Shown piece by piece: positions 1-64,000 of a stretch of DNA of 64,000 nucleotides. Made by a program: the position numbers and the translations under genes. The DNA is from an uncultured SAR202 cluster bacterium (GTDB lineage Bacteria; Chloroflexota; Dehalococcoidia; Lucifugimonadales; Lucifugimonadaceae), in assembly GCA_902620405.1 (NCBI GenBank), contig CACNIC010000001.1, positions 1 through 64,000 on the forward strand, given 5' to 3'. How positions within the stretch are numbered: position 1 is the first letter of the stretch; every line of letters starts with the position of its first letter. Below the pieces are notes generated by a model. It was not told where the DNA came from. It worked only from the letters and a program-made list of their open reading frames with translations, and did not search any database.

Positions 1-11
1 TTGGAATTAAA

Positions 12-389
12 ATGAAAGGGGATTTTGAAACTAGCTTTCCTGAAGCTACTCATGCAAAATGGGGATTTTTAAAAGGAAGAGAAGTTGCAATTTTAAGATA
101 TGAAACTATTGAAGCTGCAAAAGAACTGGGACAATTAGCTGGTGAAGAGCAAACAGAAATTTTGGCAGTAAAAGAGAGAAATATTGCTCATGGTCCTAAG
201 GTAGAAAGGATAGAATGTAGAGGTCATGCTGGTTATGGTGTTCATGGGAATTGTGCTTCTAGAAGAGAGCCTATGTATACACAATTTATTATTCATGGAA
301 ATTTGGTAATTATGGGAGAGCCTCTTGCAACAGAAGAACCGTCTGACACTATCAGTTTTCTTAGAACGACAGCTTCAAAGCTTCAATGA
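12..389 (+). CDS. hypothetical protein (may extend upstream of the window; frame is open to the left edge)
   Basis: ORF track; upstream in-frame codons GGA ATT AAA without stop. Confidence 0.5.
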   Translation: MKGDFETSFPEATHAKWGFLKGREVAILRYETIEAAKELGQLAGEEQTEILAVKERNIAHGPKVERIECRGHAGYGVHGNCASRREPMYTQFIIHGNLVIMGEPLATEEPSDTISFLRTTASKLQ

Positions 390-425
390 ATTCAAAGATA
401 AACCCTGCTAAAATTACTAACGCAA

Positions 426-668
426 TTGAAATATATGGATAAGCTTATAAAAATATTCTTACCAATAAACTTAGGTACTATTTTATTAGCACTTATAATT
501 TATAATTTCACTGAATTGCCATTTATATATACTGTTTACCCAATACCATTAACTTTTCTTGTTTCGTTGATTCTTGTATTACCTAGTAGTCAGGCAATAA
601 TTAGATTATTTGTATGGCTTTGGTTAATAGCATATCTAGTATTTCCTTTTTTTAGCTCAGCACTTTGA
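426..668 (+). CDS. small multi-TM hypothetical protein
   Basis: ORF with hydrophobic segments. Confidence 0.45.
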   Translation: MKYMDKLIKIFLPINLGTILLALIIYNFTELPFIYTVYPIPLTFLVSLILVLPSSQAIIRLFVWLWLIAYLVFPFFSSAL

Positions 669-734
669 AAAAGTTGGACTACCAAAAAAACATTAACGAG
701 AATAATATTGCAAATAAATACAATATGAAAATTC

Positions 735-1196
735 ATGATAACAAAGAATAAAATTATAGAGGCTCAAAAAAAATGGGGCGACGGAATAGTCAAAATTGGG
801 ACTTTGATTAATGATGAATCAGCCTGTACCGAATTTGCTACCAGCTTTATTAACAACCTATATGATTTTAAAAACAGTGAGGTTCTGTTCAAACCAACAA
901 AGGCTTCAAGAGAACAGTTCAGGCCCAAAATTGAAATGGCATTGTCTTATTTCATAGGGGGAGTAAATTCTTATTGCAAGGAAGATGATGGCTTTGCTAT
1001 GAAACCTTGGGTTGAAGTTGAATTCGAAAATTCTGGTTTTATTTTTGAAGAAAACAGAGCTCTTGCTATGGGTAATTATTTTTTTAAAGACACAGATGGA
1101 AATAGACTCAAAGTTGAGTACACTTTTGGTTACAAACTATCAAGTGAAGAATTAGTAATTGATCTTCATCACTCATCTTTACCTTACAATTCATAA
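735..1196 (+). CDS. hypothetical protein
   Basis: 153-aa ORF, no family recognised. Confidence 0.5.
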   Translation: MITKNKIIEAQKKWGDGIVKIGTLINDESACTEFATSFINNLYDFKNSEVLFKPTKASREQFRPKIEMALSYFIGGVNSYCKEDDGFAMKPWVEVEFENSGFIFEENRALAMGNYFFKDTDGNRLKVEYTFGYKLSSEELVIDLHHSSLPYNS

Positions 1197-1212
1197 CTTT
1201 GTTCATAAATAC

Positions 1213-1250
1213 GGGGCTGTAGCTCAATTGGTAGAGCATTTCGCTGGCAG
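1213..1250 (+). pseudogene. truncated 5' half of tRNA-Ala (ends in the anticodon loop)
   Basis: ggggctgtagctcaattggtagagcatttcgctggcag matches the intact tRNA at 2251 except one base, then diverges. Confidence 0.85.
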
Positions 1251-1415
1251 TATTATACTGAGTGTCTTTATTGGTCATTACTGTAAACAACTAAACCTAA
1301 ATTCTTAAAGACAAAGTCTTTACTGTCCGATAATGTCTTTATCGGTTTGGGTCAATATTTGGGTCAATTGCCGAGATTAACGAGATGGTTTGCACTTAGA
1401 AAATAAAAAAGCACA

Positions 1416-1682
1416 ATGCTTATGTATAATGAATATATGAAGTATGGCTTAGAATTTTTTATAATAATTTTTCCAGTTTGTATTGCTATCTCATATTTGC
1501 TTATGTGGTTGTGGACAAAAGAAAATAAAGAAGAAATAAAAGACTTTATTTTATTTGGAAAGCCTAAGCCCTACACTAAGTCTGAGTCATATATGAGTAC
1601 ATTTCGATTATGGACTATTGTGGCTAGTATTTTTTGGGTTGGCAATTCAATTTATATAGCTATTTTTGGATATCTTGGATAA
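1416..1682 (+). CDS. small membrane protein, hypothetical
   Basis: ORF with two hydrophobic segments. Confidence 0.45.
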   Translation: MLMYNEYMKYGLEFFIIIFPVCIAISYLLMWLWTKENKEEIKDFILFGKPKPYTKSESYMSTFRLWTIVASIFWVGNSIYIAIFGYLG

Positions 1683-1804
1683 CTCCCCACTAAAATAGTT
1701 ATTCCTCTCATGTTTTTAGCTGGGTTGTAGTTAAAGAAAGTTACAGTCAATTGCATATTTAATATTTTCTTTTTTTAGTTGAGAGACCTGAAAATAGTCG
1801 TACT

Positions 1805-2185
1805 TTAATTTGATAAATTTCCGTAATTATTTTCACCTTGGTCACTCTTTGTACAATACCAAAACAATAAAAGAAATATTCCAATTACTGTTAAAATTAA
1901 TAATTGCCACCAGCCAGATCTATTAACATCATGAAGTCTTCTTGCCCCAACTGCTAGACCTGGGATAAATAAAAATAATGACCATAATGTACCAAACCAT
2001 CCAATAGGTTCGTTTGGATCAGTGCTAAATGCATTAACGTCTAAAATAGCAAAATCGATTATGCTAAAAAAAATCCCAGACAGTATAGTAAATAAAAACC
2101 ACCACCAGTATTGTGATCTGGAGGATCTTCCGCTAAAAGTCCCGTATTTATTAAAAGCATCTTTAATTGATGGTATAAATTCCAT
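1805..2185 (-). CDS. DUF805 family membrane protein
   Basis: FSGRSSRSQYWWWFLF...VGARRLHDVNRSGWWQLL...GENNYG typical of DUF805. Confidence 0.9.
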   Translation of the reverse strand: MEFIPSIKDAFNKYGTFSGRSSRSQYWWWFLFTILSGIFFSIIDFAILDVNAFSTDPNEPIGWFGTLWSLFLFIPGLAVGARRLHDVNRSGWWQLLILTVIGIFLLLFWYCTKSDQGENNYGNLSN

Positions 2186-2250
2186 ATGAACTCCTTTTTA
2201 AAAAATTATAGTATATTAAATTCAAAATTTATATTGGTGATACTTAGCAT

Positions 2251-2326
2251 GGGGCTGTAGCTCAATTGGTAGAGCGTTTCGCTGGCAGCGAAAAGGTTAG
2301 GAGTTCGATTCTCCTCAGCTCCACCA
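2251..2326 (+). tRNA. tRNA-Ala(GGC), CCA encoded
   Basis: Complete cloverleaf; anticodon loop CTGGCAG; G3:U70 alanine identity pair; GTTCGATTC T-loop; terminal ACCA. Confidence 0.96.
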
Positions 2327-2364
2327 AAAATCATAAAGTGGTAATATAGTTTTAATTTGGAATT

Positions 2365-2904
2365 ATGAAAAAAATAATATTACTCACAATTTTACTTATA
2401 CTATTTGTTATTAGTTGCGGAGAAAGTGATGTTGAAAACGAAGTAATAATTGATAAATTTACAGACAATCAAGGAACATACACTATAGATTATTTTTATA
2501 AGATTGGTTTCAAGGTAAATAAAGAATATGATGTTTCAGAACTTGAAAATGCCAATGGAGCTTGGTTTGGTTTTTGGAAAAATAGTACAGGCAAATCAAT
2601 TGATTATGAAGTAAGATTCTACCCTGATCATCAATCTGCTTTAGACTACGGATTGAAGTATGTTGATGAAGTTATTGGCGATGATGCAATATTAAAAAAA
2701 TCTGCTTCATCATGGACTGAGGGCATTCAAGACAGAAGGACAAGAAGTGACAAAGGTTATGGTGGAAGCAGTGCCAATAGTGTTAGGGCAAAATACTTGC
2801 ACTACCTCGTATATGATAACGCTATAATACTTTGCTCAGGTCTAGATCTTTCATATGCTATTCAGAATTGCACTGAATTAGTACTTGCTCTCAAAGAATT
2901 ATAG
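2365..2904 (+). CDS. putative lipoprotein, hypothetical
   Basis: Signal peptide with lipobox-like LFVISCG. Confidence 0.6.
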   Translation: MKKIILLTILLILFVISCGESDVENEVIIDKFTDNQGTYTIDYFYKIGFKVNKEYDVSELENANGAWFGFWKNSTGKSIDYEVRFYPDHQSALDYGLKYVDEVIGDDAILKKSASSWTEGIQDRRTRSDKGYGGSSANSVRAKYLHYLVYDNAIILCSGLDLSYAIQNCTELVLALKEL

Positions 2905-2998
2905 ACTTTAAGTTTAAATTATATGCAAGAAACCTAATTAAGGCTGCATAAAATGTAATTTTTATATTATCAATTCCTACACTAAAAAAATTAAAATG

Positions 2999-5173
<2,175 letters not shown>

Positions 5174-5190
5174 ATTAATTTCTAAGCATA

Positions 5191-5268
5191 ATGAAAAACT
5201 TTAGATATATAATTTACGCATTTATATTAGTAAATGTTGTAGCCCTAATAGTTAATAGAAGTTTTTAA
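5191..5268 (+). CDS. possible 25-aa single-TM micropeptide (MKNFRYIIYAFILVNVVALIVNRSF)
   Basis: Short ATG ORF in a gap; hydrophobic core; weak SD. Confidence 0.25.
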   Translation: MKNFRYIIYAFILVNVVALIVNRSF

Positions 5269-5274
5269 ACTTAT

Positions 5275-5682
5275 TTATAGTGATTTATTTTCTTCTCTAG
5301 CGCTTTTGCTAAATATGTTTATAAGGAAAATAACTTCCACTAACCCGGTCAATATAGGGTACCAAACCATAAATCCAACATTTTCACCTACAATAGCAGC
5401 GAGAATTTCAATAAATTTTAATATGCTTAGTGCTATCAGCACATAAAATAAGACCTTTGTTCCATTTGCATATAAGTATGTAAAAACTAACCTCAAAAAT
5501 CCAACAGCAAAAAGTATCCATGCAAATGTTCCAAAGTCAGGAGCATCACTGGTAAATTCAATAAAAACAGAAGGTAAAGCAAAAATGAGACCTATTGCCA
5601 TTAAAAGAAAACTGCCTATGTATGAAAATATTAGAGCTATCCTAAGTTCGGATAATTCGGTTCCTAATAGATTTTTAAACAT
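5275..5682 (-). CDS. membrane protein, hypothetical
   Basis: Multiple hydrophobic segments. Confidence 0.6.
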   Translation of the reverse strand: MFKNLLGTELSELRIALIFSYIGSFLLMAIGLIFALPSVFIEFTSDAPDFGTFAWILFAVGFLRLVFTYLYANGTKVLFYVLIALSILKFIEILAAIVGENVGFMVWYPILTGLVEVIFLINIFSKSAREENKSL

Positions 5683-5806
5683 ATTAACTCCTTAATTTAA
5701 TTTTCATAAAAATACTTAAATGCTTTTAATAAATTATATAATTTTTCTGGAAATCTATATTATTAAATTAAGCTTATATTAATTTATTTAATAAAGGAGG
5801 TAAATT

Positions 5807-6439
5807 ATGAGTACTAAAACATTAGGCTTATTATTAATAATTACTCCAATACTAGGTTTTCTAGGTTGGGCTTTATCGGGAGGGCCGACAACTCCAGCAG
5901 GTGATATGGAAGGTGGATACGGGGCTTTTGCTATGGAATTTGTAGGTAAAAATACTGATCAACTTCATATTGCAATGGCAGTTGCGGCAATTGGATTTGG
6001 GTTATTTAGTGCTTGCCTTTTTGCTTTAAGAGCAAAAATTCTTGAAAAAGGGGCTTCACAATCTGCATTCTTAGCAGGGATTCTTGTGATAATAGGTTTT
6101 GCATCAACAGTTGTTGAAAATGGAGCATATTCTGCAGGAGCACAACTTGCTAACAAGGAACTTATGTCTGAAGCTGTAAGCATGTTTACTATAGCTACAA
6201 CTGCAGGGGGAATTGGCACAGCAATATTTGCACTTGGAGTAGGATTACTAGGTTTTAGTATGTTTCAAAATGAAACTGTACATAAGATAAGCTCATCATT
6301 TTATATACTAGTTGGGGTATATGGAGTAATTGGTTCAATCTTGTTCTATGACCAAGGTCTCATTGGTCTTTACTATATATCACTTGTGATTACTACAGTT
6401 GCAATTGGTATTGAGCTATTAAGGACAGGGTCTGATTAA
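5807..6439 (+). CDS. multi-TM membrane protein, hypothetical
   Basis: SD aaaggagg upstream; about six hydrophobic segments. Confidence 0.65.
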   Translation: MSTKTLGLLLIITPILGFLGWALSGGPTTPAGDMEGGYGAFAMEFVGKNTDQLHIAMAVAAIGFGLFSACLFALRAKILEKGASQSAFLAGILVIIGFASTVVENGAYSAGAQLANKELMSEAVSMFTIATTAGGIGTAIFALGVGLLGFSMFQNETVHKISSSFYILVGVYGVIGSILFYDQGLIGLYYISLVITTVAIGIELLRTGSD

Positions 6440-6463
6440 AAAGCTATATAATGAGCTTTTTAA
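6436..6463. terminator. bidirectional hairpin terminator ttaaaaagct/agctttttaa
   Basis: Perfect 10-bp stem, 8-nt loop, T tract. Confidence 0.75.
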
Positions 6464-6554
6464 GGAATAAAATAAAAAAATACGAAAAACGTAATTTAAA
6501 ATTATTTAACAAATAATATATTTTTGTTTAATATATGGCATTAGTAAGGAAAAT

Positions 6555-6566
6555 TCGTTATAACGA
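6555..6566. promoter_or_regulatory. 12-bp palindrome TCGTTATAACGA in the rhodopsin leader
   Basis: Perfect dyad about 25 bp upstream of the rhodopsin start. Confidence 0.3.
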
Positions 6567-6589
6567 TATGTCGATAAGGAGGTTTTTTT

Positions 6590-7282
6590 ATGGACATGAA
6601 TATGCTTACCCAGTTTAGTTTCTACTTTGGAGCTGCATCTATGTTATGTGCTTCAGTATTCTTTTTCTTTGAAAGAGGAGAGGTAGCTGCTAAATGGAGG
6701 ACTTCTGTCACAGTAGCTGGATTAGTAACTTTTATAGCTTTCTTCCACTATTTGACAATGAGAGATAGTTCAGTTTGGGCAGCATCTGCCCCTAACTATG
6801 GTGAACTTACTTCTTTGAGGTATGTTGACTGGTTAGTAACTGTTCCACTACAGATAGTTGAGTTTTACCTCATCTTGAAAGTTGTTGGTAAAGTTACTTC
6901 TTCTGTGTTCTGGCAATTATTAGCAGCATCAGTTGTTATGTTAGTTGGTGGATTACTTGGAGAAACAGTTACAGACTTTGAACTAATAGGTTTCATTATT
7001 GGAATGTTAGGTTGGGCTTACGTAGTATTCTTAATATTTGCTGGAGGCGCTGCTAAAGCAAACGCTGAAAGTAAGAATGCAGCTGTAGCATCGGCTTTCA
7101 ATTCAATGAAGCTAATTGTGTTAGTAGGTTGGGCAATTTACCCAATTGGTTACATAATTGGTAATTTAGCGACAGTTACTGATGGTATTCAGATTATGAA
7201 TATTGTTTACAACTTTGCAGACCTAATCAACAAAGCCGCTTTCGGTCTTGTTATTTGGGCAGCTGCTAAGTCGGACAGTTAA
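6590..7282 (+). CDS. proteorhodopsin, predicted blue-absorbing outward proton pump
   Basis: RYVDWLVTVPLQIVEFYLIL (D97, T101, Q105, E108 equivalents), FFHY (H75), Schiff-base Lys in NFADLINKAAFG. Confidence 0.97.
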   Translation: MDMNMLTQFSFYFGAASMLCASVFFFFERGEVAAKWRTSVTVAGLVTFIAFFHYLTMRDSSVWAASAPNYGELTSLRYVDWLVTVPLQIVEFYLILKVVGKVTSSVFWQLLAASVVMLVGGLLGETVTDFELIGFIIGMLGWAYVVFLIFAGGAAKANAESKNAAVASAFNSMKLIVLVGWAIYPIGYIIGNLATVTDGIQIMNIVYNFADLINKAAFGLVIWAAAKSDS

Positions 7283-7300
7283 TTTTAAGTCTAAATTTAT

Positions 7301-7336
7301 AACAAGCTCAGTTTAATTTCTGGGCTTGTTATTTTT
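7301..7336. terminator. rho-independent terminator after rhodopsin
   Basis: aacaagctcag...ctgggcttgtt followed by T-rich tract. Confidence 0.8.
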
Positions 7337-7556
7337 TGTCTTCCCTTTTTTCTTGAAGCGCAATTTTTCTTTTTAGATAAATACTTGCTGATGAAGTTAA
7401 TACTGCAAATATACCAATAATAAGGTAAAGCGGACTTAATTCATTAATAAAATAAAAGACCACAAGTAAAGATCCAACAAACAAATTGATGTAGCTCATA
7501 TATTTTGAAATTTTTACTTTCATTTTTTCTCCTAAATAGTGTGGATATTTGCGCAA
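7329..7556 (-). CDS. small two-TM membrane protein
   Basis: ORF with hydrophobic segments. Confidence 0.5.
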   Translation of the reverse strand: MRKYPHYLGEKMKVKISKYMSYINLFVGSLLVVFYFINELSPLYLIIGIFAVLTSSASIYLKRKIALQEKREDKK

Positions 7557-7606
7557 AGCGTGTGTAAAATAAATATTAATTATTAATCATTATAAAGGAG
7601 GTGCAA

Positions 7607-7645
7607 TTGTATATACAAAAAACAACCGCTGGAGGCGAACACTAA
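7607..7645 (+). CDS. 12-codon micro-ORF MYIQKTTAGGEH (TTG start)
   Basis: Strong SD aaaggagg 5 nt upstream of TTG. Confidence 0.3.
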   Translation: MYIQKTTAGGEH

Positions 7646-7692
7646 TTCTTCTCTAAGTTTGATTATTTCATAAGCCTCTAGTGGTTTATATT

Positions 7693-7722
7693 AAAAGAGC
7701 TCCAATTTTGGAGCTCTTTTTT
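7693..7722. terminator. hairpin terminator aaaagagctcc-aatttt-ggagctctttt
   Basis: Perfect 11-bp stem with T tract. Confidence 0.85.
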
Positions 7723-8899
7723 AATAACTTCTTCTTGCTTTTTCTTTATTATCATCACCTGAAACTAAATTATCATTAATGTAATCGTGGTTTATTTTCC
7801 AGCCAAGCCCATCCCCTTTAGGCATATGTATAAAACCTTCTTCATCCATAGGGTCCATTATTTCATATAAGTAATCAGGTGGCTTTTCATAATCTACGTG
7901 AGGATGCAGTAATCCTCTTTCATAAAACTCACCAGGCAACCTCATTGAGCCTAATGCATGCAGGTTCCCTTCTTTTCCTCCATGAACCTCCATAGCCATA
8001 TTAAATGATTCTGCAAGATGCGCTACTTTCATTAATGGTGTTAAACCACCTAAATCACCAACTCCTCCTCTTAAAATATCTACTACATCATTTTTAATCC
8101 ATTCAGCTCTTGTTGAAATTTTTCCTGTCATAGTCTCTGGTCCTATAACTGGAATGTCCAGTTGATCTGATAGCCATTTATAAGAGGACATACTTGACTC
8201 ATCCATAGGCTCTTCAAACCAATAGAAATTCAATTTTTCCAATTCCTTTCCTATCCATAATGCTTCAAGCCTTGAATAAAAATGATATGAATCAAGCATC
8301 AATGGTATATCATCTCCTACAGCTTCTCTGACAGCTGCGCAAGCCATGATGTCTTTTTTTGGGTCAGGCGCACCTTCTATTGGAGGCATCCATCCGTGTA
8401 GCTTAACAGCCTTATAGCCCCTTTCTTTAACGCACCATTCTGCAAAATTTCCGTAATCTTCGGGCGTTGAAAGCCCTCCTTTGATTGTGTCTCCACACAT
8501 TGTGCTAGCATATGCTGGAACTTTTTCCCTGTACAATCCTAATATATTATTTACAGGCTGTTTCATTATTATTCCAATCAAATCCCAAAGTGCTAAATCA
8601 ATTACAGCCAATATCCTTTCATCAATTTGTGTAACTATTCTTTGCATGTGCATCATCTTTTCCCATATCTTTTCACGGTAGAAAGGATTCTCTCCTAAAA
8701 GAATTGGTGCAATCACTTTTTCAACAATTTCCGGATTGGCTCCAAATGCATGCCCTTTATGTCCTTCATCAGTTTCAATGATTACCATGCATTGTGAAAC
8801 CTTCCTAGGGCTTTTTGCTGGATGGCCGTGACCTTCATCATCACTTTCAACATATGATGTGTACTGAAATAATTTTGTTTCGACTTTTGATATTTTCAT
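7721..8899 (-). CDS. mandelate racemase/muconate lactonizing enzyme (enolase superfamily)
   Basis: VKLHGW, WFEEPMDE, GPETM, EVHGG motifs. Confidence 0.92.
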   Translation of the reverse strand: MKISKVETKLFQYTSYVESDDEGHGHPAKSPRKVSQCMVIIETDEGHKGHAFGANPEIVEKVIAPILLGENPFYREKIWEKMMHMQRIVTQIDERILAVIDLALWDLIGIIMKQPVNNILGLYREKVPAYASTMCGDTIKGGLSTPEDYGNFAEWCVKERGYKAVKLHGWMPPIEGAPDPKKDIMACAAVREAVGDDIPLMLDSYHFYSRLEALWIGKELEKLNFYWFEEPMDESSMSSYKWLSDQLDIPVIGPETMTGKISTRAEWIKNDVVDILRGGVGDLGGLTPLMKVAHLAESFNMAMEVHGGKEGNLHALGSMRLPGEFYERGLLHPHVDYEKPPDYLYEIMDPMDEEGFIHMPKGDGLGWKINHDYINDNLVSGDDNKEKARRSY

Positions 8900-8937
8900 A
8901 AACTAACCTCTTTTTATATACAATAGTTAAAAAGTAA

Positions 8938-9744
8938 ATGAATTTAAAAGGAATTTCAATGAAAAATATATTAATTACTGGTGGTGCGGGTCTTGTTGGC
9001 ACAGTTCTAACCCAAGGGTTGAAAGATAAGTACAACGTAAAAATACTTGATATAAAGAAGGCCGAAGGGGTAGAAAGTCACACCGGAGATATAAGTAATT
9101 TAGATTCAATTATGCCTGCATTTAAAAATATAGATACAGTCGTTCATTTAGCTGGAGACAGAAGAGTTCATGGAGAATGGGAATCAATTTTAGATAATAA
9201 TATTATTGGTTTGTACAATATTTATGAGGCGGCGCGTTTGTCAGGCGTAAAGAGAGTAATTTTCGCAAGTTCTCAACATGCAACTGGTGGGTTTTACGAT
9301 GTTGAACCTTATTCATTTATTAGTAAAGGAGAGTTTGAAAAACTTCCTAATGACTACAAACCACTTGATGAAACCTGTCGTATTAGACCTGACAGTTTTT
9401 ATGGTGCCTCAAAATCTTTTGGTGAATCTATGTCTAGTTATTATTCTGATTTTTACGATATTTCTACAATTAATATTAGAATAGGTTGGGTCATCTCAGA
9501 TGACGACCCTACTTTTTCTGCATTTTCTCTTACCTTGTGGCTTAGCCATAAAGATATTGTTCAAATTATTGATTTAAGTATTAATGCTCCTGAAGAAATT
9601 AAATATGATACTTTTTATGCGACTTCTGATAATCATTGGAAAATTTGGTCTATAGACAAAGCAAAAAAAATACTTGGATATAAACCTTTTGACGGTGCAG
9701 GTTCTGAATTTAAAGAAAGAGAAGTTAGAGATGCTGATAAATAG
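8938..9744 (+). CDS. NAD-dependent epimerase/dehydratase, uronate dehydrogenase-like (start may be 8959)
   Basis: GGAGLVG Rossmann motif, ASSQHATGG, YGASKSFGE. Confidence 0.88.
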   Translation: MNLKGISMKNILITGGAGLVGTVLTQGLKDKYNVKILDIKKAEGVESHTGDISNLDSIMPAFKNIDTVVHLAGDRRVHGEWESILDNNIIGLYNIYEAARLSGVKRVIFASSQHATGGFYDVEPYSFISKGEFEKLPNDYKPLDETCRIRPDSFYGASKSFGESMSSYYSDFYDISTINIRIGWVISDDDPTFSAFSLTLWLSHKDIVQIIDLSINAPEEIKYDTFYATSDNHWKIWSIDKAKKILGYKPFDGAGSEFKEREVRDADK

Positions 9745-11082
9745 TCAAAGTCCTAAAATTATAAAAGTTGCAAGACCCATATAAAGAAGAACGCCTGCAA
9801 TATCTGTAAAAGTAGTAACCACTACTGCAGATGATGCGGCAGGATCTAAATTCATTTTTTTCATCAAAATAGGAACTATAACTCCTGAAAAACCTGCAAC
9901 AAATAAATTAAGTATCATTGCTCCCGCGACAAGTATCGATAGGTAAATGTCTGATTTCCATAAGTATGTAAGTACAAATAATAAGGCTGTCACTGACAAC
10001 CCTTGAATCAAAGAAAGTAACAATTCTCTCAATAAAATTATTTTGGTGTCTTTTGTTGTAACCTCTCCGAGAGCCAAGGCTCTTACAACAAGGGTTAAAG
10101 TTTGTGTTCCCGCAATACCTGCCTGACCAATAATAACTGGCAAAAAAACAGCAAGAACTGGCATAGTTTTAACATGATCTGTAAATAAACTCAGTATAAA
10201 CCCAGCAAATAAAACAGTCCCAAGATTTATTATTAACCAAGGCAACCTTCGCTTAAAAGAAGACTTTATTGGGCCTAATACTTTATCTTCCACACTCATC
10301 CCAACCATTTTAAACATTTCCTTTGTAGCTTCTTGTTCAACAAGATGGATTACTTCTTCAATTGAAATTACATCATCTAAAATGCCTTCATCATTAATAA
10401 CTGCCAATGCTCTTAAACCATTTTTATTCATTATGTTTGCGCATTCCTGTTTTTCTACTTTTTCACTTACTGAAATAACATTTGTATTCATTACTGATGA
10501 TATTTTTTCAGAGAGGTCTGCGAATATTAACTCAGGAATATCAACTGTGCCCATCAATTTTCCTTTTGAATCAACAACAAATAAATTTTGCAATTTATTG
10601 GTACTTGTATTTGCTTTCCTTAAAACTGAGACAGTATGAGATACAGTCCATTCGCTTCTGATAGCAACATAATCTCTGTCATTGTCAGATTCTTTGTTTT
10701 GATATCTATAAAGTTTACCGACCGCATCCATATCCCTGATCTTTGTTATTATTTGACTCGCATGATACCAATCAATTCCTCTAAGAATTTCTGCTGCTAG
10801 TTCAGGAGGGGCTTCATTTAAAACACTTGCCAATTGATTTACGTTTATTAATCCTTTTTCTCTTTGGTTTTTAATATTTAAATTATCAATTAATATTTTT
10901 AATTCTTCTTTTGAAAGCTCATCTATCATTTCCTCTGAGAGGGCTTTATTAGTTTCAGAATTTGTATTTTTTGAAACAAATTCTGGAGTATCATCAAGAC
11001 TTAGTTGGAATGAAATATTTTCAGAGTTAGAAGTTTCTGCTTCATTATCACTCTGTTTAATTTTTAAATCTGTGTAATCCAT
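9745..11082 (-). CDS. mgtE: magnesium transporter MgtE
   Basis: MgtE N domain, CBS pair, C-terminal TM domain with PVIIGQAGIAGTQTLTLVVRALALGE. Confidence 0.95.
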   Translation of the reverse strand: MDYTDLKIKQSDNEAETSNSENISFQLSLDDTPEFVSKNTNSETNKALSEEMIDELSKEELKILIDNLNIKNQREKGLINVNQLASVLNEAPPELAAEILRGIDWYHASQIITKIRDMDAVGKLYRYQNKESDNDRDYVAIRSEWTVSHTVSVLRKANTSTNKLQNLFVVDSKGKLMGTVDIPELIFADLSEKISSVMNTNVISVSEKVEKQECANIMNKNGLRALAVINDEGILDDVISIEEVIHLVEQEATKEMFKMVGMSVEDKVLGPIKSSFKRRLPWLIINLGTVLFAGFILSLFTDHVKTMPVLAVFLPVIIGQAGIAGTQTLTLVVRALALGEVTTKDTKIILLRELLLSLIQGLSVTALLFVLTYLWKSDIYLSILVAGAMILNLFVAGFSGVIVPILMKKMNLDPAASSAVVVTTFTDIAGVLLYMGLATFIILGL

Positions 11083-11190
11083 ATGAATTATATTTTTTCA
11101 CATTTAGTATCCTTACTTCATTACTAATTGATGCGATATAAATTTATTTTGTTAAGATTGATGTTTAATTAATTAAATTTTGGAGATTTT

Positions 11191-11826
11191 ATGGCGGGAT
11201 TTTTACCAGATGATTTAGAAAATTATATTTCTGCGCATTCTGAATCAGGAGGTGATGTAGAGAAAGCACTTAGAAAAGAGACCCTTGATCTTGGACCTTC
11301 ATCAGGCATGATGTCTGGTGACTCTGTTGGAAATTTTTTAAAATTTATTGTCAAAACAAATAAGTGCAAAAGAGTTTTAGAAATTGGGACCTTCACAGGA
11401 TACAGCGCCTTGATGCTTGCATCAGAATTACCAGAAGAAGGGGAACTAATTACTTGCGATATAAATTCAGAAACATCAAATATAGCAAAAAAATATTGGG
11501 CAAAGAGTTCTCATGGTGAAAAAATTAAACTAAAGCTAGGCCCTGCGATTGAAACAATGGAAATGCTTACAGGGAAGTTTGATTTAATTTTTATTGATGC
11601 TGATAAGAATAATTATTTAAATTACTATAAAAAATCTAAAGAGCTGCTTAATGAAGATGGCATTATTATTATCGATAATGTTTTATGGTCTGGCAGAGTT
11701 CTAAAACCTGAGGATAAACAAAGTATCTCAATAGACAATTTTAATAAATTTGTACATAAAGATAAGGAATTTTGGAACACTATCGTTCCAATAAGAGATG
11801 GCTTAATGATAGCAACAAGGAGATAA
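11191..11826 (+). CDS. O-methyltransferase (SAM-dependent, family 3)
   Basis: LEIGTFTGYSALMLASELP, DLIFIDADKNNYLNYY, IIIDNVLWSG. Confidence 0.95.
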   Translation: MAGFLPDDLENYISAHSESGGDVEKALRKETLDLGPSSGMMSGDSVGNFLKFIVKTNKCKRVLEIGTFTGYSALMLASELPEEGELITCDINSETSNIAKKYWAKSSHGEKIKLKLGPAIETMEMLTGKFDLIFIDADKNNYLNYYKKSKELLNEDGIIIIDNVLWSGRVLKPEDKQSISIDNFNKFVHKDKEFWNTIVPIRDGLMIATRR

Positions 11827-11827
11827 A

Positions 11828-12976
11828 ATGAAAATTACAGATATACGAACAATTGTCGTTGGGAACCCATGGAAAAATTGGGTATTTGTTGTTGTTGAAA
11901 CTTCAGAAGGAATTGCTGGTTTAGGTGAGGCTACTGGAGGTTTACAGACAATGCCTAATAAAGAAGCGGTGGAAGAAATAAAACACTTGGCCATTGGAAG
12001 AAATCCTTTGGAGATATCGAATATTGTGGACGAAATGTATAAAGCTGTTATGTTAAAAATTACTCCGGCTATTTCAGCAATTGAGATCGCATGTTGGGAC
12101 ATATTAGGTCAGTATTTAAAAGTACCAATTTATCAATTATTGGGAGGAAAAGTAAGAGATAAGATAAAAGTCTATGCAAATGGCTGGTATTCAGGAGAAA
12201 GATCTCCAGAAAATTTTGCTAAAAAGGCTAAATTTCTTTCAAGCAAGGGCTATCAAGCACTAAAATTTGACCCTTTTGGATCTGAGCATCTAAGGCTAAA
12301 CAAAGAATCAGAAACATTTATAAAAAAAATTATCAGATCAGTAAGAGATGCTGTTGGCCCTGATGTTGAACTGATGATTGAAGGGCATAAAAGATTTAAT
12401 GTTTTTGAAGCGATTAAAATTTCAAAATGGTTGGATGATTTTGATGTTACTTGGTTTGAAGACCCTATTGATAATAATGACATTGATTCACTAATTTACG
12501 TTTCTCAAAACTCACCTGTAAGGATTATAGCGGGAGAAGGGTTTGATAAATACAAAGACTTCACGAGATTTGCATCATCCAATGCTACAGATATAGTCAA
12601 CCCTGAAGTTATAAAAATTGGTGGAATTGGTGGAGCAATTAAAGTAGCAAATATTTGTTCTTCCTTTGATGTAGATTTAGCGTTTCATAATGCAGAAAGC
12701 CCTTTAAAAACTATGACAAACTTACAGCTTTGCGGAGCAATAAAAAATATTTATATACAGGAATGCTTTGATGAATTTAACGAGGAATGGATTGAAGAAT
12801 TATTTCCTAATTATGAAAAAGTTAAAGAGGGGCATTTAACTATTCCAGATAGGCCAGGATTAGGGATATCAATTAATGAGTCGGTAGCAAAAGATCACCC
12901 TTACAATAAAAGCAATTTTTTAAGAATGTTTAAACCTGGATGGGAAAATAGAAAAGGAGCTAGCGGGTCAGAATAA
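11828..12976 (+). CDS. enolase superfamily protein (MR/MLE; galactonate dehydratase/cycloisomerase-like)
   Basis: ALKFDPFG, WFEDPIDNND, AGEGF, FHNAESP. Confidence 0.92.
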   Translation: MKITDIRTIVVGNPWKNWVFVVVETSEGIAGLGEATGGLQTMPNKEAVEEIKHLAIGRNPLEISNIVDEMYKAVMLKITPAISAIEIACWDILGQYLKVPIYQLLGGKVRDKIKVYANGWYSGERSPENFAKKAKFLSSKGYQALKFDPFGSEHLRLNKESETFIKKIIRSVRDAVGPDVELMIEGHKRFNVFEAIKISKWLDDFDVTWFEDPIDNNDIDSLIYVSQNSPVRIIAGEGFDKYKDFTRFASSNATDIVNPEVIKIGGIGGAIKVANICSSFDVDLAFHNAESPLKTMTNLQLCGAIKNIYIQECFDEFNEEWIEELFPNYEKVKEGHLTIPDRPGLGISINESVAKDHPYNKSNFLRMFKPGWENRKGASGSE

Positions 12977-13636
12977 ATTTAAAATTGAGCCTAATTCTTT
13001 TACGTGGTTAATTTCATAATCTGGCTTATCTTTTAAAGGGTAGTCTCTTCCCATTTTAACCCAAGCTGTTTTCATTCCAACCGACTTTGCGCCTATAATA
13101 TCTGTTTCTGCAGTATCTCCAACAAATAAAATTTCTTCGCATGCTAATTCAATTTTTTTTGAAGCTTCAATAAAAACTTCTTTACAAGGTTTATGACAAC
13201 CAAAATCACCTGAAACAATATAAAAAGGAGCCAATTTTCCAACACCTGACCGGATCATTTTTTCGTGCTGATACTTATATCCGTTTGTCAGCACCCCCCA
13301 AGGAAAATTTATCTCATTTAATTGCTCCAAATGATTATTTGCTTCAATATCAGGTTTTACAGAATTAACAATGGAATCCCAAAAAAAATCTACATAAAAT
13401 TTATTATCTTCCTTAAGATTAAAATTTTTTCTTAGCTCATTAAAAAGGTTTTCTTTTTCTGGAGACCATTTTGTTTTCTTGTCAGCACTTTTCATAATTT
13501 TAAAAAAAATATCGAAATCAAATTGAGCTTTATCTATAAATTTTTCGTAAAACTTTCTTGTAAATCCTGAATAAAAAGCTTCGTCTCTGCTAATAAGGGT
13601 GTCATCAAGATCATAAATTATTCCAGAAATTTTCAT
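12968..13636 (-). CDS. HAD-superfamily hydrolase
   Basis: YDLDDTLI, LTNGY, FVGDTAETDIIGAKSVGMKTAWV. Confidence 0.92.
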   Translation of the reverse strand: MKISGIIYDLDDTLISRDEAFYSGFTRKFYEKFIDKAQFDFDIFFKIMKSADKKTKWSPEKENLFNELRKNFNLKEDNKFYVDFFWDSIVNSVKPDIEANNHLEQLNEINFPWGVLTNGYKYQHEKMIRSGVGKLAPFYIVSGDFGCHKPCKEVFIEASKKIELACEEILFVGDTAETDIIGAKSVGMKTAWVKMGRDYPLKDKPDYEINHVKELGSILNLF

Positions 13637-14352
13637 CTCAAAGTAAAAGTTCTAAATGATTCAGCATACTTCATGTTATGCTTTTTTCCGTTTTCACTTT
13701 TCCACGCTCTTACTCTTTCAATCGCTTCTGGTGGCACTTGGCTAGTGTGGGCAGCCAAAGCTTTTAATGCTGTTTCCATATCTTCTTCAGGAATATCATT
13801 AAAATGATCCGCATCCTCTCTTGACATGACCCATACTTCTCTAACTTTATGAGGTTCAAATCCTTCTTCTAGTAATTCTGGAAAAGTGAGTCTATCTCTT
13901 GCAGTTGGATAAACAGAAGACAATGCTGCCTCACCAGCAGCAATATGGTCTGGATGCGAAGACCCATAATTTTGACCTAAAGTTCTAAATGGTGCAGTAG
14001 TTATTAATACATCAGGCTTATGCCTTCTTATTTCTCGGGTTATATCTTTTCTCAGTTCAAGGCTTGGTGTTAAATATGCATCAGGATACCCCAAATACTC
14101 AACAGCTTTTAGGCCTAGTATTTTAGCAGCATCCTCTTGCTCCTCATACCTAATTTCAGTTAGCCTTTCGGGAGTCATATTTGGATCATCACTTCCTTTG
14201 CTGCCATCAGTGCAGAGAACATAAACTACTTCCCAACCTTTTCTGCACCATTTAGCTACTGTTCCTGAACACCCATATTCTGCATCATCAGGATGAGCAA
14301 CGACTACCATTGCTTTTTTATATTCTGGATTGGGATTGCTATCTATTGGCAT
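13633..14352 (-). CDS. PIG-L/LmbE family deacetylase
   Basis: VVAHPDDAEYGCSGT, SSHPDHIAAG. Confidence 0.95.
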   Translation of the reverse strand: MPIDSNPNPEYKKAMVVVAHPDDAEYGCSGTVAKWCRKGWEVVYVLCTDGSKGSDDPNMTPERLTEIRYEEQEDAAKILGLKAVEYLGYPDAYLTPSLELRKDITREIRRHKPDVLITTAPFRTLGQNYGSSHPDHIAAGEAALSSVYPTARDRLTFPELLEEGFEPHKVREVWVMSREDADHFNDIPEEDMETALKALAAHTSQVPPEAIERVRAWKSENGKKHNMKYAESFRTFTLR

Positions 14353-14364
14353 TTCTTAACCTTA

Positions 14365-15072
14365 CTAATTTTTCTTTATTTTTAAAAAATTTTCTATTTT
14401 TTCTTTAATTCTATTTATTCTCCAAAAAGCTCCGATATGGCCCAAGCCGTCTAATTTCAATAATTCACTATCTTTAAACTTATCTGCGGAAGATTCAATC
14501 CAATTATAGTACGGATCTTCCGAGCCAGCGAATAACAAACACGGGTTTAAATAATTTGAAATTATATCTTCTGCTCCTTCCCATTCATCTTGAGCTTCGT
14601 TAGATAATTTTAATCCATTCAAATCAAATTTTTCTTTAACAATTGGAGAAAGGTTTTCTTCTTTATAACTAATAATTTTTTTATGAGAAGAGGGAGGCTT
14701 AGAGTGCATACCACCAATGATCATTGAATTTATTCTTTCATTATATTTCCTTATTAATTCATAACAAATTCTACCGCCCATTGAAAAACCAAATATTGAA
14801 AAATTATCAATATTATTTTCATTTAAAATTTTTATAATTACTTCTGATACATATGAAATATAATAATTTTCAATTTTATTTGGGCAAGAAGTTTTTCCGT
14901 GCCCAGTATAATCAAACATAATTAAAGTATTGTTTTTATTCAAAATGTCTACCCAGCCTGATTTATGCCAATGAGTTGTGCTACTCATATAGGGGTGGGC
15001 TAAAACAAGGGGTGGACCTTGTCCTTCAATCTCATAGTAGAACTCATTGTCTTCAAAATTAAAAATAGTCAT
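14365..15072 (-). CDS. alpha/beta hydrolase
   Basis: LAHPYMSSTTHW, IFGFSMGGRI nucleophile elbow. Confidence 0.9.
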   Translation of the reverse strand: MTIFNFEDNEFYYEIEGQGPPLVLAHPYMSSTTHWHKSGWVDILNKNNTLIMFDYTGHGKTSCPNKIENYYISYVSEVIIKILNENNIDNFSIFGFSMGGRICYELIRKYNERINSMIIGGMHSKPPSSHKKIISYKEENLSPIVKEKFDLNGLKLSNEAQDEWEGAEDIISNYLNPCLLFAGSEDPYYNWIESSADKFKDSELLKLDGLGHIGAFWRINRIKEKIENFLKIKKN

Positions 15073-15084
15073 TTAAAAAAATAT

Positions 15085-15753
15085 TTAATTATCATAAAGT
15101 TCACCTGATCTCATATTAAATAATTTGTCTCCAAATTTTTTCATTCTTTGATCATGAGTAGCAAGAACAACAGTTGTATTAAATTTTTTGCAAATATCCT
15201 TTATTTGCTCAAAAACAATTTCTGTATTAACTGAATCAAGCTGAGAGGTAGGCTCATCTGCCACTAAAATTTTTGGCTTTCTTACAAGTGCTCTAGCAAC
15301 AGAAACTCGTTGTCTTTCTCCTCCAGATAATTCATAAGGCCTATGGCTCATTCTATATTTTAAACCTAAAATTTCTAATATTTCTTCAGTTTTATTTTTT
15401 CTCTCCTTACCACCAATTCCCAAAATTCTTAAAGGCAATTCAACATTTTCATACGCTGACAACAATGGCATCAAAGCATGAGCTTGAAAAACCATACCTA
15501 TTGTCTTTCTCCTAAGCTCATTAAGTTGATTTTTTGAAAAGCTTTTTATTGAATTTCCACTAATCAAAACTTCTCCAGAAGAAGGAAGGTCAATTCCTGA
15601 AACCATATTCAAAAGTGTGGTTTTACCAGCACCAGAAGGCCCAGAAATAATTATAAATTCACCATTTTTAATCTTTAAACTTACATTTTTTACTGCATCA
15701 ATATCTCCACTTGGCAGACTAAAGGTTCTAGAAACTTTTTTAAGATTAATCAT
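15085..15753 (-). CDS. ABC transporter ATPase (LolD/MacB-like)
   Basis: GPSGAGKTTLLN, LSGGERQRVSVARALVRKPKILVADEPTSQLD. Confidence 0.96.
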   Translation of the reverse strand: MINLKKVSRTFSLPSGDIDAVKNVSLKIKNGEFIIISGPSGAGKTTLLNMVSGIDLPSSGEVLISGNSIKSFSKNQLNELRRKTIGMVFQAHALMPLLSAYENVELPLRILGIGGKERKNKTEEILEILGLKYRMSHRPYELSGGERQRVSVARALVRKPKILVADEPTSQLDSVNTEIVFEQIKDICKKFNTTVVLATHDQRMKKFGDKLFNMRSGELYDN

Positions 15754-16611
15754 TTATTTCTTCCTTTTTAAAATCTTATTAAGACTTATTTTTGATTTAT
15801 CAGAAGTTAGGCTTGCTTTAGAATCTATTCTTGATTTAGATAAAATTTCTTGAGGGATCTGAACTCCTCCAAAAGAATCAATTACTACATATTCATTTTT
15901 TGACCTTCTGCTTTTTAAAACTTCCTTAACAACTTTTCCATCTCTCATCCCAATAGACCTATTTACATGGTCTTCAATTTTAGGATCATGAGTAACAATT
16001 ACTACCGTGGTGCCAAAGTTTTTATTTACATATCTCATTTTTTCTAAAACCATGTCACTAGTTTCGTCATCTAGTTCGCCAGTAGGTTCATCAGCTAAAA
16101 GTAAAGGAGGTTGGTTAGCGAGTGCTACAGCAATTGCAGCTATTTGTTGTTCTCCACCAGAGATATTTTCCGGCAATCTTGTCGAAATAGAATCAAGATT
16201 CAAAAACTCTATTAGTTCTTTTACTTTCAACTTTCTTTCTTTGCCACTTAATTCCGATGCCATCATAGGAAGTTCAATATTACTAAATACGTCTAAATAA
16301 GGAACAAGATTTTTTCCTGTTTGCTGCCAAACAAACCCTACTTCTTTTTTTCTGTATTCAACGGCTTCTTTCTGGTTTATGCCCAAGAGATCAAATTCAC
16401 CTACATTAACATCTCCTGCAGATGGAGATTCATAGCCTGCTAAAATATTTAAGAGTGTCGATTTTCCACTACCTGAAGCGCCAACTATTGATAATAATTC
16501 TCCGTACTCAATAGCTAAATCTACACCTCTCAATGCAACTACTTCAAGGTCAGAAACTTTAAATATCTTATATAAACCTGTGCAGCTAATATGGTATTTA
16601 TCTTCCAACAT
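15754..16611 (-). CDS. ABC transporter ATPase (LolD/MacB-like)
   Basis: GASGSGKSTLLNILAG, ISGGEQQIAAIAVALANQPPLLLADEPTGELD. Confidence 0.96.
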   Translation of the reverse strand: MLEDKYHISCTGLYKIFKVSDLEVVALRGVDLAIEYGELLSIVGASGSGKSTLLNILAGYESPSAGDVNVGEFDLLGINQKEAVEYRKKEVGFVWQQTGKNLVPYLDVFSNIELPMMASELSGKERKLKVKELIEFLNLDSISTRLPENISGGEQQIAAIAVALANQPPLLLADEPTGELDDETSDMVLEKMRYVNKNFGTTVVIVTHDPKIEDHVNRSIGMRDGKVVKEVLKSRRSKNEYVVIDSFGGVQIPQEILSKSRIDSKASLTSDKSKISLNKILKRKK

Positions 16612-16617
16612 TCATCC

Positions 16618-19600
16618 TTACTTTAAATTAATCCTCATTGTATCGTTTATTGAAATTTTGAATACAGATAAAATCGTGTAGATTATTATCACCAAGAATA
16701 ACAGTCCAACAGATCCAAAAACAATCCCAAAATCAAACCACTCAACAGAGTTTATCATCGGAGGCACAAGAGAATTTGAAGATTCAGGGCTTATCAAATA
16801 TGGCATAACAGTTGAAGATAGCCTTGACCCCAATATTATGCCTAGTGCTAAAGCCAAGCCAATTACAAGAAATTGTTCAATTGCTATCAAAACTATTATC
16901 TGCATTCTTGAAATTCCGATACTTTTTAAAGTAGCAAATTCCAAGTTTCTTTTTTTGAATGAAACCCTTGAATGAATTAAGAACCCTACAACACTTACTA
17001 ATGTTACAGCACCAAATGAAATTAGAAGTAAAGTTTGCCAACCAGCAAAAACTAACGGATCTATTTTTTGACCTTCAAGAGATTTCTCATTGCTGAATAT
17101 TGAACCATAGGATATTTCATTACCCCTAAGTTCATTTACTACATTATTTAAAATTAAATCTTTGTTATTAATATTTTTTTGGTTCATGATCCAGATTTCA
17201 TTTGCCTGTTCATCTCCTTGTTTCTTCCTAATATTTGCGCCGTTAATTACATCAGTTAGTTCTGCAATTACAAAAGGTTCCGTGTCTGGGTATAAAGTAG
17301 GAAAGTAATTAACTGAATCAATAATTTTTATAGAAAACTCACTTGCCATTATTGTAACGGTAATAACATCACCAATTTTCGCATCAATATTATCTAAAAA
17401 GGTATCACTAACAATGACTTCGATTGGTTTGTCGGAATCATATTTTGAAAAGCCCCTTATCTGTCTTGTATCTCCATCAGTCCATTGGAACCTTAAAAAT
17501 TCTTTGGTGTCTTTTGTTAGTATCAAGTTGTCTGATAATGACTGAGATGAAGTATTCAAAATATTCCATTCATCATTAAAAAAGTATTCGCTCAATGTTT
17601 TTTCAGGTTTTGGTATCCCCATTTCAACAGAACCATCAATTGATAAAATTTTATGGAAATCTATTGCTCCGGGCTCTAATGCTTTTGATGGGGAGGTTAC
17701 AAAGATTGAGTGCACTGAAACAGGGTACTCTGGAATAAATGGTGCGTTTCTTGGGTCGTCTTTCTTTGTTATCCCAAACCATCTTCCGGTTCTTATGTAA
17801 GGGTCAAGCAGTTCAGGTTTAATTGGGGTTATTACGTCACACCAATAATCATCATTTGATCTAAAAAATTCTATATTTGCCATCATTTCTAAAGCACAAT
17901 CTGTTGCATTAAAATAAGCTGTGTAGAACCTGGAATTAGCGTCAGATAATTTAGCTGCAATAATTAAGTGGGGAGACCCACCGGCTCCATGATAATTTGA
18001 TACCCTTGATGGCTCAAGGATTAACCTCAATTGAATTCCAAGCAAATCAGCATCTTCATGCAATTCTATTGGTTCGTAATCTATTGAATTAATTTTAGAT
18101 GAAACTGAATTAAGGCTTTCTGTAAAGTCATCTCTCCAAAAAATATTATCATTTGAGAGCTTTTTTGAGTCAATAGATAGTAAAGTAAATGAAGGTCCTA
18201 GCACTGATGCCTTTACTCTTTCTGATGACCTATGCGCCTCAATTACATTTTCATTAAATGACAAACTATTTATGTTCTTGCTGTCACCATTCCATGGAAT
18301 ATTTAGTCCATCTATCCTGAATTCTGAACCAACCCGATAAGAAACTGTATCTTCAATGCTTCTATCTAAAGTTGCTTTAAAGCTTGATGTAAACATACCT
18401 AAAGCAGCTGCAAGAATTATCAATAGCGACATCCTAGAATATGTATTAGAGCTTCTTCCAATATGCCAAAGACTTAATACTACCCAGGAAGGAATAAAAT
18501 TTGATATGTATCTTAAAGAAAGCAACATTGATAATCCACGAATGAGTAAAGGAAAAATTCTCAATAACACTATACCTGCACCAAGCAAAATAAATGACGG
18601 CATTAATAAAATGATATTTGCAATAATGCTCTCACCAATTAGATTTTGAACAAAGACTGATTGTGATTGAGAAATTTGCCACATTAATAAAAGCGCCAAC
18701 AAAAGAAACCACATATCTAGATAATACTTTTGGATAAAGTTTGGCTCTTCTCTTTCATCAACAGAGGAGATTTTTAATTTGCTTCTTAAAAAGAAAAATG
18801 TTGGAATCACAACTGCAGAAAGTGACACTAAACCACCAAGGCCTGAAAACAAGAATGATGTAGATGTTATTCCAACATAAACATTACTGTCGTTTAGCAT
18901 TTCAGAAAGCCATGGAAGAAATGATGAAATTTTTATAGTTAAAAAAGCTACGTAAGGCCCAAGAATAGCTACTATTATGGCCATTATCAAAAATTCCAAA
19001 TTAAAAATTAAATAAATTTGCCTTAAGCTAGCTCCTCTTGAACTTAAAAAAGTTATCTCTTCTTTTTGGTCTTCAACTATTAAGCTGACAAGAGAAAATA
19101 CAAAGAAAATAATTACTACAGAAATAAGAATTAATATTGTTTTCATTGGTATAGCAGCAGTTGAAAGATTGCTATCAAACAATTCTAAAGATTCAATCAT
19201 CCCAGTATTAAATGAAAAATTGTCATATTTTGATGAGAGCAATGGCGGGCTGTCTACGATAATAGAATTAATTTTACTTACTTCAGTTGAATTTATTTTT
19301 TCTTCTTCAATATCAGTCATCCAAAAAAGGTCTGAGTCCATGCTTATAAATTTATTTCCTAAATTTGAAAGTTCGTTTATGTCCTTAATAATTAGATTTG
19401 CAAAGATGAATGAAGAATCTTCTTGGATGAAGTTATTTGAATAAAAATTATTAAAACTTTCATTTTTAGATAATGAAAAGAAACCAAGAACAATTACGTT
19501 GACTATTGGGTCAGGCTCATCCCAATAAGCTTCAATTTCCATTTTTTGGCCAGATGAGATATTAAATAGATTTGCAATATCTTTATCCATATAAATACCA

Positions 19601-20124
19601 ATCTCATTTTCGTCTGAACTAAATGAGGTTTGTTCAAAATTTATTAGATCTTTTTCATCAGCATCTTCAAAGAATGAAAAATAGTATCTTTTACAAATAT
19701 CAACGGCTGTGTTTTCTGATATTTGTTGAGAAGAATTACATAATGAAGATTGCCTAGAGGTTGCACCTTTTTCCATTTCTTCGCCTGTTTTGCCCCATTC
19801 TAGGGGGAGAAAAGTAGAAGTCTTTGTTCCATAAAAATTTTGATTTGCATATTTATTTAGCGGATTTGTCAGTGTAGCTTCTATATCATTCTTAAGTATT
19901 AAGTATTTTTCTCCCATCAATGGTTTTTCAGAAGAAGATATATTTACATTTAATTTTTCCGAAGAAATTTTAGATAATTCAAAATCTAAAGCAATATCTC
20001 TTAGTGAATCGAAATACATTATCGATCCCGACATGGTTGTGCTTGATAATAACATCCCAGCAAACACAACGGTAAGAAATTTCCATCTATGTAAATATCT
20101 TTTTAAAATTAGTCTTGATAACAT
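16618..20124 (-). CDS. giant FtsX-like ABC permease (1168 aa)
   Basis: FtsX-type TM blocks with large extracytoplasmic regions; adjacent ATPases. Confidence 0.88.
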   Translation of the reverse strand: MLSRLILKRYLHRWKFLTVVFAGMLLSSTTMSGSIMYFDSLRDIALDFELSKISSEKLNVNISSSEKPLMGEKYLILKNDIEATLTNPLNKYANQNFYGTKTSTFLPLEWGKTGEEMEKGATSRQSSLCNSSQQISENTAVDICKRYYFSFFEDADEKDLINFEQTSFSSDENEIGIYMDKDIANLFNISSGQKMEIEAYWDEPDPIVNVIVLGFFSLSKNESFNNFYSNNFIQEDSSFIFANLIIKDINELSNLGNKFISMDSDLFWMTDIEEEKINSTEVSKINSIIVDSPPLLSSKYDNFSFNTGMIESLELFDSNLSTAAIPMKTILILISVVIIFFVFSLVSLIVEDQKEEITFLSSRGASLRQIYLIFNLEFLIMAIIVAILGPYVAFLTIKISSFLPWLSEMLNDSNVYVGITSTSFLFSGLGGLVSLSAVVIPTFFFLRSKLKISSVDEREEPNFIQKYYLDMWFLLLALLLMWQISQSQSVFVQNLIGESIIANIILLMPSFILLGAGIVLLRIFPLLIRGLSMLLSLRYISNFIPSWVVLSLWHIGRSSNTYSRMSLLIILAAALGMFTSSFKATLDRSIEDTVSYRVGSEFRIDGLNIPWNGDSKNINSLSFNENVIEAHRSSERVKASVLGPSFTLLSIDSKKLSNDNIFWRDDFTESLNSVSSKINSIDYEPIELHEDADLLGIQLRLILEPSRVSNYHGAGGSPHLIIAAKLSDANSRFYTAYFNATDCALEMMANIEFFRSNDDYWCDVITPIKPELLDPYIRTGRWFGITKKDDPRNAPFIPEYPVSVHSIFVTSPSKALEPGAIDFHKILSIDGSVEMGIPKPEKTLSEYFFNDEWNILNTSSQSLSDNLILTKDTKEFLRFQWTDGDTRQIRGFSKYDSDKPIEVIVSDTFLDNIDAKIGDVITVTIMASEFSIKIIDSVNYFPTLYPDTEPFVIAELTDVINGANIRKKQGDEQANEIWIMNQKNINNKDLILNNVVNELRGNEISYGSIFSNEKSLEGQKIDPLVFAGWQTLLLISFGAVTLVSVVGFLIHSRVSFKKRNLEFATLKSIGISRMQIIVLIAIEQFLVIGLALALGIILGSRLSSTVMPYLISPESSNSLVPPMINSVEWFDFGIVFGSVGLLFLVIIIYTILSVFKISINDTMRINLK

Positions 20125-23100
20125 TAATTTGCCTTTTTAATTAATTCTGAAACTTTCATTCTTGTGGATAAAAGTGAAAATATTAATGAACAAGTAAAGT
20201 ATAAAATAGACAAAACTATTATTGCACCAATTACATTAATCCATGAAATTACTAATGTTTCAGGGAAGCTTGTCTTAGTGCTAATGTCCAGTGACATTAC
20301 TAGCTGGTTTAATATCCTAGAAATAAAAACCCCAGATGTCAGGCCAATTAAAATTGCTGAAATTATAACAACACCATATTCAAAAAATGACATCACAAAT
20401 CTACTTATTGGAGAAATACCAATAGCATCATTTATTGCATTATCTTGAGAAGATTGAATTTCATTAGCGATATAAAATCCAATAACTCCAATTGAGATTA
20501 AAATTATAAATGCCCATAAACTTATAATTGATATTCCTTTCCAGCTAATTACGGCATTAGCGGTTACTAGTGAATTTTGCTCTATTAAAGATTTGTCTTT
20601 AATAGTTGATAAAGGAAAATTTTCTTCAATATACATTGAGGAATTTTCTTGAAATCCATCATCAATTAAGACAACAAGTTCATTAGGTCTAAAGCTTTGG
20701 AGTTTAGTAAGCTCCATATAGTTTTTTAATAATTTAAGATCTGCAATTAAAAAACTATCGTATTTTTCAGAAGTTCCTGAAAAATAATTAATTTCTTTTT
20801 CTATTTTCATAGGAATATAGCTTCCGGAGGCATTAAAAATAAATTTTTCGCCTATCTCAATTTCTGTTTCTTCAATAAATTTATTATTTACAATTACTGG
20901 AATTCCCTGATCGTAATTACTTAGGTACATTCCTCTTATTCCTTTTGTAGACCCATTTCCAAGATTAAGTATTAGGCCTTCAGAGTTATAACTTATAGAG
21001 GAATCAAAACCTTCGGATGTGGGGAGTTCTGTCCAATTTAATGATCTATCAAATGGTATAGTTTTTACCAAATTATTATTAGAGTTTATCAATTCTATTG
21101 AGCTTAAATTAAGCTCAAAAGGTTTTGAATTATCTTCGCTGGAAGGCTCATAAACTTCAACAGCAATTAGTCTTGCAGGGTATTTAATATTTTTTAATTC
21201 CACTGAATTTATCGTCCACTTTTTTGACTCAATCTGACCAAGACTTACGGCAGTAATTCTTGAATCAGAACCTTTAACAACCACCCACAAAAATGAATCT
21301 TCTAAATCTTTATTAGCATAATTCTTAATATTAATTTTAGATATCTCTTCCTCAATTAATATACCTGGGCTGTATTCTTCATTGGTCCATCCAGAAAAAA
21401 CTATGCTTTTATTTTCATTAAAAAAATCGTCTCTTGACCAAGTTATATCTATTAAATTTTTATCTACGCCTAACAATTGTGATTCTGTACCAGATCCTGT
21501 TGTACCAATATTGCCAGTTAGGCTATTCATTTTCCCTACCTTGTTAACTCCTATTTGGAGATTTAAACCTTCAATATATTCATCTTCAATCCCAAATGGG
21601 CTGCTTTCGGAGATTCTAAAATCACTCATTGTAATGAATGAAGATTTATCTTTCTTACTTTTTTCTAAAGAGCCTTGCAAGCTTGAAATAACTATAAAAG
21701 AAGCAATTCCTAAGGAAATTATTAGGAAAAACCACATGTACCAACCTGAGTTCTTAGATAATTTTTTTGAACTCAAATATATTGGGGTAAAAGCAACTCT
21801 TCCAAAAATACCCAAAAGCCCAAACAATATTGGCAGAATTCTTATAAATAGCATTGCAAGAAAAATCATTAGCGCAGAAGGTATAAGAAGAAAAGTATAT
21901 TGACTTAAAGACGAATTTTCTCCAATTGAGCTTATAACCCTCATCCTTAATTCAAAGAAAATAAGAATAGCTCCTATGCCCAAAAAAATATCTAAAAAAT
22001 ATTTAGTAAAAACATTAGTCCTAATCTTTGAAACAACCATAGATAGTCTTTTTGAATTTACTAATTGATTATTTAATGAGACATAAAATATAAAACTAAA
22101 AAAGCTAGCAATAATTAGAAAACCAAATGAAATTAATGCAGAATTAATATTTATATAAAATATATCAATTCCTTTTGGATCAATTTTTAAATACTCCTTT
22201 ACTACCAAAAGGATTGTTAAATTACTTATGAAAGGGGCAATAATCATCACTGGAATTCCCAAAAATAACCATTCGTAAAAAAAGTATTTTACTACTCCAA
22301 ATTTTGAAACACCTCTAAGAAAAAGATAATTAATTTCTTCTCTTCTCTCCTGATTAATTAAGTATGAAAACATTATTAGTAATGTTGAGCTAAATATTCC
22401 TAACAAAGAAAAAATAATTAAAACCGGTGCCCTGACAAAGTTCATTTCTTTAATGGTGTTCTCAGTAATTCTATCTAGTTGTGTCAGGACAACTGCCTGA
22501 GGGAAAGAAATTAGCATATTATTTTCGAAATTATTTATTTTGCTCAAATAATTTGTTCTAATATTTTCTGTTAATTTTTTATGATCAATATCTAAATACC
22601 ACCAAGCCCTTACAGGCAACCCTTTGGTGAGTGGTTCCAAATATTCAAAGTAATCATTTTGATTCATTGCCAACACAAGTGGTAACTGACAAGTCATGCA
22701 TGGTGAGGGAGGTAAAAATAGCTCTTCATAGTAACCAAACAGTTCATTTTGATCAATTTCTTCGAAGTAACCTTCTATAATTAATTCTAAATTTTTGTTT
22801 TCTATTTTTTCTTCTTTACCATCAAGAAATTTATCTAGTTGCTCAACATTTAAAATTTCAAAGAATGACATTCCCTGCTGAATTTGTAAAATTGTTTCGT
22901 CACTAGAGTCTTTAAATAGGTCTTCTTTGGAGAATCCTTGAGCTTCATATTCCTTAATAAAACTCTTTAAGTTTTTTTTAGTTTCATTTAGGCCAGCGTC
23001 AAGGTTTTTTGAACCTTTTATTGAATTTGCAACTATCCTGTCTCCAATTTTAAGCCCAAGCTGATCTAATCTTTTTTTGGGGCCCGTTACTCCTATATAA

Positions 23101-23531
23101 TTTTCAGGCAATTCGTTTAATTTATCTTTTGAGTCTACAAAATTTTCTTCTTTATCCATGGAAACAAATTTTAATTTTGAAGCTGTCCTATTATTGTTCG
23201 GCGTCTCCTTGCCCCAAAAATATTCTGTAGACTGTATTACAGAAGATTGCTCTATAAATAGTTCTGATAAATTTTCATTAGCAAGATTATTAATAATTGA
23301 ATTATTTTCATCAAATGAATCTTTTATAAGTGGCTGGCTGCCAGTAGTTAGACTTATATTTCTTGTTGTGGGGGGGGTTTGATTTAAACCCTCTTCATAT
23401 ATCCTCGCCTTTACCCAGCCTAAGTATGTTGGTCCAGAAATGATAAAAGTATTTGCGATTAGAAATGAAATCCAAAGTAGTGATAATAATTTCCATTGAT
23501 TTTTGGCTCTATTAAAAATATATCTAAACAT
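20124..23531 (-). CDS. giant FtsX-like ABC permease (1135 aa)
   Basis: Same architecture, overlaps the preceding permease by 1 nt. Confidence 0.85.
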   Translation of the reverse strand: MFRYIFNRAKNQWKLLSLLWISFLIANTFIISGPTYLGWVKARIYEEGLNQTPPTTRNISLTTGSQPLIKDSFDENNSIINNLANENLSELFIEQSSVIQSTEYFWGKETPNNNRTASKLKFVSMDKEENFVDSKDKLNELPENYIGVTGPKKRLDQLGLKIGDRIVANSIKGSKNLDAGLNETKKNLKSFIKEYEAQGFSKEDLFKDSSDETILQIQQGMSFFEILNVEQLDKFLDGKEEKIENKNLELIIEGYFEEIDQNELFGYYEELFLPPSPCMTCQLPLVLAMNQNDYFEYLEPLTKGLPVRAWWYLDIDHKKLTENIRTNYLSKINNFENNMLISFPQAVVLTQLDRITENTIKEMNFVRAPVLIIFSLLGIFSSTLLIMFSYLINQERREEINYLFLRGVSKFGVVKYFFYEWLFLGIPVMIIAPFISNLTILLVVKEYLKIDPKGIDIFYININSALISFGFLIIASFFSFIFYVSLNNQLVNSKRLSMVVSKIRTNVFTKYFLDIFLGIGAILIFFELRMRVISSIGENSSLSQYTFLLIPSALMIFLAMLFIRILPILFGLLGIFGRVAFTPIYLSSKKLSKNSGWYMWFFLIISLGIASFIVISSLQGSLEKSKKDKSSFITMSDFRISESSPFGIEDEYIEGLNLQIGVNKVGKMNSLTGNIGTTGSGTESQLLGVDKNLIDITWSRDDFFNENKSIVFSGWTNEEYSPGILIEEEISKINIKNYANKDLEDSFLWVVVKGSDSRITAVSLGQIESKKWTINSVELKNIKYPARLIAVEVYEPSSEDNSKPFELNLSSIELINSNNNLVKTIPFDRSLNWTELPTSEGFDSSISYNSEGLILNLGNGSTKGIRGMYLSNYDQGIPVIVNNKFIEETEIEIGEKFIFNASGSYIPMKIEKEINYFSGTSEKYDSFLIADLKLLKNYMELTKLQSFRPNELVVLIDDGFQENSSMYIEENFPLSTIKDKSLIEQNSLVTANAVISWKGISIISLWAFIILISIGVIGFYIANEIQSSQDNAINDAIGISPISRFVMSFFEYGVVIISAILIGLTSGVFISRILNQLVMSLDISTKTSFPETLVISWINVIGAIIVLSILYFTCSLIFSLLSTRMKVSELIKKAN

Positions 23532-23553
23532 AACAAATTAATTGACTAAAAAA

Positions 23554-24753
23554 TTATTTATTTTTTTTAGCTTTATAGACTGTATCTAAATCTTTATCCC
23601 CTCTTCCGCTAACCATCAAAACTAATTTCTCACCCTTCTTTGTTTTATTAATAAATTTATCCAAAAAACCAATTGTGTGAGCTGGTTCAAGTGCGGGTAT
23701 AATCCCTTCGGTTACGCTGAGTAAATCGAATCCATATAGAGCCTCTTCATCAGTTGCTGAAAAGTATTCAGCTCTTCCAGAATCTTTTAAGTAACTGTGT
23801 TCAGGGCCAACGCCTGGATAATCAAGTCCTGCGGATATAGAATGTGCTTCGTTAACTTGCCCTTTATCATCTTGTAAGAGATATGAATAAGAACCATGAA
23901 GCACTCCTGGGGTTCCTTTAGACATTGTTGCAGCATGCTCACCTGAATCAACTCCATTTCCTGCTGCCTCAACACCTATTAATTTTACTGATTTATCTTC
24001 AAAAAATCCTGAAAAAATTCCAATTGCATTACTGCCACCACCTACACATGCAAGAACATAATCTGGCAGACTTCCATACTGTTGGATCATTTGATTTCTT
24101 GTCTCATCCCCAATTATTTTTTGGAAATACTTAACTATTGATGGGTATGGGTATGGACCAACTGCGCTTCCAATAATATACATTGTATTTTCAACATTTG
24201 TTACCCAGTCTCTTATAGACTCATTTACTGCGTCTTTTAATGTTTTACTGCCACTTGTTACTGGCTCTACTTTTGCACCTAAAAGTTCAATTCTATAAAC
24301 ATTTGGCGCTTGCCTTTTTATATCTTCTTCTCCCATATAAATTACACATTCAAGGCCTAATAAAGCGCATGCTGTTGCCGTAGCTACACCGTGTTGACCA
24401 GCACCAGTTTCTGCTATTATCCTTTTTTTTCCGAGTCTTTTTGCTATTAGACCTTGTCCTAAGGCATTATTAATTTTGTGCGCTCCTGTATGAGCCAAAT
24501 CCTCTCTTTTAAGATATATATTTGCTTTGCCGTATTTATTTGTTAGGTTTTCTGCGAAATAGAGAGGCGTTGGTCTCCCGACAAAGTCTCTTTGCAAGAT
24601 TTTTAATTCAGTATTAAATTCTTCGTCTTGTATAAACTTTTTGAATGACTCTTCAAGCTCACTTAAAGCTGGCATAAGAGTTTCAGGCACAAAGCTTCCG
24701 CCATAATCCCCAAAATTTTTATCAAGATTTTTTTCGGTATTATTAATTGTCAT
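23554..24753 (-). CDS. trpB: tryptophan synthase beta chain
   Basis: [45 protein letters not shown]. Confidence 0.97.
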
Positions 24754-24792
24754 ATATTTATTCTATATCAAATTAAAATCTATAAAAATTTT

Positions 24793-25782
24793 TTAGTCGC
24801 AAGCTCCACCGACTCCAGTACAATTTGACCACATAGTGTCGAGCTTGCTTGAACCAACTGCTAATTGTTGTCCAATAACTCGACTGCCACCCACAGATTG
24901 AACTTGAGCAAAAATTACTCCCAGCACATTGCCTTCATAATCAATGATTGGGCCCCCACTGTCACCAGGGTCTGCACCAGTATTTACAACAATTATTGGC
25001 ATTAAGTCATCAGAATAAGTGGGCCCCTCTAATATTTGGTATTTTTTTGAATTTCCGTACTGAGCTGAATTTCCAAGCTGATTAAAAATTGAAACTATAA
25101 CTCCGTGTCTAACTGCAGGATAATTTGCTACTCCAGTAGAATATCCTATCTGAAAAATTGCTGTTCCATTATCTGATGAAGTGGTAGTTTTCGTTTTTAA
25201 AGGTATTGCTCCATGATTTTCGCATTTAACTAATGCTAAATCTAAATCGGTGTCCCAAGATTTTACTAGGCCGGTCTTTGGAGTTATTGAACCATCATTA
25301 GAAGGAACATAGACTTTTACTTGGTTTCCAGATCCAGAAATAACATGTTCATTTGTTACCAAGTAGTCTTTTGAAATTGCCCAACCAGTTCCTACGCTGT
25401 TTCCGTGTTCAATTTTTACAACTGATTTTCTATATTTTTCATATAAATCGTTTACATCCATTCCTATATTTTTTGGAGAAGGAGTAGCGTAAGGATTATC
25501 TAATAACTTTTTTATATCTTCTTCAATATCAATAAGTGCTATTGGGGTTGGGGCTGGGGCTGGAGTTGGAACTGGGGCTGGGGTTGGGGTTGGAGCTGGT
25601 GTTGGGTAAGCCATTGGAGTTGGGGTTGGAATAGGGGTTGGAGCTGGAGCTGGGGTTGGGGTTGGATAAGACTTAATTAATTTGTCAAACTCTTCATTAA
25701 TTTTCAATTCAATTTCTTCGTCACTTGGGCCACATGAAATTATTAAAATAGATATAAAAATAATTGTAAAAACTTTTACCAA
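24793..25782 (-). CDS. trypsin-like serine protease lipoprotein with Pro/Thr/Ala-rich linker
   Basis: Lipobox IISCG; GTGWAISKDYLVTNEHV, DLDLALVK, GDSGGPI triad; PTPAPTP linker. Confidence 0.9.
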   Translation of the reverse strand: MVKVFTIIFISILIISCGPSDEEIELKINEEFDKLIKSYPTPTPAPAPTPIPTPTPMAYPTPAPTPTPAPVPTPAPAPTPIALIDIEEDIKKLLDNPYATPSPKNIGMDVNDLYEKYRKSVVKIEHGNSVGTGWAISKDYLVTNEHVISGSGNQVKVYVPSNDGSITPKTGLVKSWDTDLDLALVKCENHGAIPLKTKTTTSSDNGTAIFQIGYSTGVANYPAVRHGVIVSIFNQLGNSAQYGNSKKYQILEGPTYSDDLMPIIVVNTGADPGDSGGPIIDYEGNVLGVIFAQVQSVGGSRVIGQQLAVGSSKLDTMWSNCTGVGGACD

Positions 25783-27422
25783 ACTAAAGCCTGTCCATCT
25801 CTTCTTGGGTCTACAGCTGCACCAATTAATCCTTTTTTATCCAAACTAATCATGCCTTCGCTTCCTTTTCCTTCCCACGCTCCACACATTTCAACGTTAT
25901 GACCAAGCAACTCTAATTTTTTTTGGACATCAGCTCCAAATCTTTCTTCTATATTAATGTGAGTTTTTATACTATGTGGAATTGTTGATTCAGTTAGGTT
26001 TTGATAATGAGTCCATCTTGGCATGCTTACTGATTCACCAACTTTAAAATTAAAATCTATGAAAGATGATATTGTTTGCATGTTAGTTTGGACTTGAGTA
26101 TCTGCTCCTGGAGTCCCACAAATAAGCCTAAGGCTTTCTTTAACACCATCTTCTTCAAAAACCATAACGGGATTCATAGTGTGTCTCACCCTTTTGCCTG
26201 GCACTAAATTATTTACATGATTTTTATCAAGATGCCAATAAGTCATTCTGTTATTCATGAGTATGCCAGTCCCTTCAACTACATCCCCAGAACCCCATTG
26301 CGTTTGAATACTTTGCAGCTGGGACACTGCATTTCCAGAGCTATCCAGAATACAAAAATAAGTTGTGTCTCCAACCTTATCGGGTGAATAATCGATATCA
26401 AGTTCAATGTCATCAATTCTTTTATTTAAACTCATTCTTTTAAATTGCGAAAAAGCATAATCTTTGCTTAAAAGCTTATCAACAGGAATGTCAACATATT
26501 TGGGGTCAGCTAGATATTTTTCTCTATCATAAAATGCTAATCTCTTTGCTTCGGCCATAGCATGTATTGCAGTGTAACTACCAGGTTTTAGTACCGAAGG
26601 ATCAAAATTTTCAATTATATTTAATTGCTGCAATAATGTTACTCCGCTGGAATTAGGAGGGGATTCGTAAACTTTATATCCTCTGTAATTAGTACTAATT
26701 GGTTCAACAATTTCTGCATTAAAATTTTCTAAATCCTTTTTAGTAATATACCCGCCTTTTGAATTAGAATAATTGACAATTCTTTCAGCAATCTTTCCAT
26801 TATAAAATGCGTCAGATCCATTATTTGCAATTAAAGAAAGTGTTTTTGCGAGATCTTCGTTAATGATTTTTTCACCAAATGTCTTAAGCTTATTGTTTTT
26901 TCCCCATATTTTCATAGATGAATCGAACCTATTCATTTCAGATTCAATTTTAAGAGAATAACTCTGATCCTCGCTCAATGGAACACCTTCAGAGGCTGCA
27001 ATTATAGCCGGTTTTAAACATTCATTTAAAGGTATGCTGCCTTTAGCATCATGCATCTTTATTACCCCACTAACAAGTCCTGGCACAGAAGATGATTTTA
27101 TACTTTTATAATTTATAAAATCCTTTATTTGATTGGAAAGTTCTGGGGCAGGTCCTGTAGCATTTATTATAGATACTTTTTCTGTAGATTTATCAAACAT
27201 CATTATGAATCCATCGCCACCAATTCCAGACATTTGAGGTTCAACTACTCCTAGCATAAAACTCACTGCACAAGCTGCATCAAATGCATTTCCACCTTTA
27301 TTCAAAATGTCCCTACCAACCATTGAAGCCAACCAATGATTAGTTACAACAGAAGATGTATAGCCAACCATATTTGGATTGGTTGAACCTAAATTTTTTC
27401 CATGTGGCAGATTGTGTGTCAT
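25776..27422 (-). CDS. ggt: gamma-glutamyltransferase family protein
   Basis: GGNAFDAACAVSFMLGVVEPQMSGIGGDGFIM; DTTYFCILDSSGNAVS nucleophile region; PNSSGVTLLQQLN. Confidence 0.93.
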   Translation of the reverse strand: MTHNLPHGKNLGSTNPNMVGYTSSVVTNHWLASMVGRDILNKGGNAFDAACAVSFMLGVVEPQMSGIGGDGFIMMFDKSTEKVSIINATGPAPELSNQIKDFINYKSIKSSSVPGLVSGVIKMHDAKGSIPLNECLKPAIIAASEGVPLSEDQSYSLKIESEMNRFDSSMKIWGKNNKLKTFGEKIINEDLAKTLSLIANNGSDAFYNGKIAERIVNYSNSKGGYITKKDLENFNAEIVEPISTNYRGYKVYESPPNSSGVTLLQQLNIIENFDPSVLKPGSYTAIHAMAEAKRLAFYDREKYLADPKYVDIPVDKLLSKDYAFSQFKRMSLNKRIDDIELDIDYSPDKVGDTTYFCILDSSGNAVSQLQSIQTQWGSGDVVEGTGILMNNRMTYWHLDKNHVNNLVPGKRVRHTMNPVMVFEEDGVKESLRLICGTPGADTQVQTNMQTISSFIDFNFKVGESVSMPRWTHYQNLTESTIPHSIKTHINIEERFGADVQKKLELLGHNVEMCGAWEGKGSEGMISLDKKGLIGAAVDPRRDGQALVW

Positions 27423-27475
27423 AATTCCTTAGAAAAACATTATATACTTGATTTAAAAAAATAGAGACTAAAGCT

Positions 27476-28063
27476 ATGAATAATTATTTAAATGTCGAAA
27501 ATTTAATAAAAAGCAGAAGAGATACAAAAAATTTTCTTTCAAAAAGAATTTCTAAGAAAAATATTTCAAAAATACTTGAAATGGGGATATGGTCTCCAAA
27601 TCATAGAATGACAGAGCCATGGACATTTGTGCCAATAGAAAAGAATTCATCCACAAGAAAAAAAATTGCCAAAGATATAAGAAATTATGTTTTAAAAAAT
27701 TCTAAGAACTCCAGCAAAAAAACAACATCTCAATCTGCACTTAAATCGAAAGAAGATTTTGAAAAATGTCCCTATATTGTTTACGTATTTTCAAAAAAAG
27801 GAAGAAATAAAGAAGAGACACTTGAGAATTATGCATCTACATCAATTTCGGTTCAAAACATGTCATTATATGCCTGGTCAAAAGGAATTGGAATTCATTG
27901 GTCTACTGGAAAGCCATGCAAGATAGAAGGATTATGTTCAAAGCTTAAAGTAGAAGAAACATCTACTCCTGTTGGTTGCCTTTATATGGGTTATGTGAAA
28001 GCAAAAAACAAGTTATCTGCAAAACCAAGAGCTTCATTTGAAGAAAAAACTATCTGGTTATAA
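27476..28063 (+). CDS. nitroreductase family protein
   Basis: SRRDTKNF, APNHRMTEPW-like (SPNHRMTEPWTF), SVQNMSLYAWSKGIG. Confidence 0.9.
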   Translation: MNNYLNVENLIKSRRDTKNFLSKRISKKNISKILEMGIWSPNHRMTEPWTFVPIEKNSSTRKKIAKDIRNYVLKNSKNSSKKTTSQSALKSKEDFEKCPYIVYVFSKKGRNKEETLENYASTSISVQNMSLYAWSKGIGIHWSTGKPCKIEGLCSKLKVEETSTPVGCLYMGYVKAKNKLSAKPRASFEEKTIWL

Positions 28064-28174
28064 TAAGATTATCAAATATATTTATTTCAATTTTTTATAA
28101 CTTTTAAAAATTTTAAAATTGCATAAAATAATACTGTTAACATACAAAACAACTAGATGAGTTAAGAATTTAAA

Positions 28175-29632
28175 ATGAACGAAAAATATAAAAACTTTAT
28201 TAACAACAAATGGGTTGATCCAGTAACAGAAAAGTACTTTGAAAGCACAAGCCCAGCAAATAATGATGAAATTTTAGGATTGTTTGCAAGCTCAAATGCA
28301 CAAGACGCTAACATAGCAATAAATAGTGCGTACGACGGTTTTCAAAGTTGGAAAAAAACATCTCAGATAGTACGAGGTGAATATCTTTATAAGGCTTCAT
28401 CTTGGTTAGAACAAAACTCATCTAAATACGCAGAGGCAATTACCAAGGAGTGTGGAAAATCTATATTAGAAGCACATGGTGAAGTTGGCAGATCAATAGC
28501 ATTACTAAAATATTATGCTGCCCAAGGGTCTGACCCAATGGGTGATGTTGTTCCCTCAGTAAATCCAAATATACTTCTTTACACTACGAAGGTTCCAATT
28601 GGCGTAGTAGGGCTCATTACTCCTTGGAATTTTCCACTTGCTATTCCGATTTGGAAAATGGCACCAGCTATAGTTTTTGGAAACACAATTGTCCATAAAC
28701 CAGCATCATCAACACCATTACTTGGCAAAATGATTGCCGAAATGTGGGAAGCATCTGGCCTTCCAGGAGGGGTTTATAATTTAGTTACAGGTTCTGGCTC
28801 TGAATTAGGAGACTCGATAATTGATCACCCTTACACATCAGCATTAAGTTTTACAGGGTCAACGTATATTGGTCAAAGTATTGCTGTGAAATGTGCAAAG
28901 AATGGAATGAAATATCAACTAGAAATGGGTGGAAAAAATCCTATCATTGTTATGCCTGATGCAAATTTAGAGCAAGCTGCTGAGATAACATTATCTGGTG
29001 CAATGAAGTACTCTGGTCAAAAATGTACAGCTACTTCAAGAGCAATTGTTTTAAAAGAAATAAAAAAAGATTTTACTGAAATTTTATTAAACAAGTTTAA
29101 AGATTTAAAAGTTGGAGACGGTATGGACTCGGAGAATGTTGTTGTTCCAGTAATAGATAAAAAATCTCTTTCGAATATTTCAGAAAAAATAAAGGCGGGA
29201 GTTAATGAAGGGTCCAGATTAATTTTTGGAGGTGAAATATTAAAAGATAATGATTATGAAAAAGGAAATTACGTACAACCTACTCTTTTTGATAACGTAG
29301 ATCCTAAATCTTTAATCGCTACTGAAGAAATTTTTGGCCCGGTTTTAGGGATTATTGATTCTGAAGATTATGATCAATCTATAAAAATAGCTAACGACAC
29401 ATCTTATGGTTTAAGCGCGGGAATATTTACTTCAAATTTAAATTTGGCTATGGAGTTTGCAAATAATATTGATGCAGGTATTGTAAAAATTAATGGTGAA
29501 ACAGCTGGAGTTGAGCCTCAAGTTCCTTTTGGGGGAATGAAAGAATCTTCTTCAGGAGCAAGAGAACAAGGAAAATCAGCGGTAGAATTTTTCACACAAA
29601 CCAAAACAATATATGTTGAGAGGTCGGCTTAA
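28175..29632 (+). CDS. aldehyde dehydrogenase
   Basis: GLITPWNFPLAIP, FTGSTYIG, LEMGGKNP, SGQKCTATSR. Confidence 0.96.
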   Translation: MNEKYKNFINNKWVDPVTEKYFESTSPANNDEILGLFASSNAQDANIAINSAYDGFQSWKKTSQIVRGEYLYKASSWLEQNSSKYAEAITKECGKSILEAHGEVGRSIALLKYYAAQGSDPMGDVVPSVNPNILLYTTKVPIGVVGLITPWNFPLAIPIWKMAPAIVFGNTIVHKPASSTPLLGKMIAEMWEASGLPGGVYNLVTGSGSELGDSIIDHPYTSALSFTGSTYIGQSIAVKCAKNGMKYQLEMGGKNPIIVMPDANLEQAAEITLSGAMKYSGQKCTATSRAIVLKEIKKDFTEILLNKFKDLKVGDGMDSENVVVPVIDKKSLSNISEKIKAGVNEGSRLIFGGEILKDNDYEKGNYVQPTLFDNVDPKSLIATEEIFGPVLGIIDSEDYDQSIKIANDTSYGLSAGIFTSNLNLAMEFANNIDAGIVKINGETAGVEPQVPFGGMKESSSGAREQGKSAVEFFTQTKTIYVERSA

Positions 29633-30621
29633 TGTATTTAGGTACTCAGTTTGCTGCAAGAACAGATGCAGACTATGAAACATTTAAGCAGCTTGGAGTA
29701 AATAATATTAATGGATTTCCAGATGTCCAACATCAAAAATGGACAGTAGAAAATCTTATTCAATATCGTGAAAAAGTTGAATCATTTGGCTTGAAGCTTG
29801 ATATGGTTCAGCTGCCTTTAAGCTCTGCAGATATAGACACAAGAGTTAAAAACGGTGAATTTTACAACATACTTACTGGTACAAGCCCAGAAAGAGACTA
29901 TGAAATAGAAAGAATTTGCGAAATTATTTCAATGTGCTCAGATGCAGGGATTCCAGCAGTAAAATACAATCTCAACATTATTGGAATACCAAGAACTCAA
30001 AGTGAATTTGGTAGAGGTGGAGCTAAATTATCGACTTTTAGATGGGATAAAGCTGATCATAATGCTCCCGATACGTATGCTGGAAAAGTTTCAGAAGAAA
30101 TTTTTTGGGAACGGATTGATTACTTTTTAGAAAAGGTTGTGCCTGTTGCAGAAGAAAATAAGGTGAGGCTGGCCTGTCATCCTCATGACCCATATACCCC
30201 TCCAGGCTATAAAGGCGTAACAAGAGTTTTAGGCACTGTTGAAGGCTTAAAGAAATTTGTCTCAATAAGAGAAAATAAGTATCACGGTTTAAATTTTTGC
30301 CAAGGAACAATTACTGAAATGATGGATAATCCTGGTGAAGAAATTTTTGATGTTATTAGATATTTCGGAAATAAAGAAAAAATTTTTAATGTTCATTTCA
30401 GAAATATTAAAGGAAATAAATTAAGTTTTACAGAAGTTTTTCCTGATGAAGGGTCAATAAATATGTATGAAGCAATAAAAGTTTACAAAGAAGTAAACTA
30501 CAAATATATGCTAATGCCTGATCATGTTCCACAAATTAACGCAAAAGACCCTAAGATGACAGCATTTTCATATTGTTATGGTTACATTAATGCTTTACTT
30601 CAGTCCATAGAAAATCTTTAG
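29632..30621 (+). CDS. mannonate dehydratase-like (UxuA family)
   Basis: HPHDPYTPPGYKGVTRVLGT, NFCQGTITEM, VHFRNIKG. Confidence 0.85.
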   Translation: MYLGTQFAARTDADYETFKQLGVNNINGFPDVQHQKWTVENLIQYREKVESFGLKLDMVQLPLSSADIDTRVKNGEFYNILTGTSPERDYEIERICEIISMCSDAGIPAVKYNLNIIGIPRTQSEFGRGGAKLSTFRWDKADHNAPDTYAGKVSEEIFWERIDYFLEKVVPVAEENKVRLACHPHDPYTPPGYKGVTRVLGTVEGLKKFVSIRENKYHGLNFCQGTITEMMDNPGEEIFDVIRYFGNKEKIFNVHFRNIKGNKLSFTEVFPDEGSINMYEAIKVYKEVNYKYMLMPDHVPQINAKDPKMTAFSYCYGYINALLQSIENL

Positions 30622-31004
30622 TCTTTTTTTTCTATTAACTCAACTCTTACATCACCGGGCGTTTTTAAAAATACTATTCTAATTCCTGGCATTTCCATTG
30701 GCCCTTCTGCCAAAGTTGCACCTAAAGATTCAAGCCTTGAAATATCTTCTTCTAAGTTATTAGAGTCTAAGCCAAAGTGTTCTAATCCATAATGTGGATC
30801 TGCATCACTTGGGCCAAGTTTTTCATTAGTTCTTTCTCCAGAAATATTTACCCTAAACCCATCTTCGCTTTGGCACATAATAAACCTGTCCCCAACAGAC
30901 CTTACCTCATCACTGGTTATCTCAAAGTTAAATGCATTTACAAACCAATTTGCATCCTTTTCTGGATCTTTACTTTTTATATGAATATGATTAACTTTAT
31001 ACAT
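30618..31004 (-). CDS. VOC/glyoxalase-family protein
   Basis: NHIHIKSKDPEKDANWFVNAF; HFGLDSNNLEE. Confidence 0.85.
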   Translation of the reverse strand: MYKVNHIHIKSKDPEKDANWFVNAFNFEITSDEVRSVGDRFIMCQSEDGFRVNISGERTNEKLGPSDADPHYGLEHFGLDSNNLEEDISRLESLGATLAEGPMEMPGIRIVFLKTPGDVRVELIEKKD

Positions 31005-31013
31005 TTTTCTCCT

Positions 31014-31805
31014 TTATTTATTAATTTTATTTATTAAGTTTTCGTGTGCTTCTGGCCACCCAAAAATAAACCAATCAGGCACATTATTAATTAAACTATC
31101 AGGATTTAAATTATTTCCAAAACTATCGGTTGATTTGAGTCCTAATTTTTCACCAATTGCCATTAATCCACCAACATGCTCTAAGGAAATTTTATAAATT
31201 GCCATTATTGGCAAATTGCCTTTTATTATTTGTAGACCTGGATATACTGCTGAGGCAAAAGAATTGATATAAGAAAAGTTATTAACCCAATCTAATTCTT
31301 TTTTAAAAAGATTTGACCAATTTTTTCCTTGTTCAATTTCTAAGCAAAGAGTCATATCAATCATTTCAGGAAAACTTATATCTGGTTTATAAATTTCACC
31401 ATTATGATAAACATTTTCTTGGTCACAATATATATATTCATTAATGCCGGGGCATCCAATAGCACCTACAGATTTATTTCCAGAAAAAAAAGATACAGTT
31501 AAACCCCATGAAGTAAGATTGTTACTATATGGGACTGTTCCGCACAATGGGTCTATGCAAAAAAATTCTTTCGACATCATAAATTCATTTCTTGATTCCT
31601 CAGAAAGAATATTATGGCTTGAGTAGGCTTTTATAATTTCTTTTATTATTTCATCAGATTTTAAATCAGCTTGAGTAACCAGGCCTGCTTCAAATTTATT
31701 CCATTTCTCAAGATTTTTAAAATCGTTTTCCTTTTGAAAATTTAATAATTCTTTACCTGCTTTAGTAACTGAGTTAAAACATATTTCTGCCTCTATTTTG
31801 ATAAT
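31014..31805 (-). CDS. inositol-monophosphatase-like protein; ORF-track start (31580) is N-terminally truncated
   Basis: In-frame upstream translation IKIEAEICFNSVTKAGKELL...VTQADLKSDEIIKEIIKAYSSHNILSEES restores the IMPase N-terminus; core DPLCGT; no ATG/GTG/TTG between the TAA at 31818 and the ATG at 31580; SD aaggag at 31808-31813. Confidence 0.75.
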   Translation of the reverse strand: MIKIEAEICFNSVTKAGKELLNFQKENDFKNLEKWNKFEAGLVTQADLKSDEIIKEIIKAYSSHNILSEESRNEFMMSKEFFCIDPLCGTVPYSNNLTSWGLTVSFFSGNKSVGAIGCPGINEYIYCDQENVYHNGEIYKPDISFPEMIDMTLCLEIEQGKNWSNLFKKELDWVNNFSYINSFASAVYPGLQIIKGNLPIMAIYKISLEHVGGLMAIGEKLGLKSTDSFGNNLNPDSLINNVPDWFIFGWPEAHENLINKINK

Positions 31806-32764
31806 ATCTCCTTTATATTAAGACATGTTGGTCCATCGTTATTTATTTTAATATTCGGCTTTTTTAGATAATCAAACTCAAGCCTTCTCTCCCCATCTAA
31901 AGCTAATGTACCTTTATTGGTTTGGATTCTAATAATTTCATTTTTTTTAAATAATTTCCAATTATCAACAAATATTTCTTCTATTCTTCCAGGTGCTATT
32001 GGAGAATGTATCCTTAAATTAGATTTTCTTTTATTTTTTGATATTTTTACGTATATTGATTCATCTGATTTTAAATTTTTTGCTAAATTGAACCCTATTG
32101 ATGAAAAACCTATCCCTGTGGGCTTAACCTTATTAACAATTACCTCCGAAACAGACCCCATGTTCCATACTGCTCTTGCACCAATATAAGGAATATCTGT
32201 TGCAACTACATCAACTAATGCGCTATCTACATAATCTTTATCAAAAAATATATCTAGCTTCTTTGATTTGTAACTAAACTTTTCCTCATTAGCAATATTT
32301 AAAAATTTTCCTACCGCAATTCCCGCTATAGTTCCATCAATATTTTCTGGAAAGAGATTATTTGTTCCTGTTGAAATAGCCAATATAGGTACATCTTTCA
32401 AATAATTTGAAACTAGCCTTGATGTTCCGTCGCCCCCAAAAATAATCACACACTTGAGGTCAAGATCATTCATTTTTTTTACAGAATCTATAGTTGTGCT
32501 TTCTTCATCTAAATTTCTTGTCTTTAGAACAACAGTGTCAATTAACTTCGAATAATTTTCTCTAGCTTTTCTTGAGACATCACTAAAATCAGGCATTACA
32601 TATACTTTATTAACACCATATTTTGCTAGGCCTTCATAAATCTTAAGCAACTCATTAGATTTATATTGTTGTGGAACAACAAATGCACTTGAAACAAGCC
32701 GTCTAATATCTTTTCCGGAATTAGGATTAACTATAATTCCTACTGATTTATTATTTTTTATCAA
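31793..32764 (-). CDS. AcoX/ATP-NAD kinase-like protein
   Basis: GIIVNPNSGKDIRRLV, CVIIFGGDGTSR, STGTNN; downstream of the E1/E2 genes. Confidence 0.9.
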   Translation of the reverse strand: MIKNNKSVGIIVNPNSGKDIRRLVSSAFVVPQQYKSNELLKIYEGLAKYGVNKVYVMPDFSDVSRKARENYSKLIDTVVLKTRNLDEESTTIDSVKKMNDLDLKCVIIFGGDGTSRLVSNYLKDVPILAISTGTNNLFPENIDGTIAGIAVGKFLNIANEEKFSYKSKKLDIFFDKDYVDSALVDVVATDIPYIGARAVWNMGSVSEVIVNKVKPTGIGFSSIGFNLAKNLKSDESIYVKISKNKRKSNLRIHSPIAPGRIEEIFVDNWKLFKKNEIIRIQTNKGTLALDGERRLEFDYLKKPNIKINNDGPTCLNIKEILSK

Positions 32765-33893
32765 GCGATTCAGGGTTTTGAATATTATTTATTATCGACT
32801 CAAGAAATTTTGCAGCAGGAAAACCGTCCACCACTCTGTGATCGAAAGAAAGGTTAAAGTAGCAAATTTTTCTCGTAACTGCTTCTCCCGAGAGAAATGA
32901 TGTTTCTTCAGAAGTTCTTCCAATCCCAAGAATTGCTACTTCAGGCGGATTAATAAGCGGATTAAAACTGTCGATAGCTGTTGAGTTTAAGCTCGTTATT
33001 GAAAAAGTGCTCCCTGATATGTCTTCTTGAGAAAACCCTGCCTTTTCTTTTTTACTAAATTCTCTTATATCTTTTGCTATATCCAATAATGATTTATCTT
33101 GTGCACCTTTGACAACAGGAACAACTAAGCCATCTTTTATGGCATAAGCAACACCTATATTAACTTCCTCAGAACCTATTATTTCATTTTCAATAAAATG
33201 TGAATTAAAAGTCTTATGCTCTATAAGTGCAAGAGATGTCGCCTTCACAATTAGATCTTGAAAAGTTGGCCTTATTTTTTCTTTTCGCCATTCCTTTAAA
33301 AGGTTTGATTGGAAACTAATAGAATTTGTTATATTAACTTTGGATGTTAGGGTTACAGAAGGGATTAAATTGCTTTGGGTCATTCTTGAAGCAATCACTT
33401 TTCTCATTCCAGAAATTAAATTAGAATCTTCCTTTGTTGCACCATTTTTAGCATAACCTCTTACATCATCTTCAGTTATTCTTCCGTTTGGGCCTGTTCC
33501 GGTAACATTTTCAAGTTCTACTTTTAATTCTTTAGCCACTCTTCTAGCTATTGGTGTCACCTGAACTTTTAATTTTTCAGTTTTTGGAGCACTATTCTCT
33601 ATAGGCGAAGACTTTTCTTCGTTTAATGCATTTTCTTCTACGTCAATACTTTCGTCCTTATTTCCGACATATGCAATAATGGCTCCAACTTTTATGACCT
33701 GACCTTCATCAGCACTTATTTTAATTAAGTAACCATCGACGGATGATTCAACTTCAGCATTTACTTTTGAAGACTCTACTTCTACCAGAGGCTCTCCTTT
33801 TTTTACTGCATCACCCTCTTTTTTTAACCACTTAATTATTGTGGCTTCCTGCATACCCATTCCCCATTGTGGTAAAAATATGTTTGTCGCCAT
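32751..33893 (-). CDS. acoC: dihydrolipoamide acyltransferase E2
   Basis: Lipoyl domain VEVESSKVNAEVES, E3-binding domain, SFDHRVVDG. Confidence 0.94.
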   Translation of the reverse strand: MATNIFLPQWGMGMQEATIIKWLKKEGDAVKKGEPLVEVESSKVNAEVESSVDGYLIKISADEGQVIKVGAIIAYVGNKDESIDVEENALNEEKSSPIENSAPKTEKLKVQVTPIARRVAKELKVELENVTGTGPNGRITEDDVRGYAKNGATKEDSNLISGMRKVIASRMTQSNLIPSVTLTSKVNITNSISFQSNLLKEWRKEKIRPTFQDLIVKATSLALIEHKTFNSHFIENEIIGSEEVNIGVAYAIKDGLVVPVVKGAQDKSLLDIAKDIREFSKKEKAGFSQEDISGSTFSITSLNSTAIDSFNPLINPPEVAILGIGRTSEETSFLSGEAVTRKICYFNLSFDHRVVDGFPAAKFLESIINNIQNPESLDKK

Positions 33894-33898
33894 AATTC

Positions 33899-34882
33899 TT
33901 ACTCCAAAGTCTTTTTGACAGCTTCAATAATTTTTTCTTCAGTAGGATAAATAAGTGGCTCCAAAGCAGGAGAAAAAGGAATGTGAACTTGTTCTGATGC
34001 AACTTTTACTGGGGGGGCCTGAAGATTCCAAAAACCTTCCTCAGTCACCACAGATATAATCTCGCTTGCAGCACTACATACTTTATGAGCTGGATCAACA
34101 ACAACAAGCCTTCCGGTCTTTTCTACAGATTTTAAAATAGTTTCTTTATCAAAAGGGACTAATGTTCTTGGGTCAATTATCTCAATTGATATCCCTTCTT
34201 TTTCTAATTTTTCAGAAGCACTCAAAGCGTGCACATTGCTATTTACTATTCCAACAACAGTACAGTCAGTCCCTTCTTTAACGACCCTGGCCTTTCCAAA
34301 AGGAATTAAAAGTTCTCCATTTTCAATTTCACTATTTTCAGGAACATCTCCTTTTAATCCTCCTAAATTTCCATCAACAAATACTATACAAGGATCGTTG
34401 TCTCTAATTGCAGTTTTCATAAGACCTTTTGCATCTTCTGGGAAAGTAGGGACTATAACTTTTATACCAGGCATATTCATAAAGAAAGGATAACTTCGAT
34501 CAGAATGATGTGCGGCCATACTTCCGTTATAATACATGTCTGCCTTAATTGTTACTGGTAATGATGCTTGGCCACCAAACATATATTTCATTTTGGCAAG
34601 CTGACTAACTAATTGATCCATAGCAACCCACATAAAACTTGTTAATGTTTCAACAACTGGCCTCATTCCGACAAGGCTTGAGCCTACTGCTGCTCCAATA
34701 AATCCATTTTCAGATAACGGTGTGTCTAAAACTCTATTTTCACCATATTTATTGAATAAATCTTTTGAAGCCCCATAAATAGATGCTCGTACATCCTCAC
34801 CCATATAGTAGACTGCTTCGTCCTTTTCCATTTCTTCATGAATTGCTTCATTAATTGCTTCAACTTGCATCAGGTTTTTCAT
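33899..34882 (-). CDS. acoB: 2-oxoacid/acetoin dehydrogenase E1 beta
   Basis: MGEDVRASIYGASKDLFNKYG, DTPLSENGFIGAAVGSSL. Confidence 0.95.
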   Translation of the reverse strand: MKNLMQVEAINEAIHEEMEKDEAVYYMGEDVRASIYGASKDLFNKYGENRVLDTPLSENGFIGAAVGSSLVGMRPVVETLTSFMWVAMDQLVSQLAKMKYMFGGQASLPVTIKADMYYNGSMAAHHSDRSYPFFMNMPGIKVIVPTFPEDAKGLMKTAIRDNDPCIVFVDGNLGGLKGDVPENSEIENGELLIPFGKARVVKEGTDCTVVGIVNSNVHALSASEKLEKEGISIEIIDPRTLVPFDKETILKSVEKTGRLVVVDPAHKVCSAASEIISVVTEEGFWNLQAPPVKVASEQVHIPFSPALEPLIYPTEEKIIEAVKKTLE

Positions 34883-34894
34883 TTGGAACTCCTT

Positions 34895-35884
34895 TTAGGC
34901 AAAATTTATAGGGTCAGTGTATAAATCATCAAATAATTGTTTTGCGTCTGGATATGGACTTTTTCTTGCGAATTCAAGAGCTTCATCTACAGCAATAATT
35001 TCATCATTTTCCATTTTGTCGATCTCTTCTTTAGTTGCAAATTTTTGACTCAATAAAAATTTTTTATGAATCTCAATTGGGTCCCTATTCAACCAATCAT
35101 TTAGTTCTTCATCTGTTCTATAGTTTCCATCTCTCCTCACATTTGCTAGTCCAAGAGAATGGTCTTCATATCTATAAGTCAAGCCTTCAATTAGTGTAGG
35201 GCCTTCGCCAGACCTTGCTCTTATAACAGCCTGTTCAGTCGCTTCATACATTGCCACAACATCCTGCCCATCAACTAAGACTCCTGGAATCCCGTAAGCT
35301 GAAGCTCTATCTGAAACATGGTCTACTGAAACAGAGTCCTTATAAGATGTAGTCACAGCAAACTGATTATTTTCGCAGACAAATATAACAGGTAATTTCC
35401 ATAGCGCAGCAAGGTTCATTGATTCATGACATGCGCCTTGATTAGAAGCACCGTCGCCAAAAAATACAAGGGACACAAAATCTTTTTTTTGCAATTTAGA
35501 TGTTAACGCCGCTCCAGTTGCAACGGGAACTGATGATGCAACTATTCCAGATTCCCCTAAAATTCCAATTGAAAAATCAGCTAAATGCATTGACCCGCCT
35601 TTTCCTTTGCAATAGCCATCTTCTTTTCCAAATATTTCTGCCATGGCCTTATTAATGTCACCACCTTTTGCAATAGGGTGGCCGTGAGACCTGTGGTTTC
35701 CTGCAATATAATCATCATCATTCAGTGCCACACATGCACCAACAGCTACACCTTCTTCGCCAGTATAGGTATGAAGGGCGCCAACAATTTCACCAGCCTT
35801 TTGGCATTCAATTAGTTTATTTTCAAAGAACCTGATTCTCATCATTCTTTGAAGCATTAAAATATGTTTCTCTCTCGGTATCAT
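34895..35884 (-). CDS. acoA: 2-oxoacid/acetoin dehydrogenase E1 alpha (ThDP)
   Basis: GDGASNQGACHESMNLAALWKLPVIFVCENN, YRYEDHS. Confidence 0.95.
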   Translation of the reverse strand: MIPREKHILMLQRMMRIRFFENKLIECQKAGEIVGALHTYTGEEGVAVGACVALNDDDYIAGNHRSHGHPIAKGGDINKAMAEIFGKEDGYCKGKGGSMHLADFSIGILGESGIVASSVPVATGAALTSKLQKKDFVSLVFFGDGASNQGACHESMNLAALWKLPVIFVCENNQFAVTTSYKDSVSVDHVSDRASAYGIPGVLVDGQDVVAMYEATEQAVIRARSGEGPTLIEGLTYRYEDHSLGLANVRRDGNYRTDEELNDWLNRDPIEIHKKFLLSQKFATKEEIDKMENDEIIAVDEALEFARKSPYPDAKQLFDDLYTDPINFA

Positions 35885-35979
35885 TTTTCCTTAAATAGTG
35901 ATGCTTATTAGAAGGAACTATACTTGGGATAATATTATAATAATGAAAAAATATAAAGGTATAAATAATTTTTTTTTAA

Positions 35980-38454
<2,475 letters not shown>

Positions 38455-38778
38455 CTAGTCTGTATGAAATACCTCTTCTAACTCTATCATAGCTTCATCA
38501 GGATTATTTTCATTAATATTATCAAAATAAGGCTTCATGAATAACTGCCATTTTTCGTTAATTTCTTCACCAGACATACCCTTTAATGATTCATCAAAAC
38601 TTTTTTCTGCCTCAAAATACCCAAAAAGTGTTCCGTCAGATTTTAAAAATATAGAATAGTTTCTCCAGCCATGCTTTCTAAGCGCCTCAAGCATCTCTGG
38701 CCATACTTTTTTATGATGTTTTTTATATTCATCTATGCTTTCTTTTTTTATTTTGAACACGAAGCCAACTCTTTTCAT
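38455..38778 (-). CDS. rhaM: L-rhamnose mutarotase
   Basis: EYKKHHKKVWPEMLEALRKHGWRNYSIFL. Confidence 0.92.
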   Translation of the reverse strand: MKRVGFVFKIKKESIDEYKKHHKKVWPEMLEALRKHGWRNYSIFLKSDGTLFGYFEAEKSFDESLKGMSGEEINEKWQLFMKPYFDNINENNPDEAMIELEEVFHTD

Positions 38779-38800
38779 TTAAAAAATACCTCTATATTAT

Positions 38801-39136
38801 TTGTTGATGGAGATAATTAATACTAAAAGATATAAAGATTTCGTACAAGATTTGAGAGAAATTTTAAATCAAACTCAAATGATTTCATATGAAATTAAGA
38901 ACACTGAGATTAAGAATAAATTATCCGAAATTGTTATACCTAACTTTATAGAAGTAATATCTTATGTTGAAGTAAATGATTTAAGGAATATAAATTTAAA
39001 TTTTTCACTATCTAAATGTGTTCATCAAATAGTAGATTTGGCTGATTCAAATAAAAACTTAATGATGCTTTCATCAAAATATAAAGTCATTCGTGAAGAA
39101 ATAACAAACTTAATCAACATCGATGATGAAGAATAA
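38801..39136 (+). CDS. hypothetical, predicted helical
   Basis: ORF overlapping ybeY by 14 nt. Confidence 0.5.
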   Translation: MLMEIINTKRYKDFVQDLREILNQTQMISYEIKNTEIKNKLSEIVIPNFIEVISYVEVNDLRNINLNFSLSKCVHQIVDLADSNKNLMMLSSKYKVIREEITNLINIDDEE

Positions 39137-39647
39137 TATTCATATAGACATAAAGGATGAATTTAAGGAAAATATTTACAAAGAAGGGTTGCAGCTTTGT
39201 GCATCTCAAGCTATAAAATTTGGTTCAAATTCGCTTTGTAATGATTCTTTATCAATTTCAATTACCAATTCTGAAACACTGAAAACTTTGAATAGAAAAT
39301 ATCTAGGAGAAGATAAAGCAACAGATGTTTTATCATTCCCAAATAAATTAAATTGGAATGAAGGGGTTGAAGATGTCCAAATTGAAGACAATTTCAACAA
39401 CAATGACTATTTGGGTGATATTTTTATTTCATTTGAAAAAATTATTGAACATTCAGAATTATACAAAACTGAAAAAAACCTTGAGTTGAATATTATTTTG
39501 GCTCATGGAATTTTACATCTTTTAGGGTATGATCATTATGATGAAAGATCTAGAATAAAAATAAACAAATTAACAATTGATATCATCAAAAATTTAAAGT
39601 TAGACTATAAAAAGGCTGAAAAATCGTTAGAATTAAGAAATGAGTGA
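39123..39647 (+). CDS. ybeY: endoribonuclease YbeY
   Basis: LNRKYLGEDKATDVLSFP, HGILHLLGYDH. Confidence 0.96.
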   Translation: MMKNNIHIDIKDEFKENIYKEGLQLCASQAIKFGSNSLCNDSLSISITNSETLKTLNRKYLGEDKATDVLSFPNKLNWNEGVEDVQIEDNFNNNDYLGDIFISFEKIIEHSELYKTEKNLELNIILAHGILHLLGYDHYDERSRIKINKLTIDIIKNLKLDYKKAEKSLELRNE

Positions 39648-41262
39648 AAAAGTTTTATATCGAAAATGGAGACCACTAACCTTCAATGAGGTTGTTGGCC
39701 AAGAACATGTGACCAAAACGCTTACAAACTCTATTAAGCTTAACCAAACCAGTCATGCCTACTTATTTACCGGACCTAGGGGCGTAGGAAAGACAACTAT
39801 GGCAAGAGTATTAGCGAAAGCGGTTAACTGTAATGTTTTACCCAATTGTTGTTTGCAGCCACTTGGTAAAAGAGAATTCTGCGAACCTTGTGTATCAATA
39901 AATGAGGGAAGCATGATTGATCTGATTGAAATTGATGCTGCATCAAATAGAAGTATTGATGACATTAGAGATATCAAAGAAAAATCTTTATTTGCACCAA
40001 ATATAGGCACAAAGAAAGTGTATATAATTGATGAAGCTCACGGATTAACAGGGCCCGCACAACAAGCTTTCCTAAAACTTCTTGAAGAACCGCCAGAAAA
40101 CGTGATTATTATTTTAGCTACTACTGAAATATCTTCTATTCCTCAAACGATAATTTCTCGATGCCAAAGGTTTGACTTTAATAGAATAAATCTAAACCAA
40201 ATGAGTTCTCATTTGAAATTAATTTCTGACTCAGAACAAATTAATATTTCTTTAGATGCGTGTAAGGCTATTGCGCTGAACTCATCTGGGAGCTTAAGGG
40301 ATGCAGAAAATATTCTTCAACAGATTTCCACATTAAAAAATAAATCAGTTGAAGATGAAGATATTTTTGAATTTCTAGGATTAACAAGAATAAATACTGG
40401 CATAGAACTTTTGAACAAAATTTTAAATAAAGAGTCAGGCAGAGTTTTGGAAATAGTTAATGAAGAATCTGGCTCAGGGGCAGATCCGTTGCATTTGAAA
40501 AACCAAGTCTTAAAGTGCCTTAGAGGAACGATTTATATAAAAAACGGGCTCGCTAATCTTTTAGAAGAATCTGAAAGCACTATAAATTCTTTGACCGAGA
40601 TTTCAAAAAACTTTAGTGTTGAACAATTAAATAGTGTTTCAAAAGTATTAGTAAATTCTAAAATTGAATCTAATGAGTTTCCACCAATAAGTTTGGAAGT
40701 AGCATTTATAGAATGTTGTGAATTAATGGGTGCTAATAAATTGGAAAATATTAATAAGGAAGTTCCAATAGTTAACAATGGAAATATTATAAAAGACCAA
40801 AAAACAGCCAAGCCAGCCGAGAAAAAAAATATTAATTATGAACCTGCTGTTAATTCTGTAAACAAAGAAAAACCAATTATTCAAAATGATGAGAAAAAAA
40901 TACCAGCTAACAATTTAATTAATTCTGAGTGGAAATCAGTTTGCAAATCATTAAATAGAGTAAAAGGCAAAGATTACTTTATTGGTGCGCTTTTGCATTC
41001 AGTGACACCAAACATAGAAAGTGGAAAAATAAATTTGCTTTTTAAAAGTAATACACTCAAACAAAATTTTTTAAATGAAATTTCTAATCTTGATACAAAA
41101 CAAAAGGTATTAGATTCTATAAAAACTATTTATAATGAAAATCTTGAACTGGTTGTTGACGAATTAGTGGACAGTTCAATTAAAGAACAAAATCCTTTGG
41201 TTAAAACGCCAATCGTCCAACACGCGATTTCAATGGGCGCTAAAATAAAGAAGAATGATTAA
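39640..41262 (+). CDS. dnaX: DNA polymerase III subunit gamma/tau
   Basis: KWRPLTFNEVVGQEHV, FTGPRGVGKTTMARVLAKAVNC, zinc-binding Cys, IDEAHGLT. Confidence 0.97.
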   Translation: MSEKVLYRKWRPLTFNEVVGQEHVTKTLTNSIKLNQTSHAYLFTGPRGVGKTTMARVLAKAVNCNVLPNCCLQPLGKREFCEPCVSINEGSMIDLIEIDAASNRSIDDIRDIKEKSLFAPNIGTKKVYIIDEAHGLTGPAQQAFLKLLEEPPENVIIILATTEISSIPQTIISRCQRFDFNRINLNQMSSHLKLISDSEQINISLDACKAIALNSSGSLRDAENILQQISTLKNKSVEDEDIFEFLGLTRINTGIELLNKILNKESGRVLEIVNEESGSGADPLHLKNQVLKCLRGTIYIKNGLANLLEESESTINSLTEISKNFSVEQLNSVSKVLVNSKIESNEFPPISLEVAFIECCELMGANKLENINKEVPIVNNGNIIKDQKTAKPAEKKNINYEPAVNSVNKEKPIIQNDEKKIPANNLINSEWKSVCKSLNRVKGKDYFIGALLHSVTPNIESGKINLLFKSNTLKQNFLNEISNLDTKQKVLDSIKTIYNENLELVVDELVDSSIKEQNPLVKTPIVQHAISMGAKIKKND

Positions 41263-41265
41263 GGA

Positions 41266-41574
41266 GTGAAAATGTTTAACAACGCAATGATGAAACAGGC
41301 TAAAAAGATGCAAGAAAAAATGAAGATAGCCCAAGAAGAAATTGCTAAAATGGAAACCGAGGGGTCTTCCGGCGGAATAAAAGTAAAAATGATTGGCGGG
41401 AAGTCTATTGAAGAGGTTGAGGTTTCAGACAAGCTATTTGAACAAGGAGACAAAGCGCTTCTTGAGAAATTTATTAAAGATGCAGTAAATGATGCAGCCA
41501 ATAAGGCAGATAAGGTTACACAGAAAAAAATGAAGAAAGTCACTGGCGGAATAAAGATTCCTGGTCTATTTTAA
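41266..41574 (+). CDS. ybaB: YbaB/EbfC nucleoid-associated protein
   Basis: MMKQAKKMQEKM, KVKMIGGKSIEEVEV. Confidence 0.94.
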   Translation: MKMFNNAMMKQAKKMQEKMKIAQEEIAKMETEGSSGGIKVKMIGGKSIEEVEVSDKLFEQGDKALLEKFIKDAVNDAANKADKVTQKKMKKVTGGIKIPGLF

Positions 41575-41576
41575 TT

Positions 41577-42200
41577 ATGACCTTAGGGAGATCGTCTTTA
41601 CCAATAGAAATTCAAAAATTAATAATTGCTTTTTCTTCGCTTCCTGGAATTGGACCAAAGACAGCACAAAGACTAACTTTTTATATTTTATCTCAAAGTG
41701 TTGATGAAACATTAAAATTATCTGAAGCATTAAAAGATGTTAAAAAAAACTTAAGTTACTGCCAATGCTGCTTTTTTATTACTAGTGAAGAAAATATCAA
41801 TACTTGTAATTTCTGCCATGAAAAAGAATCTCCTTCAATATGTGTTGTTGAAAATATAGTAGATGCAATTACTATCGATATGTCTGGCATACATTCAGGA
41901 ACATATCATATTCTTCATGGATCAATATCACCAATGAACGGTATCGGTCCTGAAAATTTAAAAATTGATGCACTAATAAATAGAATTAATACCGAATCAC
42001 CAGAAGAGATTATATTAGCCACTAACCCTACATTAGAAGGCGAGGCAACTTCAATGTACTTGTCGAATTTTATTAAAGAAAATTATAAAAATATTAAAAT
42101 AACTAAACTTGCAAAAGGCTTAGCTTCAGGAACAGATTTAGAATTTTCAGACTTCAATACACTTTCAAATGCATTTGAAAATCGAACAGATATGAATTAA
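41577..42200 (+). CDS. recR: recombination protein RecR
   Basis: LPGIGPKTAQRL, C4 zinc motif, HGSISPMNGIGPENL. Confidence 0.97.
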   Translation: MTLGRSSLPIEIQKLIIAFSSLPGIGPKTAQRLTFYILSQSVDETLKLSEALKDVKKNLSYCQCCFFITSEENINTCNFCHEKESPSICVVENIVDAITIDMSGIHSGTYHILHGSISPMNGIGPENLKIDALINRINTESPEEIILATNPTLEGEATSMYLSNFIKENYKNIKITKLAKGLASGTDLEFSDFNTLSNAFENRTDMN

Positions 42201-42946
42201 TGAAAGGAAAAGGGAGCTACACAAAAGGATTAATATCGAGATGTACAAATTATAAAGATTCAGACATAATTTTCACATTATTATCTGAACAAAAAGGAGT
42301 CCAAAACTTTATCGCTCGAGGTGCAAAAAAGCCTGCTTCAAGGCTTTCCGGCCACATTGAGCCGGTAAACTTTGTTGAAATTTACTACTCTTCTAAATCT
42401 AATCTTCCTTCAGTATCTCAAATACAATCAATTGATTCGTTTTTAAAGATAAAGTCAGATTATAATCTTTTACTACAATCACAATATTTGGTTGAATTAA
42501 GTGAAAAATTTTTCACAGACATCTCTGATAGCAAATCTCAACTGGAAAAATTAATTGAAACGATCAATCAATTATCAAGTACATCTCATCATAAACTAAT
42601 CATCCTAGTTTATGAATACGAACTTCTTAAAAGTACCGGCTTTGGGCTTCAGGTATTTGACTGCTTAAATTGTTCAAGAAATCTTAAAAAATCAAGTAAT
42701 TATTTTTCTTATTTTAATAATGGTTTTTATTGCTTAAATTGTCTAAAAGAAGCATCACCAAGCGAGGAACTAATAAAGTTTACCGTAGAAGACCAAATTG
42801 TTTTTAGATCGATTGAAAGAAGAGATTATGTTGGCATTTCAAAGCTCGATGTTAGTGATGTGTTGCTAAAAAAATTAAGTGATTGTTTAAAGAAATCAAT
42901 TTCAAATATTTTAGGTGTACAATTAAAATCGAGTAGGTTTTTGTAA
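42200..42946 (+). CDS. recO: DNA repair protein RecO
   Basis: OB-fold N-terminus, CLNC...CLNC zinc motif, between recR and uvrA. Confidence 0.93.
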   Translation: MKGKGSYTKGLISRCTNYKDSDIIFTLLSEQKGVQNFIARGAKKPASRLSGHIEPVNFVEIYYSSKSNLPSVSQIQSIDSFLKIKSDYNLLLQSQYLVELSEKFFTDISDSKSQLEKLIETINQLSSTSHHKLIILVYEYELLKSTGFGLQVFDCLNCSRNLKKSSNYFSYFNNGFYCLNCLKEASPSEELIKFTVEDQIVFRSIERRDYVGISKLDVSDVLLKKLSDCLKKSISNILGVQLKSSRFL

Positions 42947-45900
42947 ATGTCTTCTAAAGAAAAAATTATTGTTAAAGGCGCCAGAGAAAATAATTTAAAA
43001 GATGTCAGTGTCGACATACCTAAAAATAAGCTTGTTGTAATTACAGGTGTATCAGGGTCAGGAAAAAGTTCTTTAGCATTTAATACCATCTTCGCAGAAG
43101 GGCAAAGAAGGTATATGGAGTCTCTTTCAGCATATGCAAGACAATTTTTAGGTAGGATGGAAAAACCTGATGTTGATTCAATAGAAGGCTTAAGTCCGGC
43201 AATTTCAATTGATCAAAAAAATGTATCTAAAAACCCTAGATCAACCATTGGCACAGTTACAGAAATTTACGATTATCTAAGATTATTATTTTCAAGAATA
43301 GGAAAACCACATTGCCCGAAATGTGGCAAAGCAGTCTCAAAACAATCAATAGATGGAATAGTTTCAAGAATTATGAAAATTGAATCTGGAAAAAGAATTA
43401 TGCTTTTATCTCCCATAATAAAACATATGAAAGGTGAACATAAAAATATAATTTCACAAATAAAATTAGATGGATTTGTTAGGTTAAGAGTGGATGGTGA
43501 AATCTATGAAACTGATCAAGATATTTCTCTTAATAAAAATAAATGGCATAACATTGAAATAGTTGTTGATAGGCTTATTGTAAAAGAAGACATGGACAAA
43601 ACTCGGCTATACGATTCAGTGGAAACATGTTTAAAAAGAGGTGCGGGTAAAATTATAATTAGCTCAACCGGTGAAGATGATATCGTAATATCTGAAAATT
43701 TATCTTGTGGAGACTGTGATCAAAGCATTGAAGAATTGGAACCAAGAAACTTCTCATTTAACACGCCGTTTGGTGCATGTAAAAGCTGTTCAGGGTTAGG
43801 TTATAAATTGGAGGTTGACCCTAATTTAGTTATTCCCGACCAAAATAAGAGCCTAATTGATGGTGCTATTGTTCCATGGACGCTAAAAAGCGGTGAATTA
43901 GCTTGGGAATACAATTTTATTCATTCAGTTGCTGATCACTATAATTTTTCAATTAAAGAAAAGGTAAAAAATATTAATAAGGAATATTTAAAAATTCTTC
44001 TTTATGGTGCTGGAGACGAAATCATTCCTATAAAATATTTCTCTAAGAGGGGAAGAGAAAGAGTTTGGATGACAAAATATGATGGTATAGTTCATATTAT
44101 TGAAAAGAGATATCACACATCAGAATCAAATTCTGTAAGGGAAAATATCCAAAGTTTCATGAATCAAAAAACTTGTTCTTCTTGTAATGGGCAAAGATTA
44201 AAGAGTGACGCCTTATCAGTAAAGATTTTAGACTCAAATATTCATCAGGTATCTCAGTTGTCAGTTGAAGAGTGCGAACAATGGGTTGATAACTGTCAAA
44301 CAAAAAAAGAGGGGATTAGTTTAAGCGCTTCTGATTTAATAATTGGTTCGCAGATATTTAAAGAAATATCGTCACGATTAAAATTTCTTAACAAAGTCGG
44401 TCTTGGTTATATTTCTTTGGACAGACCAACATCAACACTTAGTGGTGGTGAAGGTCAAAGAATTAGGCTTGCTTCGCAAATCGGATCTGGTTTAACAGGA
44501 GTCTTATATGTTTGTGATGAGCCTTCAATTGGTCTCCACCCAATTGACAATGACAGGTTAATCAAAACACTAGAAGGGTTAAGAAATCTTGGAAATACTG
44601 TATTAGTAGTTGAGCACGATGAGTCAATTATGAGATCTTCTGACCACATAATTGATTTGGGGCCTTTGGCAGGAAGCAATGGCGGCCTGATTACGGGTGA
44701 AGGCAAAATCAGCCATATAATGAAATCAAAAGACTCAATTACTGGTATGTATTTATCAGGAAAAAGAAAAATTGAAACGCCTGCCAAGAGAAGAGAAAAA
44801 GTGCCAGGCAAAGAAATAAATGTCATAGGAGCTAAAGAAAACAATTTAAAATCTGTAAATGTTTCTTTTCCTTTACAAACACTTGTATGTGTTACAGGTG
44901 CATCTGGTTCAGGAAAAAGCACTTTAGTAAATGAAATTTTATTTAAAGGTTTGTCAAAAGAAATTTATGGCTCAAAAGATTTGCCTGGTAAACACAGCGA
45001 AATAACTGGAGTTGAAAATTTAGACAAAGTTATAAACATCGACCAGAGCCCAATAGGAAGAACTCCTAGGTCTAACCCGGCGACGTATACTGCTCTTTTT
45101 GGGCCGATAAGAGAATTATTTTCTTCTGTTCCGGAAGCAAGATCAAGGGGTTATAAGCCAGGAAGGTTTTCGTTTAATGTCAAAGGTGGGAGGTGTGAAA
45201 ATTGTGAAGGTGCTGGCTACAAAGAAATACAAATGCAGTTTCTTCCTGATGTTTCTGTCCCTTGTGAGGAATGCAAGGGAAATAGGTATAACAAAGAAGC
45301 TTTGGAAATAAAATTTAAAGGTCTTTCTATAGCAGATGTTTTAAATCTGACTGTGTCTGAAGCTTTAGAAATTTTTTCTCCTTATCCATCAATTTTCAAT
45401 AAATTGAATACCTTAAATGACGTCGGATTAGGATATATTAAGCTTGGGCAGCCTGCCACCACATTGAGTGGTGGTGAAGCACAAAGAGTTAAATTATCTA
45501 CTTACTTGTCTAAAAGAGCTACTGGCAAGACTTTGTTTATTCTTGACGAACCAACTACAGGGTTATCTTTTGAAGACTGCAATTCTTTAATTAAAATCTT
45601 ACATAGGCTGGTTGAAAATAAAAATAGCATTATTTTAATTGAGCACCATCTAGATATTATAAAAAATGCAGACTGGGTAGTTGATTTAGGTCCCGGTGCA
45701 GGGGCAGAAGGAGGAAAGTTGATTGCTGAAGGGACACCAGAAAACATTGCTTATAACAGCAACTCTTTTACAGGATATTATTTAAAGAAAGACTCAGGAA
45801 TTATTCCTAAAAGAGGAAAATCATTATCAACTAATTTAAAAAAGGTTACTGCTTCTAAGAAGCCAAAAGAAAACAGCTTTATATTTCCTGATCGTATATC

Positions 45901-45964
45901 TGAAAAGGACTATACAGTTAAAAAAAGGTCTTCTCGTTTTAGAAGATCTCGCTCTTTTTCTTAA
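42947..45964 (+). CDS. uvrA: excinuclease ABC subunit A
   Basis: Two ABC cassettes, zinc fingers, QMQFLPDVSVPCEECKGNRYN. Confidence 0.98.
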   Translation: MSSKEKIIVKGARENNLKDVSVDIPKNKLVVITGVSGSGKSSLAFNTIFAEGQRRYMESLSAYARQFLGRMEKPDVDSIEGLSPAISIDQKNVSKNPRSTIGTVTEIYDYLRLLFSRIGKPHCPKCGKAVSKQSIDGIVSRIMKIESGKRIMLLSPIIKHMKGEHKNIISQIKLDGFVRLRVDGEIYETDQDISLNKNKWHNIEIVVDRLIVKEDMDKTRLYDSVETCLKRGAGKIIISSTGEDDIVISENLSCGDCDQSIEELEPRNFSFNTPFGACKSCSGLGYKLEVDPNLVIPDQNKSLIDGAIVPWTLKSGELAWEYNFIHSVADHYNFSIKEKVKNINKEYLKILLYGAGDEIIPIKYFSKRGRERVWMTKYDGIVHIIEKRYHTSESNSVRENIQSFMNQKTCSSCNGQRLKSDALSVKILDSNIHQVSQLSVEECEQWVDNCQTKKEGISLSASDLIIGSQIFKEISSRLKFLNKVGLGYISLDRPTSTLSGGEGQRIRLASQIGSGLTGVLYVCDEPSIGLHPIDNDRLIKTLEGLRNLGNTVLVVEHDESIMRSSDHIIDLGPLAGSNGGLITGEGKISHIMKSKDSITGMYLSGKRKIETPAKRREKVPGKEINVIGAKENNLKSVNVSFPLQTLVCVTGASGSGKSTLVNEILFKGLSKEIYGSKDLPGKHSEITGVENLDKVINIDQSPIGRTPRSNPATYTALFGPIRELFSSVPEARSRGYKPGRFSFNVKGGRCENCEGAGYKEIQMQFLPDVSVPCEECKGNRYNKEALEIKFKGLSIADVLNLTVSEALEIFSPYPSIFNKLNTLNDVGLGYIKLGQPATTLSGGEAQRVKLSTYLSKRATGKTLFILDEPTTGLSFEDCNSLIKILHRLVENKNSIILIEHHLDIIKNADWVVDLGPGAGAEGGKLIAEGTPENIAYNSNSFTGYYLKKDSGIIPKRGKSLSTNLKKVTASKKPKENSFIFPDRISEKDYTVKKRSSRFRRSRSFS

Positions 45965-47154
45965 ATTATTTTTTCGCTTTCAATTTTCGATTGATCATAT
46001 TCCATGCCCATTCCAATTTCTTTAGGCAAGTAAATATATCCATTATCAGGAACAATAGGATTTTTAAGGAAAAACTGATGAATTGTATTCCATTTTTCTA
46101 AATATTCTTGATATGGCGTATGTATTGGAGATTGTGTGACAGAAAAATTGATACCTGCTTTTGATGAATGGCCATGAGGTATTGTTATAAGATCATGCAC
46201 AGATGCATAGTTTGCTATTTTTAATGTCTCTGAAAACCCTCCTGCCCAATATATGTCAGGCTGTAATATATCCAAAGCTTCTTGGTCAACAAACCTTTTA
46301 AACCCCCATCTCGTATATTCATGTTCCGCGCCTGACAAAGGTATGCTTGTTCTTTCTCTTAGTTGCCGGTAAGTGTCTATTCTGTCTGGCATTGCAACTT
46401 CTTCAAGCCACCTAGGACTATATTCTTCAATGTGCGATGTAACCTTCATGGCATAATTAAGATCCCAACTTTGCCAGCAATCCAGCATAATATCATAATC
46501 ATCACCTAAGGTTTCTCTTAATGTTTTGACCATAGAAACATTCTTCTTAAACCCATCTGTCCCGCTCATAGGGCCGTGCCTAAAAAACCATTTTTGGGCC
46601 TTAAAACCCTTTTCTTTAAATTCTATTGCCCTTTCTTTTACTAAGCCCATATCTTCAACCGCAAATCCTAACATGCTTGAATATGCGGGTATCTTGTCTC
46701 GTGTTGGTCCACCAATTATTTTATAAACGGGCTCGTTATAATATTTTCCTTTCAAATCCCAAAGAGCACAATCTACTGCGCTTAATGCGATCATAGGGGT
46801 TCCTTGTCTTCCATGAACCTGAAATCTATGCATTTGGTCCCATAGCCTTTCGATTGCTAGTGGGTCTTTATCAATTAAAAGATGAGAGAGCTGCTCTTTT
46901 ATAATATGTGCCTGGCTGTGGTCAATTGGGCCCCCAATTCCTTTTAAGCCATCATCTGCAATTATTTCAACAAATACTGCTGATATTGGGTAATCGTTTT
47001 CTTTTTCAACAGTTCCCCATTTTGCCTCATTAAAAGTATCTGATCTGTATTCTGGGTATATATCTATTGGCCTTACAAGCCTTTCTTCCCAAAAGGGTTT
47101 TTCTGTTTTTAAAGTTCCGTTCAGTTCTCTTAGCTCTACTTTTACTATTTTCAT
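45961..47154 (-). CDS. enolase superfamily protein (MR/MLE; sugar-acid dehydratase-like)
   Basis: AQKWFFRHGPMSG, GAEHEYTRWGF, DILQPDIYWAGG, IPHGHSS. Confidence 0.92.
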   Translation of the reverse strand: MKIVKVELRELNGTLKTEKPFWEERLVRPIDIYPEYRSDTFNEAKWGTVEKENDYPISAVFVEIIADDGLKGIGGPIDHSQAHIIKEQLSHLLIDKDPLAIERLWDQMHRFQVHGRQGTPMIALSAVDCALWDLKGKYYNEPVYKIIGGPTRDKIPAYSSMLGFAVEDMGLVKERAIEFKEKGFKAQKWFFRHGPMSGTDGFKKNVSMVKTLRETLGDDYDIMLDCWQSWDLNYAMKVTSHIEEYSPRWLEEVAMPDRIDTYRQLRERTSIPLSGAEHEYTRWGFKRFVDQEALDILQPDIYWAGGFSETLKIANYASVHDLITIPHGHSSKAGINFSVTQSPIHTPYQEYLEKWNTIHQFFLKNPIVPDNGYIYLPKEIGMGMEYDQSKIESEKII

Positions 47155-47228
47155 AATTGCCCTCTTTTAATATTCATTAATTAATATAAATTTATTATAA
47201 TTATTCAAAATTAGTCAAAGGCAAATCG

Positions 47229-47522
47229 ATGGTTGGACAATTAAGAACATATACAATTAATAAGGGAATGATGGATAGTTGGTTAAAACTTTTTCATGAA
47301 GTAATAGCACCTAAAACACTTGAATTTGGAATGGGAATTCAGTCAGCATGGACTGATGAAGAAAGTGAAAGGTTTATTTGGATCAGGACATATGAAGACA
47401 TGGAAGATTTAAAGAAAAAAGAGGAAGAGTTTTATGGAAGCGATTGGTGGAAAGAAAACATGTCGACAATTAGGGGCCATTTAGCACGAAGGCAAATAGA
47501 AGTAATAAAACCTTCAGCTTAA
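47229..47522 (+). CDS. NIPSNAP-family protein
   Basis: LRTYTINKGMMDSWLKLFHEVIAP...FIWIRTYEDMEDLKKKEEEFYGS. Confidence 0.85.
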   Translation: MVGQLRTYTINKGMMDSWLKLFHEVIAPKTLEFGMGIQSAWTDEESERFIWIRTYEDMEDLKKKEEEFYGSDWWKENMSTIRGHLARRQIEVIKPSA

Positions 47523-48449
47523 TTTTTTATAAATTCTCTCATTTTTGATCTCATTATAAATTTTATATCCACGGATAAAGTCTTTTGCTTTCATTCTTTT
47601 TTTTCCTTCAAGCTGTAATTCATTAATTGTTATCCTTCCTCCTAAAGTAGATACATATAATTCATCTTTGTGGCCAAGGCATAGTTCTCCAGGCTCATTG
47701 TGAAATTCGCTTTTTTCGAAATTTGATGCTTTATGAATTTTGATTTTTTTTTCATCAATAAACGAATACGTTCCTGGTTTTTCGGATAATGCTTTTATAA
47801 TTTGAATAATTTTTTTTCCATCTTGCTTCCAGTTAATATGTCCATCTATTTTTTCCATTTTTTTTGTGTGTGTTGCTTCCTCTTCATTTTGAGGCCTAGC
47901 CTTGCTTATTAAGTCAGTATTAGTTAACACTTTATTTATGTTTTCAGCACCTATTAAAAATAATCTTTCAATGATTTCTGAATAGGTTTCTTCTGGTTTT
48001 ATTTTATATTTTTCTTGGCATATTATTGGGCCGCCATCAATGGTTTTATTTAAAAGTATTATTGATGTTCCACTTATTTTTTCATCATTAATTATAGCTG
48101 TTTGTACTGGTGAAGGACCTCTGTATTTTGGCAACAATGATGGATGAAGGTTTATTGCACCATATTTTGAATTCTTCAAAATATATTCGGGGATAATTTT
48201 TCCATAAGAAGCAACAACAATAACATCGGGGTTGATATTATTTATTTCATCTTTATTTGGCATATTAACCTTAAAGTTGATATTTTTACTTTCGCAGAAT
48301 GCTTTTATGGGGGTAGGTGATTTTTTATTTCCTCTAGATTTGATTGAGTCTGGAAGAGTTACTACAAGGTGTATAGAATTACCGGCTTTGATCATCTTAT
48401 CCAAAACCAATTCTGAGTACTTATCTGTTCCAAAATAAATTATTTTCAT
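47514..48449 (-). CDS. fmt: methionyl-tRNA formyltransferase
   Basis: NLHPSLLPKYRGPSPVQTAI, FGTDKYSELVL. Confidence 0.96.
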   Translation of the reverse strand: MKIIYFGTDKYSELVLDKMIKAGNSIHLVVTLPDSIKSRGNKKSPTPIKAFCESKNINFKVNMPNKDEINNINPDVIVVASYGKIIPEYILKNSKYGAINLHPSLLPKYRGPSPVQTAIINDEKISGTSIILLNKTIDGGPIICQEKYKIKPEETYSEIIERLFLIGAENINKVLTNTDLISKARPQNEEEATHTKKMEKIDGHINWKQDGKKIIQIIKALSEKPGTYSFIDEKKIKIHKASNFEKSEFHNEPGELCLGHKDELYVSTLGGRITINELQLEGKKRMKAKDFIRGYKIYNEIKNERIYKKLS

Positions 48450-48468
48450 AATTTTTTATAATATATCA

Positions 48469-48488
48469 AAAAGAACAAATGTTCTTTT
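48469..48488. promoter_or_regulatory. inverted repeat AAAAGAACA-AA-TGTTCTTTT containing GAAC-N4-GTTC (Gram-positive-type LexA/SOS-box-like)
   Basis: Perfect 9-2-9 dyad 20 bp upstream of fmt in the fmt<>dnaA intergenic region. Confidence 0.45.
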
Positions 48489-48708
48489 AAACTAAGCTGT
48501 GAAAAAAAGAACAGGTTATTTCATTATTTCCCAGATTTTTGTGGGAAATTTATTTAAATTACTATTGCCTAAATTATTGTCTTAAATGTAATGTTATATC
48601 TATCAAATATTTATGAAAATATTTTAATTTAGAGTCTTCTAAATTTTGGCATAATGCATCCTGTCCTAGGTGTACCTTTGTCTAAATTTAGGGCTGGAAA
48701 GGGGGTTT

Positions 48709-49995
48709 ATGAACATTGAAGATTTATGGCGCAAGGCACTAAATATATTGCAGAATGAAATAAACCCTAATAGCTTTAACCAGATGTTTAAAAACATTAA
48801 ACCAAAAGCTCTAACTAAAGACACTATCGTTCTTTTAATTGAAAACTCATTCCATAAAGATGCAATTGAAAAAAGGTTTTTTGATCATATTTCTGTCGCA
48901 GTAAATGAAGTTTCAGATATTAAATTAAAACTGGAAATTGTTGGTGTTGACCCTGGCAAAACTAAGCCTAAGGCAAATAAAGCAAATATTGACTTACATA
49001 AATTTACTTTTGAAAATTTTATTGTTGGCTCTTCAAATGAGCTTGCCTTTGCTGCAAGCAAGCAAATTTGTGATTATGAGTTGAACGATTTTAATCCTCT
49101 TTATATTTATTCAGATGTTGGGTTAGGAAAGACCCACTTACTTCTATCTATTCATAGAAGCTTAACTTTAAAAAATATTAACTCAATATACACATCTTCA
49201 GAAAGGTTTACTAATGAATATATAGAAGCTATAAAGCTTAGAAAAACAGATGAGTTTAGAAAAAAATATCGTAACTGTGATGCCTTGCTAATAGACGATA
49301 TACAGTTTTTAGGTGGTAAGACACAAACACAAGAAGGCTTTTTTCATACTTTTAATGAACTCTTTTTAAATAACAAAAAGATTGTTATAGCAGGTGACGA
49401 TCCTTTAAAATTAGTTGATTTGGAATCAAGGCTTGTTAGTCGTTTTCAGTCTGGGTTAGTTGTGGATATTCAGGCCCCTGACTATGAAACAAAAGTTGCT
49501 ATTATTGATCATAAATGCACTTCTTTTAACCTAACTCTTTCTGAAGACATTGTTGATTATGTAGCAAATTTGTGCCAAGTAAATGTTCGGCAGATAGAGT
49601 CAATAATTAATAGATTAAAAGCAATGTCGTCCTTAACTAATCAAGAGATATCTCTTGAAAATGCTAAATCAATGATAATTGGTTTCGATAAAATCAAGTT
49701 AAATAATAAACCTGAGCCATCTTTGGTCCTTCCAGCTGTTGCTGCCGCAACTGGTGTTTCAGAAGATGAAATAAAAAGTAGTAGTAGGTCAGAAAAAATC
49801 GTTAACGCAAGAAGGCTTTCATGCTTTGTTTTAAACAAAGATTTAAACTTAACAACAACTGCATCTGGATCTATATTAAATAAAAATCATGCGTCAGTAA
49901 TAAATGGAGTAAAGTTTGTTGAAAGAAAACTGAAAAGTGATTTTGATCTTCGTTATTGTCTTCAACAAATTAGAAATACATTAAAAATTAACTAA
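48709..49995 (+). CDS. dnaA: chromosomal replication initiator DnaA (start refined from the 48670 ORF)
   Basis: SDVGLGKTHLL, LLIDDIQFLGGK; ATG at 48709 preceded by ggaaaggggg; divergent signature LNKNHASV. Confidence 0.96.
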   Translation: MNIEDLWRKALNILQNEINPNSFNQMFKNIKPKALTKDTIVLLIENSFHKDAIEKRFFDHISVAVNEVSDIKLKLEIVGVDPGKTKPKANKANIDLHKFTFENFIVGSSNELAFAASKQICDYELNDFNPLYIYSDVGLGKTHLLLSIHRSLTLKNINSIYTSSERFTNEYIEAIKLRKTDEFRKKYRNCDALLIDDIQFLGGKTQTQEGFFHTFNELFLNNKKIVIAGDDPLKLVDLESRLVSRFQSGLVVDIQAPDYETKVAIIDHKCTSFNLTLSEDIVDYVANLCQVNVRQIESIINRLKAMSSLTNQEISLENAKSMIIGFDKIKLNNKPEPSLVLPAVAAATGVSEDEIKSSSRSEKIVNARRLSCFVLNKDLNLTTTASGSILNKNHASVINGVKFVERKLKSDFDLRYCLQQIRNTLKIN

Positions 49996-50164
49996 CATTC
50001 CCTTTGTTAATTATTGTTAATTACAATAAAAAATAATTTATTATGCTTTTTATTAACATTTAGAAATTTTTTCTCTACTTTTTTTTAAAAAGTGTTAATT
50101 TATTCAAGTTTAATTAACATTATTAACATAGTTAACAATCTTATTATTATTACAAACAAAAAAA
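49996..50164. other. oriC: candidate oriC: AT-rich dnaA-obg spacer with seven TGTTAAY-like motifs
   Basis: Motif cores at 50005, 50015, 50093 (+) and 50050, 50112, 50120 (-), plus AGTTAACA at 50130; tandem TTGTTAATTA at 50004-50023; TTATTAACA twice. Confidence 0.5.
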
Positions 50165-51337
50165 ATGAAAAACAAAGTTAAAATAATATTAACTTCTGGA
50201 AGTGGTGGAGCTGGTTGTGTTTCTTTTAGGAAAGATAAATTTGTTTCTAGAGGTGGACCCGATGGGGGAGATGGGGGAGATGGGGGAGATGTAGTTTTAA
50301 TTCCAAATAAAAATATGTATGACCTCGATTGTTTTTATGATTTCCAAAAGTTTACTGCAGGAAGTGGTGAGCCAGGAGGAAAGAAAAATAAAAATGGAAA
50401 ACGAGGGAATGACCTAGAATTAACGCTCCCATTTAACTGTGAGGTAAATATATCAGGGGAAAATAAAATTATATTAAACAAAAGAACTATATTTCTTAAA
50501 GGTGGAGAAAAAGGTAAAGGAAATATTAAATTTAAATCATCTATTAATCAGGAGCCTTTATTAGCTGAATATGGAGAAAATGGCACTACTAAAGAAATTG
50601 AGGTCATATCTAATAATTTTCCTCAAATAGCAATAGTAGGCGAATCAAATAGTGGGAAGTCGTGGTTATTAAACAAATTAACTGGATCAAAGACAAAAGA
50701 AGCAGATTATGTTTTTACAACGCAAGAACCATTTGCTGCACAATTAAAAAATGATATTAAAGAGGCAAAAATCATTGAGATACCAGATTTTTTTAATGTA
50801 GAGAAAGCTGAAAAATTTTTACCTTTATTAAAAAAAATGAAAGTTATATTAATAACAATTCCAGAGAACTGTTTAGAAAAAGAATATGTAACAAATATAG
50901 TTAATAAAATTGAGGGCTTTGTAGATAATGATTGCAAACTCATAAGCGTGGCATTATGGAACGAAAACAAAGGAGAAGACAATAATAAAATCTATGCTAA
51001 TTTTAATAAAAAAAATTTTACAGAAGTAAGAGAATTATTATTAAACATATCAGATCCAATTATCTCTCTAAAACCCAAACCTAATGAGTATATACACACA
51101 CCAAATGTAATTAATCAGGGGAAAATGTATTCATATTCTCCAAAAACAAACACGATAAAAGTATTAAATGAAGAAATTATAAGAATTGCAAAAGGTAGCA
51201 ATTTAAATAAACCAGAAACACAATTTCAATTTCACAACGTTTTGAATAAAAAAGGTTTTTTTCAACAGATACAGAATGATGGTATAAAAAAAGGTGCAAC
51301 AATAAAATTTGAAGACATTGAGCTAGAATACAAATGA
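50165..51337 (+). CDS. obg: Obg/CgtA-family protein with degenerate G domain
   Basis: RGGPDGGDGGDGGDVVL glycine-rich domain, GESNSGKSW P-loop, C-terminal OCT domain. Confidence 0.93.
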   Translation: MKNKVKIILTSGSGGAGCVSFRKDKFVSRGGPDGGDGGDGGDVVLIPNKNMYDLDCFYDFQKFTAGSGEPGGKKNKNGKRGNDLELTLPFNCEVNISGENKIILNKRTIFLKGGEKGKGNIKFKSSINQEPLLAEYGENGTTKEIEVISNNFPQIAIVGESNSGKSWLLNKLTGSKTKEADYVFTTQEPFAAQLKNDIKEAKIIEIPDFFNVEKAEKFLPLLKKMKVILITIPENCLEKEYVTNIVNKIEGFVDNDCKLISVALWNENKGEDNNKIYANFNKKNFTEVRELLLNISDPIISLKPKPNEYIHTPNVINQGKMYSYSPKTNTIKVLNEEIIRIAKGSNLNKPETQFQFHNVLNKKGFFQQIQNDGIKKGATIKFEDIELEYK

Positions 51338-51897
51338 ACATAGGAATATTAGGTGGAAGTTTTGATCCTATTCATAATGGTCATCTCAGAATAGCAGCAC
51401 TTGCAAAATACAAGTACGATCTAGGAAAAGTTTTATTTGTGCCCCTTAATAAACCTTGGTTAAAAAAAAGAAAGACCCACGTAAGCTCAACCCAAAGAAT
51501 GGAAATGTGCGAAGCAGCTTTAAAAAAATATAAAAGTTTTGAATTATCAGATGTAGACATTATAAGGGGAGGCACAACCTACATGATTGATACAGTTTAT
51601 GATCTTAAAGAAGGCGCAGCACCAGAAGACAAATTCTTTGTAATTTTGGGTGATGATAATATTAAAAGTATTCAAGAATGGAAAAAATATAATGAACTGT
51701 GCAGCTTAGTAGATTTCATTGTTGCTCCAAGAGAAAAACACAAAGTCGAAAAAGAGAATTTTAAATATATTCAAACAGAACCGGTAGATTTATCAAGCTC
51801 AAAAATTAGGAAAAACATAAAAATGAAAAAAGAATGGGCTAATCTTGTCCCAGAGACCGTAAAGGAATATATTAAAAAAAACAATTTATACCAATGA
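51334..51897 (+). CDS. nadD: nicotinate-nucleotide adenylyltransferase
   Basis: GILGGSFDPIHNGHLRIA, SSSKIRKN. Confidence 0.95.
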   Translation: MNIGILGGSFDPIHNGHLRIAALAKYKYDLGKVLFVPLNKPWLKKRKTHVSSTQRMEMCEAALKKYKSFELSDVDIIRGGTTYMIDTVYDLKEGAAPEDKFFVILGDDNIKSIQEWKKYNELCSLVDFIVAPREKHKVEKENFKYIQTEPVDLSSSKIRKNIKMKKEWANLVPETVKEYIKKNNLYQ

Positions 51898-52448
51898 ATG
51901 ATATAGAAAAATTATATAAGAGGGTTTACGAATTAGAAGTTTTCAAAAAGGGAAGCTTTACTCTTTCTTCAGGAAAAAAAAGCAACTATTATATTGACGG
52001 AAGACTGATAAGCTTAGATCCGTCAGGATCTGAAAAAATTAGTAAAATATTTATTAATAAAATTAATTTTAAAATTGATAAGATAGGTGGGCCTGCAACT
52101 GCTGCTATTCCCCTTATATCATCGTTAAGTTCGTACTTAAAACACCTTCATAATAAAGAGGTTCCTGGGTTTTATATAAGGTCGTCCTCTAAAGAACATG
52201 GACTAACAAATAAAATTGAGGGCAGCTTAAATAAAGAAGAAAATGTAGTGGTAATAGATGACACTCTTACAACAGGAGGAAGCATTATTAACACTATTAA
52301 AGAGATACAAAGTGTAGGAGCTAATGTTAAACTTTCACTTTCAATTTTTGATAGAAATGAAGGAGGAAAAGAAAAAATAGAAAAGCTAGGAATTAATCAT
52401 TATTCAATTTTTAGATATGACAAGGAAAAAGAGGACCTAGTTTTTTAA
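51894..52448 (+). CDS. pyrE: orotate phosphoribosyltransferase
   Basis: VVVIDDTLTTGGSI, KEHGLTNKIEG. Confidence 0.95.
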   Translation: MNDIEKLYKRVYELEVFKKGSFTLSSGKKSNYYIDGRLISLDPSGSEKISKIFINKINFKIDKIGGPATAAIPLISSLSSYLKHLHNKEVPGFYIRSSSKEHGLTNKIEGSLNKEENVVVIDDTLTTGGSIINTIKEIQSVGANVKLSLSIFDRNEGGKEKIEKLGINHYSIFRYDKEKEDLVF

Positions 52449-53851
52449 ATATGTATCGCTCCATCACCCAGAGATAGGGCAGCTTCTTTTACTGCCTCAG
52501 ATAATGTTGGGTGAGCATGTGTTAATTCAGCAACTTCTACGTCTGTTCCTTCCAGGTATTTTAGAAGACCTAATTCAGCAATCATTTCAGTTACTTCAGG
52601 TCCTATCATGTGAGCGCCAAGAAGCTCTCCGCTTTCATTATCAGCTACCAATTTAACAAATCCTTCAGAATCGCCAATTGAAATTGCTTTACCAACAGCC
52701 TTAAAAGGGAATTGAGAAATTTTAACGTCATAACCTTGCTCTTCTGCCTGATCTTCAGTTAAACCTAAACTAGCAATTTGAGGCTGACAATACGTGCACC
52801 GCGGCATGTCAGTATAATTAATTGGGTTTGGGCTATGACCAGCAATTGTTTCTGCAGCAATAACTCCCTGAGAGAAAGCAACATGGGCTAGCATTAATTT
52901 TCCAGTTACGTCACCAACAGCATAAATGTTAGGGTTAGATGTTTTCATAAAATCATCAATTTTTACGAAGTTATTTTCAATTTCAACACCCGCACCTTCA
53001 AGTCCAATTCCGTCTATATTTGACTGAACACCAACAGCAACCAGTAATTTTTCACAAGAATAGCTCTTTTTTTCACCTGAAGAATCATACTCAATATTTA
53101 TTGTTTTTCCAGAAATGCTGGTATTTGAAACAGTAGAATTAAGCTCAAAAGTTATTCCTTTTGAAGAAAAAATTTTTTCTAATTCAGAAGATATAGCCTT
53201 ATCTTCGTTTGGAACAAGGTGACTTTGTGCTTCAAACATTTTTACATCAACCCCGTATGCATTAAAAAGGTAAGCAAACTCAACTCCTATAGCGCCAGCC
53301 CCAATAATTCCAATTGATTTAGGAAGCTCTTTTAGCTCTAACGCTTCACGACTAGAAATGATCATATCACCATCGATTTCTAGGTTGGGCAAATTTCTTG
53401 GACGAGCCCCTGTTGCTAAAATTACGTTCTCAGAGCTGATAGTTTCGCCAGAATTAAGCAGGTTTATAGAATTATTGTTTGATAGGGTTGCGGTGTCTTT
53501 AAATAATGTAATCTTGTTTTTTTTAACCAAATATTCAATTCCTTGAGTTAATTGCTTTGACACATCTCTACTTCTGCTTATTGCTTTTTCAAAATCGAAA
53601 GTAACATTATCAAATGAAATTCCCCATTTATCAGACTCTTTAATTTGATTAACTAGCTCAGCATTTTTAAGAAGAGACTTTGAAGGAATACACCCCCAGT
53701 TTAAACACACACCTCCAAGGCCGGCATATCCTGATCCGTCATCTTTTTCTATTAAGGCAGTTTTAAGCCCCAATTGTGCCGCTCTAATAGCTGCATGATA
53801 ACCACCTGGCCCACCACCAATAACAGATAAATCGAAATTATTTTCAGACAT
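52445..53851 (-). CDS. lpdA: dihydrolipoamide dehydrogenase (E3)
   Basis: GLGGVCLNWGCIPSK, GAGAIGVEFA, HAHPTLSEA. Confidence 0.97.
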   Translation of the reverse strand: MSENNFDLSVIGGGPGGYHAAIRAAQLGLKTALIEKDDGSGYAGLGGVCLNWGCIPSKSLLKNAELVNQIKESDKWGISFDNVTFDFEKAISRSRDVSKQLTQGIEYLVKKNKITLFKDTATLSNNNSINLLNSGETISSENVILATGARPRNLPNLEIDGDMIISSREALELKELPKSIGIIGAGAIGVEFAYLFNAYGVDVKMFEAQSHLVPNEDKAISSELEKIFSSKGITFELNSTVSNTSISGKTINIEYDSSGEKKSYSCEKLLVAVGVQSNIDGIGLEGAGVEIENNFVKIDDFMKTSNPNIYAVGDVTGKLMLAHVAFSQGVIAAETIAGHSPNPINYTDMPRCTYCQPQIASLGLTEDQAEEQGYDVKISQFPFKAVGKAISIGDSEGFVKLVADNESGELLGAHMIGPEVTEMIAELGLLKYLEGTDVEVAELTHAHPTLSEAVKEAALSLGDGAIHI

Positions 53852-53867
53852 TACTAACCCCCTGTTC

Positions 53868-54086
53868 TTAAACTTTAGTTACTTTATAAATGTACCATAT
53901 TACACCCAAAATTAAAGATATAATTAAAGTTATAATAGATGTAATCACCAAGGCTCCATAAAAGTAACTTTTAAATTCAATAGAACACTCAAAAACAAAT
54001 TTGCAAACTAGAGAAGAAGATATTAAATAGAGAACAGAAAAGACCAATCCAATTAAAAAACTAATTAAAAGAACCTTCTTCATCAA
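53868..54086 (-). CDS. small membrane protein
   Basis: Two hydrophobic segments. Confidence 0.5.
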   Translation of the reverse strand: MMKKVLLISFLIGLVFSVLYLISSSLVCKFVFECSIEFKSYFYGALVITSIITLIISLILGVIWYIYKVTKV

Positions 54087-54095
54087 ATTATTAAA

Positions 54096-54986
54096 CTATT
54101 TTCTTGAAACTTTATCACCTAATAAGTTTAGTGTATTAGCTTTGGTATTCAAAGAAGATAAGGCTAACTGAGTTCGGCTCTGTAAAATTCTTAAGGAGCT
54201 AATTAACTTTAACCTTTTAAATTCAGGAATTTCCTCACTCTGAATCAAGTCAATTTCTGCTGAAATTTTTAGGATTCTTGAAGCGATTGTGTCAAAATCA
54301 ACTGCATTTTTTTCAATTATTTTTTCTGGTTCCACCCTTTTTTCTTCAATTATTTGTTTCCCTTTTGTGACACTGTCAATTATTACTTTAACTTCTGAAT
54401 CTGGGTGTTTCTTTGCTAAAGAAACAATTTTCTCTACATGAACAGAGCTTAAATCTCCAGATAAAAATGGTTTAGCAAGATCAATCTGTCTTTTGTGGTC
54501 ATCGATATCTGCAATGCTTCTTGCTTCTTTAAATGTAAGCTCTTTATCCATAACATTCTTTTTTAAAGACGGCGCCAGTGTTTTTATGAGGCTTTCATAG
54601 TGGTGAATTGTGCCTGGAGTAATACCAGTCTTTTTTGCTAATTGTTGTTGAGTTATAGAAAAGTTTTCTCTAAATCCCAAAAACCTTTCACCTAAAGTTA
54701 TAGGGCAGCTTTCTGAGCCTTGATATAAAAGCCTTAAATCTAATGCCCCTTTTTCTTCATCATTAAGGTCATCAATAATATTACAATTAACTTTAAGTTC
54801 GCCCTTTTCAGTTGCAATATGAATTTTTTCCGCACCAGATATTAACTTATATTTATTCTTCCCGACTTTTTCTACAACAGGAATAAATTGGTTTGAAAAC
54901 TTTGACCATCTCTTCGTTTCTTTTCTTGATTCTAATTTGATTGTTGAGTCAGCATCAAAATCGATTTTTTTTATTTCTATTTCCAT
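54096..54986 (-). CDS. ParB-like partition/HTH protein with degenerate nucleotide-binding motif
   Basis: IPVVEKVGKNKYKLISGAEKIHIA followed by HTH SITQQQLAKKTGITPGTIHHYESL. Confidence 0.7.
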   Translation of the reverse strand: MEIEIKKIDFDADSTIKLESRKETKRWSKFSNQFIPVVEKVGKNKYKLISGAEKIHIATEKGELKVNCNIIDDLNDEEKGALDLRLLYQGSESCPITLGERFLGFRENFSITQQQLAKKTGITPGTIHHYESLIKTLAPSLKKNVMDKELTFKEARSIADIDDHKRQIDLAKPFLSGDLSSVHVEKIVSLAKKHPDSEVKVIIDSVTKGKQIIEEKRVEPEKIIEKNAVDFDTIASRILKISAEIDLIQSEEIPEFKRLKLISSLRILQSRTQLALSSLNTKANTLNLLGDKVSRK

Positions 54987-55029
54987 TATAGCTCTCCGTA
55001 AATTCTTAATTTATATTCTTAATTTTGGG

Positions 55030-55103
55030 CATTCCAAAAAGTAAATTCAAAAACTGTCCTACGGGGAAATTTGAACATTCTAAAAATGATTATTTTTGGA
55101 ATG
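55030..55103. promoter_or_regulatory. repeated CATTCYAAAAA motifs incl. inverted repeat CATTCTAAAAAT-gatt-ATTTTTGGAATG
   Basis: Copies at 55030-55040 and 55076-55087 and inverted at 55092-55103, in the divergent intergenic region. Confidence 0.5.
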
Positions 55104-55158
55104 AGTGTTAGAATTAAGCACACTAATTAAAATAATTTATATTTAAAATAAATAAAAT

Positions 55159-55794
55159 ATGACAAAAGTAGCATTTCCATATGTTTCATACAGGACATTC
55201 CGAAATTTTTTGGAATTATTAAAAGAAGGATTGCCCTCAAGGATTGATCGAAGTGTTTGGGGCCCTAGATACTCTGGGACAACTGGTCAACAACTAATGA
55301 CAGCCCTAAAAGCTTTAAATCTTATTAATGAAAATGGCACGCCAAATAATAGTCTTGAAAATCTAGTTAACTCAAATGGAACTCAAAGACAGATACTTAT
55401 TAAAAATATTTTAGAAGACAAATACTCTGAAATATTTCAAATTGATTTAGTTCGAGCTACAAGATCACAATTTAATGAAATATTTAGGTCAGTTGGTATA
55501 AATGATGGAATGCTAAATAAGTGTCAGTTATTTTTTATACAAGCTTGCCAAGATGCTGGAATAGAACTTTCAAATTATATTTTGGCTAGAAGACACGGCT
55601 TATCAAGTCAAAAGAAAATTGAAAAAACTCAAGCAAATAAAATTGTGCCCCCAGCCAAAACTAAGTTAAGCCCGAATGAACTATTGATTTCAAAAATATT
55701 GGATAAATATCCTGACTTTGATCCTAGCTGGAGCCCAGATGTACAAAAATCGTGGATGGAAGGAATGATAAAACTATATGATGGAATAAATTAA
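55159..55794 (+). CDS. DUF5343-like protein
   Basis: FPYVSYRTFRNFLELLKEGLPSRIDRSVW...TGQQLMTALKALNLINENGTP resembles DUF5343. Confidence 0.6.
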   Translation: MTKVAFPYVSYRTFRNFLELLKEGLPSRIDRSVWGPRYSGTTGQQLMTALKALNLINENGTPNNSLENLVNSNGTQRQILIKNILEDKYSEIFQIDLVRATRSQFNEIFRSVGINDGMLNKCQLFFIQACQDAGIELSNYILARRHGLSSQKKIEKTQANKIVPPAKTKLSPNELLISKILDKYPDFDPSWSPDVQKSWMEGMIKLYDGIN

Positions 55795-55824
55795 AAAGGG
55801 TTGAGAGAAAACCCAACCCTTTTT
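55793..55824. terminator. bidirectional terminator aaaaagggttg/caacccttttt
   Basis: Perfect 11-bp stem between convergent genes. Confidence 0.85.
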
Positions 55825-55846
55825 AATATTTATTTTTCTACTTAGA

Positions 55847-57478
<1,632 letters not shown>

Positions 57479-57493
57479 TTATCGTCTCCTAAT

Positions 57494-57787
57494 TTAAACT
57501 ATAGCCAGAATATCTGACTCTTTTACTATTAAATACTCTGAACCGTTTTCGCTATATTCAGTTCCAGCATATTTTGAATAAACAACTGTATCGCCAACTT
57601 TGACGGGCATGTCTATAGATTTGCCGTCATCATTAACCCTTCCTGGGCCAACAGCAACTACTTTACCTTTTTGTGGCTTTTCTTTTGCGGTATCAGGTAT
57701 ATAGATACCACCAGCACTTTTTTCCGCATCATCTTCTGACGGTTCTATAACAACTCTATCACCAAGTGGCTTTATCTTAATTGCCAT
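57494..57787 (-). CDS. groES: co-chaperonin GroES
   Basis: [34 protein letters not shown]. Confidence 0.98.
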
Positions 57788-57863
57788 GTTTATTGCCTCC
57801 TAAAATTATGGTAATTTTTTCAAATATGAATTCTATCACAAATAAGTATTAAAAATGAAGCAT

Positions 57864-58745
57864 TTAATTTGAATTTTTTCTAACAAGGATTGAACCTAAA
57901 ATTACTAATACTGCCCCTAACAAAACTAGTAAGCCAATATTTTCACCCAAAACAACATATCCTATTATTATTCCAAATATTGGTTGAGATAAATGAATTA
58001 CGGTAACTTGAGAAGGTTTATAGTTTTTTAATAACCATATATTTACTATGAAATTAAACCCGGCAACTATAGCCCCCTGGTAAAGAATAGATAAAAGTAA
58101 AATTATAGAAAACGAATAAGGATCGTTTTCAAAAATTAAGCTTAAAAATATAAATACAATTGATCCAAAAAAAGCTTGAGCCATTAATAGTTTCATGGGA
58201 GCAATTGACTCACTTCCTTTGGCTAAAAAAATTGTTCTTACCCCCAAAAGAAAGCCCGAAGCCAAACAAAATGAGTTTCCTAAAATAAAATTTGAATTGC
58301 CGAATGAATCAAAATATGTAATTACAATACCTAAATAAGCGATCAAAACCCCTGAAAATTTTAGAGGTGTGAAATTGTCTCCTCTAATAAAAAAATGGCC
58401 AAGAGTTATTACCCATATTGGATAAGTACTATTCAAAATAACGCTAGATGAAACTGATGTTTTACTTATCCCTATATTTAAAAAAAGCAATTGCACAGAA
58501 AAAAGGACACCAAGCTGAAACAAGGGCTTAAGTTCTGATTTTGTTGGAAGTAATGAAATTTTTTTATGTCTAGACCATAAGAAAATCACAATGGCACTAA
58601 CTACAAAACGCATCCAGCCTTGCCTTATTGGGGGCGCGTAGGGAAGAGCGACTTTAAGGGCAGCTGGGTGACCACCCCACAAAAATGATAAAAGAAAATC
58701 TAAAGAAGCAGACTTGAAAGATAAGTTTTTTCTTTCTTTTTGCAC
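57864..58745 (-). CDS. EamA/DMT-family transporter
   Basis: Ten hydrophobic segments, two EamA-like repeats. Confidence 0.9.
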   Translation of the reverse strand: MQKERKNLSFKSASLDFLLSFLWGGHPAALKVALPYAPPIRQGWMRFVVSAIVIFLWSRHKKISLLPTKSELKPLFQLGVLFSVQLLFLNIGISKTSVSSSVILNSTYPIWVITLGHFFIRGDNFTPLKFSGVLIAYLGIVITYFDSFGNSNFILGNSFCLASGFLLGVRTIFLAKGSESIAPMKLLMAQAFFGSIVFIFLSLIFENDPYSFSIILLLSILYQGAIVAGFNFIVNIWLLKNYKPSQVTVIHLSQPIFGIIIGYVVLGENIGLLVLLGAVLVILGSILVRKNSN

Positions 58746-58749
58746 TTTT

Positions 58750-59670
58750 TTAATCTAAGTTTTTTAGATATTGATCAACAAAGTCAAATGATACAAATTT
58801 TTTGTATAGGTCTATTAATTGAGAGGTAATTGGTCCAAAAATATTTTTTCCTATTTTCTTTCCATTAAAATAAGTAACAGGGCAAATGCATAAACTTGTT
58901 GAAGTTAAAAATATTTCATCAGAATTAATCGCTTCAAAAACTTCTATGTCTTTTTCAACTAACTTTAATCCATTCTTAACTGCTAAATCAATTACAGTTT
59001 CTCTGCTTATTCCACCAAGCACGTGTTGAGACTTAGGGGTGTAAATAACTCCATTTGAAACAGTAAATATATTGCTCCCCATCCCTTCTGTTAAGTTCCC
59101 GCCCAGGTCAAGAAGAATAGCCCAAGAATCTTTATCAATTCTTTTTACTTCATTATCTCCTAAAATTAAATTTATATAATTATGTGTTTTTGCACGAGGA
59201 CTCATGCTTTGAAAAGGAGTTCTTCTTGTTGAAGGGGTCCAAACCTTTATACCAGATTCATATAAAGAAGCACGCGGTTTTAGAGGAAGTGGAGCACATT
59301 CAACAATAATTGTTGGGCCACCATCTAGGTCCCATTGTTCTCCGCCAACTTTATCAACTCCTCTTGAAATTCTCTGACCCACCCAATAGTCTTCGTCGTT
59401 TTTAATTAAATGCAAATTCTTCTCTAAAACGCCTAAGGATATGTCTACCATCTCTTTTTGAGACAAGTTTATTTGAATATCAAGATAGTTAAGAGATTTG
59501 TAAAGCCTTTCTACATGCTCCTCAATTTTGAATATTTTATGGCCAAATGTTCTTGTCATATCAAAAACGCCATCCCCATATTTAAAGCTTCTATCTCTGA
59601 AATGAACTTTTGCTTCACTTTCAGGAATAAACTTTCCATTCATGTATGTTATTCTTTCTGAGATATTCAT
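58750..59670 (-). CDS. aminotransferase class IV (BCAT/D-amino-acid aminotransferase-like); start refined to 59670
   Basis: FRDRSFKYGDGVFDMTRTFG, NYINLILGDNEV, GMGSNIF; ATG at 59668-59670 overlaps upstream stop (ATGA). Confidence 0.93.
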   Translation of the reverse strand: MNISERITYMNGKFIPESEAKVHFRDRSFKYGDGVFDMTRTFGHKIFKIEEHVERLYKSLNYLDIQINLSQKEMVDISLGVLEKNLHLIKNDEDYWVGQRISRGVDKVGGEQWDLDGGPTIIVECAPLPLKPRASLYESGIKVWTPSTRRTPFQSMSPRAKTHNYINLILGDNEVKRIDKDSWAILLDLGGNLTEGMGSNIFTVSNGVIYTPKSQHVLGGISRETVIDLAVKNGLKLVEKDIEVFEAINSDEIFLTSTSLCICPVTYFNGKKIGKNIFGPITSQLIDLYKKFVSFDFVDQYLKNLD

Positions 59671-60368
59671 GATTTTTTTACTATAGCATTTTTTGTATCT
59701 ATGTATACCCTGGAAGACCATATATTTGTTGATGCCTTGATTAAAGTTTTTGAATTATAATTTTTAAGACTAGATTTCCTTTTTAAAAATTTATCTTTGT
59801 TGAAAAAATTAAATTTAAACAAATCATTTAATACTTTTTCTTCTCCAAAAGCTAAGTAACAATGTGGATTGGCATCATGTTTATCAAAAAATTCATTTAT
59901 ATCGATTATGAATTTTTTGTAATGTTCTTCAATCCACTTTTCCCTATTTCTCTCAAACCTTCTTTGTGATTGGCCCCCAGCCTTATGCCTTCCCTTAACA
60001 TATCTGGAGCCTCTTTTTGATGCTAATATCTTCTTAAATTTAATTTTTCCTATCACCCATGAGCCAAGTTCAATAAAAAAAAGAATTATTTCTAAATCGC
60101 TTTTTATGAAATCAATTATTTCATTTAAATGAGTAAAATTTTTAGAGAAAGGGAATGGTAAAGATAGATAGATATTATAATCTGATGATTCTAGGACAAT
60201 TAGATTAGTATTGTGTAAAACCAAGGAATCAAGCGGCTTTAAATTATGAAAATCATTTGAATTATTTACTTCGATGTTAGATATTTTTTTTTGAAACTCA
60301 TTCACTGAAAATAAATCAATTAAGTTATTTCTGCTTAACCAAAAAGGTTTATCTTTTATTAAATGCAT
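59667..60368 (-). CDS. VLRF1-family (Vms1/ANKZF1-like, eRF1-related) putative peptidyl-tRNA hydrolase
   Basis: GSRYVKGRHKAGGQSQRRFERNREKWIEEHYKK with GGQ-type catalytic loop. Confidence 0.82.
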   Translation of the reverse strand: MHLIKDKPFWLSRNNLIDLFSVNEFQKKISNIEVNNSNDFHNLKPLDSLVLHNTNLIVLESSDYNIYLSLPFPFSKNFTHLNEIIDFIKSDLEIILFFIELGSWVIGKIKFKKILASKRGSRYVKGRHKAGGQSQRRFERNREKWIEEHYKKFIIDINEFFDKHDANPHCYLAFGEEKVLNDLFKFNFFNKDKFLKRKSSLKNYNSKTLIKASTNIWSSRVYIDTKNAIVKKS

Positions 60369-60369
60369 A

Positions 60370-61527
60370 TTAATTAATATTTTCTTGAAGTAAAATTTTA
60401 TTTTTTTTAGAAAAATTAGGTACTACGCCAATGCCAATATTATTATTTAAAATATATTTTCCATTTAATATTTTTTCATTTGGGAGCACAAATTCACTTC
60501 TATCATCTAATTCAAAAACAGCATGCTCTAGTGGTAATTTAGAGGATAATGCGGAGGTTGCATGAGCACTTCCTGCAAGTGAAATTGGTCCAGATGGACA
60601 GTGAATTGAAAAACATTCTTTTGAAACTTTTTTTAGTTCTAAGCCTATCTTAATTGTTTCTTCTAATCCTCCACAATACTTAACATCAGGCATTACAATA
60701 TCTAAAATGTTTTTCTTAATTAATTCGTAAAACTTTTTTACCCCATAAAACTCTTCTCCACCTACTAACTTCCCGTCAATCTTTGATTTTATAATTTTTA
60801 GTTCATTTGCATTTTTTATTGGATTCATTGGTTCCTCAAACCAACTAATGCCTAGAGAAAATAATTTTTTTTCAACCTTTAAAGAATCTTCGAGATCAAA
60901 TTTTGAGTGACAATCTACAAGCGCTTCGACTTCACCACTTAATTTTTTTGAAATTATTGATACATTATCAATTCCTTTTGAAACAAATTCATTATTTTTG
61001 TAATCTTCTTCACTAAATCCATCAAAGGGTGCACATTTAATTCTTTTAAAGCCCACATCTTTTGCTCGTCTTGCCATTTTTAAAAAGGATTGCGGACTCC
61101 TATCAACAGGCCCATCATTATTTGGCAAAAGAGACCTATTGATATTTGCATATAACTCAACATCTTTTAGAGGTTTACCTATTTTATATTTATTACTTAA
61201 GTACTTATTCATTGGAACGTTTTTAGTTTTAGAAAAAATATCTGAACAGGCACTCCTTAAACCGCTTATAGCAGTGTTATATGACAACGAGTCTTTCTTA
61301 TTATTTTCTAAGATATTTTTTATTTGGTTATCATCTTCAATTTCTATTACAGATAATGTTTTAATAAGCATCTTTATATTTTTTATCAATAATGACCTTT
61401 GATCATAATTAGACATTGTTATTTCAGAGTAACCCTTAATATTTTCAGTTGATATAAGCTCTAAAATTAACCAGTCAGTTTTTGCGCGAACAGGAAAAGA
61501 GTAGATATTTAATGATTTTAATTTCAT
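60370..61527 (-). CDS. enolase superfamily protein (MR/MLE)
   Basis: IKCAPFDGFS, WFEEPMNPI, GGEEFYG, PDVKYCGG, IHCPSGP. Confidence 0.9.
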   Translation of the reverse strand: MKLKSLNIYSFPVRAKTDWLILELISTENIKGYSEITMSNYDQRSLLIKNIKMLIKTLSVIEIEDDNQIKNILENNKKDSLSYNTAISGLRSACSDIFSKTKNVPMNKYLSNKYKIGKPLKDVELYANINRSLLPNNDGPVDRSPQSFLKMARRAKDVGFKRIKCAPFDGFSEEDYKNNEFVSKGIDNVSIISKKLSGEVEALVDCHSKFDLEDSLKVEKKLFSLGISWFEEPMNPIKNANELKIIKSKIDGKLVGGEEFYGVKKFYELIKKNILDIVMPDVKYCGGLEETIKIGLELKKVSKECFSIHCPSGPISLAGSAHATSALSSKLPLEHAVFELDDRSEFVLPNEKILNGKYILNNNIGIGVVPNFSKKNKILLQENIN

Positions 61528-62714
61528 TTTTTTCTAAATTTGGAATACTTAGTAGATCTTTCAAATTCATTTATATTTATTTTTTCTCCCCCTAAGCTTG
61601 CCGAAACATTCGCAGCTAAAACAGCAGACAAAGAATTTATAGAGCTCTCAAAAGAGTTATTTCTTAATTCAGGCTTATCCTCAACAATTGATTTAATAAA
61701 ATTTTCAGATATTTTTTTTGTATTTGCCTGGCCCATTGGGTCATTATGTGGCCCTTTAGCAATAATATTTTCAATTTCTTCTTTTTTATAAATATTATTA
61801 TTTTTAAAGTGTTCCCTTCCTAAATTAATGTCATAATCATCACTCCCTAATCCGTACACTTTCAAATCTTTTTCAAACTTAATCATGGACTTTGTTGTTA
61901 AAATATAATCGTATCTTTCCATAAAAAATACACCAGCTGGTTTAGTTAAGGTTAAATTAGCTATTCCGCCCTTTTTTAAACCATATGAAACATGATAGGC
62001 GATGGGATTGTCTCCCTCTTTTTCTTGTAAATGTATTGGCCTTTCAACATAATTTGCAGATACCCATTCAATTTCATCATTTGTCCAATATCTCATTAAA
62101 TCAGTTTGGTGAATACCTGCTTCAACCATTGATGTGCCTGACCATTTTCTATCAGCTGTCCATATTCTATCTTGTGGGCCATCATTTTTATTTATAATAG
62201 TGTGCTTTACTCCATGAGTTTCAACCGCACCACAATTAATCATCATAATAGAAGATACTTCTTTGTCAGATAAATAGGCCCTTACTTTTGAATACCATGT
62301 ATCGTATTCCATTTGAAATCCACAAATAGAAGGAACATTATTTTTTTCAATTGCTTCTGCCATAGGAAATACTTCATCTAAAAATAAACTTTGAGGTTTT
62401 TCAGCAAAAATTGCTATTCCTTTATCAGCAGCAAAAATTATTTCATTTTTATGCTGGTTTGGGGGTATTACAAACCAAATTGCATCGACATTAACAGAGT
62501 CAACCATCTCATTAAATTTATTGAAATATTTAACTCCTTTTTCATCATAATTGGGAACATAAGATTTAATCTTCTCGTTATCTAAATTTTCTTTAAATGG
62601 GTCAACTAAAGCTTGAATTGAAATTAATTCCTCATCTTTTAAATCTGATAAAGCTTGCAAATGCTGAAGACCTCTTTGCCCAACACCAACTAAAGCAATT
62701 TTTAATTTTTTCAT
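61524..62714 (-). CDS. Gfo/Idh/MocA-family oxidoreductase
   Basis: ALVGVGQRGLQHL, EKPQSL, VEAGIHQTDLMRYWT. Confidence 0.93.
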   Translation of the reverse strand: MKKLKIALVGVGQRGLQHLQALSDLKDEELISIQALVDPFKENLDNEKIKSYVPNYDEKGVKYFNKFNEMVDSVNVDAIWFVIPPNQHKNEIIFAADKGIAIFAEKPQSLFLDEVFPMAEAIEKNNVPSICGFQMEYDTWYSKVRAYLSDKEVSSIMMINCGAVETHGVKHTIINKNDGPQDRIWTADRKWSGTSMVEAGIHQTDLMRYWTNDEIEWVSANYVERPIHLQEKEGDNPIAYHVSYGLKKGGIANLTLTKPAGVFFMERYDYILTTKSMIKFEKDLKVYGLGSDDYDINLGREHFKNNNIYKKEEIENIIAKGPHNDPMGQANTKKISENFIKSIVEDKPELRNNSFESSINSLSAVLAANVSASLGGEKININEFERSTKYSKFRKK

Positions 62715-63250
62715 TTTTTAACCTCGGTTTGTTTAAATATATTTTTTCTAAAAATATACAACGGACCAAGAAATATCGCTAAAAAAATGATGCTGAATAA
62801 ATAAAATGAAATTGAAAAGGGGCTTGTTTCCCTGTTTCTGTCTAATAAATTAATTTGAAAGTTTATAGACTCCTCTTTGCCATATGAATCAGTTATAAAC
62901 ATGTCAAAATACCATAATCCACTTTTTTCTAAATCAAAAACACACTTATAAATTTTTGGTTTTTGATTTGAACTAAGAGCGTATGTTTGAAATTTTTCTT
63001 CATGGAGATTTGCAATTAAGAGTAATTTTATATTTTGTGGCGCTTCCTTAAATTCAATTTCTAAGTCAAGATACCCAACCTTAGGGTCGGAAGGAAAATA
63101 TATATTTACAGAATAATTTTCAGACTCTAAGTTTTCAATTATTGTTAAATGTCTATCCGCAAAAATAAAATTTATATTTGATAAAAAAAGTATAAGAGCT
63201 AATAAAAAACCAAAAAACTTATAATTATTTTTATCTTTGTACTCTCCCAC
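62711..63250 (-). CDS. membrane-anchored hypothetical protein (N- and C-terminal TM segments)
   Basis: Hydrophobic ends flanking a beta-rich extracytoplasmic segment. Confidence 0.55.
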   Translation of the reverse strand: MGEYKDKNNYKFFGFLLALILFLSNINFIFADRHLTIIENLESENYSVNIYFPSDPKVGYLDLEIEFKEAPQNIKLLLIANLHEEKFQTYALSSNQKPKIYKCVFDLEKSGLWYFDMFITDSYGKEESINFQINLLDRNRETSPFSISFYLFSIIFLAIFLGPLYIFRKNIFKQTEVKK

Positions 63251-64000
63251 TTGTGTCGCCTTTAACTATTGAATTTACTTCTGACAAAGTAACCAAATTT
63301 AAGTCACCATGAATTGTGTGAGCTAACGCTGATGAAGCAACAGCAAAATTAAGCGTATCTTCAGATGACATTCCCATAAGGTTTCCATATATTATTCCCG
63401 CGGAAAATGCATCACCTCCACCAACTCTATCTACCATATGAATTGAATATTTATTTCCAACATATATATTGCCATTATCAGAGTAAATTGCAGACCAATT
63501 ATTATCACTTGCAGAAATACTTTCTCTTAAAGTAATTCCAATTTTTTTAAATCCAAAATTATCTGAAAGTTTATTTAGCACATCTCTGTATGCATCTGGA
63601 TTAAGTTCGCCGGATGTAACATCTTGATTTTCAGCAGATACACCTAAACACTTTTCTGCATCTTCTTCATTTCCTATTGCAATATCCACATATTCCATTA
63701 ATGGCTTCATGGTTGCTTGTGCATCTTGAGGTGACCATAAATTTTTTCTGTAATTCATGTCTGCACTTACTGTTATGCCCATTTCTTTAGCAGCTTTAGC
63801 AGCCTCTAAAGTTACCTCAGCTGCGGACTTTGATAATGCTGGCGTAATACCTGTGAAATGAAACCAATCAATATCGCTAAATGCTTTTTGCCAATCAACA
63901 GTGTTAGTTTTGATATCACTTATTGAGCTTTTTGCCCTATCGTAAACAACTTTAGATGCTCGCATAGCTGCGCCATGTTCTAAAAAATATAAACCCAGTC
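63231..64000 (-). CDS. PfkB-family sugar kinase (2-keto-3-deoxygluconate kinase-like), 5' end outside the window
   Basis: DWFHFTGITPALS, DMNYRKNLW, GGGDAFSAGIIYG; frame open to the edge (GLYFLEHGAAMRASKV). Confidence 0.88.
   Translation of the reverse strand, partial: LGLYFLEHGAAMRASKVVYDRAKSSISDIKTNTVDWQKAFSDIDWFHFTGITPALSKSAAEVTLEAAKAAKEMGITVSADMNYRKNLWSPQDAQATMKPLMEYVDIAIGNEEDAEKCLGVSAENQDVTSGELNPDAYRDVLNKLSDNFGFKKIGITLRESISASDNNWSAIYSDNGNIYVGNKYSIHMVDRVGGGDAFSAGIIYGNLMGMSSEDTLNFAVASSALAHTIHGDLNLVTLSEVNSIVKGDTSGRVQR

Follow-up and report, generated by a model that had tools for sequence, protein, structure and literature searches.

How replication begins when the initiator DnaA carries an altered DNA-recognition signature, and whether the sites such a protein would bind have changed along with it, are questions raised by a stretch of 64,000 nucleotides (the window) located at the start of a contig of 195,578 bases, of which it makes up the first 64 kb, in a MAG (G000) of 0.97 Mb and 70% completeness. 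Here, dnaA is neighbored by fmt, found on the other strand, on one side and by obg on the other. Although the gene is described below from an ATG, the longest dnaA frame begins at a GTG at 48670. The features of the coding region are:

48709 to 49995, forward strand: dnaA, 428 residues from the ATG at 48709, with DnaA_N, AAA+ and domain IV regions (Pfam)
49711 to 49992, forward strand: domain IV, a predicted DnaA-box-binding helix-turn-helix (Pfam, E. coli alignment, AF2 model)
49777 to 49800 (approximate to a codon or two), forward strand: KSSSRSEK and its surroundings, a basic loop that retains the counterpart of E. coli Arg399
49876 to 49899, forward strand: LNKNHASV, the altered recognition signature, which is short of one Gly relative to GGRDHTTV
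50165 to 51337, forward strand: obg, encoding a GTPase and bounding the candidate oriC downstream

Profiles for DnaA_N, Bac_DnaA and Bac_DnaA_C all matched the encoded protein. The AAA+ domain III bears the DnaA signature (PF00308, E=5.5e-54), with the GLGKTHLL sequence conserved and the other motifs ordinary, while domain IV scored 43 bits against PF08299, for which the cut-off is 31.5. By family membership, the window gene encodes a DnaA, probably the ordinary replication initiator of this organism. The preliminary description had held that a second canonical dnaA would speak against an altered specificity; a profile search of the 70%-complete MAG revealed no second DnaA containing domain IV (PF08299). 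The same MAG does encode, at 8436-8828 of contig C17, a protein of 273-283 residues whose AAA+ region matches Bac_DnaA (PF00308) weakly and in which Bac_DnaA_C was not matched. This protein, kept in all members of the genus having dnaA, is possibly a helicase loader or Hda-like.

Alignment of domain IV (...EIKSSSRSEKIVNARRLSCFVLNKDLNLTTTASGSIL-NKNHASVINGV...) with its E. coli counterpart revealed the changes K415N, P423T, G431N, R432K, D433N, T435A, T436S and H439N, together with deletion of G430. As such, the peptide and position first reported for the altered signature, its setting beside a normal AAA+ domain and the replacement of Asp by Asn433 and of Thr by Ala435 were all confirmed. Of the base-contacting residues taken from secondary sources, namely, R399, P423, D433, H434, T435 and H439 (PMC7561715, PMC5043019), only R399 and H434 are kept. 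This does not exclude the protein from the DnaA family, since canonical relatives likewise differ among themselves at P423 and H439. The KSSSRSEK peptide, initially considered a reduced basic patch, has indeed lost basic charge at positions 397, 398 and 401. The Arg within it is nonetheless the aligned counterpart of R399 in E. coli, the residue named for minor-groove contact (PMC5742627), and is thus retained. Given the retention of Arg399 and His434, the mode of recognition is not wholly different. The AF2 model predicts an intact helix-turn-helix (pLDDT about 88-94), in which the recognition helix would begin at the conserved His of LNKNH (residue 394, counting Met). When this model was used in a fold search, DnaA structures ranked first (8btg, 1l8q and 3r8f).

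The signature is not a sequencing error, as it is repeated, in identical form, in an independent MAG of the same genus (G003; domain IV 98% identical) and, in varied form, as LNKNHSSI with the same deletion in another (G009). Across the genus, N431-K432-N433-H434 was present in nine of the nine DnaA proteins found. Alignment with relatives, as proposed at the outset, gave a family norm of GG[KR]DHS[TS][VI], and Asp433 was kept in most of 80 diverse dnaA loci obtained in a broad search. When the same recognition helix was sought in 400 Chloroflexota genomes, the best matches outside the genus scored 73 bits, as compared to 157, and canonical or near-canonical signatures were read at the loci ranking highest.

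Attention was also directed to the short gap between dnaA and obg, which contains the following features:

49996 to 50164 (169 bp), no strand assigned: dnaA-obg intergenic region, candidate oriC by virtue of the densest ATTAACA cluster and synteny with TTATCCACA clusters in relatives
50005 to 50013, reverse strand: box-like site TAATTAACA, alignable in same-genus genomes
50015 to 50023, reverse strand: box-like site TAATTAACA, alignable in same-genus genomes
50050 to 50058, forward strand: box-like site TTATTAACA, from the motif scan
50093 to 50101, reverse strand: box-like site AAATTAACA, approximately where GNKNH relatives have a TTATTCACA site
50111 to 50119, forward strand: box-like site TAATTAACA, first of three contiguous sites
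50120 to 50128, forward strand: box-like site TTATTAACA, second of the three
50129 to 50137, forward strand: box-like site TAGTTAACA, third of the three
50141 to 50152, reverse strand: DnaA-trio-like repeat, TTATTATTATTA on the forward strand and 5'-TAATAATAATAA-3' on the reverse, 3 bp past the last box

The gap thus holds seven NNNTTAACA sites (at offsets 9-, 19-, 54+, 97-, 115+, 124+ and 133+), six of which include ATTAACA. Six copies of this word in 170 bp were reached in 0 of 5,000 dinucleotide shuffles, in none of which did any 7-mer having G or C attain six, and no other cluster on the 195-kb contig exceeds two copies. The altered array reported next door to dnaA is therefore real and clustered, although the word is better given as ATTAACA or TWATTAACA, since exact TTATTAACA occurs in the array only twice and is not enriched across the genome (54 sites, as compared to 58 for reversed-pattern controls). 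Exact TTWTNCACA likewise appeared at chance level genome-wide (99 sites and 93 in reversed controls), with none inside the array. No TTAT[CT]CACA cluster, as would define a canonical-box origin, was found on the 195-kb contig, nor was a canonical TTATCCACA cluster found in the 70%-complete MAG, and GC skew along the contig, which tracks gene strand and marks no origin, showed no turn at dnaA.

That a single draft genome simply combines an unusual, neutral variant of DnaA with chance matches to AT-rich words, these being common at low GC, is hardly credible. The shuffles and the density of the cluster speak against it, and recurrence of both signature and array in G003, and of a varied form in G009, amounts to conservation that refutes noise.

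A DnaA-box/DnaA-trio system was taken to consist of tandem boxes, a short spacer and an NAN trio repeat of at least three units. Between 50111 and 50152, tandem boxes are followed by a 3 bp spacer and four TAA units. By analogy, this segment matches the layout of a DnaA-box/DnaA-trio unwinding module and represents a putative unwinding site. The arrangement is conserved in most of the genus, with the boxes being of the altered word. In the Bacillus subtilis basal unwinding system (boxes 6/7 and DnaA-trios; PMC8287927), tandem boxes, a short spacer and a trio on the expected strand are similarly seen, with trio polarity as described elsewhere (PMC10316083), whereas here the three boxes are contiguous, with no gap, and all present the altered word.

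To follow the box word across the family, 76 genomes from 12 genera were considered, 72 of which gave a Bac_DnaA_C match, nearly all exactly one. In these, dnaA and its flanks were read, and box words were obtained for each genus by de novo k-mer enrichment with no box assumed. Genera g3, g7 and g9 combine TTATCCACA boxes with GG[KR]DHS, g2 and g4 combine TCCACA/TTCCAC-type boxes with the same signature, and g12 combines TTATTCACA/TTTCCAC boxes with GGKDHST or GGRDHST. Genus g8 (29-36% GC) has TTATTCACA boxes and TTATTCA-type k-mers with GGKDHST or GNKDHST, while g5 (27-33% GC) has TATTTCACA boxes, TTTCACA as the top k-mer and GGKNHST. In g6, NTTTSAACA boxes (TTCAACA and TTGAACA being among the top k-mers) accompany GNRNHST in most species and GKRDHST in two. 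In g1, the genus of the window, species with GNKNH (among them those reading GNKNHAT) bear TAAATAACA boxes (AAATAAC seen 14 times, with 1.1 expected; AATAACA 15 times, with 1.5 expected), and LNKNH species bear TWATTAACA boxes, ATTAACA being the top 7-mer (15 seen, 0.7 expected). Co-evolution of domain IV with the array, as originally suggested, is thus supported by a box word that shifts with the domain IV clade in related genera.

All of these words sit in the same syntenic gap, where relatives carry textbook TTATCCACA clusters. Within g1, the first reverse box pair, the final forward boxes and TTATTATT are in register, and the trio-like TTATT repeat remains. At mid-array, a TTATTCACA site is kept in G001, G004 and G008 and TAATTCACA is found in G005; at approximately the position of the former, G000 and G003 have a TTAACA site. 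This synteny also bears on the idea that the ATTAACA array is an operator of another regulator, acting on obg or dnaA, with DnaA using other, unseen sites. The intergenic region also serves as the obg promoter region, and the role of the array is deduced from its sequence. Still, such an operator is improbable given the textbook clusters of relatives at this very place and the lack of a canonical cluster on the 195-kb contig. The motif, moreover, departs from the DnaA box in steps, is arranged head-to-tail beside the trio repeat and shifts with domain IV.

Genus g10 (L055, L059-L064), a GC-rich sister genus, stands apart. Its DnaA, a very long branch, reads GGRPHST[IV] and has Pro433 and Gly399, which is possibly a more radical change than that in the window's genus. 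In g10, dnaA and obg are not neighbors, and inspection around the former and immediately before the latter revealed no recognizable box cluster, such that g10 was dropped as a further test. Two full-length dnaA genes (L079 and L080) were noted in G062 (genus g11), which may be a mixed bin, given that the genome is 7% contaminated.

Which residues track the box change was considered by comparing DnaA proteins associated with boxes having C (C6) or A (A6) at position 6. Replacement of the Asp and first Thr, the cause implied at first, does not account for the shift. Asn433 occurs with TTTCACA boxes, hence with C6, in g5, and Asp433 occurs with the A6 box TTTCAACA in two g6 species (G024 and G085), so that D433N is neither required for the A6 box nor enough to account for it. 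T435A/V was likewise rejected as a single cause, since G006, G009 and g6 lack it, having Ser435 together with A6 boxes. N431 alone was also set aside, as G049 reads GNKDHSTV yet has TTATTCACA boxes. Other positions follow the boxes more closely. Met411 was lost in 17/17 readable A6-box DnaA proteins and in 1/41 of the C6-box group, position 415 was non-basic in 16/18 A6-box genomes and in 0/41 with C6 boxes, position 431 was other than Gly in 18/18 and 1/41, respectively, and position 441 was V or F in the A6-box group and Q, L or H in the C6-box group. A mixture-model tree of DnaA lacking domain IV placed g1 and g6 together (98/94), a grouping to be read with caution given the long branches. 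Because g1 and g6 would then form one clade and the C6-to-A change may have been a single event, no single residue can be assigned to that change and the residue/box correlation carries little statistical weight. When identity to canonical relatives over the DNA-contact set was expressed as a ratio to that over the AAA+ domain, LNKNH DnaA gave 0.62, whereas no other group fell below 1.04.

Taken with the intact fold predicted by the model, these observations lead us to favor, with a probability of roughly 0.7, an ordinary DnaA acting at a dnaA-obg origin, whose double-stranded DNA recognition code has shifted jointly with its boxes. From the sequences, we infer that DnaA binds the array sites and that the region serves as oriC; domain IV would bind the boxes and load DnaA onto the adjoining DnaA-trio, upon which the duplex would open. 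On the stem leading to g1 and g6, the invariant C6 of the canonical box would have become A once, with changes in the helix-turn-helix area at 411, 415, 431 and 441 and, in most cases, at 433. Two further words would then have arisen within the genus of the window, TAAATAACA in GNKNHAT species and TWATTAACA in LNKNH species, the latter species having also lost Gly430, gained T436S and shed the TTATTCACA site of most GNKNH relatives. We tentatively consider it a serious possibility that this represents a true change in initiator specificity, passing in stages from the canonical box to TTATTCACA, to NTTTSAACA or TAAATAACA, and to TWATTAACA, with A6 preferred, the system orthogonal to TTATCCACA origins, and N431, N433 and A435 making putative new contacts within a shortened helix-turn-helix turn.

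The main rival to such a switch is relaxation, a somewhat doubtful yet plausible course in which DnaA of an AT-driven, drifting lineage came to tolerate A or C at position 6, C5 and C6 were lost through mutation bias, constraint on the protein was lost and canonical boxes are still bound. The genomes are of 27-39% GC, Mollicutes boxes read TT(A/T)TC(C/A)ACA, with the A. laidlawii consensus TT(A/T)T(C/T)(C/A)ACA including TTATTAACA (PMC3322544), and weak CAACA-type sites already lie beside canonical boxes in g2 and g12. Moreover, canonical binding may not be lost, since a TTTTTCACA site preceding dnaA is conserved, as is TTATTCACA within the candidate origin of most GNKNH species. On the other hand, g5 and g8, just as AT-rich at 27-36% GC, keep CACA boxes, on which basis AT content alone was rejected as the cause. 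The chance-level occurrence of TTWTNCACA and its lack from the G000 array also count against relaxation, and uniform loss of C5 and C6 in an array that keeps C8 suggests selection for a definite word.

That DnaA and its boxes co-evolve is established in principle, and according to a 2015 review, boxes of all studied origins lie within two mismatches of TTATCCACA, save for those of Thermotoga (PMC4285127). Here, TTATTAACA, TAATTAACA and TAAATAACA differ from TTATCCACA by two, three and four mismatches, respectively. Among solved DnaA structures, that of Thermotoga maritima (2z4r) is also the closest in domain IV sequence, and its signature, FNRSHPVV, similarly lacks one residue and Asp433. In tma-oriC, the strongly divergent box ACCTACCAC/AAACCTACCACC lies by trio repeats (PMC10316083, PMC4285127), yet that box is an unrelated GC-containing word, whereas the present one derives from TTATCCACA by stepwise shifts toward AT, of which living relatives still show intermediates; ACCTACCAC was not among the top k-mers, the array being of ATTAACA. 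Helicobacter and Arcobacter, of the Epsilonproteobacteria, have TTCAC-core boxes changed at position 5, tentatively via domain IV helix 5 (PMC5043019), but keep C6, while here C6 is A and up to 4/9 positions differ from E. coli (TAAATAACA). Mollicutes and Acholeplasma, compared by boxes alone, resemble the present case in having C or A at position 6 in AT-rich genomes, with TTATTAACA fitting the A. laidlawii consensus (PMC3322544). They nonetheless use both letters, whereas the G000 array lacks C6 and T2 and T4 also vary in the genus. No report of such a DnaA/box shift in Chloroflexota was found in the open literature. A switch in recognition is difficult to evolve, since the initiator, which is essential, and its origin can only change jointly; this small AT-rich group of Chloroflexota offers a natural series for how the code of origin recognition can change, its graded proteins and origins in close relatives making that code testable by domain swaps. 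Origin finders built on TTATCCACA will miss such origins.

Several sites were noted upstream of dnaA. TTTTTCACA, at 48498-48506, is a single exact match to TTWTNCACA and sits in an imperfect inverted repeat, CTGTGAAAAAAAGAACAG (48497-48514), that is nearly invariant in the genus; TTTTTCACA itself is conserved throughout g1 wherever this part could be read, G006 excepted. This element may be a canonical DnaA box that has persisted, or else a different operator. AGAACNNNNGTTCT occurs at three places in the whole MAG and at none in a reversed control. One copy, conserved in the genus, lies between fmt and dnaA (window 48472-48485), while a tandem pair at 1952-1987 of L111 (contig 105952-105987) occupies the promoter of a gene for a 109-residue Cys-rich HTH protein adjoining cinA. 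As AGAACNNNNGTTCT resembles a Gram-positive-type LexA box, the latter protein is possibly an autoregulated repressor also controlling dnaA/fmt. Finally, an inverted repeat, TTTCCCA-N-TGGGAAA, is found at 48526-48550 of the window, and TTTCCCA/TGGGAAA also appears upstream of dnaA in other genera (e.g., g2, g3, g5 and g9).
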